Below are positions 1 through 64,000 of a stretch of DNA of 64,000 bases, piece after piece. Under the pieces are notes generated by a model that was given only the letters and a program-made list of their open reading frames with translations, searched no databases and had not been told where the DNA came from. The stretch lies in the NCBI GenBank assembly GCA_902537055.1, contig CACAZW010000002.1, positions 1-64,000 on the forward strand, written 5' to 3'. Each line of letters opens with the position of its first letter. The first letter of the stretch is position 1. This stretch comes from an uncultured Pelagibacteraceae bacterium. Lineage in GTDB: Bacteria > Pseudomonadota > Alphaproteobacteria > Pelagibacterales > Pelagibacteraceae. The position numbers and the translations under genes were made by a program.

Positions 1-952
1 GTCTTAATGAATTATGATTAGATATATGTTTTAAAATATCGATATTATTTTCTAGCTCCAAGTTAAATTCTTCATTCTTTTTAATCTTTGTACTTTTATA
101 ATTTTTCACTTTAAAATCAGAAACAGCTGCAGAAAAAATAGCTACATCTGTTGGTAGATTATTTAAACTTTCTTTGAACATCTCTTCAGATGTTTCAACA
201 CTTACAAAATTAACACCATCCAAAGGTTTAATGCTTGTCTTTCCAGAAATAAGTGTCGTATCAAATCCATTGTCTCTAAGACATTTGGCTATTTCATATC
301 CTTGTTTACCACTAGATTTATTTGTAATAAATCTTACAGGATCAATATATTCATTAGTTGGTCCGGCAGTAACTAAAGCTTTTAATTTTTTATTTTTATC
401 TAAATTAGAAAAATAATTTTTAAGCGTATTGACTATTTCATTTGGCTCTGTCATTTTTCCTTCACCGTATTCACCACATGCCATATCTCCTATCTCTGGC
501 CCAATAATTTTGCATCTAAAGCTTTTTAATTTTAATATGTTTTCTTTAGTAGAAGGATGCTCCCACATTCTTACATTCATTGCCGGTGCTAAAAATATTT
601 GTTTGTTAGAGGCTAATAAAACAGTAGACGCCAAATCTTCTGCATTTCCTGAGGCTACTTTAGATATGGTATTAGCTGTAATTGGTGCAACTAATACTGC
701 ATCAGCCCATCTTGATAAAGATATGTGGTCCATCTCAGCTTCGTTCTCTGCACTAAATATATCGTCATAAACTTTTTCTTGAGAAAGAGACGAAACAGAT
801 AGTGGAGTTACAAATTCTTTTGCATTTTTTGTTAATATAGTTTTTACACGAGCACCATTTTTTTTAAATAATCTTATTAACTCAAGACTTTTGTAAGCAG
901 AAATTCCACCACATATAATTAACAGTATTTTTTTATTCTCAAAATAATTCAT
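1..952 (-). CDS. coaBC: Phosphopantothenoylcysteine decarboxylase / phosphopantothenate-cysteine ligase (CoaBC), 3' part cut by window edge
   Basis: Bifunctional flavoprotein of coenzyme A synthesis: CoaB joins cysteine to 4'-phosphopantothenate and CoaC decarboxylates the product. The reverse strand from 952 reads MNYFENKKILLIICGGISAYK, a typical start of the flavin-binding CoaC domain. The decarboxylase His motif (MDHISLSRWAD) and the substrate-clamp motif PAMNVRMW follow. The ligase domain begins near residue 185 (ALVTAGPTNEYIDPVRFITN). The frame is still open at base 1, so the C-terminal ligase end is missing. It starts 8 nt after the ubiB stop and is probably co-transcribed with ubiE-ubiB, as in many alphaproteobacteria. 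Confidence is high for identity; the only gap is the truncation. Confidence 0.93.
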   Translation of the reverse strand, partial: MNYFENKKILLIICGGISAYKSLELIRLFKKNGARVKTILTKNAKEFVTPLSVSSLSQEKVYDDIFSAENEAEMDHISLSRWADAVLVAPITANTISKVASGNAEDLASTVLLASNKQIFLAPAMNVRMWEHPSTKENILKLKSFRCKIIGPEIGDMACGEYGEGKMTEPNEIVNTLKNYFSNLDKNKKLKALVTAGPTNEYIDPVRFITNKSSGKQGYEIAKCLRDNGFDTTLISGKTSIKPLDGVNFVSVETSEEMFKESLNNLPTDVAIFSAAVSDFKVKNYKSTKIKKNEEFNLELENNIDILKHISNHNSLR

Positions 953-960
953 CGTCGAGA

Positions 961-2529
961 TTAAAATACTACTAATCCTAAAATTACAAGTAATAATAAA
1001 CCAATGATTGATTGATTTCTGAAAGCTACCATTTCATTTTTTTTTGTATTTAGATCGTTATACGTATTAGTATTTTGTGGAATTTGTCCACTTGCAAGAA
1101 ATGTTAATGCTTGGTTTGCTTTATCCATTATTTGCGGCATTTCTGGTAATCTTTTTATAACTTCTGCAGAATTTTTTAGAGTTTCATTTAATGTTGTTAT
1201 AGGATCTTTTGTTTCTTTAAGCCATTTTTCAAGAACAGGTCTTGACGTTTCCCAAATGTTTGTCTCTGGATTTAATCTTCTTGCAACACCTTCAACTACT
1301 ACCATGGTTTTTTGTAGCATCAGCAACTGTGGTTGAGTTTGCATATTAAATTTTTCTGTCACATCAAAAAGTTGTTTGAGTAGTTTACCGCCAGATATAT
1401 CTTTAATTGACTGACCAAATATTGGCTCTCCTATTGATCTTAGTGCTTGGGCGAGATCATCAACAGGCACTTCTTTTGGAACTAACCCTGCAGCTAAATG
1501 TACTTCAGCCACTTTTTTATAATCTCGTTTAATAAATCCATATAAAATCTCAGCAAGGAATTTTTTACTCAAATCATCGAGCCTTCCCATTATACCAAAA
1601 TCGATAGGAACTATTTGACCACTATTGTTTATAAAAATGTTACCTTGATGCATATCTGCATGAAAAAAACCATCTCTAACAGCATGTCTTAGAAAATGTT
1701 GAATAATATCTGATGCAATTTTTTTGGTATCTATATTTCTTTTTTCTAACTCTTCTGTTTCTCTTATAGAGACACCTTCAACCCAGTCTAAAGTCATTAC
1801 ATTTTCACTTGTAAAATTCCAATAAATTCTAGGAACTAGAAATCCACTGTCATTCTTAGTGTTTTCAGAATACTCATTGGCTGCAGCGGCTTCAAATCTT
1901 AAATCCATTTCTAAATTGGTTATTTCTTTTAGCAAATAAACAACCTCAACTAATTTAAGTCTTTTTGTCTTTTTGATAATTGACTCAGTTAAAAAAGCAA
2001 AAAGCATCAAAGCATCAATTTCTTCGTTGAATATTTTTTTTATATTTGGTCGTAAAATTTTTATAGCCACATCTTTAATTGTGCCATTATCATTTATTTG
2101 CGCTTTATGAACTTGAGCTATAGATGCTGCTGCCACTGGTTCAGATAGATTTATAATTGAATTAAAATTATCTTCTCCTAGATCTTTTTTGATTATTTCT
2201 TTAGCTTTAGATAATTCAAAGGGAGGCAAACGATCTTGTAAACTTTCTAGTTGCTTTGATAACTTTTCTCCAATTATATCTGGTCTAGTTGCTAGAAATT
2301 GACCTAATTTAATGAATGTTGTACCCATAGATTGCAAGGAGTTTGATAATCTTTCACCTTCAGTTTCATTTACAAAAGAATTATCTTTTTTTGAAAACGA
2401 TAAAGACAACAAATAGAATAAAATTTTTATTCCGATCGGTGGATTATGAAACTTAGTGAATATACTTAAAGCGTCAGATTTTGCTAATTTCCTTCCAAGC
2501 TTAAAAAGTATGTATAATTTTTTAATCAT
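961..2529 (-). CDS. ubiB: UbiB family ubiquinone biosynthesis protein (ABC1/ADCK kinase-like)
   Basis: Atypical kinase-like ATPase needed for ubiquinone synthesis, membrane-associated. It has the family KxGQ motif (FIKLGQFLATRPDI), the AAAS ADP-loop region (VAAASIAQVH), an HADMHQGN catalytic loop and an IDFG metal motif. A C-terminal hydrophobic segment (IIGLLLLVILGLVVF) fits the membrane anchor. About 522 residues, normal for the family. The longest open frame begins with TTG at 2538, but the ATG at 2529 overlaps the ubiE stop as ATGA and is the better start. It is the middle gene of ubiE-ubiB-coaBC. Confidence 0.94.
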   Translation of the reverse strand: MIKKLYILFKLGRKLAKSDALSIFTKFHNPPIGIKILFYLLSLSFSKKDNSFVNETEGERLSNSLQSMGTTFIKLGQFLATRPDIIGEKLSKQLESLQDRLPPFELSKAKEIIKKDLGEDNFNSIINLSEPVAAASIAQVHKAQINDNGTIKDVAIKILRPNIKKIFNEEIDALMLFAFLTESIIKKTKRLKLVEVVYLLKEITNLEMDLRFEAAAANEYSENTKNDSGFLVPRIYWNFTSENVMTLDWVEGVSIRETEELEKRNIDTKKIASDIIQHFLRHAVRDGFFHADMHQGNIFINNSGQIVPIDFGIMGRLDDLSKKFLAEILYGFIKRDYKKVAEVHLAAGLVPKEVPVDDLAQALRSIGEPIFGQSIKDISGGKLLKQLFDVTEKFNMQTQPQLLMLQKTMVVVEGVARRLNPETNIWETSRPVLEKWLKETKDPITTLNETLKNSAEVIKRLPEMPQIMDKANQALTFLASGQIPQNTNTYNDLNTKKNEMVAFRNQSIIGLLLLVILGLVVF

Positions 2530-3233
2530 ATTTTCCAACCTGAATGAATAGCTACTATTCCACCAGAATAGTTTCTATACTGACATTTAATAAAATTATT
2601 TTTCTCCATTAAACCCTTTAATTCCTCTTGATTAACAAATTCTTGGATACTTTTTATTAGATATTCATAAGGCTCTTTTTCACCAACCACAAATTTGCCT
2701 ATTTCTGGAATTAATTTAGAGTATCTTTTATAGACAAAATCTAATTTTAAATTTTGAATTTTTGAAAATTCTAAACAAAAAAATCTACCTCCTGACTTTA
2801 AAACTCTGTATGCTTCACTTAAGGATTTATTAATATTTTTTGTATTTCTTAAACCAAAACTGATTGTGTAATAATCACACGAATTAGATTTTAAAGGCAA
2901 CTTCTCTGCCGACCCCTTAATCCACTTGATATTTTTGTAATTTGATAGTCTATTTTTTCCCTTTTTCATCATTCCTTCATTGGGATCAATACAAAATAAT
3001 TCTATATTTTTATTTGAACTATTATCGATAAAAAGTTTTGCTATATCACCTGTGCCACATGCAACATCTGCTAGAATTTTATTTTTACCTGGGTTCATCC
3101 AATTTAGTAAATTTCTTTTCCAGATTCTATGAACCCCAAGTGACATCAAATCATTCATGATGTCGTATTTATCATAAACTTTATCAAACACACCTTGGAC
3201 TAGACCTTTTTTATTTTGAAGATATTGTTGCAT
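2526..3233 (-). CDS. ubiE: Ubiquinone/menaquinone biosynthesis C-methyltransferase UbiE
   Basis: SAM-dependent C-methyltransferase of ubiquinone synthesis. The 235 residues show the UbiE N-terminus (FDKVYDKYDIMNDLMSLGVHRIWK), the SAM-binding loop ADVACGTGDIA and the later motif YYTISFGLRNTKN, followed by a GGRFFCLEFSK segment. It is the first gene of a leftward operon with ubiB and coaBC, with a 4-nt ATGA overlap into ubiB. Its start lies only 32 nt from the divergent mutM start, so at least one promoter must sit inside or right at the edge of a coding region. Confidence 0.95.
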   Translation of the reverse strand: MQQYLQNKKGLVQGVFDKVYDKYDIMNDLMSLGVHRIWKRNLLNWMNPGKNKILADVACGTGDIAKLFIDNSSNKNIELFCIDPNEGMMKKGKNRLSNYKNIKWIKGSAEKLPLKSNSCDYYTISFGLRNTKNINKSLSEAYRVLKSGGRFFCLEFSKIQNLKLDFVYKRYSKLIPEIGKFVVGEKEPYEYLIKSIQEFVNQEELKGLMEKNNFIKCQYRNYSGGIVAIHSGWKI

Positions 3234-3265
3234 AAAATAAATAATATTAATTAATATAATAATAA

Positions 3266-4129
3266 ATGCCAGAATTGCCAGAAGTAGAAGTTGTTAAAGA
3301 GTCACTAAGTAGAACAATAACAGGAAAAAAAATAAAAAAAATAAGTATAAAGAATAGGAATTTAAGGTACAAAATAAAAAAAGGTTTTGAAATAAGACTT
3401 CAATCAAAATCAATAAAAAAAGTTAAGAGGTTTTCAAAATATATCATACTAGTTTTAAATGATGAAAAATTTTGCTTAATTCATCTTGGAATGTCTGGCA
3501 CTATACATCTTTTAAGAAAAAATATTTTAAATCAAAAAACAAATGCAAGTTTTTATCATAGTCCTTATTTACCAAAAAAACACAACCATGTGTTTTTGGA
3601 ATTTGATAACATAAAAATTATATATAATGATCCCAGAAGATTTGGTTATTTCAAATTATTTGAAAATAAGAATAATTTAGAAAATTTTATAAATAACTAT
3701 GGTCCTGAGCCTTTTTCTTCAAAATTTAATCTCAACTACTTAAAAAAATATTTTTATAAAAAGAAAAAGAATATAAAAAATTTTCTCTTAGATCAAAAGT
3801 TTGTTTCAGGTTTGGGAAACATTTATGCAAGTGAAATTTTATTCAGCTCTAAAATAAATCCAAAAAAAAAAGCAAAATCTTTAAGTGAAAACGATTGTAT
3901 TAATATTATTAAATATTCAAGAAAAATTTTAAATTTAGCGATAAAAAAAGGTGGGTCTAGTATTAGAGATTTTAAAAATATTGTTGGTAAAAATGGATCT
4001 TTTCAAGATAACTTTAAAGTATACAATAGAGAAAATAAGAGTTGTCTTTCACCAGGATGCAGAGGGACAATAAAAAAAAAATTTATCACTAATAGATCAA
4101 CATTTTTTTGTAATATTTGTCAAAAATAA
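3266..4129 (+). CDS. mutM: Formamidopyrimidine-DNA glycosylase (Fpg)
   Basis: Bifunctional glycosylase/AP lyase that removes 8-oxoguanine and other oxidised purines. The start MPELPEVEVV supplies the catalytic Pro2 and Glu3; HLGMSG carries the conserved lysine-loop neighbourhood; DPRRFG and the helix-two-turn-helix (SGLGNIYASEIL) follow. A C-terminal four-cysteine zinc finger (CLSPGCRG then CNICQK) is complete. 287 residues, slightly longer than the usual 270-275, with lysine-rich insertions. It is divergent from ubiE and followed by rpsT, whose promoter lies just past the mutM stop. Confidence 0.95.
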   Translation: MPELPEVEVVKESLSRTITGKKIKKISIKNRNLRYKIKKGFEIRLQSKSIKKVKRFSKYIILVLNDEKFCLIHLGMSGTIHLLRKNILNQKTNASFYHSPYLPKKHNHVFLEFDNIKIIYNDPRRFGYFKLFENKNNLENFINNYGPEPFSSKFNLNYLKKYFYKKKKNIKNFLLDQKFVSGLGNIYASEILFSSKINPKKKAKSLSENDCINIIKYSRKILNLAIKKGGSSIRDFKNIVGKNGSFQDNFKVYNRENKSCLSPGCRGTIKKKFITNRSTFFCNICQK

Positions 4130-4141
4130 AAAATTATTATA

Positions 4142-4170
4142 TTGACCGTATAAATTTCTCGTTATATACA
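4142..4170 (+). promoter_or_regulatory. Sigma-70-type promoter of rpsT
   Basis: A -35 box TTGACC (4142-4147) and a -10 box TATACA (4165-4170) are separated by exactly 17 nt. The predicted start of transcription, about 7 nt downstream, falls at roughly 4177, only a few bases before the rpsT ATG at 4180. No Shine-Dalgarno sequence fits in the 9 nt between the -10 box and the ATG, so the mRNA should be leaderless or nearly so. The position is inference from consensus match only. Confidence 0.65.
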
Positions 4171-4179
4171 ATCGCGCTT

Positions 4180-4440
4180 ATGGCAAACACTAAATCAGCT
4201 ATTAAACGAATAAGACGTATATCACGTCAAACAACAGTAAATAAGTCTAGAAAAAGCAGGTTTAGATCTGCAATAAAAAAAATGAATTTAATTCTTGATA
4301 AAAAAGACAAAAAAGAAGCTTTAGCATTCTTGCCAAAATTAAACTCTGAATTGATGAAAATAACAAAGACAGGGGTGATAAAAAAGCAAAACGCGTCAAG
4401 AAATATTTCTAGAATAACAAAAAAAATCAATTCCTTATAA
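4180..4440 (+). CDS. rpsT: 30S ribosomal protein S20
   Basis: Small basic protein of the 30S subunit that binds 16S rRNA. 86 residues from ATG 4180, MANTKSAIKRIRRISRQTTVN, with the family's helical, Lys/Arg-rich layout (NKSRKSRFRSAIKKM; KTGVIKKQNASRNISRITKKI). The open frame extends upstream to 4117 inside mutM, but family length and the MANTKSA start fix 4180. It has its own promoter immediately upstream. The order mutM-rpsT-dnaA is common in alphaproteobacteria. Confidence 0.95.
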   Translation: MANTKSAIKRIRRISRQTTVNKSRKSRFRSAIKKMNLILDKKDKKEALAFLPKLNSELMKITKTGVIKKQNASRNISRITKKINSL

Positions 4441-4683
4441 CAACTTTTAGTTTACTTAAAGAAATTACAACCCTAGAGATTATTTTTTCAATTAAAAAAA
4501 GAATCTTTTAATCTTTTGGTCTCAAGATAAAAATAAATAAAAAAAGTAAATTTAAGATTACTAATTTTAAGTCCCTAAAAATAGATTCAATTATTAATTT
4601 ATACAATTGTAAATTTTATTTTTTTTTGAGAATAAAAATAAATTTATTGCATTGAATTATGAATAGGAGTTTAACAGACTCTC
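4441..4683. other. Intergenic region between rpsT and dnaA
   Basis: 243 nt, very AT-rich. I see a 10-bp palindrome TACAATTGTA (4602-4611), a T9 tract, and a small inverted repeat GAGT/ACTC (4667-4681) just before the dnaA start that includes the only purine-rich ribosome-binding-like element (AGGAG, 4665-4669). No consensus DnaA box (TTATCCACA or its complement) is visible, so I do not call an origin here. dnaA transcription probably starts in this stretch; no clear -35/-10 pair could be chosen. Confidence 0.5.
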
Positions 4684-6093
4684 ATGAAAAATAATCTCAC
4701 TAACATTAAATCAGACAATATTAATAAGGTTGATTGGAAATTATTACAAAATGAAATGAAAAATAAGTTTGGTTCTGAGATTTATGACAGTTGGTTAAAA
4801 AAAATTGATTTGGTTGATGAGTTTAAAAATTATGTTTTATTATCTGTTTCGACAAGATTTATCAGAGACTGGATAACCTCAAGATATTTAGATCAAATAT
4901 TACAAATAATTAAATTATATAAAAAAGATATTTCCAGAATAGAATTTGTGATTAACGAAAATATAAAGAATAAAAATACTGATGAAATAAAACCAGATAA
5001 TTCATCTGATAATGAAAAGGTTTCATTTATTAAAGATTCATATCTTCAATATAATCGAATTGATCCAAATAAAAACTTTGAGAATTTCTTGCTAGGGAAA
5101 AGTAATAAACTAGCTTTTGAGGCTGCAAAAAAAGTCTCAGAACAAATAGCTCATTATAATCCTTTATATATTTATGGTGGAGTTGGAATGGGTAAGACAC
5201 ATTTGTTAAATGCAATTGGATTAAGTTTAAAAGAAAAAAATAAAGTAATGTTTATTTCAGCCGAAAGATTTATGTATCAATTTGTAAAATCGATAAAATC
5301 TAATGATATGGTAAAGTTTAAAGAGTATTTTAGAAATACTGACATATTTTTGATTGATGATATTCAATTTATGAATGGAAAAGAAGCTATGCAAGAAGAG
5401 TTTTTCCACACATTTAATGTTTTGCTAGAGAAAGGATCTCAAATTATTGTATCAGCAGATAGACCACCAAACAAATTAACTAGAATACAAGAGAGAATTA
5501 AATCTAGATTTTCAGGAGGACTAGTAGTTGACATTCAAAATGCTGATTTTGAATTAAGATACAATATAATAAAATCCAAAAATGAAGATCTTGGAATTCA
5601 TGATCCAAATAATATCAAAATCAGTGATGAGATCATAAAATTTATTAGTACTCAAGTTAACACTAGTATCAGAGAACTTGTAGGTGCATTTAATAGAGTA
5701 GTGTCGTTCTCAAGAATTTATGGAAAAACACCTTCAATGTCAGAGGTAAAAGTAATATTAAAAGATCTATTAAATTTAACAGAAAATAAAGTTGATATAG
5801 ACAATATTCAAACAATAGTCTGTAAATACTTTAAAATAAGTAAAAACGAAATGTTGTCACCAAGAAGGTCAAGATACCTTGTAAGACCAAGACAAACTGC
5901 TATTTATTTAGCAAAAATGCTGACATCTAAATCTTTACCAGAGATAGGTCGATCATTTGCTAATAGAGATCACACAACTGTTATTCATTCAGTTAAAACA
6001 ATAGAAAAATTAAGAAAAGACGATAATGAATTAAATTTAAGCATTGATAGCTTAAAGAATAAAATATTATACAAGCAAGAAAATGAAATTTAG
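4684..6093 (+). CDS. dnaA: Chromosomal replication initiator protein DnaA
   Basis: AAA+ initiator ATPase that binds and opens oriC. 469 residues. Domain I is at the N-terminus (WKLLQNEMKNKFGSEIYDSWL), then a variable linker, the Walker A loop GGVGMGKTH near residues 165-173, Walker B FLIDDIQF near 222-229, sensor/arginine-finger region (RIKSRFSGG), and the C-terminal DNA-binding domain with the signature RSFANRDHTTVIHSV. It overlaps dnaN by 11 nt, so the two are likely translationally coupled. All domains are intact. Confidence 0.97.
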   Translation: MKNNLTNIKSDNINKVDWKLLQNEMKNKFGSEIYDSWLKKIDLVDEFKNYVLLSVSTRFIRDWITSRYLDQILQIIKLYKKDISRIEFVINENIKNKNTDEIKPDNSSDNEKVSFIKDSYLQYNRIDPNKNFENFLLGKSNKLAFEAAKKVSEQIAHYNPLYIYGGVGMGKTHLLNAIGLSLKEKNKVMFISAERFMYQFVKSIKSNDMVKFKEYFRNTDIFLIDDIQFMNGKEAMQEEFFHTFNVLLEKGSQIIVSADRPPNKLTRIQERIKSRFSGGLVVDIQNADFELRYNIIKSKNEDLGIHDPNNIKISDEIIKFISTQVNTSIRELVGAFNRVVSFSRIYGKTPSMSEVKVILKDLLNLTENKVDIDNIQTIVCKYFKISKNEMLSPRRSRYLVRPRQTAIYLAKMLTSKSLPEIGRSFANRDHTTVIHSVKTIEKLRKDDNELNLSIDSLKNKILYKQENEI

Positions 6094-7195
6094 TGTTAAT
6101 CAACAGGATTTGCAAAAATCTTTAGGTTACTGTCAGGGTGTAATAGAAAAAAGAAGCACTTTACCTATACTTTCAAATATTTTGATAGAGGCAGTAAATT
6201 CTAAGTTAAAAATTACAGCAACAGATTTAGATTTAATATTTGTAAATGAAATTTCAAATATTAAAATTTTTGATGAAGGCAAAACAACCACTTCTTCATC
6301 AATTATGTTTGATATTGTAAGAAAAATACCCTCTGGTAGTCAGATAAATTTTGAAAACACTGGAGAAAGTAAATTACAATTAGAATCAAATAAATCTCTA
6401 TTCAATTTAAATTCAATTAATGCATCTGAATTTCCAATTACAGATGAAAATTTCAATGAAAATGAATTTACTATAAATTCAAAAGATTTATTAAAACTTT
6501 TAAATAAATGTAAATTTTCGATTTCGAATGATGAAACAAGACATTATCTTAGTGGTATTTTTTTCCATCAGACCCAAACAGATGATAAGAATTTTTTAAC
6601 TGCAGCTGCAACAGATAGCCATAGAATGTCTATATCAAAAATAAGACTAAAAAACAAAATTGAATTTGAACCAATAATACTTCCAAAAAAAACTATATTT
6701 CAATTATGTTCTCTTCTAGAAGATTATGATGGTGAGGTTAAAGTCTCAAATATTAAATCCAAAATTAAATTTGAACTTAATAATAGTATTTTGATATCTA
6801 AATTAATCGATGGAAAATTCCCTAATTATATTCAAGTTATCCCTAGAGAGAATCAAAAAAAATTAGAAATTGATTTAAAATCTTTTTTAAACTCGGTTGA
6901 TAGAGTAGCATCAGTTTCTCTAGATAAAAAAGATGGTGTAAAATTTAATTTGACTAAAGATAATTTAGATTTATCTGTCAATAACACTAACAGTGGTGAT
7001 GGTAAAGAAAGCCTATCTGTAAAATTTGAGACAGATTTAGATATAAGTTTTAACTCTAGATATTTGCTTGATATAGCATCCCAACTAAATGGTGATAATA
7101 TTGAAATATATTTGAAAGATACTGGATCTCCTGCGTTAATAAAAGATCCTGCAGACTTTGATAGTATTTATGTTGTAATGCCTATGAAAGGTTAG
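6083..7195 (+). CDS. dnaN: DNA polymerase III beta subunit (sliding clamp)
   Basis: Ring-shaped processivity clamp that tethers DNA polymerase III. 370 residues, normal length, starting MKFSVNQQDLQKSLGYCQGV and with the KRSTLPILSNILIEA and TDLDL motifs of the first domain. The C-terminus VVMPMKG matches the conserved clamp tail. It overlaps the dnaA 3' end by 11 nt and ends tail-to-tail with the leftward acyltransferase (4-nt overlap of stop codons). recF is not next to it, unlike the classical dnaA-dnaN-recF order. Confidence 0.96.
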   Translation: MKFSVNQQDLQKSLGYCQGVIEKRSTLPILSNILIEAVNSKLKITATDLDLIFVNEISNIKIFDEGKTTTSSSIMFDIVRKIPSGSQINFENTGESKLQLESNKSLFNLNSINASEFPITDENFNENEFTINSKDLLKLLNKCKFSISNDETRHYLSGIFFHQTQTDDKNFLTAAATDSHRMSISKIRLKNKIEFEPIILPKKTIFQLCSLLEDYDGEVKVSNIKSKIKFELNNSILISKLIDGKFPNYIQVIPRENQKKLEIDLKSFLNSVDRVASVSLDKKDGVKFNLTKDNLDLSVNNTNSGDGKESLSVKFETDLDISFNSRYLLDIASQLNGDNIEIYLKDTGSPALIKDPADFDSIYVVMPMKG

Positions 7196-7890
7196 TTAGC
7201 AAGACCAAGTTCGGAATAAATTTCTTTTTGCAATAATTTTACAAATTCTGTTTCTTCGATACCTGTATTAATTGGTTTTAAAATAGAAATAGTAATCGTT
7301 CTATTGGGCTTCATCTTTCCGGATTTTGGCCATACTCTTCCAGAGTCAATAGCGACGGGTTGACATTTTACATTTAATTCTCTGTAAATTCTTCCAACTC
7401 CCTTTTTAAAAGGAATAATTTCATCTGGAAGAACTCGAGTAGCTTGTGGAAAAATTATTACAGGTCTTTTTGTTTTTTCCATAACTTCTTTAATTTTTTC
7501 AGTAAAATTAAGGTTTTCTTTAGAAACTTTATTTCTATTCACAGAAATAGAATCTATCTTTCTTAAATACCAACCAAATATCGGAATATTTAATAGTTCT
7601 TTTTTAAGAATAAAAATTGGTGAATTAAATATTGTTTGTAAAAAAAAAGTTTCAAACATCGATTGATGTGAGCATGCGATAAAGAAATTTTCGTTATTAA
7701 TTATGTTTTCTTTACCTTTTATTACTATGCTAGTGGAGTAAAAAATTTTTAAACAGAATGAGGACCAGTATCCAAAAAGTTTACCTCCAAAAAGAGTGAT
7801 ATTCTTTGGTAGTAATAAAGATGGAAGAAAAATAATACATATTAAAATTAACCCAGAAAAAAATATACTTTTAAAGAGGATATTTCTCAT
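7192..7890 (-). CDS. 1-acyl-sn-glycerol-3-phosphate acyltransferase (PlsC-like)
   Basis: Membrane acyltransferase that makes phosphatidic acid from lysophosphatidic acid. 232 residues with an N-terminal membrane helix (SGLILICIIFLPSLLL). The catalytic motif reads SHQSMFE at residues 74-80, so the usual HX4D is HX4E here; to my knowledge Glu at this place is frequent in alphaproteobacterial members. The second motif is FPQATR in place of the more common FPEGTR. It lies downstream of lysA in the same direction (13 nt gap), convergent with dnaN. Which acyl donor it uses cannot be read from sequence. Confidence 0.83.
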   Translation of the reverse strand: MRNILFKSIFFSGLILICIIFLPSLLLPKNITLFGGKLFGYWSSFCLKIFYSTSIVIKGKENIINNENFFIACSHQSMFETFFLQTIFNSPIFILKKELLNIPIFGWYLRKIDSISVNRNKVSKENLNFTEKIKEVMEKTKRPVIIFPQATRVLPDEIIPFKKGVGRIYRELNVKCQPVAIDSGRVWPKSGKMKPNRTITISILKPINTGIEETEFVKLLQKEIYSELGLAN

Positions 7891-7903
7891 TATAAGTTTT
7901 AAG

Positions 7904-9118
7904 TTAGATAATATCTGTTATTTTTTGTCTTTTTCTTATAATCTTTACTTTATTTCCTTTAATCAAAATTTCAGCAGGCCTTAATCTAAGATTATAATTA
8001 GATGATAATGAATAACCATAAGCACCTGTATCGCAAATAATCATAATATCATTTTCTTTTATATTCTGAAATTTTCTTTCTGTTAAAAATTTATCAGTTG
8101 TTTCACATACTGGGCCTACAAATTCTAATATTTTCTTTGATCGTGACATATTTCTTAGGGATGGAATTATCCTATGTTTTGCATTGTACAAAGCTGGTCT
8201 TATCAAATCATTCATTGCCGCATCCAATATAACAAATGTTTTTGTTTTGTTATGTTTTAAATAAATTACTTTAGATGCAAGTATACCAACATTTCCAATT
8301 ATAGATCTTCCAGGTTCAAAAATTATTTTACAATTGAATTTATTTTTAAATTTAATTATTGATTTTTTATATTTTGTATAATTAAGTTTTTTTGTTTTAT
8401 TATCATAGTTTATCCCCATCCCACCACCTAAATCAATTATCTCAAATTTATAATCTAAATTTTTTAAAAGTTTATCAAGAACATTTAGCATTTTTTCGTA
8501 GGGTTTGTGGTTTAAGATTTGACTACCGATATGAACGCTTAAGCATTTAATATTTATAAATTTTGATTGTTTCATCAAATTAATAATTTTTACAAAAGTC
8601 TTTTTATCTACACCAAATTTATTTTCACTTTTACCAGTTGAAATTTGTTTCAATGTTTCAGCATCTGTATCTGGATTTAATCTTAGTCCTATATCAACAA
8701 CTTTATTTAGTTTTTTTGCAGCCGCTTCAATCGCCAAAACTTCACTCAATGACTCAGAATTTATTAATAATATTTTTTGCTTAATTGCGTACTCAATTTC
8801 ATCTCTTGTTTTACCAACTCCAGAGAAAACTATCTTATTTTTATCAATACCAGCTTTAAGCGATGCATATAATTCACCCTTTGAAACTACATCTGCTCCA
8901 AGGCCAAGTTTTTTTATTTCTTTTAATAGTGAAATATTTGAATTAGATTTTACAGAAAAACAAATTAAAGGTTTAATTTCCTTAAAAGCTTTTTTAAAAT
9001 TCCTTATATTTTCTCTTAAATTTTTATAAGAGTAGCAGTAAAGAGGCGTATTAAATTTTTTTGTTAGACTCTCAATATTTTTTCCTTCAATAAAAAATTT
9101 ATTATTTATATATCTCAT
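7904..9118 (-). CDS. lysA: Diaminopimelate decarboxylase
   Basis: PLP enzyme for the last step of lysine synthesis, meso-diaminopimelate to L-lysine. 404 residues: alanine-racemase-like barrel with the PLP lysine in CFSVKSNSN, the glycine-rich GGGMGINY loop, EPGRSIIGN for phosphate binding, and the C-terminal active-site GPVCETTD and YGYSLSSNYN motifs. Its ATG overlaps the stop of the small lipoprotein gene (ATGA), in the operon argH - lipoprotein - lysA - acyltransferase. This gene order is shared with many alphaproteobacteria. Confidence 0.95.
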   Translation of the reverse strand: MRYINNKFFIEGKNIESLTKKFNTPLYCYSYKNLRENIRNFKKAFKEIKPLICFSVKSNSNISLLKEIKKLGLGADVVSKGELYASLKAGIDKNKIVFSGVGKTRDEIEYAIKQKILLINSESLSEVLAIEAAAKKLNKVVDIGLRLNPDTDAETLKQISTGKSENKFGVDKKTFVKIINLMKQSKFINIKCLSVHIGSQILNHKPYEKMLNVLDKLLKNLDYKFEIIDLGGGMGINYDNKTKKLNYTKYKKSIIKFKNKFNCKIIFEPGRSIIGNVGILASKVIYLKHNKTKTFVILDAAMNDLIRPALYNAKHRIIPSLRNMSRSKKILEFVGPVCETTDKFLTERKFQNIKENDIMIICDTGAYGYSLSSNYNLRLRPAEILIKGNKVKIIRKRQKITDII

Positions 9119-9231
9119 AATACTTTTTGAATATTCTTAGTTAATTCAGATTTATATTTTGGATCACCTTTACGTCCACAAGCAACTATAAAATATAAAC
9201 AAAGTATAATAATTAAAATTTTTTTACTCAT
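9115..9231 (-). CDS. Small lipoprotein, LptM/YifL type (38 aa)
   Basis: Read from the reverse strand between argH and lysA: MSKKILIIILCLYFIVACGR followed by KGDPKYKSELTKNIQKVL. It has a short basic start, a hydrophobic core and a lipobox VAC with Cys18, then the GRKGDP segment typical of the LptM (YifL) family, known in E. coli to act with the LPS translocon LptD/LptE. Start overlaps the argH 3' end by 8 nt and the stop overlaps the lysA ATG. A lipoprotein at this site beside lysA is common in proteobacteria. Function here is by family resemblance only. Confidence 0.8.
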   Translation of the reverse strand: MSKKILIIILCLYFIVACGRKGDPKYKSELTKNIQKVL

Positions 9232-10612
9232 TTTTTGCTTTTTTTATCATTTTCTTTACGTTCTCAAAAGAAGTTCCGCCATAAGATTTTTTTGAATTAA
9301 TTGAATTTTCTAGATTTAGTATTTTATAAACATTTAATGTAAGTTTTGGCTCAATTTGATTTATTTCTTTCAATTCTAGTTCGTGAAGTTTTTTGTTTTT
9401 TTTTTCAGCTAGATTAATTATTTTTGCTGTTTGGATGTATGCCTTTCTAAATGGATATCCAAGTTCTCTTACAATGTAATCAGATAAATCTGTAGCTGTA
9501 GTAAATCCTTTTTCCGCAAGGGATAGCATACTTTTTTTATTTATTATTAAATTTTTTAATACATCATTTAATAATGATAGCGATATTTTTAATTGATCAT
9601 TTGTTTTAAAAACAATTTCTTTGTCATCCTGTAAATCTTTAAAATATGATAAGGGTAAACCTTTTAATATTGAAATCATAGAATTGATATTTCCAATAAA
9701 TATTCCAGTTTTACCTCTCAAATATTCCAATGGATCAGGATTTTTTTTTTGTGGCATTATAGAAGAACCGGTTACTAATTTATCATTTAAAGTTATCAAG
9801 TTAAATGCATCAGAATTCCAAATTATTAGTTCTTCAGCAATTCTAGAAATGTGTAAAGAGCAAGCCAGAGAAGAATACAAAAAGTCTAAAACAAAATCTC
9901 TATCAGATACAGTATCTACAGAATTGTTTGTTGGTTTTTTAAATTTAAGTTTTTTTGTGGTGTAATTTCTGTCAATTTTAAAAGAGGTGCCAGATAAAGC
10001 CCCTACACCTAAAGGATTTTCATCTAAAAATTCTAAATTATTCTTAAATTTTTTCTTATCTCTCTTAAACATTTCAACATATGCTAGTAGATAATGTGCT
10101 AAAGATAGTGGTTGTGCATTTTTTAAATGTGTAAATCCTGGCATAATTGTTCTGATATTTTTTTGTGCAAGATTTAGAATATTTGAATTCGTATTATCTA
10201 ATAAAATTATCATTTTTTTTGTTGCTTCTTTTAACCATAATTTAAGGTCGGTAATTACCTGATCATTTCTAGATCTAGCAGTATGAACATATCCAGCATC
10301 ATCACCAATCAGTTCAAATAATCTGTTTTCTATATTCATATGAATATCCTCTAAATCGTAATCAAAATTGAACTTTTTTTTTACAATTTCATTTTTAATT
10401 CTTTTTAATCCCCAGATTATTTTATTCTTTATTCTGAAATTTATAATTTTCTGTTTGTGAAGCATTTCGACATGAGCAATTGATCCTTCAATATCCTCTT
10501 TAAATAGTCTTTTATCTACTGGTAACGAACCACCAACTTTTTTAAATAAAGTTGAGGCATTTTTCTTAATTCTTGTACCCCAAATTGGTTTATTGTTTTT
10601 ATTTTTACTCAT
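9224..10612 (-). CDS. argH: Argininosuccinate lyase
   Basis: Cleaves argininosuccinate to arginine and fumarate, last step of arginine synthesis. 462 residues from ATG 10612 (the frame extends to a TTG at 10621). Fumarase/aspartase-superfamily motifs are intact: HTARSRNDQ near residue 115, TPGFTHLKNAQP-like region (MPGFTHLKNAQPLSLAHY), and the signature GSSIMPQKKNPD. First gene of the leftward operon with the small lipoprotein and lysA. It is divergent from the thioredoxin-like gene with only 19 nt between start codons. An A10 run encodes part of the signature loop. Confidence 0.95.
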   Translation of the reverse strand: MSKNKNNKPIWGTRIKKNASTLFKKVGGSLPVDKRLFKEDIEGSIAHVEMLHKQKIINFRIKNKIIWGLKRIKNEIVKKKFNFDYDLEDIHMNIENRLFELIGDDAGYVHTARSRNDQVITDLKLWLKEATKKMIILLDNTNSNILNLAQKNIRTIMPGFTHLKNAQPLSLAHYLLAYVEMFKRDKKKFKNNLEFLDENPLGVGALSGTSFKIDRNYTTKKLKFKKPTNNSVDTVSDRDFVLDFLYSSLACSLHISRIAEELIIWNSDAFNLITLNDKLVTGSSIMPQKKNPDPLEYLRGKTGIFIGNINSMISILKGLPLSYFKDLQDDKEIVFKTNDQLKISLSLLNDVLKNLIINKKSMLSLAEKGFTTATDLSDYIVRELGYPFRKAYIQTAKIINLAEKKNKKLHELELKEINQIEPKLTLNVYKILNLENSINSKKSYGGTSFENVKKMIKKAKNE

Positions 10613-10631
10613 GTTATTCAATTACAAATCT

Positions 10632-11162
10632 ATGAAATTTATATTTATATCCATTAAAATAATATTTCTTTACTTCATATCATTTAGCTCTTCATATTCA
10701 ATAGAAGCACCAGATATAAAAAATCTAATAATTTATGAGGAAAAACAAAAAATTAAGTTTTTTGACTTTTTAAATGAGGCTGGAAACAAAGTTAATTTGA
10801 AAGATTTTAAGTCTGAATTAATTATTTTGAATTTTTGGGCAACATGGTGTGCCCCTTGTAGAGAGGAAATGCCATCACTAAACAACCTTCAAAAACTTAA
10901 GGGTGAAAAAAAAATAATGATTATCCCAATAAATATCGGCGGAGAGAATATTAGTACATCTAAGAGGTTTTTTGATGACCTGCAAATAGATGAATTACAA
11001 GTTTTTGTCGGTGATGGCGCTGGAATTGCAAAAAATTTAAAATTAAGAGGACTACCTACAACACTATTCATTAACAAAGATGGTTATGAGTTTGCAAGAA
11101 TTGTTGGCTCAATAGATTTTAACAGTGATGAATTTTTAAACTGGTTAAATGAATTAAATTAA
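10632..11162 (+). CDS. TlpA-like thiol:disulfide oxidoreductase (thioredoxin fold, exported)
   Basis: Periplasmic, probably membrane-tethered thioredoxin-like protein that reduces disulfides, for example in cytochrome c or oxidase maturation. From ATG 10632 it has 176 residues: a signal/anchor (FIFISIKIIFLYFISFSSSY), then NFWATWCAPCREEMPSL with the active-site pair at Cys73 and Cys76, and the cis-proline loop GLPTTLFI. The longest open frame starts at 10593 inside argH, but 10632 gives a clean signal sequence. Its stop overlaps the convergent HIG1-type gene by 4 nt. The partner substrate is unknown. Confidence 0.86.
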   Translation: MKFIFISIKIIFLYFISFSSSYSIEAPDIKNLIIYEEKQKIKFFDFLNEAGNKVNLKDFKSELIILNFWATWCAPCREEMPSLNNLQKLKGEKKIMIIPINIGGENISTSKRFFDDLQIDELQVFVGDGAGIAKNLKLRGLPTTLFINKDGYEFARIVGSIDFNSDEFLNWLNELN

Positions 11163-11359
11163 TTCTTATAAAAGTAAGCTAATGCTACAAGCACAATTAT
11201 AGCGACAAATTGTAGTAAAACTCTAAGCTGCATTAATTTGTTAGATGTTTTTTTATCTCCGTCTCCTTTAAAAAGAGTTCTAATTCCAAGAATTAAGACT
11301 ACAGCTACAGCTGCAAGCAAAACAATAGCTGTAATTTTAACAAATATTTCAGAAATCAT
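11159..11359 (-). CDS. HIG1 domain-type twin-transmembrane protein (66 aa)
   Basis: Small inner-membrane protein with two helices (about residues 6-28 and 47-64) and a central loop carrying TSNKLMQLRVLLQ, which resembles the SNKLM-RVLLQ pattern of bacterial HIG1 / hypoxia-induced-protein family members. Relatives in mitochondria assist cytochrome c oxidase assembly or supercomplexes. Its neighbour is a TlpA-like redox protein, which would fit respiratory-chain maturation, but that link is inference. Length is normal for the bacterial members. Confidence 0.72.
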   Translation of the reverse strand: MISEIFVKITAIVLLAAVAVVLILGIRTLFKGDGDKKTSNKLMQLRVLLQFVAIIVLVALAYFYKN

Positions 11360-11408
11360 ACTTTGATTTTAGTTTCTTTTTAAAATAAAAAAACATAATT
11401 ACTTATCT

Positions 11409-12065
11409 ATGACATTTTGCCTTGAATCAACAATTATAAAACCTGAAAATGGGTCTGACATCAAAAATGCAGTAATTTTACTTCATGGATACGGTGGAGA
11501 TGGAAAAGATATAAGTATGTTAACTCTGAATTGGAAAAGGTTTTTAACTAATACAGTATTCTTATGTCCGAATGGACATGAACCATGTAAAATTAATCCA
11601 ATTGGTTATCAATGGTTTGATTTAGAAACAAATGATAAAAATTATATTTTAAATGAAGTAAAAAAAGCTGAAGATAAATTAAGAAAATATATTGAAGAAG
11701 TTAAAGCAGAATATAATTTGGAAAATTCAAAGATATGTTTATCTGGATTTAGTCAGGGTTGCATGATGTCAATAAACTTGGGCCTAACTTCTAAAGATCC
11801 TTATAATTGTATTGTTGGATTTTCTGGAAAGATTATAGATAAAGAGGATCTTAGTTTAAGATTAATTTCTAAAACAAAAACTTTATTAATTCATGGTGAA
11901 AAAGATGAAATAGTTCCACCCTATAATTTATTAGAGGCAAAAGATTTTTTTACACGCAATAATATTAGTATAGAAACTTTAATGATCAAAGACTGCGACC
12001 ATCATATACCAGTTGAAGCTTCAAGTAATGCATTAAAATTTATCAAAGATAATTTTGATATTTAA
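11409..12065 (+). CDS. Phospholipase/carboxylesterase family alpha/beta hydrolase
   Basis: Serine hydrolase of the Abhydrolase_2 (carboxylesterase/acyl-protein thioesterase) type. 218 residues: oxyanion-hole region LLHGYGGDGKD, nucleophile elbow GFSQGCMM, and late Asp (GEKDEIVP) and His (CDHHIPVE) to complete the triad. No signal peptide, so cytoplasmic. It starts 49 nt from the divergent HIG1-type gene. The natural ester is unknown. Confidence 0.86.
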   Translation: MTFCLESTIIKPENGSDIKNAVILLHGYGGDGKDISMLTLNWKRFLTNTVFLCPNGHEPCKINPIGYQWFDLETNDKNYILNEVKKAEDKLRKYIEEVKAEYNLENSKICLSGFSQGCMMSINLGLTSKDPYNCIVGFSGKIIDKEDLSLRLISKTKTLLIHGEKDEIVPPYNLLEAKDFFTRNNISIETLMIKDCDHHIPVEASSNALKFIKDNFDI

Positions 12066-12080
12066 AGAGAATTAACTTTT

Positions 12081-12110
12081 TTGTTACATTGATTAATAAT
12101 AATATATAAT
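12081..12110 (+). promoter_or_regulatory. Predicted promoter of the HNH gene
   Basis: TTGTTA (12081-12086) and a perfect TATAAT (12105-12110) with an 18-nt spacer. The predicted transcription start near 12117 gives a leader of about 7 nt to the ATG at 12124, with no room for a Shine-Dalgarno element. Consensus-based inference. Confidence 0.5.
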
Positions 12111-12123
12111 ATATTAAATAATT

Positions 12124-12696
12124 ATGACTCTGATGATCAATGAAAACCTTTCACTCGAAAAGTGTCCAGCTCTAGTTCTTAACGCAGATTATAGACCATT
12201 AAGTTATTATCCTTTATCATTATGGTCATGGCAAGACGCTATTAAATCTGTATTTTTAGATAGAGTCTCAATTGTAAGTCATTATGATAGAATGATAAGA
12301 AGCCCATCATTCTCTATGCAGTTACCAAGTGTTATTGCATTAAAATCTTTTATAAAGCCTCGTTCAAATCCAAACTTCACAAGATTTAATGTTTTTCTAA
12401 GAGATAAGTTTAGTTGTCAATATTGTGGAAGTAATGATGAACTAACTTTTGACCATCTTCTTCCAAGATCAAAAGGCGGGAAAACTGATTGGGAAAACGT
12501 TGTTACTGCTTGTTCAGCATGTAATGTAAAAAAAGGTGGAAGATTGCTAAAAAATTCTGGAATGAAGTTAAATCAATGGCCTTTTCAACCAACAACAGAG
12601 GATCTTCATAGAAATGGGAAGAATTTTCCTCCTAATTTTCTACACAGCAGTTGGATGGATTATTTATATTGGGATGTGGAATTAGATCCTAGTTAA
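12124..12696 (+). CDS. HNH endonuclease family protein
   Basis: 190-residue HNH protein of a type widespread in alphaproteobacteria, with the conserved N-terminus LVLNADYRPLSYYPLSLWSW and the HNH zinc domain: CQYCGSNDELTFDHLLPRS, then a NVVTACSACN segment. Two CxxC pairs would hold a structural zinc and the DH...N residues form the beta-beta-alpha metal nuclease site. It is a chromosomal house gene rather than a homing element: no intron, no flanking repeat. A start at codon 4 (12133) is also possible. Cellular role is not known to me. Confidence 0.83.
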   Translation: MTLMINENLSLEKCPALVLNADYRPLSYYPLSLWSWQDAIKSVFLDRVSIVSHYDRMIRSPSFSMQLPSVIALKSFIKPRSNPNFTRFNVFLRDKFSCQYCGSNDELTFDHLLPRSKGGKTDWENVVTACSACNVKKGGRLLKNSGMKLNQWPFQPTTEDLHRNGKNFPPNFLHSSWMDYLYWDVELDPS

Positions 12697-13226
12697 ATTT
12701 TTTCAGAGATATTTATAGCAATTTTTGAACCAGTTTTAATAATTTTATCCATTACTGAATATAATCCTTTTTTTGTTGCGCCGTGCTCATATGCAATATC
12801 TTTATGTTCCAATTCATCAGCTCTAAATTTTTTAATTTTATCTCTAAGTTTTTTCTCATCATCTTGTAATTGATCTATTTGACTTTGGTAATGTTTATCA
12901 ATTACTTCCTCAACAGAGGCTGTGCACAGCATCGCTGCCTTTTTTCCTAATATTGTTGAACCGAAACCTAAACCTACTCCTAATAAATCCCATAGTGGTA
13001 AAAATTTAGTTGGTTTTATTTTTCTTTCTCTAATTTCATTTTCAAAAAAATCGCTATGTTCCTGTTCATGCTCTCTCATTTCCTCTACTAATTTTAATAG
13101 TTCAGGATCTTTTTTGAACGTTTTAAGAGCCAAAAGTTGACCTTCATAAATCTTAATTGCGCCTCTTTCTCCAGCGTGATCAACTCTAATAAATTCTTCC
13201 AATTTTCTTTTGTTAGTTTTTTTCAT
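12693..13226 (-). CDS. coq7: Demethoxyubiquinone hydroxylase Coq7
   Basis: Di-iron monooxygenase for a late ring hydroxylation in ubiquinone synthesis, bound to the inner membrane face. 177 residues from ATG 13226. The six iron-ligand motifs can be followed: DHAGERGAIKIYEGQ, REHEQEHSDFF, TASVEEVIDKHYQ and ADELEHKDIA. It overlaps the dsbB 3' end by 14 nt and converges on the HNH gene (4-nt overlap). With ubiE and ubiB in the same window it supports aerobic ubiquinone synthesis. Confidence 0.93.
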   Translation of the reverse strand: MKKTNKRKLEEFIRVDHAGERGAIKIYEGQLLALKTFKKDPELLKLVEEMREHEQEHSDFFENEIRERKIKPTKFLPLWDLLGVGLGFGSTILGKKAAMLCTASVEEVIDKHYQSQIDQLQDDEKKLRDKIKKFRADELEHKDIAYEHGATKKGLYSVMDKIIKTGSKIAINISEKI

Positions 13227-13686
13227 AAACAAGAGCTCTTAACGAAAATAACACAATTAGTAAAGATGTTAAAAAATTCAATCCAGATAAAGAGATGCCT
13301 AAAATAGTGAACTCTACATCTTTACAATTTTTAACCATTTCTAGACTTTCGATTATTTTTTCTTTATTTGTGATATCTATATTTGTGTTTGTACAACCAG
13401 CATATTCATCAAAAATTCCATTTTCTATACCAAAATGATATCCTGCAAGAGCAGTGCTTAGTGTGAATGTAATGATTAAAGCAATTAATATTCTATCAGA
13501 TTTAAAATAGTTATATCCCAAAAAACAAATGAAGATCGCTACTAAAAAAGGAATTCTTTGATAAATACATAATTTACATGGCAAATACCCCAAAACTTTT
13601 TCAATATAGATCGCAGATAATATGGCAATAATTGAGTATATAAAAATTAGTAAATAAATATTTTTTCTTTTTAGAATTAAATTCAT
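13213..13686 (-). CDS. dsbB: DsbB-like disulfide bond formation protein
   Basis: Four-helix inner-membrane oxidoreductase that reoxidises DsbA using quinone. 157 residues with helices near 11-28, 43-60, 66-84 and 130-148. The first cysteine pair is in LPCKLCIYQR and the second in the periplasmic loop (AGCTNTN and VKNCKDVEF). It lies between the DedA-like gene (1 nt gap) and coq7 (14-nt overlap). No dsbA is visible in the window. Confidence 0.86.
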   Translation of the reverse strand: MNLILKRKNIYLLIFIYSIIAILSAIYIEKVLGYLPCKLCIYQRIPFLVAIFICFLGYNYFKSDRILIALIITFTLSTALAGYHFGIENGIFDEYAGCTNTNIDITNKEKIIESLEMVKNCKDVEFTILGISLSGLNFLTSLLIVLFSLRALVYEKN

Positions 13687-13687
13687 C

Positions 13688-14296
13688 TTAGCTCATAAAG
13701 TTTTGTAAAAATTTATAAATTAAAAAAGCAAATACTATTAATACAATTGAAATTACAATTGAAACTTTAAGCAGTTTTTTTTCAATTATTGTTTTCATAG
13801 CTGGACCAAAATTTCCAACCAAAAAAGCTATAATAAAAAATCTAGATCCTCTTGTTAGTAAGGAGACAATTATAAAATAAACAATATTAAATTGAACAAA
13901 CCCACTAGTTATTGTGAGTAATTTAAATGGGATGGGTGTAAAACCTGCTATAGCCAGCAACGTTGCCCATGCTAAAACCCCTCCATCTGATGAAATTTTA
14001 TCTTTTAAAAATGATGTATTATCTACACCGTAAAGTTCAAAAATCTTAATTCCAATTTCATTGAAAAAAACATATCCTATGAAATATCCTAAACATGCTC
14101 CCAGAACTGATCCAGTAGTAGCAATGATTGCTATCTTTATCCATCTTTGTCTGTCGGCGATAGTCATCGGAATAATGATAACATCTGGTGGAATAGGAAA
14201 TATGAAACTCTCAATAAAAGATATAAACCCTAAAATTTTTTTTGAATTTTTATGTCCTGCAAGTTTAATTGTTTTATTAAATAGTTCCTTAAACAT
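13688..14296 (-). CDS. DedA/YqaA-family membrane protein (SNARE-associated/VTT domain)
   Basis: Polytopic inner-membrane protein of about 202 residues. It has the family's amphipathic re-entrant region (FIESFIFPIPPDVIIIPM) and GYFIGY, FTPIPFKLLTITSGF and a conserved Arg segment (LLTRGSRFFIIAFLVG). DedA-family members are implicated in undecaprenyl-phosphate or phospholipid flipping and membrane homeostasis; the YqaA branch is less studied. Likely first gene of the leftward set with dsbB and coq7. Confidence 0.83.
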   Translation of the reverse strand: MFKELFNKTIKLAGHKNSKKILGFISFIESFIFPIPPDVIIIPMTIADRQRWIKIAIIATTGSVLGACLGYFIGYVFFNEIGIKIFELYGVDNTSFLKDKISSDGGVLAWATLLAIAGFTPIPFKLLTITSGFVQFNIVYFIIVSLLTRGSRFFIIAFLVGNFGPAMKTIIEKKLLKVSIVISIVLIVFAFLIYKFLQNFMS

Positions 14297-14361
14297 ATTT
14301 TCTTTTAATATAAATAGTGTTTTAATACTATTATTTATATTCTATGAAACAAAAAATAAAT

Positions 14362-14448
14362 GGGCGAATGGCGGAACTGGTAGACGCGTTGGACTCAAAA
14401 TCCAATAGTAGCAATACTGTGAGAGTTCGATTCTCTCTTTGCCCACCA
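14362..14448 (+). tRNA. tRNA-Leu (anticodon CAA)
   Basis: Full class II tRNA, 87 nt including encoded CCA. Acceptor arms GGGCGAA and TTTGCCC pair across the molecule; the anticodon stem TTGGA/TCCAA encloses CTCAAAA, giving anticodon CAA for codon UUG. A long variable arm and the GTTCGATTC T-loop are present. The next gene starts only 8 nt after the CCA. Confidence 0.96.
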
Positions 14449-14456
14449 AAAAATAT

Positions 14457-16166
14457 ATGAACTTAAAACAAATTAATAATTTAACTGAATTATTTTTTGA
14501 TCAGTTTAATAAACAAATTGATAAAGATAAAATTTTATTATCAACCCTAGGTGATAAAAGAAAAAATTATTCTTGGCAGGAAACCCACAATTTTATTAAT
14601 TTGGTTTCTAATGAATTAAGAAAAGTAATATCAAAAGGTGATAGATGCTTGTTAATTTCTGAAAATAGACCTGAATGGTTTATTACAGACTTATCGATTA
14701 TGTTATCAGATGGGATAACAGTTCCAGCTTACACAACTTATGCAGAAAATGACTACAATTATATTCTCAATGATTGTACTCCCAGTATAATTTTTGTCTC
14801 AAACATTGAACAATTCAATAAATTAAAAAACATTATTAAAGACAAAAAATTTATAAAAAAAATATTTTCTTTTGAAAAATTACCAAATGTAGAAATTGAA
14901 TATATTAATTTAGAAGAATTAATCCAAAATAATATTAAAAAAAAATTACCAATTCATAAATCCTTAGCCTCAAGAAAAGATCCGTCTTGTATAATTTATA
15001 CTTCAGGTACGCAAGGAAATCCTAAAGGAGTGATTTTAAGTCATGGAGGTATCTTAAATAATTGTGAGGGTGCAATAGATATCCTAAAACCATTATTAAC
15101 TAAAGAACAGCCCAGGTTCCTTACTTGGCTTCCGCTTTCACACTCTTACGAGCACACTGTTCAATTTGTACAAATCACTGTAGCTGCTAGAATTTTTTAT
15201 GCAGAAAGCATTGATAAACTAGTTAAGAACATGAGTGATTGTTCTCCAGAAATAATGACGGCCGTACCAAGATTTTATCAAAATCTTTATCAAAAAATTA
15301 ATGCAAGTTTTAAAAAAGCCACAGGATTGAAAAAAAACTTAATTTTTAAAATGTTAGAATTAGGTCTAAAAAAAATAAAAAAAGAAAATTTAACTTTTTT
15401 TGAAAAAATACAAGATAGCATCCTTGAGAAATTAGTTAGAAAAAAAATAAAATCACAATTTGGCGGTTCTCTTAAAACATTTGTCTCTGGTGGAGGTGCA
15501 TTAGATAAAGAAGTTGGATATTTCCTAAATGCCATTGGTCTACCAACTCTTCAAGGTTATGGATTAACAGAAACTTCTCCAGTAGTAAGTTGTAATCCAA
15601 TAGATGATATTAGAATAGATACTGTTGGACCACCATTTAAGGGAAATGAAGTAAAAATAGCTGAAGATGGTGAAATTTTAGTAAAAGGTGAAAACGTAAT
15701 GTTGGGTTATTGGAATAATAAAGAAGAGACCGAAAAAGTTTTAAAAGATGGTTGGCTTCACACTGGTGATATTGGAGTATTTGAAAATAATTTTTTAAAA
15801 ATTACTGATAGAAAAAAAGATATTCTTATTACTCCTGGAGGGGATAATATTTCTCCATTAAAAATTGAAAATGAACTAGTAAATCTAGAATTTATTGATC
15901 AAGCTATAGTATATGGAGACAATAAACCTTATTTGGTAGCATTATTAGTTTTGAATAATGAATTTACAAATATCACAAATGAAGAAATTAATAATGCAAT
16001 AAGTAATTTAAATAATAATCTTTCAAAAATAGAAAATATTAAAAAGTTTTTTTTAATTAATGAAAAATTTTCAATTGAAAATGGAATGTTAACTCCAACA
16101 TTAAAGTTAAAAAGATATAAAATTATAAATAAATATAAAAATAATTTTGAAAATCTTTATAATTAA
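14457..16166 (+). CDS. Long-chain acyl-CoA synthetase (AMP-forming, FadD/FACL type)
   Basis: Activates fatty acids with ATP and CoA. From ATG 14457 it has 569 residues: P-loop-like AMP motif IIYTSGTQGNPKGVILSHGG, the A5 motif GYGLTETSPVVS, and TGDIGVFENNFLKITDRKKD with the C-terminal hinge. It resembles the long (FACL/ACSL) branch rather than acetyl-CoA synthetase. The open frame also runs back to a TTG inside tRNA-Leu, which is not a credible start. No Shine-Dalgarno element precedes the ATG; the mRNA must come from tRNA-Leu processing or a promoter inside the tRNA gene. Confidence 0.88.
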   Translation: MNLKQINNLTELFFDQFNKQIDKDKILLSTLGDKRKNYSWQETHNFINLVSNELRKVISKGDRCLLISENRPEWFITDLSIMLSDGITVPAYTTYAENDYNYILNDCTPSIIFVSNIEQFNKLKNIIKDKKFIKKIFSFEKLPNVEIEYINLEELIQNNIKKKLPIHKSLASRKDPSCIIYTSGTQGNPKGVILSHGGILNNCEGAIDILKPLLTKEQPRFLTWLPLSHSYEHTVQFVQITVAARIFYAESIDKLVKNMSDCSPEIMTAVPRFYQNLYQKINASFKKATGLKKNLIFKMLELGLKKIKKENLTFFEKIQDSILEKLVRKKIKSQFGGSLKTFVSGGGALDKEVGYFLNAIGLPTLQGYGLTETSPVVSCNPIDDIRIDTVGPPFKGNEVKIAEDGEILVKGENVMLGYWNNKEETEKVLKDGWLHTGDIGVFENNFLKITDRKKDILITPGGDNISPLKIENELVNLEFIDQAIVYGDNKPYLVALLVLNNEFTNITNEEINNAISNLNNNLSKIENIKKFFLINEKFSIENGMLTPTLKLKRYKIINKYKNNFENLYN

Positions 16167-16270
16167 CTAAAAAAATTTGTTTAATTATCCCTAATTTACT
16201 TAACTTTTTTTAATTATAAATTTTTTATTTTTTTAAAAAAAAAATTAAAAAAATACAAAAAATTATGTAA

Positions 16271-16299
16271 TTGACATAACTATTCAAAAAAAATACAAA
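16271..16299 (+). promoter_or_regulatory. Predicted promoter of the 27-residue basic peptide gene
   Basis: A perfect TTGACA (16271-16276), 17-nt spacer, and TACAAA (16294-16299). It lies in a 184-nt gap after the acyl-CoA synthetase. The predicted start near 16306 leaves a leader of about 45 nt that contains a hairpin and a good ribosome-binding site. This is the best -35 match that I saw in the window. Confidence 0.6.
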
Positions 16300-16302
16300 A
16301 AG

Positions 16303-16334
16303 GTAATTAAACGAATCAAAAAGATTCGTAATTA
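16303..16334 (+). promoter_or_regulatory. 5'-leader stem-loop of the basic peptide gene
   Basis: Perfect 7-bp stem ACGAATC (16311-16317) and GATTCGT (16323-16329) around an AAAAA loop. It can be extended by TAATT (16304-16308) pairing with AATTA (16330-16334) across a two-base bulge. It sits between the predicted transcription start and the GGGAG ribosome-binding site at 16340-16344, so it could stabilise the mRNA or control translation. Confidence 0.55.
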
Positions 16335-16350
16335 AAAAAGGGAGCTAAAG

Positions 16351-16434
16351 ATGGCTAAAAGAAGAAAAAAAGCTGCTAAAAAGAAAACTAAGAAAAAAGC
16401 TAAGAAAAAAGCTAAGAAGAAAAGAAGAAAATAG
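16351..16434 (+). CDS. Small lysine/arginine-rich peptide (27 aa), histone-tail-like
   Basis: MAKRRKKAAKKKTKKKAKKK then AKKKRRK: 16 Lys and 4 Arg in 27 residues, built of KKKA/KKKT-like repeats. Despite the low complexity it has every sign of a real gene: consensus promoter, leader hairpin, AGGGAG ribosome-binding site 6 nt before the ATG, and a strong hairpin terminator 22 nt past the stop. The composition resembles histone H1 tails and bacterial nucleoid peptides, so nucleic-acid binding is likely, but no specific function is known to me. It faces the carD gene, whose product has a similar Lys-rich tail. Confidence 0.75.
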   Translation: MAKRRKKAAKKKTKKKAKKKAKKKRRK

Positions 16435-16456
16435 TTTAGTATTCTTTTTATTAAAT

Positions 16457-16496
16457 AACGCTTCTCATGGCGCTTGCGTGGGAAGCGTTTTTTTTT
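16457..16496 (+). terminator. Rho-independent terminator
   Basis: Stem AACGCTTC (16457-16464) with GAAGCGTT (16482-16489), GC-rich loop able to pair further, then a T8 run. It terminates the 27-residue peptide transcript. The carD stop codon (TAA, reverse) lies inside the T run, so carD transcripts end against or through this hairpin. Confidence 0.88.
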
Positions 16497-17364
16497 ATTT
16501 TGCTATTTCTTCTGAGACCTCTTCCCCAGTTACTTTATTCTCAATTTTTTGAACTTGCTTTTCAAGATTTCTTTTTAAAGCTTTATCAAGTTTTTTTTGA
16601 GTGTCTTCTTGGCTTATATTTAAAATAATTTGAAATTCGGTAAGAATTCTATCATAAGCTTTTTCAAAAAGTTGTCGTTCGCTATAAGATTGATCAACCA
16701 TTAAATCATCACCCTTATTTAAGTCTCTTACCACCTCTGCTAATTCATAGATCTTACCTGATGAAATCTTAGCTTCATATTCTTGTGCTCTTCTACTCCA
16801 CATACTTCTCTTAATTTTTGGTTTACTTTTCAATATACTGATACATTTGTTTACCTGATTAATTGTTGCCAAAGGTCTTAAATGTGATTGCTTATTAACT
16901 GGGACCATTCCATAAGCTTTATCTTTTTCAAATCTAAGTATGTAAGACTCTATATCAATGCCACCTATATTCATTTTTTTAAATTCTATAATTTGACCAA
17001 CACCATGTTTTGGATAAACAACATAATCCTTTATTTTATACTCTTTTTTTTCTGTATCTTGTTTTTTTACTTTTTTAATTTCTGGTTTTTGCTCGTTATT
17101 TTTTGGAATTCGAAGTAAGTTTGTATTTGTATCTGAATTTATTTTCTTATCTTGTATAGATTTTTTAACCTTAGTATTTGGCGTAATTATTTTTTTCTTT
17201 TTAATCACCTTCTTGGTTTTGATTATTTTTGTTGCCTTTGACTTAGGTGCTTTTATTTTTTTTGATTTCTTTTTTAAATGTTTTTTTTTCGGTGTTTTTT
17301 TTGTTTTAAATGTTTTCTTCAAAGTATTTATCAAACTTATTTTCTTCATCTTTATATTTCTCAT
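16495..17364 (-). CDS. carD: CarD/CdnL-family transcriptional regulator with lysine-rich N-terminal extension
   Basis: CarD/CdnL proteins bind the RNA polymerase beta subunit and stabilise open promoter complexes. The CarD domain starts near residue 109 ([20 protein letters not shown]) and continues with the C-terminal helical domain ([28 protein letters not shown]). The first ~108 residues are an added tail, rich in Lys with [19 protein letters not shown] stretches, absent from the usual 160-200-residue form. Start at 17364 overlaps the ferredoxin gene by 59 nt; ATG 17349 is an alternative. Order fdxA-carD is typical of alphaproteobacteria. Confidence 0.88.
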
Positions 17365-17632
17365 GATCAGGTAGTGGTTCTTTAGTCTCTGAAATATTTG
17401 GCCATATTTCGGAGTATTTCATATTAACTTCTAACCACTTTTCACTACCGCTTTCCGTGTCTGAAACAATGGCGTCAATGGGACACTCAGGTTCACAAAC
17501 GCCACAATCTATACACTCATCAGGTTTAATTACAAGCATATTTTTGCCCTCATAGAAACAGTCTACAGGGCATACATCAACGCATGTTGTATGTTTGCAT
17601 TTTATACATTTATCATTGACTAAATATGTCAT
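17306..17632 (-). CDS. fdxA: Seven-iron ferredoxin FdxA
   Basis: Small electron carrier with one 3Fe-4S and one 4Fe-4S cluster. 108 residues. Cys9, Cys12, Cys17, Cys21 and Cys25 lie in [18 protein letters not shown], and Cys40, Cys43, Cys46 and Cys50 in [13 protein letters not shown], the pattern of FdxA (FdII-type). The acidic C-terminal extension is normal for the family. Its ATG overlaps the TerB-like stop (ATGA); its 3' end overlaps the carD start. Redox partner unknown. Confidence 0.93.
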
Positions 17633-18054
17633 TCATTTGACTCAATTTTTTTTTTTATATCCCCTACTACTTTTGGATCAAGATATAGCAAACCTGATAA
17701 TCTTCTCATTAAATTAGTCTCATACATATCAGCATTTTGATCCGAATAAATTATTGTCCACAAGGCTTCAATTACTATCTTTTTTTCTTCAATACTTTTA
17801 TTTTTTACTTCTTTAGTAAATTCTAAGATTTGATTAGAATCTTTTTCCCTTAATTCTGCATCTTTTATTATTTCATCTAAATTATTCTTATCAGCACCCA
17901 TTTCAATTAATGCTTTTTTGATAATTACTTTCTCTTTTTGGGTAAAATTTTCATCAATTTTTGCTGAGTGAATTAGAAGCGCAGCAACACTAATCAAGGA
18001 TAAATGACTTTCATCTTTTCTTGCATCATTTTTCTTTGTGAATAAATTAAACAT
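17629..18054 (-). CDS. TerB-like (tellurite-resistance TerB domain) protein
   Basis: 141-residue soluble helical protein with the TerB-like pattern: [20 protein letters not shown], an acidic [21 protein letters not shown] segment and a [10 protein letters not shown] helix. TerB-domain proteins bind metal through clustered acidic residues; in alphaproteobacteria a short TerB protein is often a single chromosomal gene unrelated to tellurite. It starts with a TAATG overlap from the helicase and runs with ATGA into fdxA, so it is co-translated with both. Molecular role unknown. Confidence 0.78.
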
Positions 18055-20534
18055 TATTTTAAGTTCAACTGATTTAAAATACTAAATGGATTATTAGAAT
18101 AGTCTTTTTTGTCATGCTTCTTAGAAACCTTCTTTTTTGGTGGAATATATTTTATAAAAAACTCTTTTTCTTTCTCATAAATCTTGTAATCCATTTTTTT
18201 TAATAGTTTCTTAAAATTTTCTTTAGAGCAACCGAGCAAGTTAAGCATTTTTGGCACAACTTTAATCTCTTTTTTTATATCTTTATCTGAATTAAATATT
18301 AATAAAAATAACCTTTCAAGTATATCTATACGAACATAAATGTCGTCAAATTTCTCAAAACCACAAAGTAACATAAAATCTTTATTTGCAGATCCCATGT
18401 TATTCAAAAAATTTAATCCAAATGTTGGTGGAGATAGGTTTAAAAAATTGTTGTTAAAGCTTTTCCATAATAATATTCTTAAAGAAACTGAACTTGGTTT
18501 GAATAACTTCAATAAAAAGATATGATACCTTCCAAACTTCACTCCCAGTTTTCTTAATTTTTTCCTATCATCTTGATTCAATTTTTTTAGGTATTCAGAG
18601 ATGTTTGATCTTTTTATCACACCATTATTTTCATAAAGTCTGTAAGCTAAAGCTCTAAGTTCTGGATTATCTTCCTTAATTTTTTTTAATTCAATCAAGC
18701 TGTTAAGCTCAGTACCAATTTTTTTAATTATCCATTTATTTAGGTAGTCGTTTAAATTATTTCTTTCATTATTATCGATCATTTCATCAATAATTAATTC
18801 AATTTTTGGATTAAGATAATCAGATCCAGCTATCAGTTTTGCAATTGGATCATTTCTCCAATAAATTTTAAAATCATCTTTCAATTCTATAAGCCCAGTA
18901 TCTATTATTTGTTGTATTCTATTTATTATTTCTGGACCAACATTCAGCCTTGCAGCTTTTTTTAAAGATTTAATATCTGTATCTAGGGCATCTACTTTTA
19001 AATCTAATTGGAGTTTTAAACCTTTTAAAATTCCAATGTATTGACCATTAATTAGTACCTTTTCTTCATCAAGAATTTCAGTTTTCAACTCAATATCTTG
19101 TTTTAATCCTCTAGCTAATACGCTGGCTCTTTTATCTATAAAAGTTTTTGTTAATTCATCATGAAGTCTATCCGATAATTTATCCTCTAGATTTTTAGTT
19201 CGTTCAACCCAATAATCTTGATTTTCAACCCAATGAGATTTGTTTGCAACATATGACCAAGTTCTCACATTCGATATTCTATTTGAAATTGAGTCTACAT
19301 TTCCATCCAACTTATCAAGCATAGAAAGTTGTTTTTTCATATAATAGTTAGGTATTTTGCTTCCTTCACCTGTCAAAAAATTGAATACTTTATCTACTAT
19401 TCCCAAGTGGTGACCATAGGTTTTTTTGACAAAATCAGGTATTTGACAACATTCCCACAGAATTTTCAAAATGTTTGAATTATTTTCTATACTGTTGTTA
19501 TTTTCTTTTAAAAAATATTTTAAAACTTTTTCATCTTCACATTCTCCTACTCTTCTTAGCCAGTCTTTGCTAGGTCTTTCGTCCAATGATTTCAATAAGG
19601 TTTCCTTATTGTTAAAGTTTAAATCAGAATTTCTCCAGAATATATTTTGTATTTCTGGAAAATTATGATTTTCTAAAAACTCTATTTCTTCTGGATTAAT
19701 TTCATCACAATCTCCAGTAATACCAAAACTTCCATCATTTAAATAACGACCAGCTCTTCCTGAAATTTGACCAATTTCTGAGATTTTTAACCTTCTAATT
19801 TTTTTTCCATCAAATTTTTTTATGTTTGAAAAATAAATATTATCTAGATCCATATTTATTCCCATTCCAATAGCATCAGTAGCAACAAGATAATCAACAT
19901 CTCCTGATTGATATAAACTTACTTGAGCATTTCTAGTTTTTGGGCTGAGAGATCCCATAACAATTGCTGCACCACCCTTCTGTCTTCTTATAAGTTCAGC
20001 AATTGCATATACTTCCTCTGTAGAAAAAGCAATTACAGCACTTTTTCTCATAATTCTTGAAATTTTTTTGTGTCCGCAAAATGAGAGTTTTGATAATCTT
20101 TGTTTATTTATAAACTCAATATCATCATCAAGTTTTTGAATAATACTTTTTATAGTATTGGAACCCATTAGCATTGTTAATTTCTCACCTCTTAGATTTA
20201 ATAATCTGTCAGTAAAAATATGACCTCTTTCGTGATCTGAGCACATTTGAATTTCATCTATGCCTACAAAATCTAAAACTTTATCTACTGGCATTGATTC
20301 CACAGTACACAAAAAATATTTTGCATTAATTGGTATAATTTTTTCTTCACCAGTAATAAGAGCAACTTTAGATGCATCTACCTTTTGCACAATTTTGTCA
20401 TATACTTCCCTTGCTAGGAGTCGTAGAGGAAATCCTATCATTCCTGTGTCGAACGAAAGCATCGTTTCTATAGCTAAAAAAGTTTTACCGGTATTTGTAG
20501 GTCCAAGAACTGCAGTGATCTTATTTTTTGACAT
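18054..20534 (-). CDS. Suv3/MgpS-like ATP-dependent RNA helicase
   Basis: 826-residue superfamily 2 helicase related to mitochondrial Suv3. Walker A GPTNTGKT at residues 11-18, a DEIQ box at 93-96, motif VATDAIGMGINMDLDNIYF, and GQISGRAGRYL (motif VI). A Suv3-type C-terminal region and a Lys-rich tail follow. Mitochondrial Suv3 works with an exoribonuclease in RNA decay; the bacterial relatives are little studied. It heads the leftward cluster with TerB-like, fdxA and carD. Confidence 0.87.
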   Translation of the reverse strand: MSKNKITAVLGPTNTGKTFLAIETMLSFDTGMIGFPLRLLAREVYDKIVQKVDASKVALITGEEKIIPINAKYFLCTVESMPVDKVLDFVGIDEIQMCSDHERGHIFTDRLLNLRGEKLTMLMGSNTIKSIIQKLDDDIEFINKQRLSKLSFCGHKKISRIMRKSAVIAFSTEEVYAIAELIRRQKGGAAIVMGSLSPKTRNAQVSLYQSGDVDYLVATDAIGMGINMDLDNIYFSNIKKFDGKKIRRLKISEIGQISGRAGRYLNDGSFGITGDCDEINPEEIEFLENHNFPEIQNIFWRNSDLNFNNKETLLKSLDERPSKDWLRRVGECEDEKVLKYFLKENNNSIENNSNILKILWECCQIPDFVKKTYGHHLGIVDKVFNFLTGEGSKIPNYYMKKQLSMLDKLDGNVDSISNRISNVRTWSYVANKSHWVENQDYWVERTKNLEDKLSDRLHDELTKTFIDKRASVLARGLKQDIELKTEILDEEKVLINGQYIGILKGLKLQLDLKVDALDTDIKSLKKAARLNVGPEIINRIQQIIDTGLIELKDDFKIYWRNDPIAKLIAGSDYLNPKIELIIDEMIDNNERNNLNDYLNKWIIKKIGTELNSLIELKKIKEDNPELRALAYRLYENNGVIKRSNISEYLKKLNQDDRKKLRKLGVKFGRYHIFLLKLFKPSSVSLRILLWKSFNNNFLNLSPPTFGLNFLNNMGSANKDFMLLCGFEKFDDIYVRIDILERLFLLIFNSDKDIKKEIKVVPKMLNLLGCSKENFKKLLKKMDYKIYEKEKEFFIKYIPPKKKVSKKHDKKDYSNNPFSILNQLNLK

Positions 20535-20696
20535 ATCAACTTTTAGTATGATCTTTTTTTAGCCTACTATATTTTGTTACTCAAAAAGAACAAAAATAGA
20601 CTAAAACTAGTCCGAATCAGATAGGAAAAAGTTCTCATTTTCAATTTATATCATCTAAGGTTAGCATAAATTTTACAATATAAATATAAATATTTA

Positions 20697-22652
20697 ATGC
20701 CAAAAAAACTTTGGGAACCGTCTAAAGCACTCATAAAAAATTCGAATTTGTTTACATATGAGAAATTTATTTCAAAATATTATCAATATAATTTTTCAAA
20801 AAATTATAAAAAATTATTAAATTGGTCTTTAAAAAATCCCAAAGATTTTTGGAATTCAATCTGGGAATATTTTGAAGTAAAAGGAATAAAAACTAATAAA
20901 TTTAAACTAACAAAGGATCTTATTAATAGTAAGTTTTTTGTTAATTCAAAATTAAATTTTGCAGAAAATCTTTTAGCTAAAAATTCCAATCAAAAAGCTC
21001 TTACATTTTTTAGTGAAAATGGTTATAGAGAACAAAAGTCCTGGAAAGAACTTAATATTGACGTAAAAAAAATAATTACATTTTATAAAAAAATAAGCAT
21101 TTCTGAAAAAGATAGAATAGCAGCATATACTCCAAATCAGATAGAAACAGTGGAGTGTTTCTTAAGTGCTAGTGCTATTGGATCAATCTGGAGCTCTTGC
21201 TCACCTGATTTTGGTGTACCTGGAGTTATAGAACGTTTTTCGCAAATTAAACCTAAATTATTAATTATTACTGATAAATATTATTATAACGGAAAGGAAA
21301 TAAATATTATTGAGAGATTGCCTAAAATATTAAAAAAAATAAAAAGTATAAAATCAGTATTAATTCTAAATTATCCTGGAAAAAAATTAAGAAAAATCAA
21401 AAAAATTAAAAATATAAAAATTTATTATTTTAATGAGATTAAAAAACTTGAAATAAGTACAAATAAATTAAAAAAATTTGATTTTGACCACGAATTAGCA
21501 ATTTTATACTCAAGTGGCACAACAGGTAAACCAAAATGTATTTGTCATAGATCTGGTGGGGTTTTATTACAACATTTGAAAGAACATCAATTACATTGCA
21601 ACATAAAACCAAATGATAATGTATTTTACTTTACAACTTGTGGATGGATGATGTGGAATTGGCTTGTTACAGCCTTAGCATCTAAAGCATCAATATTGTT
21701 ATTTGATGGCTTTCCTATGCATAAATCTCCAGATTTATTATTAAAAATTGCAAATAAAGAGAAAGTTACTCTATTTGGTATAAGCGCGAAATATATTGAT
21801 CAACTTATTAAACATAAAGTAAGAGTAAAAAATAAAATAAAACTTAAGTCCTTAAAAACGATTTGCTCAACAGGATCTCCACTTTCTAAAGATGGTTTTG
21901 AGTTTGTTTATAGAAATATAAAAAAAAATGTTCATTTGGCATCTATTTCTGGAGGAACAGATATTGTCTCATGTTTCGTAAATGGAAATATTTATTCAGG
22001 TGTAAATAGTGGTGAAATACAAAACAATGGTCTTGGCATGGATACAGCAGTATTTTCTGAAAAAGGTAAATCAATTTTAAATAAAAAAGGAGAATTAGTA
22101 TGCAGAAACTCTTTTCCATCAATGCCTTTAAAATTTTGGAATGATCCTGGAAAAACTAAATATAAAAAAGCTTATTTTTCAAAATTTAAAAATATTTGGC
22201 ATCATGGAGATTATGCAGAGAGAAAGAATAATGGGTCTTATATTATCTATGGAAGATCAGATGCAACATTAAACCCAGGCGGCGTTCGACTTGGTACAGC
22301 TGAAATATATTCTGTTGTAGAAAAATTTAAAGAAGTAAAAGAATCTATAGTAGTTGGCCAATCTTGGGAGAATGATGTAAGGATAATACTTTTCACAGTC
22401 TTATCAAAAAACAATAAATTAGATGAAAAATTAATTTTTAAACTAAAAACAACAATTAGATATAAGGCTTCACCTAGGCATGTACCTGCTAAAATAATTG
22501 CGGTAAACGATATTCCAAGAACTAAGAATGGTAAAATTGTAGAAGTAGCCGTTAAAAATATTATAGATGGCAACAAAATAAATAATATCGAAGCATTATC
22601 AAATCCATCTGCTTTAAATGAATATAAAAATCTTATTGAGTTAAAATCATAA
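20697..22652 (+). CDS. aacS: Acetoacetyl-CoA synthetase
   Basis: AMP-forming ligase that activates acetoacetate. 651 residues, the length of the family. Landmarks: the N-terminal FWNSIWEYFEVKG, AMP motif LYSSGTTGKPKCICH, TTCGWMMWNWLVTALA, ISGGTDIVSCFV, and the C-terminal GRSDATLNPGGVRLGTAEIY and PRTKNGKIVEVAVK motif with the acetylatable Lys. It shares a TAATG overlap with the aminotransferase. Promoter-like TATAAA boxes lie within 20 nt of the start. It gives a route from ketone bodies or leucine-type carbon to acetoacetyl-CoA. Confidence 0.93.
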   Translation: MPKKLWEPSKALIKNSNLFTYEKFISKYYQYNFSKNYKKLLNWSLKNPKDFWNSIWEYFEVKGIKTNKFKLTKDLINSKFFVNSKLNFAENLLAKNSNQKALTFFSENGYREQKSWKELNIDVKKIITFYKKISISEKDRIAAYTPNQIETVECFLSASAIGSIWSSCSPDFGVPGVIERFSQIKPKLLIITDKYYYNGKEINIIERLPKILKKIKSIKSVLILNYPGKKLRKIKKIKNIKIYYFNEIKKLEISTNKLKKFDFDHELAILYSSGTTGKPKCICHRSGGVLLQHLKEHQLHCNIKPNDNVFYFTTCGWMMWNWLVTALASKASILLFDGFPMHKSPDLLLKIANKEKVTLFGISAKYIDQLIKHKVRVKNKIKLKSLKTICSTGSPLSKDGFEFVYRNIKKNVHLASISGGTDIVSCFVNGNIYSGVNSGEIQNNGLGMDTAVFSEKGKSILNKKGELVCRNSFPSMPLKFWNDPGKTKYKKAYFSKFKNIWHHGDYAERKNNGSYIIYGRSDATLNPGGVRLGTAEIYSVVEKFKEVKESIVVGQSWENDVRIILFTVLSKNNKLDEKLIFKLKTTIRYKASPRHVPAKIIAVNDIPRTKNGKIVEVAVKNIIDGNKINNIEALSNPSALNEYKNLIELKS

Positions 22653-23875
22653 TGATTAAAGATACTATTAAAAGATTAAGTTTATCAGCAACTCTAAAAA
22701 TAAACGAAAAATCAAAAGTCATTGAAAATGAAGGAAAAAATATTATTAAGTTTGGATTTGGACAATCGCCATTCCCAGTTCCAATTACTATTGTTGAAGA
22801 ATTAAAAAAAAATGCACATCAGAAAAATTATTTACCTATCCAGGGATTAGATAAATTAAGAGAATCAATTGCAAAATATGAGTCAAAAAAAAAAAAATAT
22901 AATTTTAAATCAGATCAGATCATTGTAGGTCCTGGAACCAAAGAGTTAATGTTCTTGATGCATTTAGCATTTGAAGGTGAAGTTTTGTTACCAGCCCCGA
23001 GTTGGGTATCTTACAAACCACAATCAATTATAGCTAAAAATAACTATCATTGGGTTCAAACATCGGCTGAAAACAATTGGTTTCCTAAAGCTCAAGAAAT
23101 AGAAAAAATTATTTTAAAAAAACCAGATAAAAAATATCTTTTATTTCTTAATTCTCCAAATAACCCATCAGGACAAGTATGCAAAAATTTAAAAGAAATT
23201 TCTTCAATAATAAAAAAATACAATATTTTGGTTTTATCAGATGAAATTTATTCTGAATTAACATTTGATGAAAATTATATTTCTATTTTTGAACACTGCC
23301 CAGATAATGTCATAATAAGTAACGGACTTAGTAAATGGTGTGGTGCTGGAGGATGGAGACTTGGGTACTTTATAATCCCAAAGAAAAAAATTGAATTACT
23401 TAAATCTATGAAAGTTTTAGCAAGTGAAACATTTTCTGCAGTAAGTTCACCAATTCAGTTTGCTGCAATATCCGCTTTTAATGCCAATCACGAAGATTAT
23501 ATTTTAAAATCAAAAAAAATTCTTAAAGCTGTTGGGGAATACGTTTATAGAAATTTATCATCTAATAATATCATTATGAACAAACCGATGGGAGGCTTTT
23601 ATTTATTGCCAGAATTCTTAAATAAAAAATTTGATAGCTCCTCTATTTTATGCGATGAAATTTTAACTGATTTAAACATTGCTTTACTTCCAGGAAGTGA
23701 TTTTGGATTTGATCAAAAAAGGATGATAGTTCGTTTAAGCTTTACAGATTTTGATGGAGATACATTCATGAAAAATATTAATGAAAAAACCGATATTGAT
23801 GACGAGTTAATAAAATTGTACGCCCCAAAGGTTGTAGAAGGAGTAAATAAATTAAAATCTTGGGTTGAAAAATAA
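22652..23875 (+). CDS. Class I/II pyridoxal-phosphate aminotransferase
   Basis: 407-residue fold-type I aminotransferase. It has the substrate loop FGFGQSPFPVP, NSPNNPSGQV, the SDEIYSELTF motif that holds the PLP ring and the Schiff-base lysine at about K228 in SNGLSKWCGAGGWRLGYF, then the carboxylate-binding Arg in RMIVRLSFTDFDG. Sequence suggests the aspartate-aminotransferase-like branch, but substrate cannot be fixed. Coupled to aacS by a 1-nt overlap and followed by a TRAP uptake system, so a catabolic role is possible. A 13-A run (22885-22897) is within the coding sequence. Confidence 0.87.
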   Translation: MIKDTIKRLSLSATLKINEKSKVIENEGKNIIKFGFGQSPFPVPITIVEELKKNAHQKNYLPIQGLDKLRESIAKYESKKKKYNFKSDQIIVGPGTKELMFLMHLAFEGEVLLPAPSWVSYKPQSIIAKNNYHWVQTSAENNWFPKAQEIEKIILKKPDKKYLLFLNSPNNPSGQVCKNLKEISSIIKKYNILVLSDEIYSELTFDENYISIFEHCPDNVIISNGLSKWCGAGGWRLGYFIIPKKKIELLKSMKVLASETFSAVSSPIQFAAISAFNANHEDYILKSKKILKAVGEYVYRNLSSNNIIMNKPMGGFYLLPEFLNKKFDSSSILCDEILTDLNIALLPGSDFGFDQKRMIVRLSFTDFDGDTFMKNINEKTDIDDELIKLYAPKVVEGVNKLKSWVEK

Positions 23876-23887
23876 TAATCACATAAA

Positions 23888-23925
23888 AAATTCCTTAATT
23901 AGCAACACTTATATTTAAGGAATTT
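23888..23925. repeat. 11-bp perfect inverted repeat between the aminotransferase and TRAP genes
   Basis: AAATTCCTTAA (23888-23898) and TTAAGGAATTT (23915-23925) with a 16-nt loop. It starts 12 nt after the aminotransferase stop. There is no T run on the forward side, so it is either a weak processing/termination hairpin or an operator for the TRAP genes. Confidence 0.6.
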
Positions 23926-23983
23926 ACTAGACACTCGTAGCAATAAATAGTTAGATTTAACTTTAAAACTTAAGAGAGGGTAT

Positions 23984-24991
23984 ATGAAAAAAATATTATC
24001 AACAATATCAAGCTCTCTGATTATTTTTGCTGCTATATTTTCATTTGGATCAATAGCAAAATCAGCAGAGTTTTTTACAATAGGTACAGGAGGACCAACT
24101 GGAGTTTATTTTCAGACAGGAAACGCTATTTGTAAAATGTTACATAAATCAGCAATCAGTGCTGAACACGGTAGAAAAAAAGGTATGAAAGATAAAGCTT
24201 ACAGATGTACCGCTCCTTCAACTGGAGGATCAAATTATAACATCGGACAAATAAAAGATGGTGAGTTTCAATTTGGTGTAGCACAATCTGACTGGCAATT
24301 TCATGCTTACAATGGATCAAGTAAATGGGAAGGGAAACAATTCAAAAATTTAAGAGCTGTTTTCTCAGTACATAACGAACCATTTCAAATCTGGGCTAGA
24401 AAAAAAGCAAAAGTTAAAGATTTTATGGGTCTTAAAGGAAAAGTAGTAAACATTGGAAATCCAGGTTCTGGTCAAAGAGGAACAATGGAAGAATTAATGA
24501 AAGCTATGGGCGTTGATAACAGTTTCTTTAAATCAGTTACTGAGCTAACATCTTCAGAGCAAGTAAAAGCTTTATGTGATGGAAAAATTGATGCGTTTGG
24601 ATATTCAGTAGGTTTTCCAAATGGAGCAATGGAACAAGCAGCAACATGTGCAGCTAAAGCTATGCCAATCAATTTAACAGGAGATGTAATTAATGGAATT
24701 ATTAGTGGAGCTGATTATTATGCATCAGCAACAATTCCAAAAGGAACTTATACTAAACAGAAAAAAGATGTAACTACATTTGGTGTTAAAGCTACTGTGG
24801 TAACAAGTGTGGATGTTTCTGATGATTTAGTTTATCAGGTTACAAAAGCTGTTTTTGAAAATTTTGATGATTTTAGAAAACAACATCCAGCATTTGCTCC
24901 TTTAGAGAAAAAAAATATGATAGCTGATGGTTTATCAGCACCACTTCATCCTGGAGCTATTAAATACTATAAAGAAGCTGGTTTAATGTAA
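23984..24991 (+). CDS. TRAP transporter solute-binding protein, TAXI family
   Basis: Periplasmic binding protein that delivers a solute to the TRAP permease. 335 residues with a Sec signal peptide (about 1-28, cut after AKSA), then FFTIGTGGPTGVYFQTGNAIC, the mark of TAXI (TRAP-associated extracytoplasmic immunogenic) proteins, and PGSGQRGTMEEL. A strong ribosome-binding site GAGAGGG precedes the ATG. A terminator hairpin follows, before the permease gene. Some TAXI systems carry dicarboxylates or amino acids such as glutamate; substrate here is unknown. Confidence 0.93.
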   Translation: MKKILSTISSSLIIFAAIFSFGSIAKSAEFFTIGTGGPTGVYFQTGNAICKMLHKSAISAEHGRKKGMKDKAYRCTAPSTGGSNYNIGQIKDGEFQFGVAQSDWQFHAYNGSSKWEGKQFKNLRAVFSVHNEPFQIWARKKAKVKDFMGLKGKVVNIGNPGSGQRGTMEELMKAMGVDNSFFKSVTELTSSEQVKALCDGKIDAFGYSVGFPNGAMEQAATCAAKAMPINLTGDVINGIISGADYYASATIPKGTYTKQKKDVTTFGVKATVVTSVDVSDDLVYQVTKAVFENFDDFRKQHPAFAPLEKKNMIADGLSAPLHPGAIKYYKEAGLM

Positions 24992-25011
24992 TTAAATCTA
25001 TATAAAAATTG

Positions 25012-25043
25012 AGGCCCAATATATCTATTGGGCCTTTTTTTTT
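25012..25043 (+). terminator. Hairpin terminator/attenuator between TRAP binding protein and permease
   Basis: Perfect 10-bp stem AGGCCCAATA (25012-25021) and TATTGGGCCT (25026-25035) with a TATC loop, followed by a run of nine T (25035-25043). It lies 20 nt after the binding-protein stop and 14 nt before the permease start. Partial readthrough would give the common surplus of binding protein over permease. Confidence 0.92.
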
Positions 25044-25057
25044 ATATATTAAGCTGA

Positions 25058-27379
25058 ATGTCAGCAGACATAGATAAAAAAATTGAAAATAAGATTAAAG
25101 AGGATCTTTCTCCTACAAGAAATTTAACAGGTTTTCATTTAAAGTTAGTTGCAGGTATTGCAATAACCTGGTCTTTATTTCAGCTTTGGTATGCTTCTCC
25201 ATTTCCATTTTGGTTAAATTTTGGAATGTTTAAAGGTTTACCTGCTAGAGCAATTCATCTCGGTTTTGCACTTTTACTAGCTTTTTTAATATTTCCATAT
25301 GCAAGGGGTAAAAAAGTAAACTTTATAGATATATTCATTGCAATAATAGGTGCAGTTTGTTGTTTATATATTTATATTTTTTATGATCAATTAGTAGATA
25401 GGGGTGGAATATTACTTAAAATAAATTTTTCCAATAATTTTACTATTCCAGTAGAACTTATACTTGGAATAGTTGGAATATTAATTCTTCTTGAAGCCAC
25501 ACGTAGAGTAATAGGCATTCCATTAGTTGTTATAGCAGTTTGTTTTTTGTTATTTTCTTATTTTGGTCAATATGCGCCAGATATAATTTCTCATGGCGGA
25601 TTATCATTAAAACGGTTAGTTGGTTTTCAATGGTTTGATCAAGAGGCAATTTTTGGGATCCCAATAGGTGTTTCTGTAGATTTTATATTTCTTTTTGTTC
25701 TTTTTGGAGCACTTTTAGAAACTGCTGGAGGGGGTAAATATTTTTTAGATTTAGCTTTTGCAATGGTTGGAAAAATGCGAGGTGGTCCTGCTAAGGCAGC
25801 TATTTTAGGATCTGGTATGACAGGATTAATCTCAGGATCATCAATTGCTAATACAGTTACAACTGGAACATTTACAATTCCAATTATGAAAAAGACAGGT
25901 TTTTCCAAAGAAAAAGCGGGTGCGATCGAAGTATCTTCATCAGTTAATGGTCAAATTATGCCTCCAGTTATGGGAGCAGCAGCTTTTGTGATGGCAAGTT
26001 TTATTGGTGTTACATATTTTGAAGTTGTCAAACATGCTTTTTTACCAGCTATAATTTCCTACATTGCACTATTTTATATATCTCACCTAGAAGCACTTAA
26101 ATTAAATTTAAAAGGTATGGATGAAAACGATATTCCAAAATTAAAAAAAACATTTTTTGAAGGAATACATTTTTTAGTTCCAATATTTGTTCTCATATAT
26201 CTACTAGTTTATATGAGGCTTACAGCTTCATACTCTATTTTTTTTGCTACAATAACTTTAATTATAGTCAATCTTTTAAATAAAATTTTTAAAGAAAATA
26301 ACTTTAAGAATGCTTTAATATATTGGTATAACCAAACTGTTGTTGGTTTCGAAAAGGGTGCCTTGAATATGGTTAGTGTCGGAATAGCAATTGCAACAGC
26401 AGGTATTATAGTTGGTGCAGTTGGATCTACAGGTTTGAGCACTAATTTAATAATTGTAATCGAGTCGATTGCAAAAGATAATGTTATTATTCTTTTATTT
26501 TTAACTATTATTTTGTGTTTACTCTTGGGTATGGGTTTGCCAACTACGGCAAATTACGTTGTTGTAGCATCTCTAATGGCAACTGTTCTTGTGGATGTTG
26601 GAAATGCATCAGGGTTTATTTTTCCTTTAATTGCGGTTCATTTATTCGTATTCTATTTTGGCCTAATGGCAGATGTAACACCACCAGTTGGCTTAGCATC
26701 TTACGCAGCTGCTGCTATTTCTGGTGGAGACCCGTTAAGAACAGGAGCTCAGGCATTTTGGTATAGCCTGAGAACAGGAATACTTCCTATTGTATTCTTA
26801 TTTAACAGCGAGTTATTATTAATTGGTATTGAAAGTATATGGCATGGCTTAATGGTCATAGCAACCTCATTGATTGGGATTTTAGTATTTACTTCTGCTG
26901 CTCAGGGATGGTTTATAAATAAATTGAGATGGTATGAGATTATTATTTTTTTAATAATTTCAATATCATTATTAACTCCAGAATTTATTCTGAATAAATT
27001 TTACCCAAAATATAATTATTTAAGTATTGAAGAAATAAACAAAAAACAGTTTGATTACAATAAAGAGATAAGAATTAAAATTACTAGACTTACAGAGTAC
27101 GGCGAAAGATATAAATTATTTGTAATTGAAAAAAATAGTTTTGATGAAAATTTCAGTTTAGATGATTATGGAATGAGCTTAGTTTCAGAAGATAATAAAA
27201 CCATAATTGATACTTTAAAATGGAATGGAATTGCAAAAAAATCTGGTTTAGATATGGGAGATATTATTAATGAATTTAAAATTGAAAATCAGAATAGACC
27301 AAAAAAAGAAATAATTTATCCTATTGCTTTTATTCTTTTATCAATCTTTGGTTATTTAAATATAAGAAGAAGAATTTAG
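25058..27379 (+). CDS. TRAP transporter permease, fused 4TM/12TM (DctQM), with C-terminal soluble domain
   Basis: Fused small and large TRAP permease subunits, 773 residues. The N-terminal ~170 residues form the four-helix DctQ-like part; the DctM part holds GSSIANTVTTGTFTIPIMKK, SSVNGQIMPPVMGAAAFVMA, GMGLPTTANYVVVASLMA and FYFGLMADVTPPVGLASYAA. After the last core helices there is an extra ~110-residue segment (about 650-760) of soluble, PDZ-like character and a last helix, as in the DUF3394-type tail of TAXI-linked permeases. It is driven by an ion gradient and works with the upstream binding protein. Confidence 0.93.
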   Translation: MSADIDKKIENKIKEDLSPTRNLTGFHLKLVAGIAITWSLFQLWYASPFPFWLNFGMFKGLPARAIHLGFALLLAFLIFPYARGKKVNFIDIFIAIIGAVCCLYIYIFYDQLVDRGGILLKINFSNNFTIPVELILGIVGILILLEATRRVIGIPLVVIAVCFLLFSYFGQYAPDIISHGGLSLKRLVGFQWFDQEAIFGIPIGVSVDFIFLFVLFGALLETAGGGKYFLDLAFAMVGKMRGGPAKAAILGSGMTGLISGSSIANTVTTGTFTIPIMKKTGFSKEKAGAIEVSSSVNGQIMPPVMGAAAFVMASFIGVTYFEVVKHAFLPAIISYIALFYISHLEALKLNLKGMDENDIPKLKKTFFEGIHFLVPIFVLIYLLVYMRLTASYSIFFATITLIIVNLLNKIFKENNFKNALIYWYNQTVVGFEKGALNMVSVGIAIATAGIIVGAVGSTGLSTNLIIVIESIAKDNVIILLFLTIILCLLLGMGLPTTANYVVVASLMATVLVDVGNASGFIFPLIAVHLFVFYFGLMADVTPPVGLASYAAAAISGGDPLRTGAQAFWYSLRTGILPIVFLFNSELLLIGIESIWHGLMVIATSLIGILVFTSAAQGWFINKLRWYEIIIFLIISISLLTPEFILNKFYPKYNYLSIEEINKKQFDYNKEIRIKITRLTEYGERYKLFVIEKNSFDENFSLDDYGMSLVSEDNKTIIDTLKWNGIAKKSGLDMGDIINEFKIENQNRPKKEIIYPIAFILLSIFGYLNIRRRI

Positions 27380-27795
27380 CTTAGACCTGCATGGGGTAAC
27401 TTACGTTGAAGTATTTTCCAAATACCTGTAGCAGATGCAATTATTTTACCTTTACATTCTAAATAACACTCTAAAAAAACCATGCTTTTTGTTTTTTTTT
27501 TAATTTTTACATATCCAAAAATTTCATCACCAATAGTTGAAGGTCCGATAAAGTTAATATTAAGCGTTATAGTTACACAAGGCTGATTACCCGAAATTCT
27601 ATGGGCGCCAGATCCACATCCGGTATCTATAATTGATGCTATATACCCTCCATGTGTTATGCCAGCTCTGTTAAGATGGTTTTTTTTTATTTTAGTTTTA
27701 AATTCATATTTAGTTTTTGAGATATCTCTTAGTAGCAAACCACCATTGTGTCTCATGAAACCTTTTTTAACGCTAATTTGTTTAAATTTTTTCAT
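27376..27795 (-). CDS. PaaI-like hotdog-fold thioesterase
   Basis: 139-residue hotdog protein. The segment LNRAGITHGGYIASIIDTGCG is the family's substrate helix with HGG motif and the catalytic Asp; VTITLNINFIGPS forms the long beta strand. Such enzymes hydrolyse aryl- or acyl-CoA esters. It converges on the TRAP permease (4-nt overlap) and its ATG overlaps a small hydrophobic ORF by TAATG. Substrate unknown. Confidence 0.87.
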   Translation of the reverse strand: MKKFKQISVKKGFMRHNGGLLLRDISKTKYEFKTKIKKNHLNRAGITHGGYIASIIDTGCGSGAHRISGNQPCVTITLNINFIGPSTIGDEIFGYVKIKKKTKSMVFLECYLECKGKIIASATGIWKILQRKLPHAGLS

Positions 27796-27878
27796 TAAAT
27801 TATTAAAGTTATTAAAAATAATATTATTAACACTATTACAAAAAAATAAATTACAGATTTTTGCAAAGATATTTTCAT
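27795..27878 (-). CDS. Putative 27-residue single-helix membrane peptide
   Basis: Reverse strand from ATG 27878: MKISLQKSVIYFFVIVLIIL followed by FLITLII. One hydrophobic helix after a short basic start. It is preceded by a good AAGGA ribosome-binding site at 5-nt spacing, its TAA overlaps the thioesterase ATG (TAATG), and it begins 14 nt after the 3' end of tRNA-Arg. It could be a real small membrane protein or a translated leader coupling the thioesterase. AT-rich sequence easily gives such ORFs, so this is uncertain. Confidence 0.42.
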   Translation of the reverse strand: MKISLQKSVIYFFVIVLIILFLITLII

Positions 27879-27891
27879 TTTTCCTTCTTTT

Positions 27892-27968
27892 TGGTGCGCC
27901 TGCTAGGAGTCGAACCCAGAGCCTCCTGGTCCGTAGCCAAGCGCTCTATCCAATTGAGCTACAGGCGC
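27892..27968 (-). tRNA. tRNA-Arg (anticodon ACG)
   Basis: 77 nt including encoded CCA. Acceptor GCGCCTG pairs with CAGGCGC; D-loop AGCTCAATTGGATAGAGC, anticodon stem CTTGG/CCAGG around CTACGGA giving ACG (inosine-modified for CGN codons), and GTTCGACTC T-loop. Leftward, upstream of the small hydrophobic ORF and thioesterase. Confidence 0.96.
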
Positions 27969-28064
27969 TAAATTTAATCTATTCTTTTAACATTTATTAT
28001 TAATTTTACTAAATTTTAATAATGGTCAAAAATATACATCTATTAAAAGTAAATAATATATATA

Positions 28065-28070
28065 TATACA
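28065..28070 (+). promoter_or_regulatory. Possible -10 box of aceE
   Basis: TATACA ends 9 nt before the aceE ATG at 28080, within a TATATA-rich run. No convincing -35 box lies at 16-18 nt. The intervening AGTAGCGAA has no Shine-Dalgarno element. If used, the aceE mRNA would be leaderless or nearly so, like rpsT. Confidence 0.35.
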
Positions 28071-28079
28071 AGTAGCGAA

Positions 28080-31000
28080 ATGAGTGAAAAATTACTAGTT
28101 CCAGATATTGGAGATTTTGAAGAGGTAGAAATCATAGAAATTCTTGTAAAAGAAGGAGATAAAATCTCTAAAAATGACCCTGTAATAACTTTAGAAAGTG
28201 ATAAATCAAGTGTTGAAGTACCATCTGCTTTTGAGGGTGTTGTTGATAGTATTAACATAAAGATTGGTGATAAAGTTTCTAAAGGAGATTTGATACTGAC
28301 ATTTTCCTCTGAGAATGGAACTCAGCAAAAACAAGAAACTATTGAAAAGATACCACCCGCAACGGAAAAAATAATTGGGGAAGCAGAAAATTCTAATGGA
28401 TATAATAATTCTGAATTAGATACGAGTGCACATAAAGGGATCAAAGTAGAAAATACACAATTAGAAGAACACAATGAGAGATTAGAAATAGTTGAAAATA
28501 ATAATGATATTGATCCTCAAGAGACAAAAGAATGGTTAGAATCTTTATCTGCTGTAGTACATTCCGAAGGACCTGAGAGAGCTCATTTTTTAATTAAACA
28601 ATTAATTGATCAGGCATATAAAGAGGGATCAAATATACCCTATACACAAAATACACCATACATAAATACTATACCAGCAGAAGAAGAGATAAAATCTCCA
28701 GGCGATCAAAATATCGAAAGAAAAATCAGAGCACTAATTCGATGGAATTCAGCAGTGATGGTTGTCAGAGCAAACATGAGAGATCCTTCATTAGGAGGTC
28801 ACATTGGAACATTTGCATCAGCAGCAACTCTTTATGATATAGGAATGAACCATTTTTGGAGGGCTAAAAGCAATCAATTTGGTGGAGATTTAATTTATTT
28901 CCAAGGACATTCAGCACCAGGAATTTACGCTAGAGCTTTTTTAGAAGGAAGACTTGACGAGAAGCAATTAGATAGATTCAGACAGGAAGTTTACCCAGGA
29001 GGTTTGTCATCTTATCCTCATCCATGGCTGATGCCTAAGTTTTGGCAGTTTCCAACTGTTTCCATGGGTCTTGGACCAATGATGGCAACTTATCAGGCAA
29101 GATTCATGAAATATCTTATTAATAGAAAATTAATAAAAGATGAGAATAGGAAAGTTTGGTCTTTCTTAGGAGATGGTGAAATAGATGAGCCAGAAGCTCT
29201 AGGATCTATTGGTTTAGCATCAAGAGAAAAGTTAGATAACTTGATTTATGTTGTGAACTGCAACCTTCAAAGATTAGATGGTCCAGTAAGAGGCAATGGT
29301 AAAATTATTCAAGAATTAGAAGGAATTTTTAGAGGAGCTGGTTGGAATGTAATAAAAGTTATTTGGGGATCTTATTGGGATCCTTTACTTGCAAATGATA
29401 AATCAGGTTTACTTGTAAAGAGAATGAACGAAGCAGTTGATGGAGAATACCAAGCCTTTAAAGCAAAAGGTGGTTTATACGTTAGAGATAATTTCTTTGG
29501 GAAATATCCTGAACTTAAAAATCTAGTTGCAAGTTATACAGATAGCGATATTTGGAAATTAAATAGAGGTGGTCATGACCCACATAAAGTTTATGCTGCT
29601 TATCATAAAGCTGTTAATACTAAAGACAGACCAACAGTCATATTAGCTAAAACAATTAAAGGATACGGTATGGGAAAATCTGGTGAAAGTATAAATACAA
29701 CCCACCAGCAAAAAAAATTAGGTGTAGATGATTTATTATACTATAGAGATAGATTTGATGTTCCATTAACAGATGATCAAGTCAAAAATATAGAATATTT
29801 TAGACCTGATGAAAATTCAGAGGAAATAAAATACTTAAAAAAAAGAAGATTGGCTTTAGGAGGATTTATTCCTGAGAGATCATCTTTTTCGAAACCAATC
29901 AAAACACCAAGTAATGATATTTTTGACTTTATGAAAAAATCAACTGGTGAAAAAGAAATGTCAACTACTATGGCACTTGTTAGGATGTTGACGAATTTGC
30001 TAAGAGATAAAAACGTTGCTCCAAGACTTGTTCCCATAATACCGGATGAAGCAAGAACATTTGGTATGGAAGGTTTTTTTCAAAAAATAGGTATATATGC
30101 GCATGAAGGTCAAAAATATGAGCCAGAGGACTCAGCTCAATTAAGCTCTTACAAGGAAGAGAAAAGTGGTCAGGTTTTAGAGGAAGGAATAAATGAAGCT
30201 GGATCCATGGCATCATGGATAGCTGCAGGAACATCGTATTCAAATCACGATATAGAAATGATACCAATTTATCTTTTTTACTCTATGTTTGGTTTTCAAA
30301 GAACTGGGGATTTTGCTTGGGCGGCTGGAGATAGTCAAACAAGAGGATTTCTAATTGGAGCTACAGCTGGAAGAACAACTTTGGCTGGAGAAGGTCTTCA
30401 ACACCAAGATGGTCACAGTCATTTACTAGCATCAACAATTCCAAATTGTGTTTCTTATGATCCTACCTTTCATTATGAATTAGCTACAATTTTTAAAGAA
30501 GGTTTAAGAAGAATGCATGAAAAACATGAAAATATTTTTTATTACATTACAACAATGAATGAAAATTATTCTCATCCAGAGATGCCCAAAGATTGTGAAG
30601 AAGGCATATTAAAAGGAATGTATAAAATAAAAGATTTCAGTAAGAATAAAAAAAATAAGATTCAATTATTGGGTTCAGGAACAATTTTAAGAGAGATGAT
30701 GGATGCAGCAGAAATTTTACAAAATGAATATCAAGTAGATAGTGAAGTGTGGAGTGTTACCAGTTTTAATGAGTTAAGAAGAGATGGACTAGAAGCAGAA
30801 AGGTACAACTTGCTTAATCCGGGAGGAGAGAAAAAAATCTCTTACGTTGAAAAATGCCTTGGAAAAACTGAAGGTCCTATTTTAGCAGCTTCAGATTACA
30901 TGAGAATGAATTCTGACCAAATTAGACCTTACATAAATAAAAGTTTCTATTCATTGGGCACAGATGGATTTGGTAGAAGTGACACAAGAAAAAATCTAAG

Positions 31001-31148
31001 AAAATTTTTTGAAGTTGATAAAGAACATATAGTTGCATATGGCTTAAGTATTTTATCTAATGAACAATTAATTGCTTCTAAACATGCGGTAGATGCAATT
31101 AAAAAATATAAAATTGATAAAGATAAGCCTATGCCTACAAAATTATAA
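28080..31148 (+). CDS. aceE: Pyruvate dehydrogenase E1 (homodimeric AceE type) with N-terminal lipoyl domain
   Basis: Thiamine-diphosphate E1 that decarboxylates pyruvate. 1022 residues. Residues 1-~77 are a complete lipoyl domain (LLVPDIGDFEEVEIIEILV, lipoyl lysine K42 in ESDKSSVE), then a ~75-residue acidic linker, then the AceE body: NIERKIRALIRWNSAVMVVRAN, GGHIGTFASAATLYD, the diphosphate motif GDGEIDEPEALGS and YHYELATIF-like C-terminal half. E. coli AceE (about 887 aa) has no lipoyl domain; here it is a fusion. It is followed by aceF with a 1-nt overlap. Confidence 0.93.
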   Translation: MSEKLLVPDIGDFEEVEIIEILVKEGDKISKNDPVITLESDKSSVEVPSAFEGVVDSINIKIGDKVSKGDLILTFSSENGTQQKQETIEKIPPATEKIIGEAENSNGYNNSELDTSAHKGIKVENTQLEEHNERLEIVENNNDIDPQETKEWLESLSAVVHSEGPERAHFLIKQLIDQAYKEGSNIPYTQNTPYINTIPAEEEIKSPGDQNIERKIRALIRWNSAVMVVRANMRDPSLGGHIGTFASAATLYDIGMNHFWRAKSNQFGGDLIYFQGHSAPGIYARAFLEGRLDEKQLDRFRQEVYPGGLSSYPHPWLMPKFWQFPTVSMGLGPMMATYQARFMKYLINRKLIKDENRKVWSFLGDGEIDEPEALGSIGLASREKLDNLIYVVNCNLQRLDGPVRGNGKIIQELEGIFRGAGWNVIKVIWGSYWDPLLANDKSGLLVKRMNEAVDGEYQAFKAKGGLYVRDNFFGKYPELKNLVASYTDSDIWKLNRGGHDPHKVYAAYHKAVNTKDRPTVILAKTIKGYGMGKSGESINTTHQQKKLGVDDLLYYRDRFDVPLTDDQVKNIEYFRPDENSEEIKYLKKRRLALGGFIPERSSFSKPIKTPSNDIFDFMKKSTGEKEMSTTMALVRMLTNLLRDKNVAPRLVPIIPDEARTFGMEGFFQKIGIYAHEGQKYEPEDSAQLSSYKEEKSGQVLEEGINEAGSMASWIAAGTSYSNHDIEMIPIYLFYSMFGFQRTGDFAWAAGDSQTRGFLIGATAGRTTLAGEGLQHQDGHSHLLASTIPNCVSYDPTFHYELATIFKEGLRRMHEKHENIFYYITTMNENYSHPEMPKDCEEGILKGMYKIKDFSKNKKNKIQLLGSGTILREMMDAAEILQNEYQVDSEVWSVTSFNELRRDGLEAERYNLLNPGGEKKISYVEKCLGKTEGPILAASDYMRMNSDQIRPYINKSFYSLGTDGFGRSDTRKNLRKFFEVDKEHIVAYGLSILSNEQLIASKHAVDAIKKYKIDKDKPMPTKL

Positions 31149-32431
31149 TGAGCGAGAAAGAAGTATTAGTTCCTAACATTGGTGATTTTAAAGATGTTGA
31201 AGTAATTGAGGTATTAATAGAGGCAGGATCAAATATTAATAAAGATGATCCGATAATTACAATAGAAAGCGATAAATCAAGTGTTGAGATCCCAAGCCCA
31301 TACTCAGGTAGTGTTAAAAAAGTTAATTTAAAAGTTGGTGATAAGGTTTCAGAGGGATCTTCAATATTAATAATTGGTTCTGAAGAACAAAAACCAGATG
31401 TTCAAATCGAAGAAGAGATGAAAGAGGTTAAAAAAGAAACTATTATACAAAAACCTCTTGAAACAGTAATTTCAAAACCAAAAGAAATATTACAAAATAA
31501 TAGAGTTAGTGTTTTCAAATCAAGTAAAGCGCTTGCTAGCCCAAAAACTAGAAAATTTGCAAGAGAACTTGGTGTTGATATTAATAATGTTATTGGATCA
31601 CAAAGATTAGGAAGAATTATAGAAGAGGATATAAAAAAATTCGTATCTTCTAATTTTAATAAACCTCAAGAAGAAAAGAAGGCTCCATCTATAAAGCCCT
31701 CAGAATATGATCACGCTGATTTTGGAGATGTAGAAATTCAAGATATACCAAGAATTAAAAGAATTGCTGCTCCACATTTATCAAATTCTTGGCAAACAAT
31801 ACCGCATGTTACTAGTTGTGATGAAGCAGATATTACGGAGTTAGAAGAATTTAGACGAAATTTGACTGATACTTTTACTGGAGAAAAAAAGAAAATTACT
31901 CCATTGGCATTTATTATAAAGGCAGTTGTGGAAGCTTTGAAAGTTTTTCCAAGATTTAATAGTTCTATTGACAATATTGAAAATGGAAAAATAACATTAA
32001 AAAAATACTTCCATGTAGGAATTGCAGTTGATACTCCCAATGGTTTAATGGTGCCAAAAATAAGAAATGCTAATCAAAAGAATATTGACCAAATAAGCAA
32101 GGATCTAAAAAAAGTTAGTGATGATTGCCGAAATTTGAAGATAGATAAAAAAGAGTTTTATGGGGGATCCATAACTATAACAAGCCTAGGTGGCATTGGA
32201 GGAACTTATTTTACTCCTATAATAAATTATCCTGAGGTAGCTATTTTAGGAATTGGTAGGACTTATATTAAACCCGTATTTATTGATGGACAATTTAAAC
32301 CTAGAACAATGTTGCCTTTATCTCTCTCTTACGATCATAGAATTATTGACGGTGCTGAGGGCTCAAGATTTAATAATGAAATAAAAAATAACCTTGGTAA
32401 AAACTTTGCCTACAAATTAGCTAAGCAATGA
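31148..32431 (+). CDS. aceF: Pyruvate dehydrogenase E2, dihydrolipoamide acetyltransferase
   Basis: Core of the pyruvate dehydrogenase complex, transfers acetyl to CoA. 427 residues: one lipoyl domain (1-~78, lipoyl lysine K43 in ESDKSSVE) nearly identical in pattern to that on E1, a linker, the E1/E3-binding domain (ASPKTRKFARELGVDINNV, near 131-165), and the catalytic domain ending SLSYDHRIIDGAEG with the HxxxDG active site. Coupled to aceE (TAATG) and to the next dioxygenase gene (ATGA). The E3 gene lpd is not in the window. Confidence 0.94.
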   Translation: MSEKEVLVPNIGDFKDVEVIEVLIEAGSNINKDDPIITIESDKSSVEIPSPYSGSVKKVNLKVGDKVSEGSSILIIGSEEQKPDVQIEEEMKEVKKETIIQKPLETVISKPKEILQNNRVSVFKSSKALASPKTRKFARELGVDINNVIGSQRLGRIIEEDIKKFVSSNFNKPQEEKKAPSIKPSEYDHADFGDVEIQDIPRIKRIAAPHLSNSWQTIPHVTSCDEADITELEEFRRNLTDTFTGEKKKITPLAFIIKAVVEALKVFPRFNSSIDNIENGKITLKKYFHVGIAVDTPNGLMVPKIRNANQKNIDQISKDLKKVSDDCRNLKIDKKEFYGGSITITSLGGIGGTYFTPIINYPEVAILGIGRTYIKPVFIDGQFKPRTMLPLSLSYDHRIIDGAEGSRFNNEIKNNLGKNFAYKLAKQ

Positions 32432-33525
32432 TTAAAAATTTTAAACTTTTAAATAATAAAACTGTATTTTACTTTAATGACAATAAGTTTGAAACATTTC
32501 CTAATATTTGGTTAAGAGATCATATTAAAAATGAAGAAAACTGGGATTTTAAAACCAATCAAAGAAAAACTTATACCGCAAATTTAGACATTAATATCAA
32601 AGCAAAAAAAGCAAAATTATTAAAAAAAGGGAAATTCATTGAAATATTATGGTCTGATGAAAATAAACCAACCAAATATTCATATGAATTTTTAAAAAAA
32701 AATTCTTTAAAAAAAGAAGAAACTAAAAGTGATACTCAATTTTGGAAAGATAAAGACGTAAAAAATCAAATTTTCATTAACTATAAGCAATTACAAACTA
32801 AAGTTGGATTTAAAAATTTATTAAAAAAAATCCACATATATGGTTTTGCAGTCGTAAGAAATTGCTCAAAGAATTTGAACTCTGTTGAATATATAGCTAA
32901 AAAAATAGGTTATGTCAGAAATTCAATTTTTGGAGGATTGTGGACTTTTGAATCAAATAATAAAAAAGCTGATAGTGCATATTCAAACCAAGAACTGAGA
33001 CCACATACAGACTCTACATATAGTAATGATGCTCCGGGTTTACAATTACTGCTTTGTTGTAAGTATGATGCTAAAGGTGGAGATTCTATAATGGTAGATG
33101 GATTTAAATTGGCAAATGAAATCAAACAAAAATATAAAAAACATTTTAAAACTTTAACAACTACAAAAGTTAAAGGTTCTTATATTGGTGATAGTGTTCG
33201 CCTTGAAGCAAAAAGACCAATAATAAAATTAAATGAAAAAAATAACTTTGATCAAATTAGTTTTAACAATTATGATAGAGCACCTTTTAGAGAAACTAAT
33301 CAGAAAACAATTAATTTTTATAAAGCAATTAAAGTATTTGATACGATGGCAAACCAAAAGCAATATCAGTGGAGGCATATTTTAAAACCTGGTGAATTAC
33401 TAATTTTTAATAATTGGAGAGTAATGCATGGTAGAGGTGCATTTTCAGGTATAAGAAAAATGGCTGGTTGCTATATCAATAAAGAAGATTTTGATAGCTG
33501 TTGTAGAATGAATAATATTATCTAA
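32428..33525 (+). CDS. Gamma-butyrobetaine hydroxylase-like 2-oxoglutarate/Fe(II) dioxygenase (TauD/TfdA family)
   Basis: 365 residues. The N-terminal ~90 residues have the BBOX-type zinc-domain-like start (FPNIWLRDHIKNEENWDF), though the usual Cys ligands are not evident. The catalytic domain has the iron triad His193 and Asp195 (PHTDSTY) and His334 (VMHGRGAF) with the Arg for 2-oxoglutarate binding downstream. Such enzymes hydroxylate gamma-butyrobetaine or trimethyllysine; the exact substrate is not known here. It overlaps aceF by 4 nt, so it is expressed with pyruvate dehydrogenase. Confidence 0.82.
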   Translation: MIKNFKLLNNKTVFYFNDNKFETFPNIWLRDHIKNEENWDFKTNQRKTYTANLDINIKAKKAKLLKKGKFIEILWSDENKPTKYSYEFLKKNSLKKEETKSDTQFWKDKDVKNQIFINYKQLQTKVGFKNLLKKIHIYGFAVVRNCSKNLNSVEYIAKKIGYVRNSIFGGLWTFESNNKKADSAYSNQELRPHTDSTYSNDAPGLQLLLCCKYDAKGGDSIMVDGFKLANEIKQKYKKHFKTLTTTKVKGSYIGDSVRLEAKRPIIKLNEKNNFDQISFNNYDRAPFRETNQKTINFYKAIKVFDTMANQKQYQWRHILKPGELLIFNNWRVMHGRGAFSGIRKMAGCYINKEDFDSCCRMNNII

Positions 33526-33539
33526 ATTTAATTAAATTA

Positions 33540-34427
33540 ATGTCCAAAACTACATCGCTAATATGCGCTTTGATAACAACATTTATTTGGGGTACTGCTT
33601 TCATTGCTCAAGACACAGGTATGGACAATATTGGTCCATTAACATTCAATGCATCTAGATTTTTTGTTGGTTTTCTTACAGTCCTACCCATTGCTTTAAT
33701 TTTAGAAAGAAAAAAAATTAATTATGAAATCAATTCTAATAAAAAATTATTTTTAAAATATTTATTTTTAATGGGTATATCATTATTTTTGGGCACCTAC
33801 TTGCAGCAAGCCGCATTACAATACACGAATATAGCTAATGCAGCTTTTTTTACAGTTTTTTACGTTCCATTAGTTCCAATTTTATTATTTTTTATTTATT
33901 CTATTAAAGTCCATTGGAGTCTTTGGCCTTCAATAGGTTTATGTATAATAGGTGTTTACCTATTAAGTGATTTTTCAAACTCAGAAATTATGATAGGTGA
34001 TGCTTTAGTTATTCTGTGCTCACTATTCTGGGCATTACATATAATTTTTGCTGGAAAATTTATGGAGAAATTTAATATACCGATTTTTTATGCAGCATTA
34101 CAAGCAGCTCTTGTTTTTGGTTTATCTATTCTATTTGCTTTTATTTTAGAGGAAGTAGTTATTACAAAAATTTTAACTGAATACAGTTCAATATTATATG
34201 CAGGAGTATTATCTGGAGGAATTGCATTTACTTTACAAATGTTTGCACAAAAAAACATTGAAGAAGCTCCTGCGGCAATAATTTACTCCCTTGAAGGTGT
34301 CTTTGCAACAATTGCTGGATGGATTATTTTAAGTCAAGTTCTTAACATAAATAATATTATAGGATGCATATTAATTCTTATTGCTGTAATATTTTCTCAA
34401 GTTGCTCCAACTTCAAAAAAATTATAA
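33540..34427 (+). CDS. EamA-family (DMT superfamily) transporter
   Basis: 295-residue inner-membrane protein with ten predicted helices in two EamA repeats: TTFIWGTAFIAQDTGM opens the first and LVILCSLFWALHIIFAGKFM the second, with SLEGVFATIAGWIIL near the end. Usual role is export of amino acids or other metabolites. It follows the dioxygenase by 14 nt, likely same transcript, and converges on uppP (6-nt overlap). Substrate unknown. Confidence 0.87.
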   Translation: MSKTTSLICALITTFIWGTAFIAQDTGMDNIGPLTFNASRFFVGFLTVLPIALILERKKINYEINSNKKLFLKYLFLMGISLFLGTYLQQAALQYTNIANAAFFTVFYVPLVPILLFFIYSIKVHWSLWPSIGLCIIGVYLLSDFSNSEIMIGDALVILCSLFWALHIIFAGKFMEKFNIPIFYAALQAALVFGLSILFAFILEEVVITKILTEYSSILYAGVLSGGIAFTLQMFAQKNIEEAPAAIIYSLEGVFATIAGWIILSQVLNINNIIGCILILIAVIFSQVAPTSKKL

Positions 34428-35189
34428 GTAAATAATTGAAAAAAGAATAATACTTAAAACTATTCTATAAATAACAAAAAAATTTAAACTAAACATCTTA
34501 ACATAAATAAGAAAATATTTAATTGTAAAATAAGAAAATAAAAATGAAGCTAAAGTAGAAAAAATAAAAATAGTATCAAAATTTATTTGATCATCAATAA
34601 CATCTTTAAATCCCAAAACACTTGCACCTACTAAAGCTGGAATAGACAAATAAAAAGCTATCTTTGATGATTCAACTCTGTCAAATTTTAAAAATCTTGA
34701 AGCTGTAATTACTATACCTGATCTACTTACTCCTGGAATAATAGCTAAAATCTGAAATAACCCTATTATAATAATACTTTTAATATTTAATTCTGAAGAA
34801 ATTTTATTTTTCAATTCAAACTTATCTGAAAAGTATAATAAAATTCCAAAAATAAAAGTTGTCCAAGCGACAACTCTTAAGTTTCTAAATTGATCAATTA
34901 AATTAGTGGAGTAAAAAATATAACCAACAATAACTAATGGTATAGACCCAAGAATTATTAGTAGAAATATATTTTTATTATTAATGATATTTATTAACTC
35001 TTTTCTAAAAAATAAAATAATTGCTAACAAAGAACCTAAATGCAGACTAATATCTAATTGTAGGTTGCTAACATTGAAGTCACTCAATCTTGATATAATT
35101 AAAAGATGTGCAGACGAGCTAACTGGAATAAACTCAGATATACCTTGGATAATTGATAAAACTAGCGTCTCTATGTATTTTGAAATCAT
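34422..35189 (-). CDS. uppP: Undecaprenyl-diphosphatase UppP (BacA)
   Basis: Membrane phosphatase that recycles undecaprenyl pyrophosphate for peptidoglycan and glycan synthesis. 255 residues from ATG 35189 (MISKYIETLVLSIIQGISEF); the open frame begins 21 codons earlier but lacks family similarity there. Both active-site motifs are intact: GISEFIPVSSSAHLLI with its Glu-rich first loop, and PGVSRSG. Several hydrophobic helices follow. Confidence 0.94.
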   Translation of the reverse strand: MISKYIETLVLSIIQGISEFIPVSSSAHLLIISRLSDFNVSNLQLDISLHLGSLLAIILFFRKELINIINNKNIFLLIILGSIPLVIVGYIFYSTNLIDQFRNLRVVAWTTFIFGILLYFSDKFELKNKISSELNIKSIIIIGLFQILAIIPGVSRSGIVITASRFLKFDRVESSKIAFYLSIPALVGASVLGFKDVIDDQINFDTIFIFSTLASFLFSYFTIKYFLIYVKMFSLNFFVIYRIVLSIILFSIIYL

Positions 35190-35296
35190 TAGATCCAATA
35201 CTTCATAATGAAATTGTAACCAAATTAAAGCAATTACATATTTGCATATCATCTATGCATAATAAGAAAAAACCGCTGATTTAATGAAGTTTTGTG

Positions 35297-35314
35297 AAAT
35301 ATTAGTCAATATTT
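35297..35314. repeat. Inverted repeat upstream of gltD
   Basis: AAATATT (35297-35303) and AATATTT (35308-35314) with an AGTC spacer, ending about 53 nt before the gltD start and just upstream of the predicted -35. The placing suits an activator or repressor site for glutamate synthase, but the sequence is AT-rich and no known box (NtrC, Lrp) is matched well. Confidence 0.35.
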
Positions 35315-35326
35315 ATGACCTTGTAA

Positions 35327-35356
35327 TTGTTTATTATTAAATTTTTATCGTATATA
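35327..35356 (+). promoter_or_regulatory. Predicted promoter of gltDB
   Basis: TTGTTT (35327-35332), an 18-nt spacer and TATATA (35351-35356), overlapping TATACA (35353-35358). The predicted start near 35363 leaves about 5 nt before the gltD ATG (35368) and no Shine-Dalgarno element (GCGTCCACC precedes the ATG). Weak -35; moderate confidence only. Confidence 0.4.
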
Positions 35357-35367
35357 CAGCGTCCACC

Positions 35368-36801
35368 ATGTCAGAAAAAATGCTTAAGTTTGTTGATATA
35401 GGTCAACAAAATCCACCTAAAAGAGATATATCAGACCGAAAAGAAGATTTTGATGAAATATATCAAGAATTTCTAAAAGATAGAGCCGTTCAGCAGTCAA
35501 GCAGATGTTCCCAATGTGGAGTGCCGTTTTGCCAAGTTCATTGTCCATTAAGTAACAATATACCAGATTGGCTTAAACTAACTGCTGAGGGAAGATATGA
35601 GGAAGCTTATCAATTATCACAAAGTACAAACAACATGCCAGAAGTTTGTGGAAGAATTTGCCCCCAAGATAGGCTGTGTGAAGGAAATTGTGTAATAGAG
35701 CAATCGGGTCATGGAACAGTAACTATTGGATCAATAGAAAAATATATAACAGAGAAAGCTTGGGAAAATGGTTGGGTTAAACCAATAGAAATAAATAGTG
35801 AAAAAAATGAGAGTGTAGGAATTATAGGTTCTGGTCCTGCTGGACTTGCTTGTGGAGAACAACTCAGAAAAAAAGGATACAAGGTGACTATATATGATCG
35901 TTATGACAGAGCTGGAGGGCTTCTAATATATGGTATCCCAGGATTTAAATTGGAAAAGCATGTTGTTCAAAGAAGAATAAAACTTTTGGAAGAAAGCGGA
36001 ATTAAATTTGTTTTAAACTTTGAAGTTGGAAAAGATTCCAACTTGACGGATTTAAGAGAAAAACACGATGCAATTTTAATAGCCACAGGAGTTTATAAAG
36101 CCAGAGAAGTTAATCTGCCTGGTAACGATTTGAGTAATATTTTCCCTGCAATGGAATTTTTGACAGCATCAAATAAAAAAGGGCTAGGTGATAAAGTTGA
36201 GTTGTTTGATAACGGAACTTTAAATGCTGAAGGAAAAGATGTTGTGGTAATTGGAGGTGGCGATACAGCAATGGACTGCTTAAGGACTTCAGTGAGACAG
36301 AATGCAAAATCTGTAAAATGTTTATATAGAAGAGATAGAGAAAATATGCCAGGATCAGCAAGAGAAGTTGGCAATGCAGAAGAAGAAGGTGTTGAATTCA
36401 TTTGGTTAACAAGCCCTAAAGAGTTTAAGGGAACAAATAAAATCGAAAGTGTAGTTGTTAATAAAATGAAATTGGGTGAACCAGATGATAGCGGTAGAAG
36501 AAAACCAGTTGTGGAAGAAAATTCAGATTTTGAAATTAAAGCTGATCTCGTGATCAAAGCACTTGGATTTGATCCAGAAGATCTTCCAAAATTATTTAAT
36601 GAAGAAAAATTACAAGTATCTAGATGGGGAACAATAAAAGCGGATTTTGATACAATGGAAACTAGTATAGAGGGAGTTTTTGCAGCTGGAGATATAGTTC
36701 GAGGAGCATCTTTAGTGGTTTGGGGCATTAAAGACGGAAGAGATGCGGCAACATCAATTGATAATTATTTACAAAGTAAACAAAAACTTAGAGTTGCTTA
36801 A
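35368..36801 (+). CDS. gltD: Glutamate synthase (NADPH) small subunit
   Basis: FAD/NADPH subunit that passes electrons to the large subunit for glutamine + 2-oxoglutarate to 2 glutamate. 477 residues: N-terminal Fe-S region CSQCGVPFCQVHCPL and CGRICPQDRLCEGNC, FAD-binding GIIGSGPAGLACGEQL, NADPH-binding VVVIGGGDTAMDC, and the final GVFAAGDIVRGASLVVWGI. Its stop overlaps the gltB ATG. The order gltD-gltB is reversed relative to E. coli gltBD. Confidence 0.95.
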   Translation: MSEKMLKFVDIGQQNPPKRDISDRKEDFDEIYQEFLKDRAVQQSSRCSQCGVPFCQVHCPLSNNIPDWLKLTAEGRYEEAYQLSQSTNNMPEVCGRICPQDRLCEGNCVIEQSGHGTVTIGSIEKYITEKAWENGWVKPIEINSEKNESVGIIGSGPAGLACGEQLRKKGYKVTIYDRYDRAGGLLIYGIPGFKLEKHVVQRRIKLLEESGIKFVLNFEVGKDSNLTDLREKHDAILIATGVYKAREVNLPGNDLSNIFPAMEFLTASNKKGLGDKVELFDNGTLNAEGKDVVVIGGGDTAMDCLRTSVRQNAKSVKCLYRRDRENMPGSAREVGNAEEEGVEFIWLTSPKEFKGTNKIESVVVNKMKLGEPDDSGRRKPVVEENSDFEIKADLVIKALGFDPEDLPKLFNEEKLQVSRWGTIKADFDTMETSIEGVFAAGDIVRGASLVVWGIKDGRDAATSIDNYLQSKQKLRVA

Positions 36802-39800
36802 TGAATTTAAGAAATAAAAATTTAAAAATTTTAAAAAGTAATAATGTTTACTCGGAAGAAATGGAACATGATGCATGTGGTGTAGGCTTGGTAGCATCCA
36901 CCGAAGGTATAAAATCAAGAAAAGTCGTAGAGTATGGAATCGATGCCTTAAAAGCTGTTTGGCATAGGGGCGCAATCGATGCAGACGGAAAAACAGGAGA
37001 TGGTGCTGGAATTCATATTGAAATTCCTAAAGATTTCTTTGAGGAAAAAATTGAAGTCACTGGTCATAAACATGATAATTCTGAACTATGTGTGGGTATG
37101 ATTTTCTTACCAAGAAATGATTATAGCGCTCAAGAGCAATGTAGAACTATTGTTGAAAGTGAACTAACAAAGAGAAATTTTAGTATCTATGGTTGGAGAC
37201 AAGTTCCTGTTGATCCCTCTGTCTTAGGAGAAAAAGCCGAACAAACAAGACCTGAAATTACTCAAGTATTGTTCACATACAATGACAAAAAAGTTGTCAA
37301 TAAATCTCTGGAACAAAAATTGTATGAAACTAGAAGAGTAATTGAAAAAGAAGCTCTCAATAATCAATTAAATAATTTTTATATATGTTCATTTAGTTCT
37401 AAATCTATCATTTACAAAGGAATGTTTTTAGCAGAAGCTTTGTCAGATTTTTATACTGACTTAAAAGATGAAAGATTTATATCTAGGTATGCAATATTTC
37501 ACCAAAGATTTTCAACTAATACTGCGCCAAGTTGGGACTTAGCTCAACCATTTAGATCTATAGCCCATAATGGTGAAATAAATACTCTTAAAGGAAATGT
37601 TAATTGGATGAAGGTCCACGAAGAAGAGATGTTTAGTCCAGTTTTCGAAGATATAGAGAATCTTAAGCCTGTAATACCAGCTGGAAATTCTGACTCTGCA
37701 TCATTAGATAATGTTTTTGAGTTATTAAATATTTCTGGACAACCTGCCCCTCTAGCAAAATTAATGTTAATACCAGATGCTTGGTCAAAAAAAAATAAGG
37801 TATTAAAAAAAGATCATCAACAATTATTCAATTTTTTAAATAGTACCATGGAGCCTTGGGATGGGCCAGCTGCTATAGCTGCAACAGATAATGAATGGGT
37901 AATTGTTGCAACTGACAGAAATGGATTAAGACCACTTAGATATACAGTAACAAGAGACAAACTCCTTTTTGCAGGAAGTGAAACAGGAATGATAGATTTA
38001 AATGAGAAAAAAATTGTATCTAAAGGAAGATTAGGACCTGGAGAAATATTAGGAGTTAGAATAGAAAAAGGCAAAGTATATTCAAACGATGAAATAAAAA
38101 ACTATCTTTCAAAAGAATATAAGCATTACAACAATCAAATTATTGATCTTGATAAAAAATTAGAGGCAGAAACTGAAAAAGTAGAGTTAGAAGGTCAAAG
38201 TTTGAGAAATTTTCAACATTGTTTTGGATATAGCATAGAAGATTTAGAATTAATTCTTCATCCAATGGCAGAAGATGCTAAAGAAGCAACAGGATCAATG
38301 GGTGATGACACGCCTTTAGCAGTTTTATCTGACAAATATAGACCACTATATCATTACTTTAGACAAAACTTTAGTCAGGTTACAAATCCACCAATTGACT
38401 CTCTCAGAGAAAATAAAGTTATGAGTTTAAAGACAAGATTTGGAAATCTTGGTAATATTTTAGATTTTAGTAAATTAACTAAAGACAATATTTATGTCTT
38501 AAATAGTCCGATATTATCAAATGCACAATTTGAAAAATTTTTCAAATTCTTTGGAAATAATAATAAAGTTTTAGATTGTACATTCAGTAAAGATGAGGAT
38601 TTAGAGACATCAATAAGTTTACTCAAAGTTAAATCTGAACAAGCTGTTAGAGAGGGAATTAAACAAATAATATTATCTGATAAAAATATTTCAGAAAATA
38701 GAATGCCAATGCCGATGCTTTTATGTATAGGGGCGATAAATACACACTTAGTTAAATCAGGTTTAAGAGGTTATGTTTCAATTAATGTTCAAACTGGAGA
38801 TGCTTTAGATACTCACTCTTTTGCAACATTAATTGGTGTTGGTGCTACTACAGTGAATCCTTATTTAGCTTTTGATAGCTTATATCAAAGACATTATAAG
38901 AAATTATTTGGAAATTTTACTTTTGATGAATGTGTTTCAAGATATATCAAATCAGTCAATCTCGGTCTTCTTAAAATAATGTCTAAAATGGGAATTTCTG
39001 TTTTAAGTTCTTACAGAGGTGGATGTAATTTTGAAACTGTGGGACTAAGCAGAACAATAGTGAAAGATTACTTTCCTGGGATGTTATCAAAGATTTCTGG
39101 AATTGGTTTAAAAGGAATAGAAAAGAAAATTAGAACTATACACAAAGAAGCATTTTTCGATAATTCAAACATTTTACCTATTGGAGGTATTTACAGATAT
39201 AGAAAAAATGGTGAAACACATCAGTATCAAGGCAAACTAATTCATTTACTGCAAACTGCGGTCGGACAAGGATCTTACGAAATATATAAAAAATACACAA
39301 AAGGTATTTACAATCTAAATCCAATAAGTTTAAGAGATTTAGTAGATTTTAAATCTAAAAATCCTATAGATATATCTAATGTTGAGCCTGCATCTAATAT
39401 ATTAAAAAGATTTGGAAGCGGAAGTATGTCTCATGGAGCTTTATCTAAAGAAGCACATGAAACTCTTGCTGTTGGTATGAACAGAATTAAAGGCGCATCT
39501 TGTAGTGGTGAAGGTGGAGAAGATGAAAAAAGATTTAAGATTATGGAGAATGGAGATAGTGCAAATTCAAGGGTTAAACAAATTGCATCAGCTAGATTTG
39601 GAGTAACCATTAATTACTTAAATAATTGTAATGAGATTGAAATCAAAATTGCACAGGGTGCTAAACCAGGTGAAGGTGGACAATTACCAGGTTTTAAAGT
39701 TACGGATGAAATTGCGAGATTGAGACACTCAACGCCAGGAGTTACTTTAATATCACCTCCACCACATCATGATATTTACTCAATAGAAGATCTAGCTCAA

Positions 39801-41297
39801 TTAATTTATGACTTAAAACAAATAAATCCTAAGGCTAGGGTTGGAGTTAAATTAGTTGCTTCATCAGGAATTGGAACGATAGCTGCTGGAGTTGCAAAAG
39901 CTAAAGCAGACATAATTTTAATTTCAGGGCACTCAGGAGGTACAGGAGCCACTCCACAGACAAGCGTTAAATATGTTGGAGTTCCTTGGGAGATGGGATT
40001 AACAGAAGCAAATCAGGTATTGACTTTAAATAACTTGAGACATCAAGTGACACTTAGAACTGACGGTGGAATAAAAACAGGAAGAGATGTTGTAATTGCA
40101 GCCATGATGGGAGCAGAAGAATTTGGCGTAGCAACAACTGCTTTAGTCGCAATGGGATGTATAATGGTCAGACAATGTCATTCAAATACATGTCCAGTGG
40201 GTGTTTGCACACAAGATGATAAATTAAGAGAGAAATTTACAGGAACTCCTGAGAAAGTAGTAAACCTTTTTACGTTTATAGCAGAGGAAGTAAGAGAAAT
40301 ACTTGCTGACCTTGGTTTCAAATCTTTAAATGAAGTAATTGGAAGAACTGACTTACTAAGGCAAGTAAGCAAAGGATCACCAAACTTGGATGATCTAGAC
40401 TTAAATCCTCTTTTTGTTCAGGCAGATCCTGGAAAAAATAAAAGATATTGTGAAAAACCTGAAATTAATTCTGTTCCAGATACTTTAGATCAAAAATTAT
40501 GGCCAGAAATAGAAGTCAAAATAGATAAAAAAGAAAAAATAAATCAAGAATTTGAAATTCAAAACACTGATAGAGCAGTTGGTACAAGAATTTCTTATCA
40601 TTTGTACAAAAAATTTGGAAATAACAATCTTGATGAAAATTCGATCGAATTAAATTTTAAAGGTTCAGCAGGCCAATCCTTTGGTGCTTTTGCTATTAAA
40701 GGATTAAAACTAATTTTAAAAGGGGATGCAAATGATTATGTTGCCAAAGGATTATCAGGTGGAACTATTGTGATTAAATTACAAGATGAAAGCAACCTTG
40801 TTTCAAATGAAAATACTATTATTGGAAATACTGTTTTGTATGGAGCTACTTCAGGAAAATTATTAGCTGCAGGACAAGCAGGAGAGAGATTTGCTGTTAG
40901 AAATTCAGGTGCAACTGCAGTAGTAGAAGGTTGCGATTCAAATGGATGTGAATACATGACAGGCGGAAACATTATTATACTAGGAGATATTGGCGATAAT
41001 TTTGGAGCTGGCATGACAGGAGGTATGGCATTTATTTATGACCCTGAAAATCAATTTGATAAAAAAGTAAATCCTGAAAGTGTAGTTTGGCAAACTCCAG
41101 AAACTAAATTTTGGATTGAGCATCTAAGAAAATTAATTCAAGAGCATGCGATAGAAACAAATTCAACCATCTCGAAAAAAATTGTTGAGAATTTTGAAAA
41201 TGAAATAAATAATTTCGTCCAAGTTTGTCCAAAAGAAATGTTAGATAAGTTAGAGAATCCTATATCAAACAAAAAATTAATCGGTCAAGCTAGTTAG
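36801..41297 (+). CDS. gltB: Glutamate synthase (NADPH) large subunit
   Basis: 1498-residue large subunit. A propeptide of 25 residues precedes the N-terminal nucleophile Cys26 (HDACGVGLVAS) of the glutaminase domain. The FMN-binding synthase domain (SGEGGEDEKRF, GAKPGEGGQLPG, ISGHSGGTGATP) follows, with the 3Fe-4S cysteines at 1126, 1131 and 1136 in CHSNTCPVGVC, and the C-terminal beta-helix glycine-rich GXXGXXXG repeats. Full length and intact. Expressed with gltD; main ammonia assimilation route with glutamine synthetase. Confidence 0.96.
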   Translation: MNLRNKNLKILKSNNVYSEEMEHDACGVGLVASTEGIKSRKVVEYGIDALKAVWHRGAIDADGKTGDGAGIHIEIPKDFFEEKIEVTGHKHDNSELCVGMIFLPRNDYSAQEQCRTIVESELTKRNFSIYGWRQVPVDPSVLGEKAEQTRPEITQVLFTYNDKKVVNKSLEQKLYETRRVIEKEALNNQLNNFYICSFSSKSIIYKGMFLAEALSDFYTDLKDERFISRYAIFHQRFSTNTAPSWDLAQPFRSIAHNGEINTLKGNVNWMKVHEEEMFSPVFEDIENLKPVIPAGNSDSASLDNVFELLNISGQPAPLAKLMLIPDAWSKKNKVLKKDHQQLFNFLNSTMEPWDGPAAIAATDNEWVIVATDRNGLRPLRYTVTRDKLLFAGSETGMIDLNEKKIVSKGRLGPGEILGVRIEKGKVYSNDEIKNYLSKEYKHYNNQIIDLDKKLEAETEKVELEGQSLRNFQHCFGYSIEDLELILHPMAEDAKEATGSMGDDTPLAVLSDKYRPLYHYFRQNFSQVTNPPIDSLRENKVMSLKTRFGNLGNILDFSKLTKDNIYVLNSPILSNAQFEKFFKFFGNNNKVLDCTFSKDEDLETSISLLKVKSEQAVREGIKQIILSDKNISENRMPMPMLLCIGAINTHLVKSGLRGYVSINVQTGDALDTHSFATLIGVGATTVNPYLAFDSLYQRHYKKLFGNFTFDECVSRYIKSVNLGLLKIMSKMGISVLSSYRGGCNFETVGLSRTIVKDYFPGMLSKISGIGLKGIEKKIRTIHKEAFFDNSNILPIGGIYRYRKNGETHQYQGKLIHLLQTAVGQGSYEIYKKYTKGIYNLNPISLRDLVDFKSKNPIDISNVEPASNILKRFGSGSMSHGALSKEAHETLAVGMNRIKGASCSGEGGEDEKRFKIMENGDSANSRVKQIASARFGVTINYLNNCNEIEIKIAQGAKPGEGGQLPGFKVTDEIARLRHSTPGVTLISPPPHHDIYSIEDLAQLIYDLKQINPKARVGVKLVASSGIGTIAAGVAKAKADIILISGHSGGTGATPQTSVKYVGVPWEMGLTEANQVLTLNNLRHQVTLRTDGGIKTGRDVVIAAMMGAEEFGVATTALVAMGCIMVRQCHSNTCPVGVCTQDDKLREKFTGTPEKVVNLFTFIAEEVREILADLGFKSLNEVIGRTDLLRQVSKGSPNLDDLDLNPLFVQADPGKNKRYCEKPEINSVPDTLDQKLWPEIEVKIDKKEKINQEFEIQNTDRAVGTRISYHLYKKFGNNNLDENSIELNFKGSAGQSFGAFAIKGLKLILKGDANDYVAKGLSGGTIVIKLQDESNLVSNENTIIGNTVLYGATSGKLLAAGQAGERFAVRNSGATAVVEGCDSNGCEYMTGGNIIILGDIGDNFGAGMTGGMAFIYDPENQFDKKVNPESVVWQTPETKFWIEHLRKLIQEHAIETNSTISKKIVENFENEINNFVQVCPKEMLDKLENPISNKKLIGQAS

Positions 41298-42051
41298 TAT
41301 TTTTAATAATATTATCTAACTCTTTAGAAATAATATTTAGATTTTTTTTTGACGAGAGACTATGGTCACCCTTCTTAATTATAATTAATCTTTTTTTTGC
41401 TTTGCTAAAGGTTTTTAAAACTTCTCTTGAGTATTTAATTGGTACCACTTCATCTCTTTGACCATGGACCATAGTAACAGGTATTTTCATCGGAATTTTA
41501 ACATTCAAAACTTTATTTTGTTTTTTTTTTCCATCTTTAATTAATTGATTAGTTATGAGATACTCATATCCACCATTTTTAATTTTGGTAATACCTTTTT
41601 TGATAATTTCACTCTTTGTCTTTTTTGAAAATTTTTTCCACAATATTCTTGTTAAAAATTCTGGAGCAGAGCCAATTCCCACAAAGCCTTTAATCTGTTT
41701 TTTAATTGATTTAAATAATAATAAAGAAATCCAAGCACCCATACTAGAACCTATTAAAATCATATCATTTTTTTTAACTATTTTTTTAATAGTCAGTTTC
41801 GCTTCATTTGCCCAAGTTGAAATATTCCCTTTTGTAAACTCACCTGAAGATTTTCCATATCCAGAATATTCTAGTGCCAAAAAACCTAATTTATTTTTTT
41901 TAGCATACTTTAAAAATCTTTTAGGTTTATCTCCTTCTATATCAGAAGCAAAACCTGGTAAAAATATAATATAAAGATTTTTCTTATAATAATTGCTTAT
42001 ATATCTTAGTTTTTTTGTTTTAGAAATTTTTAGAAATTTAAATTTTTTCAT
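41290..42051 (-). CDS. Alpha/beta hydrolase (serine esterase-like)
   Basis: 253-residue hydrolase. Oxyanion region LPGFASDIEGDKPKRF, nucleophile elbow GSSMGAW, acid GQRDEVVP and final His in KKGDHSLS. It resembles small alpha/beta hydrolases of the palmitoyl-protein-thioesterase ABHD10-like type seen in alphaproteobacteria, but substrate is not known. Convergent with gltB (8-nt overlap) and divergent from the glycosyltransferase with 42 nt between starts. Lys content is very high. Confidence 0.83.
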   Translation of the reverse strand: MKKFKFLKISKTKKLRYISNYYKKNLYIIFLPGFASDIEGDKPKRFLKYAKKNKLGFLALEYSGYGKSSGEFTKGNISTWANEAKLTIKKIVKKNDMILIGSSMGAWISLLLFKSIKKQIKGFVGIGSAPEFLTRILWKKFSKKTKSEIIKKGITKIKNGGYEYLITNQLIKDGKKKQNKVLNVKIPMKIPVTMVHGQRDEVVPIKYSREVLKTFSKAKKRLIIIKKGDHSLSSKKNLNIISKELDNIIKNTN

Positions 42052-42093
42052 ATAAAGTATTAAAATTGATTTGAAATATTATAACTCTACCAT

Positions 42094-43248
42094 ATGCATC
42101 CAAAATTGAAAGTTCTGCAAGTTATACCAAAACTTGGATACGGTGGCGCAGAAACAGGTTGTTATGATATCGCACACTATCTACATGAAAATGATTGTAA
42201 ATCTTTTTTAATATGCAACGGTGGTGAATTAACAAAGTTTATAGATAAAAAAAAAGTTAAATATATAAGATTACCTGTTAATTCCAAAAACCCCATTTTA
42301 GTTTTTTTTAATTCAATAATTATCTCTTTAATAATTTTATTTTATGGAATTGACATTGTTCACGCGAGAAGTAGAGCGCCTGCATGGTCTTGTTTGCTAG
42401 CTACCAAAATAACACGACGTAAATTTGTAACTACATTTCATGGAACATATAATTTTAAAAGTAAATTAAAAAAATTATATAATTCTGTAATGTTGAGATC
42501 AGATTTAATTATTGCTGGGTCTAATTTTATATTTTCGCACATTAAAGAAAACTATTTTGAATACCTTGAAGATAAAAAAAAATTCTTGGTGATATTTAGA
42601 GGCATTAATACTGATTATTTTGATCCATCAACTACTATAGAAACAGAGGAAGATGAATTATTTAAATCATGGGGACTTAAAATTGAGAGAAAAACTGTTC
42701 TATTACCTGGAAGATTAACAGAATGGAAAGGCCAAGAAATGTTTTTAGATGCTATTAATAAAGTAAATATTAATTTAGGACATGAGGTATTTAATGTAAT
42801 TATTCTTGGGAGCGATCAAGGAAGAGAACTTTACAAAAAGAAACTTATTAGGTTAGTTGAACAGTACAGATTAACTAACCAAGTAAAATTTATAGATCAT
42901 TGTAAAAATATGCCTCTAGCTTACAAAGTTTCAGACATTATAGTTTCCTCATCTATAGAACCAGAAGCCTTTGGAAGAATATCTGTTGAGGCTCAGGCAA
43001 TGAAAAAACCAATTGTTGCAAGTAATATTGGGGGATCAAAAGAGACTATAAATGAAAATAAAACAGGATTTTTATTTGAAGCAAATAACTCTGAGGATCT
43101 TTCAAAAAAATTAATAGAAATTATGAATTTAGATGAACAGACTATCAATCAAATGGGCATAGAAGGTAGAAAAAATGTCGTTTCAAAATTTAATGTTGAA
43201 AAAATGTGTTTTTCTACTTATTCAGAGTATAAAAAATTAATAAACTAA
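42094..43248 (+). CDS. Group 1 glycosyltransferase (GT4, GT-B fold)
   Basis: 384-residue sugar transferase. N-terminal GT4 start QVIPKLGYGGAETGCYDIAHYL, donor-binding LLPGRLTEWKGQEMFLDA and the EX7E motif in SSIEPEAFGRISVEAQAM, followed by IVASNIGGSKETI. Likely acts on lipopolysaccharide core or another surface glycan at the inner membrane. Its stop overlaps the thrS start (TAATG), so it is translated with the thrS-infC operon, an odd but neat pairing. Sugar unknown. Confidence 0.9.
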   Translation: MHPKLKVLQVIPKLGYGGAETGCYDIAHYLHENDCKSFLICNGGELTKFIDKKKVKYIRLPVNSKNPILVFFNSIIISLIILFYGIDIVHARSRAPAWSCLLATKITRRKFVTTFHGTYNFKSKLKKLYNSVMLRSDLIIAGSNFIFSHIKENYFEYLEDKKKFLVIFRGINTDYFDPSTTIETEEDELFKSWGLKIERKTVLLPGRLTEWKGQEMFLDAINKVNINLGHEVFNVIILGSDQGRELYKKKLIRLVEQYRLTNQVKFIDHCKNMPLAYKVSDIIVSSSIEPEAFGRISVEAQAMKKPIVASNIGGSKETINENKTGFLFEANNSEDLSKKLIEIMNLDEQTINQMGIEGRKNVVSKFNVEKMCFSTYSEYKKLIN

Positions 43249-45167
43249 TGCCAAATATTACATTACCTGATGGAAAAAAATTAAACTTTGAAAAAAGTAT
43301 AACAGGCACAGAGGTTGCTGAAAAAATTAGCAAGTCTTTAGGTAAGCAAGCTCTGGTAATGAGCATAAACGGTGAACTTAAAGATTTATATACTGTTATT
43401 GATCAAGATTGCTCAATTGAAATATTTACAGCTAAAGATCCTGAGGGTTTAGAAGTCATTAGACATGACACAGCACATATAATGGCTATGGCCGTTCAAG
43501 AACTATACCCAGGCACACAGGTAACAATTGGGCCAGTTATAGAAAATGGGTTTTACTATGATTTTGCAAGAAAAGAGCCTTTTACTAGTGATGATCTAAA
43601 AAAGATTGAAAAAAAAATGTCAGAGATAATAGATAAAGATGTAAAAACAAGAAAAGAAGTTTGGGAGAGAGATAAAGCAATAAGTCATTTTAAAAAAATT
43701 GGAGAAAAATACAAAGCTGAGATAATTGAGAGCATTCCTAAAAATGAAGAACTTACGGTTTATCATCATGGCGAAACATGGCATGATTTATGTAGAGGTC
43801 CTCACTTAGTATCTTCTGGTAAAATAGGTAAGGCTTTTAAACTGACAAAAGTATCTGGAGCTTATTGGCGTGGTGACTCTAATAATGAAATGCTTCAAAG
43901 AATATATGGTACTGGCTGGGCAACTCAAAAAGAATTAGACCTTTATCTTCAGAGAATTGAGGAAGCAGAAAAAAGAGATCATAGAAAAATTGGAAAAGAG
44001 ATGGATTTATTTCATTTTAGAGAAGAAAGCCCTGGATCGGTCTTTTGGCACCAGAAAGGGTGGAATTTGTTCCAAAAATTAGTTTCTTATATGAGAATGA
44101 AACAAGATCACGATGGTTACAAAGAGATAAATACGCCAGAAATACTTGATAGATCTTTGTGGGAAAAATCTGGCCACTGGGAAAAATTTGGAGCTAATAT
44201 GTATACTTCAACTACACCAGATGAAAAAGTATTTGCAATTAAACCCATGAATTGTCCTGGGTGTGTCCAAGTATTTAATCAAGGACTTAAAAGTTATAGA
44301 GACTTACCTTTAAAGATGTCAGAATTCGGAAAAGTTCACAGATATGAACCTTCAGGTGCATTGCATGGATTATTACGTGTAAGAGCCTTTACTCAAGATG
44401 ATGCACATATTTTTTGTACAGAAGAACAAATTACCGAAGAATGTTTGAGTGTTACAAATTTAATTTTAGAAATTTATAAAGATCTTGGTTTTGAAGATGT
44501 TATTTTAAAATACTCAGATAGACCAGATTTAAGAGTTGGAGACGATAAAGTTTGGGATAAGTCAGAGGCTGCATTGTTAGAAGCAATCAAAGCAACAAAG
44601 TTAGAGTACTCAATTAATAAAGGTGAGGGCGCATTTTATGGACCAAAAATTGAATTTGTTTTAAGAGATGCAATCGGCAGAGATTGGCAGTGTGGAACCT
44701 TGCAAGTAGATTTAAATCTACCAGGTAGATTAGGAGCTTCTTTTGTTGATAAAGATGGAACTAAAAAAGTACCTGTAATGTTACACAGAGCATTATTTGG
44801 ATCTTTAGAGAGGTTCATAGGTATCCTTATAGAGAATTATGCGGGCAAATTGCCATTTTGGATATCACCTTTACAGGCAGTAGTTATTCCAATCTCTAGT
44901 GATTTTGATGAATATGCTAAAAGTGTAGCAAAGGAATTAAAACGGAGTGGTTTGATTGTTGATGTGGATCTTAAAAATCATAATTTAAATTATAAAATAA
45001 GAGATCATTCTTTAACAAAAGTACCAATGTTATTGATTTGTGGAAAAAAAGAAGTTGACTCCAACAGTGTAACTATTAGAAGATTGGATTCTAATAAACA
45101 AGAAAATATGGCTTTGAAAGAATTTATAAAAAAATACTCGGATCTAAATAAAGCCCCTTCAATCTAA
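43248..45167 (+). CDS. thrS: Threonyl-tRNA synthetase
   Basis: Class II aminoacyl-tRNA synthetase, 639 residues. N-terminal TGS domain (1-~62), editing domain with RHDTAHIMAMAV and HHGETWHDLCRGPH, the catalytic core with motif 2 (FGKVHRYEPSGALHGLLRVRAF) and zinc ligands (NCPGC), and motif 3 (HRALFGSLERFIGILIE), then the anticodon-binding domain. Complete. The stop is directly followed by the GTG start of infC. Confidence 0.97.
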   Translation: MPNITLPDGKKLNFEKSITGTEVAEKISKSLGKQALVMSINGELKDLYTVIDQDCSIEIFTAKDPEGLEVIRHDTAHIMAMAVQELYPGTQVTIGPVIENGFYYDFARKEPFTSDDLKKIEKKMSEIIDKDVKTRKEVWERDKAISHFKKIGEKYKAEIIESIPKNEELTVYHHGETWHDLCRGPHLVSSGKIGKAFKLTKVSGAYWRGDSNNEMLQRIYGTGWATQKELDLYLQRIEEAEKRDHRKIGKEMDLFHFREESPGSVFWHQKGWNLFQKLVSYMRMKQDHDGYKEINTPEILDRSLWEKSGHWEKFGANMYTSTTPDEKVFAIKPMNCPGCVQVFNQGLKSYRDLPLKMSEFGKVHRYEPSGALHGLLRVRAFTQDDAHIFCTEEQITEECLSVTNLILEIYKDLGFEDVILKYSDRPDLRVGDDKVWDKSEAALLEAIKATKLEYSINKGEGAFYGPKIEFVLRDAIGRDWQCGTLQVDLNLPGRLGASFVDKDGTKKVPVMLHRALFGSLERFIGILIENYAGKLPFWISPLQAVVIPISSDFDEYAKSVAKELKRSGLIVDVDLKNHNLNYKIRDHSLTKVPMLLICGKKEVDSNSVTIRRLDSNKQENMALKEFIKKYSDLNKAPSI

Positions 45168-45713
45168 GTGGCAGATTTTAAACAAAATTATTTTCAAAAA
45201 AGAACTAAAGCAAGAGGCCCGAGGTCTAATAACAGGATTACATCAAACGAAGTTCAAGTTATTGCAAGTGATGGAGAAAATTTAGGAATTCTAAATTTAA
45301 ATGAAGCTATCAATAAAGCAAAAAATGAAGGTTTAGATTTAATTGAAATTGCTCCAAATGCAAAACCGCCTGTCTGTAAAATTATGGACATGGGTAAATA
45401 TAAATATGACGCACAAAAAAAAGCCAACAAGGCAAAAAAAAAACAAAAGAAAATTGAATTAAAAGAAATAAAATTAAGGCCAGTTACAGAAGTTCATGAC
45501 TACACTTTCAAAATTAAAAATGCTCAAAAATTTTTGGCAAAAGGCGATAAAGTCAAATTTACAATAAGGTTTAAAGGGAGAGAGTTACAACATTCGAACC
45601 TCGGCAATGAATTAATGGATAAAATTAAGGCAGACATGGAGACTATTGGAAGAGTAGAGCTTCAGCCAAAATTTGATGGTAAGCAAATGATTATGGTAAT
45701 CCAGCCTTTATAA
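45168..45713 (+). CDS. infC: Translation initiation factor IF-3
   Basis: Binds the 30S subunit and checks start codon choice. 181 residues: NNRITSNEVQVI, ALDLIEIAP-like GLDLIEIAPNAKPPVCKIMD, Lys-rich linker, and the C-terminal KVKFTIRFKGRELQH domain. The start is GTG at 45168, immediately after the thrS stop with no gap; infC genes commonly use rare starts for self-control (AUU in E. coli). No in-frame ATG gives a complete N-domain. Confidence 0.95.
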   Translation: MADFKQNYFQKRTKARGPRSNNRITSNEVQVIASDGENLGILNLNEAINKAKNEGLDLIEIAPNAKPPVCKIMDMGKYKYDAQKKANKAKKKQKKIELKEIKLRPVTEVHDYTFKIKNAQKFLAKGDKVKFTIRFKGRELQHSNLGNELMDKIKADMETIGRVELQPKFDGKQMIMVIQPL

Positions 45714-45726
45714 GCCATATTTCTAG

Positions 45727-45755
45727 TTGTAAATTTAATTTAATGTTTGTATAAC
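45727..45755 (+). promoter_or_regulatory. Predicted internal promoter for rpmI-rplT
   Basis: TTGTAA (45727-45732), 17-nt spacer, TATAAC (45750-45755). It lies in the 53-nt gap between infC and rpmI. Predicted start near 45762 gives a leader of about 5 nt before the rpmI ATG (45767). In E. coli this region also holds the L20 repression site; I could not identify such a structure here. Confidence 0.5.
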
Positions 45756-45766
45756 CCCGGAAAATT

Positions 45767-45973
45767 ATGCCTAAGTTAAAAACAAAAAGTTCAGCTAAAA
45801 AAAGATTTAAAATCTCAGCCAAGGGTAAGGTTATTACCCCACAGGCTGGAAAAAGACACGGTATGATTAAAAGAACAAATTCACAAATTAGAAAACAAAG
45901 AGGCACAACTGTTTTATCTAAACAAGATGGTAAGATAGTAAAATCTTATATGCCTTACAGCTTAAGAGGATAA
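45767..45973 (+). CDS. rpmI: 50S ribosomal protein L35
   Basis: Small basic protein of the large subunit, 68 residues: [20 protein letters not shown], then KRHGMIKRT and the tail MPYSLRG. Typical length and pattern. Part of the conserved thrS-infC-rpmI-rplT-pheST gene string; one base separates it from rplT. Confidence 0.96.
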
Positions 45974-45974
45974 A

Positions 45975-46331
45975 ATGGCAAGAGTTAAGAGAGGAGTTAC
46001 AAGCAGAGCTAAACACAAAAAAGTATTAAAAGCTGTTAAAGGTCAGTGGGGAAGAAGAAAAAATACTATAAGAGTTGCAAGACAAGCAATGGAGAAAGCT
46101 ATGCAGTACGCTTATAGAGACAGAAGAAATAAAAAAAGAGATTTCAAATCATTGTGGATTCAAAGAATTAATGCTGGTGTCAGATCCGAAGGTATAACAT
46201 ATTCAAAGTTTATTAATGGTTTAAGCAAATCAGGAATTAAATTAGATAGAAAAATTCTTGCAGAGATTGCTTACCATAACCCTGAAGCATTCAAAACTAT
46301 AGTTAAAAAGGCTCAAGCAGCATTAAATTAA
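45975..46331 (+). CDS. rplT: 50S ribosomal protein L20
   Basis: Assembly protein of the large subunit, 118 residues, starting [19 protein letters not shown] and with the conserved [20 protein letters not shown] and the C-terminal domain ([18 protein letters not shown]). In other bacteria it represses its own operon. The pheS gene starts 43 nt later. Confidence 0.97.
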
Positions 46332-46374
46332 TCAAGACTATTGTTTTTCTTCTTTTAACAAATATTCTATCAAA

Positions 46375-47442
46375 ATGTCTGATATTAAAAAAGTAAAAGA
46401 TGATTATATCGATAAAATTAATACTGAAAATAATGTTGATAAAGTAAATAACATTAAATCACAACTATTTGGAAAAAATGGAATTATATCAAATGAATTT
46501 AAAAAATTAGGTTCGATTTCTGTTGAAGAAAGGAAAAAATTAGCCTCAGATTTAAATAATATTAAAGACGAACTTCAAAATAAAATATCAATCAAAATTC
46601 AAGAAATAGAAACTAAAGAAATTAATTTAAAGCTTGAGAAAGAAAAAATTGATGTAACTCTTCCAGAAAGAAATATTGAAATTGGTAAAATTCATCCAGT
46701 CTCCCAGGTAATAGATGAAATTTCATCTATATTTTCTGAAATAGGATTTAGTGTTGAGGAAGGCCCAGATGTAGAAAATGAATATAATAATTTTACAGCA
46801 TTAAATACACCGGATAACCATCCAGCTAGAGATATGCATGATACTTTTTACCTTGATAATAACAAGGAATTACTTTTGAGAACTCACACATCTCCAGTTC
46901 AGGTTAGAACTATGTTAAAAGGCAAGCCTCCTTTTAAAATTATTGCTCCAGGAAGAACTTACAGATCAGATAGTGATCAAACCCATGCTCCGATGTTTCA
47001 TCAAGTTGAAGGGCTTCATATAGATAAGAATATAAATATGGGACATTTAAAAGGATGTTTAAATTATTTTATTAAGGAGTTTTTTGAAGTTGATAAAATT
47101 AAAATGAGATTTAGACCAAGCCATTTTCCATTTACTGAACCTTCAGCAGAAGTAGATATAGGATATGAAATCAAAAATGGAAAGATAGTAATTGGTGAAG
47201 GTGATAAATGGCTAGAAATTTTAGGTTGTGGAATGGTTCATCCAAATGTTTTAAAAAATGTAAAAGTTAATCCAAATAAATATCAAGGATATGCCTTTGG
47301 AATTGGCATAGATAGGCTGGGAATGTTAAAATATGGAATTAATGATTTAAGAGCCTTTTTTGAGACAGATTATAGATGGTTAAGTCACTTTGGTTTTGAT
47401 CCATTAGATGTCCCATCAAATTATAGAGGACTGAGTAGATGA
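46375..47442 (+). CDS. pheS: Phenylalanyl-tRNA synthetase alpha subunit
   Basis: Catalytic alpha chain of the alpha2-beta2 enzyme. 355 residues: N-terminal coiled coil (1-~100), [34 protein letters not shown], and class II motif 3 in [19 protein letters not shown] [14 protein letters not shown]. Ends [12 protein letters not shown] region. 4-nt ATGA overlap with pheT. Confidence 0.96.
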
Positions 47443-49847
47443 AGTTCACTGTTGACTGGTTAAAAAACCATCTTGATACAAAATTTAATAATAATCAAAT
47501 AATAGATAAATTAACCAATATTGGTCTAGAAGTAGAAAGTTTTGAAAGCTCTACATCTGAATTAGATAATTTTATTGTTGCAAAAATCATAAATGCCAAA
47601 ACTCATCCAAATGCAGACAGATTGAAGTTATGTGATGTTGATATAGGTAGCGACAAAACAATTGAAGTAGTATGTGGAGCCCCAAATGCAAAAAATGGTC
47701 TTATGACAGTTTATGCTCCTCCAGGATCGATTATTCCCAAAAATCAAATGAAATTATCTGTAAGTAAAATAAGAGGTGTAACATCATATGGAATGCTCTG
47801 TTCTGAATCAGAATTATTATTATCTAATGAAAGCGATGGAATAATAGAATTAAAAAACAATAAATATGCAAATAAAATTGGAGAAAAATATTTTAAAAAC
47901 ACTTCTGAAAAAGTAATAGATTTATCAATTACGCCCAATAGACCAGATTGTTTAGGGGTAAGAGGAATTGCTAGAGATTTATCTGCTGCCGGGGCTGGTA
48001 AATTAAAAATTAATAAAAAATCAAATTTAAAATATAGAGGTAATCAAAATATAAATGTAACAATAAATAAAGAAAAACTTCAAGGATGTACAATATTTGG
48101 AAGTTGTTTAATAAAAGGTGTAACAAATAAAGAGAGTCCAAAATGGTTGAAAGATAAAATTAAGTCTTTAGGCCAAAAACCAATATCCGCTATAGTTGAT
48201 ATTACTAATTATGTGATGTTTGATTTAAATAGACCATTACACGCTTATGATGCAGATAAAATAGATAATGAAATTATTGTTAGAAGTTCTTCTAAAGGAG
48301 AAAGCTTTGAAGCCTTGGATAATAAAAAATATATTTTAGAAAATGATATGTGTGTTATTTCTGATAGATCCGGAGTCCTTGGTCTTGGTGGTATAATTGG
48401 TGGGACAAGATCTGGAACAGAATATTCAACTAAAAACATATTATTAGAATCTGCTTATTTTTCACCGCGTTCAATAAGAAAAACTTCTAAACAATTAAAT
48501 ATAGATACAGATGCAAAATTCAGGTTCGAAAGAGGCATAGATCCCCTTTCAATTGAAGAAGGATTAATAAAAGCTTCTGAGCTAATAAAACAAATTTGTG
48601 GAGGTGAAATAAGCAATTTAGATGTAAAAAAAATTGAAAATTTTAAAAAGACAATAATTAATTTTGATCCATTTCTTTTCGAAAAAACGACAGGATTTAA
48701 TGTTGAAAATAAAGAATTAATTAAAATACTTGAAAATCTAGGTTTTAATGTATCTAAGAATAAAAAAATTTTAAAGCTAGTAGTACCTTCTTGGAGACCA
48801 GACATAACTCAATCAATTGATATTGTTGAAGAAATAGTAAGAATAAAAGGCTACGAACATATTAATACTTCAGAACCTATTAAAACAAGATTAAAGTCAA
48901 CACTTAATTATTATCAGAAATTATTTCATTTTTTACAAAGATCTGTAGCATCAAAAGGTTATTTAGAAACTGTGACATGGTCATTTACTGACTCTAAAAT
49001 TAATCAAATGTTTAAAGAAAATGATGAAGAAATACCAATTGTAAATCCGATTAGCTCAGATCTAAATGTTTTAAGAAATTCTATTTTCCCAAATTTGATA
49101 TTTTATTTAAAGAAAAATTTAGATAGAGGATTTAAAGATATTTCTTTATTTGAAATTGGCCCAGCGTTTAAAGGAAAAAATCCTGGAGATCAACGAACTG
49201 TTATTGGCGCTGTACGAGCAGGAAAGGTTTCAAGATTATCTTGGAATGATAAAGAGAGAATTGTAGACACATTTGATGTAAAAAAAGACGTAATTCAAAG
49301 TCTTTGTGAAGCAGGGATTGATAAAGATGATATCTTTATAGATGATAAAACTCCTTCTTACTATCACCCAGGAAAATCTGGAGGGGTTTACCAAAATAAA
49401 AAAGAAAAAAATGCCTTAGCATATTTTGGCGAGATACATCCAAACATAATAAAAAAATTAGATATAAAAACCGAAGGTTTGGTAATATTTGAAATTTGTC
49501 TTGATTATATAAGAGAGTCAAAACAAAAGATAAAAGATTCAAAATCTAAATATAAATTTTCTGATTTCCAAAAATCAGAGAGAGATTTTGCATTTATTAT
49601 TAATAAAAATTTTAAATCTCAAGAATTAGTTAATATAATTAAATCTGTTGATAACAAATTAATTAAGTCAGTAAGAGTATTTGATGTATTTGAGGGAGAA
49701 AATATACCAGAGGGAAAAAAATCTATAGCTGTAAATGTAACTATTCAGTCAGAAGAAAAAACATTAAATGAAAATGACCTGGACAACATTAATAAACTAA
49801 TCATCTCTTCGGTTGAGTCAAAGTCTGGCGCAAAAATTAGATCCTAA
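47439..49847 (+). CDS. pheT: Phenylalanyl-tRNA synthetase beta subunit
   Basis: 802 residues, full length. N-terminal EMAP-like tRNA-binding domain ([21 protein letters not shown]), B3/B4 editing domain ([20 protein letters not shown]), B5 domain, the inactive catalytic-like core and the C-terminal anticodon-binding B8 domain ([18 protein letters not shown]). Coupled to pheS (ATGA); lepA starts 1 nt after the stop. Confidence 0.96.
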
Positions 49848-49848
49848 A

Positions 49849-51660
49849 ATGGGTGATACAATAGACAACATTAGGAATTTTGCAATTATAGCTCATATAG
49901 ATCATGGCAAATCCACTATAGCTGACAGAATAATTCATAGATGTGGAGGCTTGAGCGATAGAGAAATGAAATCTCAAGTGCTTGACTCTATGGATATAGA
50001 AAGAGAGAGAGGGATAACAATTAAAGCACAAACTGTTAAATTAAATTATCAAGCTAAAAATGGCAAAAATTACATTTTAAATATTATAGACACTCCAGGA
50101 CATGTAGATTTTAGTTATGAAGTTAGTAGAAGTCTTTATGCATGTGAGGGCTCAATATTAATTGTAGATAGTACTCAAGGGGTTGAGGCTCAAACACTTG
50201 CAAATGTATATCAAGCACTTGATATAAATCATGAGATTATTCCAGTATTAAATAAAATTGATCTACCAGCATCTGATCTTGAGAGAACAAATAATCAAAT
50301 TGAAGATGTTATTGGGATAGATACATCTAATTCTGTTCCTTGCTCTGGAAAAACTGGAAAAGGAATAGATGAAATTCTTGAACAAATTATTAATTCTTTA
50401 CCTGGACCTAAAGGCGAAAAAAATAGCAAATTAAAATGTTTATTAGTTGATAGCTGGTATGACACTTATCTTGGAGTAGTTATATTGGTTAGAATTATAG
50501 ACGGAAAACTAAAAAAAAATATGAAAATAAAAATGATGTCTACAAATCAAGAATATATAGTGGAAAAAGTTGGTGTTTTTACACCTAAGGCAAAAGATGT
50601 GAGTGAACTTAATGCTGGAGAGATAGGTTTTATTACAACTGGTATTAAAATTTTATCAGAGACTAAAGTTGGAGATACTATTTGTGATGCAGAAAATCCT
50701 CTCCAAGATGCATTACCAGGCTTTAAACCAAGTAAACCAGTGGTTTTTTGTGGTTTATTTCCTGTCGATAGTTCTGAATATCAAAAATTAAAAGATGGAC
50801 TTGCTAAATTACAATTAAATGACGCAAGTTTTTCTTATGAAGCAGAGTCATCATCTGCTTTAGGACTTGGTTTTAGATGTGGATTTTTAGGTCTCTTACA
50901 TCTTGAAATAATCACTGAAAGGCTTGAAAGAGAATTTGATATTAATTTATTAACTACAACACCAGGTGTTGTTTATAAAGTTCACTTAAATAACGGTGAA
51001 ATTTTTGAACTTCAAAATCCCTCAAATTTACCAGATCCTACTTACATAAAATTTATTGAAGAACCATGGATTAAAGCTACAATTATCACTCCAGATCAGT
51101 ATTTGGGATCAATTATTAAGTTATGTCAAAATAAAAGAGGTATACAAACTAACTTAAGTTATTCAGGGAACCGTGCAGTAATCAATTATGAGATACCTTT
51201 GAATGAGGTCGTATTTGATTTTAATGATCGTCTTAAATCTATGACAAGCGGATATGCTAGTTTTGATTATGAAATTATTGGTCACAAAGAAGGAGATCTA
51301 GTAAAAATGAATATACTTGTAAACTCAGAGCCTGTTGATGCACTAGCAATGATGATACATAAAGATTTTGCCCAAACCACTGGTAGAGAGGTATGTGAAA
51401 AATTAAAAGACTTAATTCCTAGACACAATTTTATGATACCAATCCAAGCAGCTATTGGTGGCAAAATTATTGCTAGAGAAACTATTAAAGGATTTAAAAA
51501 AGATGTATTAATAAAAATTCATGGAGGTGGAGCAGTAGATAGAAAAAGAAAACTCCTTGAAAAACAAAAAAAGGGTAAAGCTAGAGCTAAGCAATTTGGT
51601 AAAGTTGAGATTCCCCAAGAAGCATTTATTGGAGTATTAAAAATTTCTAAAGAGAAATAA
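49849..51660 (+). CDS. lepA: Elongation factor 4 (LepA)
   Basis: Translational GTPase that acts on stalled or mis-translocated ribosomes and in 30S biogenesis. 603 residues from ATG 49849 ([20 protein letters not shown]); the open frame extends 12 codons into pheT, not expected for the family. G1 [10 protein letters not shown]2 RGITI, G3 DTPGHVDF, G4 NKID, and the LepA-specific C-terminus with the [15 protein letters not shown] tail. Intact. Confidence 0.96.
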
Positions 51661-51661
51661 A

Positions 51662-52549
51662 ATGGGATTTGGATTAAGTAGAAAAATTAAATCAGTGAGA
51701 AATTCTTTATTCCAGTATCTTAAAGAGATTGCACCAAAATTACATAATTTTATTTTGATATTTTCAACTAGATGTAAATTTATATATAAAATTAATAAAA
51801 AAAAAAAAAGAAAATTTTACTCCAATAATTTGGATGAAATAAATAAATTCGAATATAAAAAAACATCTCAAAATAACGAAGATGGTATATTCGATTATAT
51901 AATTCAAAAACTTGACTTAAAAAAAATAAATTTTGTTGAAATTGGTTTTGACTATTATGAAAATAATTCCATCAATTACTTGAATAAAACTAATAAGGGA
52001 TTATTTGTTGATGCCTCATATGAGAAAATCTTTATTTTTAAAAACATAACAAATTTATTTTACAAAAATAAAAAAATTTTTTTTAAAAATAGTTTTGTAA
52101 ATAAAGACAATATAAACAACATCATACTAGAATATTTCGATAGTGTTGAGGAAATTGATATTTTATCATTAGATGTCGATGGTGTGGATTATTATATTTT
52201 TGAAAAATTAAAATTTCGACCAAAAATTATATGTATTGAATATAATTTTTGGTTTGGAAGTGAATTAAAATGCTCTATTCCATATTCTGAAACCTTTAAA
52301 TGGGAGATTGGATCTACATATTCAGGTGCGTCTTTGAATGCGATTTGTTCATTAGCATTTTTAAAAGATTACCATCTGATTGCATTAGAATCTTCCTCAG
52401 TAAATGCTTTTTTTGTAAGAGGTGATCTAAAACATCATTTTAAAGTTTTAGACCCAATAAAAAATTTCAAAAATCCTATTAGATACAGCATAGGTAAAGT
52501 AAAAAAAACACAAATAGAACTTCTAAAAAAAAATTTAGTTTTTTTTTGA
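51662..52549 (+). CDS. Hypothetical protein, FkbM-methyltransferase-like
   Basis: 295 residues. After a basic N-terminal ~60 residues there is a SQNNEDGIFDYIIQKL start, an FVEIGF loop near residue 93, GLFVDAS, and DILSLDVDGVDYYIFEKL (about 167-184), then IICIEYNFWFG. This order resembles a family of FkbM-type SAM methyltransferases/unknowns with VEFG-G and LSIDIDGNDYW motifs. It is probably a surface-glycan enzyme, given the glycosyltransferase-like gene 17 nt later. Very AT-rich (13-A run at 51797-51809). It starts one base after lepA stop, so it may ride on the lepA transcript. Call is tentative. Confidence 0.6.
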   Translation: MGFGLSRKIKSVRNSLFQYLKEIAPKLHNFILIFSTRCKFIYKINKKKKRKFYSNNLDEINKFEYKKTSQNNEDGIFDYIIQKLDLKKINFVEIGFDYYENNSINYLNKTNKGLFVDASYEKIFIFKNITNLFYKNKKIFFKNSFVNKDNINNIILEYFDSVEEIDILSLDVDGVDYYIFEKLKFRPKIICIEYNFWFGSELKCSIPYSETFKWEIGSTYSGASLNAICSLAFLKDYHLIALESSSVNAFFVRGDLKHHFKVLDPIKNFKNPIRYSIGKVKKTQIELLKKNLVFF

Positions 52550-52566
52550 TTTAAAATTTATATTGT

Positions 52567-53310
52567 ATGACAAACTTTTGCATTTCTTTAACCACAATAC
52601 CTCCGAGAGCAAAGTCCATTAATAAAACATTGAGATCATTAAATCAGCAATCAGTAAAAGCAAACAAAATTTTTTTAAATTTACCAAAAAATTTTAGACG
52701 GTTTAATACAAATATAAAAATTGATATAAAATCTTTAGAAAAAGAGTTCAAAAATTTAGAAGTTGTAGATTGTGACGACTATGGATCTGGAACAAAATTA
52801 CTTGGATCGCTGGAAAAAATTCAAAATTATGATTACGTTATCTTAGTTGATGATGATCATATATATAAAAAATATATGCTAGAATATTTTAAAAATCGGT
52901 TTTTAAATAATTCAGACAAATCTTATAGTTTTCATGTTTATAATGTTTTAGATTGTAAAGTTGGACAGGGTGCAGATGGGTTTCTTATAAGATCAAAATA
53001 TTTAAAAAATATATATAATTTTTATGAGAACTATGTAAAAAATGATGAAAGACTTATTCTCAATGATGATTTGTGGATTTCAATTTATTTAAATAAAGTT
53101 TTGAAAATTGACATAGAGTCAATTTTTTCAATGATAAGGCAGCCAATTTTTTTTAAAATTAAGTCAATATATAAAAAACATACTCAACTTGGTGCAATTA
53201 TTGAAACATATAGTCAAGATAGAAAACAGGCTAGAAAATTGAAACACGAGGAAAATTGTCAAACATACAAAGAATTAAAAAGTAGAACTAAAAATTTTAC
53301 TATTTTATAA
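52567..53310 (+). CDS. Glycosyltransferase-like protein (GT-A fold)
   Basis: 247 residues. It starts [20 protein letters not shown], a pattern of GT2-like/DUF-type glycosyltransferases, followed by [30 protein letters not shown], and the metal-binding DxD equivalent [10 protein letters not shown] near residues 91-100. The rest ([16 protein letters not shown]) fits an acceptor-site DD motif. Probably modifies a surface polysaccharide together with the preceding gene. It ends 4 nt before tRNA-Ser. Substrate unknown. Confidence 0.68.
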
Positions 53311-53314
53311 AGTA

Positions 53315-53404
53315 GGAGAGGTGGCCGAGTGGTTGAAGGCGCACGCTTGGAAAGCGTGTATAGGGGAAACTCTATCATGGGTTCGAATCCCATTCTCTCC
53401 GCCA
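53315..53404 (+). tRNA. tRNA-Ser (anticodon GGA)
   Basis: 90 nt with encoded CCA. Acceptor GGAGAG pairs with CTCTCC; anticodon stem CACGC/GCGTG around TTGGAAA gives GGA (codons UCC/UCU). Long class II variable arm and GTTCGAATC T-loop. It flanks the two-gene glycan cargo. Confidence 0.96.
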
Positions 53405-55632
<2,228 letters not shown>

Positions 55633-56913
55633 ATGGATTTAAAACAATCTGTCAAAGCAGCATCATTAAATAAGTCTACTTATATCAATTTAAGATGGAT
55701 TGGTATTTTAGGTCAATTTATAACTATAAACACAGTAAAATTTATTTTTGGTTTTGAGTTCAATTTTATTATATCTAATCTTATAATTTTTGTTGGAGCT
55801 TTAAGTAACTTTTACTTAATGTTTTTTTATAAAAAACCAATACTTTCAAACGTAACTTCTTTTAATTTTTTATCTTTAGATATTCTTCAATTGAGTGCTT
55901 TACTTTATTTATCTGGGGGTATCTTAAATCCATTTTCAATATTTCTTTTAATACCAAGTGTATTTGCTGCATCCAATTTAAATATTAAAACAAATATTGC
56001 TTTAATTTTAATTACTCTAGCATCGATTATAATTTTAACTTTTTATCATTATGAATTACCAAAACCATTGGATGAATATAGTATTAGCCTTTATTATTAC
56101 TATGCAATTCCTCTTGCATTAATAATTGCATTATTTTTTTTAAATTATTTTGCATTTATTTTTGGACAAGAAACAAATCTTAGGAAAGATGCTTTAGATA
56201 AAATCCAAGAAGTAATTTCAAAAGAACACGAACTTGTTTCACTTGGGGGACAGGCGGCAGCTGCAGCTCATTCTTTTGGTACTCCTTTGTCTACAATTAA
56301 AATTATTTCTCATGATTTATTCGATCAATTTAAAGGTAATAACGATGTAAAAAAAGATCTCGAACTATTAATCAGTCAGGTTAATAGGTGTAATGATATT
56401 TTAAAAAAATTAACATTAAATCCTACTATAGAAGATGATTTTATTGACAAAAATAAAACGCTTTACGATTATGTTAGTGAGATAGTTAACTCATTTAAAG
56501 AAATTTCTAATAAGAATTTCAATATTGATAAAGAGCAAGATTCTAATTCATTTGAAATTTTAAAATCTGTTGAAATTGTTTATGGTTTGAGGAATTTTAT
56601 TGGAAATGCTAACAAATTTTCAAATGAAAATATCTATATTGCTGTCAAAAGCGACAGTCAAAAGACTGAAATAACAATAGAGGATGATGGTCCTGGTATA
56701 CCAAAAGATATACTTAATAAGATTGGAGAACCTTATATTAAGACACTTAAACCTAAAGATAATAAAAAAGCTGGATTAGGCTTAGGGATTTTTATAGGCA
56801 AAACTTTGTTAGAAAAAAATTCTGCTAAAATAACAATTAGAAATTCAGAAACTAGAGGTGGAGCTGAAGTAAATATAGAATGGGAAAATAAAAATTTAAA
56901 AAAATTAGTGTAA
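55633..56913 (+). CDS. regB: RegB/PrrB-type redox sensor histidine kinase
   Basis: Membrane sensor kinase of the RegB/RegA system that controls respiration and carbon/nitrogen genes by redox state. 426 residues: six hydrophobic helices up to ~175, the quinone-binding motif GGILNPF at 95-101, the H-box with His213 ([10 protein letters not shown]), Cys253 in NRCND exactly 40 residues later (the spacing of the redox Cys in Rhodobacter RegB), N-box NANKFSNEN and G-boxes DDGPGIP and GLGLGIF. The partner regA is not in this window. It begins immediately after the gyrB stop. Confidence 0.9.
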
Positions 56914-58695
56914 TTTTTTATTATTTTCAAACAATCCACTAAGTTGACCAATCATTACATCACCTAATTCTTGAACATCAGCAATTTTTATCGCTTTTTT
57001 GTAATATCTCGAAACATCATGGCCTATACCTATGGCAAGAATTTCGATATCACTTTTGTTTTCAATCGATTTTACAGTTTGCTTTAGATGTTTTTCTAAA
57101 AAATCACCGGAATTAACAGATAATGTTGAGTCATCAACCGGAGCTCCATCGGATATAACCATAAGAATTTTTCTTTCTTCTTTTCTTTTCTTAAGTCTAT
57201 TGAATGCCCAAGTAATAGCTTCACCATCAATATTTTCTTTAAGCAAACCTTCTTTTAGCATTAAACCTAAATTTTTTTTTGATTGTCTCCAGTGGGTATC
57301 AGCAGATTTATAAATTATATGTCTAAGGTCATTTAAACGTCCTGGATTTTTTAATTTTCCAAGTTTATTCCACTTTTCTCTACTCTTACCACCTTTCCAA
57401 TTTTTTGTTGTGAAACCAAGAATTTCAACTTTAACCGAGCATCTTTCTAATGTTCTAGACAATATATCAGCACAAAGAGCGGCAATAGTAATTGGTCTTC
57501 CTCTCATTGATCCAGAATTATCTATGAGTAAAGTCACAACTGTATCTTTAAACTCTAAATCTTTCTCTTTTTTAAAAGAAAGGGAATTATATGGATCAAT
57601 TATTATTCTTGGTAATTTTGAACTATCTAATAAACCTTCTTCAAGATCAAATTCCCAAGATCTATTTTGTTTTGCAAGTAACTGTCTTTGTAATTTATTT
57701 GCAAGTTTGGTAATTATGTCTTGGAAATTAGTTAGCTGTTGATCTAAATTTTTTCTTAATTTTGAAATTTCTTCAGAATTTTCCAATGTTTCTGCTTTTG
57801 CTGTCTCATCAAATTCTGAAGTATATATTTTATATTCTTTATTACCTATCCCTAAATTTTTTTTCTGAACAATATTTTCTATTTCATTATTTTCAGCATC
57901 ATCATTTCCTAGTTGTTCATCAAGTCTAAATTCATTCATTTCGTCAGAACTATCAACACCTTCATTTATACTGTCTTCCTCTTCTCTTTCATGAGAGTCT
58001 CCACTATCTGTTTTTTGATCATCTTTTGAATTATTTTTATCTTGCTCATCATCTTTTTGCTCTTCCCTTTTGTTTTCTTCTTCGGACTCAAAGATTTCCA
58101 TATTCTGGAGAATTTCTGATATTTTAGAATTGTATATGTCCTGATTCTCTGCATTTTCTTTTAAAAACTGTATGTGTTTATCTAAAGATTTTTCAAAATC
58201 ATCTTTCCAGTATGATAAAATTTTTTCAGCGCTTTCAGTTAAATTTACGTTCATTATTTTATTAAGCATGTAATATTCAAAAGCTTCAGAAACATTAGAT
58301 TCCTCTTTCTTTTTTATATTTTCAGATTTTGCCATACCAATCTTGTTGTTATATTTAGCCATTAAATTTTTAGAAATTCCTCTCATCATTTGTGATCCTA
58401 AAAGTTCATATCTTATTTTTTCAGAAATTTTATACAGCGTATGGCAAGTAGGTGTTTTTGGAATATTTTGTTCCAATGTAGAATTATCAGAAAATTTTCT
58501 TTTTAATGCCTCCGAGTCTGCCTCAGCTCTTAATTTTATAAAGTTTTCTTTATCTTTTAAATTATCAAATTTAGAAATATTAAATTCTTTTAAATTTTTT
58601 TTGTCTTTTAATGTATATGTTTCGCCTGAAATGGCTTTAATCGTTGAATTTAAAGCTTGTTTAAATTGCTCTTTTATAAGATCATCTTTGTTCAT
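56905..58695 (-). CDS. cobT: CobT-like cobaltochelatase subunit (VWA domain)
   Basis: Partner of CobS in the aerobic cobaltochelatase; carries a von Willebrand A domain. 596 residues from ATG 58695, which overlaps the cobS stop as TAATG. N-terminal helical part, an Asp/Glu-rich central linker ([18 protein letters not shown] region), then the VWA domain with the MIDAS motif [11 protein letters not shown]. The longer frame to 58743 would overlap cobS by 49 nt and is unlikely. Converges on regB (9-nt overlap). No CobN or other cobalamin gene is seen, so true cobalt insertion is not assured. Confidence 0.88.
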
Positions 58696-59669
58696 TAAAC
58701 CTGAATATTTATCATCGATTCCGGCAGTTCTTCTCCAAAACATCTTTGATAATATTCTGCGATTGTATTCTTTTCTACGTCATCACATTTATTTAAAAAA
58801 GTTACTCTGAACGCATAACCCACATCTTTAAATATTTCTGAATTTTCCGCCCAATGGAGTACCGTCCTAGGACTCATAACAGTTGAAATATCTCCAGCCA
58901 TAAATCCTTTTCTAGTAAGTGTCGCAACTTTTATCATGTTTGCAACTTTCTCTTTACCTTTATTATTATCTAAAGATTTATTTTTACCTAAAATAATTTC
59001 CATTTCTTTTTCCAAAGCTAAATAATTTAATGTTGTTACGATATTCCATCTGTCCATTTGTCCCTGGTTTATTTGTTGTGTTCCATGATAGAGTCCAGTT
59101 GTGTCTCCTAAACCAACAGTATTTGAGGTTGCAAATAATCTGAAATATTTATTTTGCTTAATGACCTTATTCTTATCTAATAAAGTAAAATTTCCTTCAG
59201 CTTCCAAAACTCTTTGAATTACAAACATCACATCTGGTCTACCGGCATCATATTCATCAAATACTAAAGCTACTGGATTTTGTATTGACCAAGGAAGAAT
59301 TCCCTCCTTGAATTCTGTCACTTGTTTTCCATCTTTGATTACAATTGAGTCTTTACCAATTAAATCTATTCTACTAACATGACTATCTAAGTTAATTCTT
59401 ATACATGGCCAATTCAATCTGGCTGCAATTTGTTCTATATGTGTGGATTTACCTGTTCCATGATAACCTTGCACTAAGACTCTTTTATTAAATGAAAATC
59501 CAGAGAGGATTGCTAAAGTTGTATCTTTATCAAATTTATAAGTTTTATCTATATCTGGCACATAATCAGTTTTTTTTGAAAATGCTTCTACTTCCATATC
59601 AGAATCTATACCGAATGTTTGTTTTATCGATAATTTAATATCTGGGGTCTGTTCAATATTTGTTGTCAA
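58695..59669 (-). CDS. cobS: CobS-like cobaltochelatase subunit (AAA+ MoxR-type ATPase)
   Basis: AAA+ ATPase that forms the motor of the cobaltochelatase with CobT. 324 residues with the CobS start ([22 protein letters not shown]), Walker [11 protein letters not shown], Walker [14 protein letters not shown] and [21 protein letters not shown]. The start is TTG at 59669, with an AAGGA ribosome-binding site five bases upstream; no ATG keeps the conserved N-terminus. It overlaps the DnaJ-like 3' end by 17 nt and is coupled to cobT. Confidence 0.9.
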
Positions 59670-60186
59670 TTTTGTCCTTATAAGTATTTTTTAATTGGGT
59701 ATAAGCTAAAGTTATCACTTTAAGCTTATCTTCAAATTTTTTATTGCCAGCATTCATATCAGGGTGAAATTTTTTCACAAGTCTTTTGAATTTTTCTTGT
59801 ATTTTGGCCCATTTTAAACCAACTCCAACACCCAAAATTTCAAAGGCTTTAAGATCATTACTATTAAAATTAAACTTATTCATATGATTCAAATTACTAA
59901 AATCTTTAAATTTTCCATTTTCATCTTTTAAAGTATTATTCCACAATATTTTGAAAAAATTGTCTGAAGAGCTAAAACTCTGCGTTGGCTTATGCCATGT
60001 CATGTCAGACTTTAAAAAGTTGATTACTTGTTCGTCGCTCATACCTGAAAAATAATTCCAGCTTTTATTAAACTCTCTTACATGCTCTAGACATAGAAGC
60101 CTATATTCTTTGCTGTTATCCTTTTCTTTTGGAGCCTTGTAAAGTCCTTCCTCATTGCAATTATTCCATTCACAAATATTTTTCAT
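59653..60186 (-). CDS. DnaJ-domain protein
   Basis: 177 residues from ATG 60186. N-terminal cysteines CEWNNC and LCLEHV may bind zinc, then [14 protein letters not shown], and a C-terminal J-domain ([20 protein letters not shown], with the HPD motif in [12 protein letters not shown]). J-domain proteins stimulate Hsp70 ATPase. This J-protein type beside cobS and bolA is common in alphaproteobacteria; its client is unknown to me. Divergent from bolA with 20 nt between start codons. Confidence 0.88.
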
Positions 60187-60206
60187 ATAATATAATATCA
60201 AGTTTA

Positions 60207-60467
60207 ATGGATATTAATCAACTTTCAAAAAAAATTGAAAATAAACTTTTGAACGAAAGTTCTATAAAAAATGTAAAGATAATTGACAACACTTATAAGC
60301 ATTTAAAACACAATTCACATCAGAAAGGTAAATATCATATTAAATTAGAAATAAATTCTGAAATATTAAAAAAAACGAATAGAATTCAATCTAATAAAGT
60401 AATCTACAAAATTTTAAGTGAAGAATTGAAAACTGATATTCATTCTTTACAAATAAGCTTTACTTAA
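60207..60467 (+). CDS. BolA-family protein
   Basis: 86 residues from ATG 60207. KH-like BolA fold: SSIKNVKIIDNTYKHLKHNS and HQKGKYHIKLEINSE, then the RIQSNKVIYKILSEELKTDIH helix-strand with conserved R-x-R-like/Val. BolA proteins partner with monothiol glutaredoxins in iron-sulfur handling. The open frame starts further upstream (60129) but this start matches family length. Tail-to-tail with aroB (21-nt overlap). Confidence 0.86.
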   Translation: MDINQLSKKIENKLLNESSIKNVKIIDNTYKHLKHNSHQKGKYHIKLEINSEILKKTNRIQSNKVIYKILSEELKTDIHSLQISFT

Positions 60468-61562
60468 TTCTTTTAATAAAAATTTGTTCAATTCACCAGA
60501 TTTGGCCTGATAATTTAGGTTTAATTTCCCAAAATTCCTTATTAAAATTAAGTTTATATTGTCTGATTTATTTTTTTTGTCACTTTTCATAAAATTAATA
60601 ATTGATGTAATTTTCCATTTATTAAAAAGGTCTTTATATTTATTTTTAATTTCTATCTTTCTAATATGATTGTTTATTAATTCTGAATTTGAATTTGAAA
60701 TAATTTTTTTTTCTTTACTAAAATTTACAGCATTCATTAAACCAAATATAACAGCTTCTCCATGATTTAATTTTTTTGAGTAACCAAGACTAGCCTCATA
60801 TGCATGAGCAAATGTATGGCCAAGATTTAAAGATTTTCTTAAATTTTTTTCTTTTTCATCTTTTTCAATAATTTTTTTTTTTAATAAACAGCTATTTAAA
60901 ATTGCATTAATTATAAAATTTCCTTTGAGATTTAAAATCTTATTAAAATTTTTATCTAAAAAAATAAAATTTTTTTTGCTATCAATTAAACTACTTTTTA
61001 ATATTTCAGCATATCCACATACAATTTCTCTTTTGGGGAGGGTACGTAGTAAATTAATATCTGAAATTACTAAATCTGGCTGATAAAAACTTCCTATAAG
61101 ATTTTTTCCAAATTTATTATTAATACCTGTTTTACCGCCTATAGAAGAGTCGACTTGAGCTAATAAAGTAGAGGGTATGTTAATAAATTTTATTCCTCTT
61201 TTAAATGTGCTGGCCGCATATCCAACTACATCTCCTGTAATTCCTCCACCAAATGAAATTATACAGTCTTCTCTATAAAAATTATTTTTAAATAAAACAT
61301 TATGTATTTTATCGATACTTAAGTTACTTTTATTTTTCTCATTTGCACTAAAATTTAAAGTATAGATTTCTTGATTCTTTAAATTTCCTAAGAGTATTGT
61401 TCTAAATTTTTTTGGTATCTTGCTATCAATTACTATTAAACATTTTGAAAATGATAATTTATTTTTTTTTATAATATTTCTTAATTTTGAAATTATATTG
61501 GTACCAATATGAACTTCGTAATTTTTACTTTTAGTTTTAACCTTTATTATTTTTGTTTTCAT
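60447..61562 (-). CDS. aroB: 3-dehydroquinate synthase
   Basis: Second step of the shikimate pathway, NAD- and metal-dependent cyclisation of DAHP. 371 residues: GGGITGDVVGYAASTFKRG near the NAD site, PSTLLAQVDSSIGGKTGIN, KNLIGSFYQPD, and the metal ligands in LNLGHTFAHAYE and NHGEAV. Upstream aroK overlaps its start by 26 nt, the usual aroK-aroB pair. Confidence 0.95.
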   Translation of the reverse strand: MKTKIIKVKTKSKNYEVHIGTNIISKLRNIIKKNKLSFSKCLIVIDSKIPKKFRTILLGNLKNQEIYTLNFSANEKNKSNLSIDKIHNVLFKNNFYREDCIISFGGGITGDVVGYAASTFKRGIKFINIPSTLLAQVDSSIGGKTGINNKFGKNLIGSFYQPDLVISDINLLRTLPKREIVCGYAEILKSSLIDSKKNFIFLDKNFNKILNLKGNFIINAILNSCLLKKKIIEKDEKEKNLRKSLNLGHTFAHAYEASLGYSKKLNHGEAVIFGLMNAVNFSKEKKIISNSNSELINNHIRKIEIKNKYKDLFNKWKITSIINFMKSDKKNKSDNINLILIRNFGKLNLNYQAKSGELNKFLLKELSKAYL

Positions 61563-62061
61563 ATTTTTTTATAATTTTATTTGCTATTTCATTTTTATTT
61601 AGCAGATCACAATTAATTGTGAAGTCTGCCAAACTATATATTTTAGCTCTTTCATTTATTAGTCTCTCTAGATCTGTTTCACTTAATGTCATGGTTAGAG
61701 GTCTTTTTTTGCTACCATTTATTCTTTTAATTATTATATCCTTTTTCCAGTTCAACCAAAAACTAAAAGAACTTTTCTTACATTCTTTCCTAATATTGGT
61801 ATTAATATATGCACCTCCACCTAGTGATAAAATTTGTTTTTCACCTTTTAAACATGATAATGTTATTTCTTCTTCACATTCACGGAAGTATTTTTCTCCC
61901 TTTTTTTTGAAAATTTCTGCAATTTTCATTTTTTCTTTTTCTTCAATTTTATTATCTATATCAATGAATTTAAGTTTGGTTTGTTTAGAAATCAATTTTC
62001 CTATTAATGTCTTTCCCGAGCCCATCATACCTACTAAAACTAGATTTTTATTTGATTCCAT
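61537..62061 (-). CDS. aroK: Shikimate kinase
   Basis: Phosphorylates shikimate at O3. 174 residues: Walker A VGMMGSGKTLIGK, DIDN (shikimate binding Asp), RECEEEITL, SLGGGAY and the lid with KKRPLTM. Overlaps aroB by 26 nt. Divergent from the small membrane protein gene at 62158 with a 96-nt gap. Confidence 0.94.
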   Translation of the reverse strand: MESNKNLVLVGMMGSGKTLIGKLISKQTKLKFIDIDNKIEEKEKMKIAEIFKKKGEKYFRECEEEITLSCLKGEKQILSLGGGAYINTNIRKECKKSSFSFWLNWKKDIIIKRINGSKKRPLTMTLSETDLERLINERAKIYSLADFTINCDLLNKNEIANKIIKKYENKNNKG

Positions 62062-62157
62062 ATATTTCTAAGTTGAAAAAACACAAATATGTCTTATTTT
62101 GATTTTACAAAATTATATGCTTTTAAAACATTATACTACAAAGGAATATAACATAAT

Positions 62158-62298
62158 ATGAAATTTGCAATTAAAGCTGGAATTATTTTTTTTATATTAA
62201 TTTTGTCTATTGTTGTTTTGAGTCAGATTGATTTCCCATCCCCAAACAAAAAAATTGAAGTGATTTTGCCTAATGAAAATTTTAAAACAATTAAGTAA
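62158..62298 (+). CDS. Small membrane-anchored protein of unknown function (46 aa)
   Basis: MKFAIKAGIIFFILILSIVV then LSQIDFPSPNKKIEVILPNENFKTIK. One N-terminal helix (about residues 6-22) and a short polar tail with a proline segment. An AAGGA element lies 12 nt before the ATG. Its 3' end overlaps the next gene's start by 26 nt, suggesting the two are co-translated. I do not recognise a family. Confidence 0.6.
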   Translation: MKFAIKAGIIFFILILSIVVLSQIDFPSPNKKIEVILPNENFKTIK

Positions 62299-64000
62299 GA
62301 TAATTTTCAAGATAACCTTAATCTTATTTTTTTATAATTGTTCTTTTGCAAATGAACCAATCGATATCTGGAAAATTGAAAAAAAAGACATTATTAATAA
62401 AGAAAAATCAACCTCAAACATAAACGTAAGTAATAATCTGAATACTAATACAACCTTATCAGTTCAATCTAATTCCGAGATAGTAATAAATAAAGAAATC
62501 GAGTCATCCGCTATAAAATTAGCTGGATTATATGATCCTGCACAGAATGGCCTAAAAATTGACATGTGGTCGAACAGTGATGGTGAGTTAATTAAAAGTA
62601 TATTAAATAAAAATTTAAATAGAAATTTATCTGAATTTTCAAAAAAAATATTAGATATAGCTTTACTAACAAATTCATATATTCCTACAAATAATATTAC
62701 TGAAGAGGAATTTTTGGAGTTTAAATTTAATCATTTAATAAACAAAAAAGATTTTGAATTAATTAAAGAATTTTTAATTAATAACTCTGAAGTTTCAAAT
62801 AAAAATAAATTGATTAAATTTTATTCAGAATATTTTCTTTCCAACTCTGAAGTAAAAAAAGCATGCGAAATATTTAATATTAGTGGTGCTATTACTGATA
62901 AGTATTTAAATAATTTTAAAATTTATTGTTTAATTCTAGAAGATAAAAAAGAACAAGCTCAACTACTTTTCGATTTGTCAAAAGAGTTGGATGAGATAGA
63001 CACTTTTTTTGAAAATAAATTTAATATATTAATGGGTTACGCTAGCAAAGATGAAATAATTTCAGACGAAAATATTTTATATTTTCACTTATCTCATAAA
63101 ACAAATAATGATTTTAATTATGAGCCAAAAATGGACTCACCTAGATATATCTGGAGTTATTTGTCATCATCAAATATTCTTAAAAATGCAAATTCCTTTG
63201 ATATTGAAAATCCAGAAGATTTAAGATTATTAGAAAGAGCAACTCACGAAAATGTATTTGAAGAGAGAGAACTACTAGATACATATAAAAAATTTCAATT
63301 TAACATAACACAACTATTAAATGCCAAAGATGCTTATAAGCTACTTCCAGATTATGAGGGCAGAGCTTTATTATATCAAAGATTACTTTTATCTGTTGAT
63401 GTCGAGCAAAGATTAAGTATGACGTCTGAACTATATAAATCTTTCCAAAAAAAAAAATTAGATAATGCGTTTGATAATGAAATTAAAGTAATATTAAAAA
63501 AAATAAAAAAAGATGATGTTCCCTCAAATTTTACTACCTTTTATGAAAATCATACTGACAACAAGTTAAAAAAGGAGAGAAAGATAAAATTTAATAATAA
63601 AAAAATACATCAGTCAAAATTATTAAATTACTTTTTAAATAAAACTAGTTTGCCTAAAGCTGAGAAGGAAACAAACGATATTTTAAAAAAAATTAAAAGA
63701 AACAAAAAATATGTTTTTTCAACAAAAGATATGATTCTTATTGAATCGCTTAAATCAGATGGCGTAAAAATAGATAAAAAATACGCAAACCTTTATGAAT
63801 ACAACTATCAATTTTCCTCTGATATAAAACAAATGCTATCGAATGGAGAGTTAGGCTTATTGTTAATTAAAATAGTAGATATTGTTGGTGAAAGTAACCT
63901 TGAAGATCTAGATATAAACACTGTTAATTTATTAGTTTCAACCATGAATGAGCTAAAAAATGTAGATTTAAGGAATGAAATTCTAATAGAAGTCTTGCCT
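62273..64000 (+). CDS. Large exported protein of unknown function (576 residues, truncated at window edge)
   Basis: MKILKQLSKIIFKITLILFF, then YNCSFANEPIDIWKIEKK: basic start, hydrophobic core and probable cleavage after SFA, so a periplasmic or secreted protein. The mature part is helix-rich and charged, without cysteine-rich motifs, and has long Lys/Asn/Ser runs; I see no catalytic motif. Frame is open to base 64000 (576 codons exactly), so the C-terminus is missing. In this family of genomes a conserved hypothetical commonly lies upstream of aroK. Function not known to me. Confidence 0.85.
   Translation, partial: MKILKQLSKIIFKITLILFFYNCSFANEPIDIWKIEKKDIINKEKSTSNINVSNNLNTNTTLSVQSNSEIVINKEIESSAIKLAGLYDPAQNGLKIDMWSNSDGELIKSILNKNLNRNLSEFSKKILDIALLTNSYIPTNNITEEEFLEFKFNHLINKKDFELIKEFLINNSEVSNKNKLIKFYSEYFLSNSEVKKACEIFNISGAITDKYLNNFKIYCLILEDKKEQAQLLFDLSKELDEIDTFFENKFNILMGYASKDEIISDENILYFHLSHKTNNDFNYEPKMDSPRYIWSYLSSSNILKNANSFDIENPEDLRLLERATHENVFEERELLDTYKKFQFNITQLLNAKDAYKLLPDYEGRALLYQRLLLSVDVEQRLSMTSELYKSFQKKKLDNAFDNEIKVILKKIKKDDVPSNFTTFYENHTDNKLKKERKIKFNNKKIHQSKLLNYFLNKTSLPKAEKETNDILKKIKRNKKYVFSTKDMILIESLKSDGVKIDKKYANLYEYNYQFSSDIKQMLSNGELGLLLIKIVDIVGESNLEDLDINTVNLLVSTMNELKNVDLRNEILIEVLP

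Follow-up and report, generated by a model that had tools for sequence, protein, structure and literature searches.

The rhtB RNA of SAR11 bacteria as a candidate trans antisense regulator of a short lysine-rich peptide gene beside carD

A gene for a 27-residue Lys/Arg peptide in a 64,000-nucleotide stretch of SAR11 DNA (hereafter the window) is, from its Shine-Dalgarno (SD) sequence to its start codon, perfectly complementary to the loop of the rhtB RNA (Rfam RF01814), a candidate small RNA with a separate locus; control of the gene is therefore likely to be translational and exerted in trans. By sequence, the two partners fit a trans antisense pair, the RNA being unlinked to the gene and carrying conserved, unpaired complementarity to the translation start. 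The reading that we favour, and consider reasonably probable, is that rhtB RNA acts as a trans antisense repressor, which would pair with the peptide mRNA and block its translation.

The window belongs to a draft genome that is small (1.216 Mb in 39 contigs) and AT-rich. Sequence inspection of positions 16271-16497 revealed a full small transcription unit on the forward strand, and the self-contained gene described in an earlier note was confirmed in all its parts: promoter, 7-bp leader hairpin, SD, a 27-codon open reading frame (ORF) with 20 basic residues, and a strong terminator. The promoter (16271..16299, + strand) consists of TTGACA at 16271-16276, a 17-nt spacer and TACAAA at 16294-16299. 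To call it the best promoter in the window, as that note did, was an overstatement: the window contains 30 copies of TTGACA, 11 of which have a -10 match of at least 4/6 at a spacing of 15-19, and the 16271 site fails a stricter rule that requires T at the last -10 position. TTGACAT was invariant in 27/27 aligned relatives, with a -10 that was mostly TAAAAA; three of 30 loci were excluded from this alignment because the promoter or leader was cut off or the match was another Lys-rich gene. The leader hairpin (ACGAATC-AAAAA-GATTCGT; 16311..16329, +), near the predicted transcript start, has a perfect 7-bp stem (16311-16317/16323-16329), and is followed by the ribosome-binding site GGGAG (16340-16344, +) and the ORF MAKRRKKAAKKKTKKKAKKKAKKKRRK (16351..16434, +), which begins with ATG at 16351 and comprises 27 codons, the stop ending at 16434. 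The basic residues of the peptide are 16 K and 4 R. The intrinsic terminator (16457..16497, +) has a stem of 13 pairs (16457-16489) and then a T-run; a 5-kb scan gave three terminator-like sites, against 1.0 expected per shuffle, the 16457 site having the most pairs, and the terminator was retained with the full unit in 27 of the 30 loci. The 197-nt stretch 16300-16496 was more stably folded than 200/200 shuffles (z -3.36). The neighbouring carD gene (16495..17364, - strand; PF21095, 1.1e-19; PF02559, 1.8e-12) is convergent. Its N-terminal extension (17130-17364, -), ahead of the CarD domain, is itself very Lys-rich, as if both neighbours supplied polycationic tails.

Next, the coding status of the short ORF was examined. 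Homologues of the peptide gene were read at 96 loci, giving ORFs of 20-35 aa and 36 distinct peptides composed of K, R, A, T, P, S and M only, though A-rich DNA easily encodes Asn, Glu and Ile. Among 100 pairs of similar ORFs (same length, at most 12 differences; the sequences are related and the pairs hence not independent), codon differences were synonymous in 203 cases and non-synonymous in 124, where random changes would be expected to be synonymous in 19%. Indels among relatives were multiples of three, and only 0.23% of trials with random DNA of matched composition yielded 26 open codons in a row of which 20 or more encoded K/R. The +1 frame is also open in 96/96 loci, and openness alone was not counted as coding evidence. 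By these sequence comparisons the reading frame of the peptide is under selection, so the suggestion in the earlier note that the structure of the RNA might matter more than the peptide is not needed; the idea of a small RNA mistaken for an ORF was rejected on the same multiples-of-three indels and mostly synonymous differences. From its composition, the polycationic peptide is probably unstructured and would bind nucleic acid, either DNA or RNA. No Pfam or NCBIfam match was found for the 27-aa peptide, or for its longer homologues, at E up to 1, so that no curated profile, including those of the Histone H1/Hc1-like family, matched either; a protein-database search with an 85-aa homologue returned two short fragments only.

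To examine the prevalence of the unit, a DNA search was run over 36 other genomes of the same genus, and detected it in 28 at 74-97% identity (two of the 28 cut by contig ends); one extra match, in genome G017, was a different Lys-rich gene. A covariance model of the leader matched 82 of 147 genomes sampled over the order, 72/76 within the genus and 10/71 outside it. Recurrence of the whole unit in 72 of 76 sampled genus genomes is far beyond chance, and the ORF is thus not absent from close relatives; nor did we encounter a relative in which the hairpin was kept and the reading frame lost. The leader-model and RF01814 searches of the 147 genomes used stricter filters, at which weak matches are lost, and the genus genomes lacking a leader match (4/76) or an rhtB match (5/76) are drafts. 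The carD gene was convergent with the peptide gene in 96/96 loci, each with a Lys-rich ORF of 20-35 aa beside it, and a gene for an AMP-binding ligase lay upstream in 91/96. An attenuator leader peptide was rejected as an explanation, as no regulated gene follows the terminator on the same strand, the next gene being the convergent carD at all 96 loci.

The association with carD extends beyond the genus. The carD locus was obtained from 13 of the 15 SAR11 genomes that lacked a leader-model match, and in 13/13 of these loci, from other SAR11 genera, a Lys-rich ORF lay opposite carD, at its end. These ORFs measured 31-50 aa in genera g5-g7 (counted from MAK) and 76-91 aa, with K/A/P repeats, in family f2, and the leaders of all 13 carried CGAATC. 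A class-wide carD-linked Lys-rich gene was rejected: of 57 other alphaproteobacterial genomes searched, 50 had carD, and the 30 loci fetched contained no such gene, bar one 18-codon chance ORF. The K/A/P-rich repeats of the 76-91 aa homologues in f2 recall, we assume, histone H1 tails and chlamydial Hc1-like basic proteins, from which the genus peptide differs in its length of 20-35 aa and in the lack of any Pfam or NCBIfam match for it or its longer homologues. Because other SAR11 genera have longer carD-linked Lys-rich ORFs, the genus peptide appears, by sequence comparison, to be a short form of a Lys-rich, H1-tail-like protein encoded beside carD, reduced to its basic core; dosage control of such a protein is therefore plausible. 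Separate, longer genes with KKAKK-type repeats were observed elsewhere in genus genomes (G021:C6:5250-5631, G033:C1:114581-114974, G036:C1:346413-346771 and others), so SAR11 has more than one Lys-repeat protein. A phage or mobile origin was rejected, since 42 viral contigs carried the 15-mer and in none of them did it lie in a peptide gene or an rhtB element. The earlier note's interpretation held in part, as to a dedicated, conserved gene whose peptide is selected; it had missed the rhtB antisense partner and the longer carD-linked relatives.

Alignment of the 27 leaders showed that TTGACAT, the CGAATC/GATTCG hairpin and AGGGAGCTAAAGATG are retained, the hairpin with one strong exception (locus L028). 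The exact hairpin pattern was found in 16/41 genomes, at a single site in each save one extra in G014, the reversed control being found in 5/41. Among genus members the stem varies so little that it shows hardly any covariation (its score was reached by 155/500 shuffles). In all other SAR11 genera examined, the CGAATC 5′ arm is constant and the 3′ arm varies yet still pairs, which favours an RNA structure. A purely DNA operator is disfavoured, in that sister genera pair through G-U or re-registered stems and lose the perfect palindrome, though the scant within-genus covariation softens this rejection. We take the order-wide invariant CGAATC to resemble a tRNA T-arm.

The partner RNA came to light through BLAST matches to the leader elsewhere in the genomes, which revealed a second site carrying GGGAGCTAAAGATGGCTAA. 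Rfam assigns this site in four relatives to the rhtB RNA, RF01814, at 78-83 bits, on the strand opposite the shared motif; the rhtB RNA therefore carries the reverse complement of the motif. In the genome of the window, the rhtB RNA (G000:C16:14775-14851) scored 77.1 bits, above the gathering cut-off of 55 bits, and two RF01814 matches below the cut-off (28.0 and 30.5 bits) corresponded to the antisense strand of the peptide gene. The rhtB RNA was found in 71/76 genus genomes and in 0/71 others, and leader and rhtB RNA were both present in 67/76 genus genomes. The two are unlinked: in G106, most likely HTCC1062, rhtB lies at 1297616-1297698 on the minus strand and the peptide gene at 410431, about 0.89 Mb apart. 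This rhtB position agrees with the intergenic region 1297623-1297755 for which PMC2704228 gives an rhtB element on the minus strand. A 3,163-base contig labelled as a Cytophagales metagenome-assembled genome (locus L262) has a typical SAR11 rhtB element, a label that is probably a binning error.

In the rhtB hairpin, of about 47 nt, a stem of 10 bp leads through an internal loop to a further 4 bp, which are capped by an apical loop of 13 nt, AUCUUUAGCUCCC. In a test on the 17 distinct hairpins out of 86, the outer stem covaried, with a score reached by 3/500 shuffles and 97.9% of cells paired; two stem pairs had changes on both sides, a count reached by 58/500 shuffles. The 13-nt loop was exact in 85/86 loci. 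TGNTAW stood immediately 5′ of the hairpin in 86/86 loci, and in 5 within a control window placed farther upstream. Some 30 nt ahead of the hairpin, toward the divergent DUF2805 gene that occupies the far side in 84/86 loci, a TTAATGCA-like block recurs (84 distinct loci) and could be a substitute for a -35 element or a regulator site. On the other side, a lysE-family gene lay directly downstream in 65/86 loci, and a run of at least five T directly after the stem was present in 29/86, in 22 of these just before lysE. The 21 loci without lysE (one at a contig edge) retain the loop. At locus L160 and the 64 further loci, the hairpin thus heads an exporter gene and its complement lies in a gene for a Lys/Arg-rich peptide, so a link between export of basic amino acids and the peptide is possible. 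The opposite strand of the hairpin reads SD-ATG-GCT, as in the peptide gene, and because of this resemblance to the start of the gene, the hairpin probably originated as a copy of it. The ORF on that strand is not retained, and in the genome of the window it is cut after three codons.

The loop sequence AUCUUUAGCUCCC is exactly antisense to the SD and start of the peptide gene, its 13 nt covering GGGAGCUAAAGAU of the mRNA, from SD to start codon. In the genome of the window the complementarity extends to 18 contiguous pairs with the segment GGGAGCTAAAGATGGCTA (16340..16357, +), at -35.3 kcal/mol. Starts of 63 ORFs in the window averaged -6.9 kcal/mol with the same loop (best -17.4), the best site elsewhere when the loop was slid along the whole window reached -25.2 kcal/mol, and 2000 shuffled loops gave an average of -11.7 and a best of -22.6 kcal/mol against the target. 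In the 72 genomes with both partners, pairing energies ranged from -26.1 to -36.9 kcal/mol and contiguous complementarity from 13 to 20 nt (14 nt in 40 genomes, 18 nt in 26, 13 nt in one). The SD-start 14-mer, GGGAGCTAAAGATG, was identical in 92/93 genus peptide genes, one of 94 having been left out because it was cut by a contig edge. At the start codons of other genes in these loci the commonest 14-mer accounted for 4/62 loci (ferredoxin), 10/65 (lysE) and 37/64 (DUF2805), counting only loci that aligned from residue 1 and had the start codon present. GGGAGCTAAAGATG was found in 60/61 genus genomes, mostly incomplete drafts, at two sites in 34, one in 26 and none in one, and never at more; outside the genus it was found in 0/40 genomes, and the reversed control in 0/101. 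In the genome_contigs collection the 18-mer occurred in at least 120 places, which among the matches listed were 82 rhtB elements, 38 peptide genes and nothing else; 79 of 80 host titles among the matches listed were Pelagibacteraceae, Pelagibacterales or Pelagibacter.

The fixed SD region goes with the presence of the RNA. Sister genus g8 has the peptide gene and no rhtB match, and its SD region, GGGAGA[A/T]AAGATG, differs from the sequence fixed in the genus; a partner RNA in g8 was sought by exact match and rejected, as the g8 SD 14-mer occurs once in each of 8/8 g8 genomes. The loop of the window's genome paired with the 93 genus targets at -28.1 kcal/mol or better (mean -32.1), whereas for 23 loci from beyond the genus the strongest pairing was -28.0 kcal/mol (mean -22.8); the two sets are separated only narrowly at the edge, so energy alone is no sharp divider. 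No compensatory changes between loop and target were found, both partners being nearly invariant. Single departures in G190 (target) and G182 (loop) were unmatched by the partner, and CCT as codon 2, in about 46% of genes, breaks the pairing just outside the 13-nt core and is uncompensated. The sole rhtB loop to deviate from the 13-mer belongs to G182 (loci L198 and L185), whose peptide, MAAKRKAAKKSKKKAKKRSR, also looks degraded. In the predicted fold of the mRNA, AAAGA is open and AGCU is almost fully paired in a weak local hairpin, which tempers the claim of accessibility.

The sequences themselves show that the gene is there, that its frame is selected, that the rhtB loop is complementary to it, and that the rhtB-bearing genus has a fixed SD-start sequence which g8 lacks; the mechanism beyond the match is what we infer. 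An extended -10 promoter of its own would give rise to the rhtB hairpin, a short structure at the 5′ end that would either stand alone or head a lysE-type mRNA and would expose AUCUUUAGCUCCC. The loop, with its U-turn-like UUUA, may first touch the exposed A-rich part between SD and AUG and then zip over the SD, which would exclude the 30S subunit; the resulting duplex may attract RNase III. Hfq (PF17209) was found in 0/31 and 0/10 genomes (38 distinct in all), control genomes being positive in 5/14, and ProQ (PF04352) in 0/10, with a positive E. coli control, so the two RNAs must pair without help or rely on some other factor, for which the polycationic peptide is a candidate. An extension of this idea, which we regard as quite improbable, is that the peptide is an RNA-annealing factor of SAR11 with its own mRNA as first client, peptide and rhtB RNA then making up an autoregulatory loop of two genes, where the chaperone would promote the very pairing that ends its own synthesis.

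The same complementarity could be read in the opposite direction, with the peptide mRNA as the trans regulator: its SD region would bind the hairpin that heads the lysE/rhtB-type exporter mRNA, altering exporter expression and linking a Lys/Arg-consuming ORF to an exporter. The lysE-family gene directly 3′ of the hairpin at 65/86 loci and the T-runs that in 22 of 29 cases stand just before lysE agree with such an arrangement; the loop is, however, kept at the 21/86 loci without lysE (one at a contig edge), and the complementary stretch is the SD and start codon of the peptide mRNA itself, which pairing would silence, so that we consider this direction unlikely. A little more unlikely still is a reading of the shared sequence as a relic, with an rhtB element that was copied from the gene start and now serves only as a terminator or leader hairpin with no pairing in trans. 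The SD-ATG-GCT on the opposite strand of the hairpin would be explained in this way, and Meyer et al. (PMC2704228), in their description of the element, considered a terminator and reported a U-run in about half of the examples. A terminator role, however, would not fix the 13-nt loop (85/86) or the 14-mer of the gene (92/93, versus 4/62 to 37/64 at other starts), the T-run of at least five is found in only 29/86 loci, and the opposite-strand ORF is not conserved, ending after three codons in the window's genome.

A further reading would make the pair a module like the type I toxin-antitoxin systems, with a toxic polycationic peptide and rhtB RNA as its trans-encoded antisense antitoxin. The likeness lies in a very short ORF, in a dedicated antisense match over its ribosome-binding site and in the YUNR-type UUUA of the rhtB loop, a motif described for such systems in the account of PMC6562991. 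In that account type I toxins are mostly hydrophobic and transmembrane, whereas 20 of the 27 residues here are basic; moreover, the RNA is unlinked, and the gene is a fixed chromosomal neighbour of carD that persists in genera where rhtB RNA was not found. We regard a toxin-antitoxin role as very unlikely, and return to repression of the peptide mRNA by rhtB RNA as the preferred reading.

According to Meyer et al. (2009; PMC2704228), the rhtB element is a hairpin with bulges that lies beside rhtB/lysE, upstream of rhtB, has a U-run in some examples and might be either an inverted repeat or a terminator; no target is named in that description. The partner RNA reported here is the same element, above the gathering score in 71/76 genus genomes and in the same place beside rhtB/lysE; the difference from the published description is that a specific trans target is now proposed for it from sequence complementarity. 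The nearest tested analogue found is NfeR1 of Sinorhizobium, an alpha-r14 sRNA and thus likewise an alphaproteobacterial trans sRNA with an anti-SD loop; as presented in PMC10746234, its ultraconserved anti-Shine-Dalgarno motif lies in an unpaired loop and blocks translation initiation. NfeR1 has three hairpins with CCUCCUCCC and several targets (PMC10746234), whereas the rhtB RNA is a single hairpin whose loop reaches over the start codon as well, and it has one exact full-length match per genome, in hosts in which no Hfq was found. The rhtB RNA would then be a single-target trans antisense RNA whose match is unusually complete, directed at a gene for a Lys-rich peptide in hosts without detected Hfq. 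In the open-access literature we found no paper on a target of rhtB RNA or on this peptide, and no trans-acting sRNA with a target for SAR11.

SAR11 cells are among the most abundant on Earth. They have few transcription regulators and are thought, in the account of PMC13198564, to lean on post-transcriptional control. For an RNA family whose 2009 description came with no target, the pair proposed here would supply a single specific one, in genomes in which the search for the usual RNA matchmakers came up empty. The analysis also draws attention to a gene of 20-35 codons under strong selection, of a size that length-limited gene callers easily overlook, and connects it with the Lys-rich gene found next to carD throughout SAR11, whose product is a candidate for organising the chromosome or RNA in these minimal cells.
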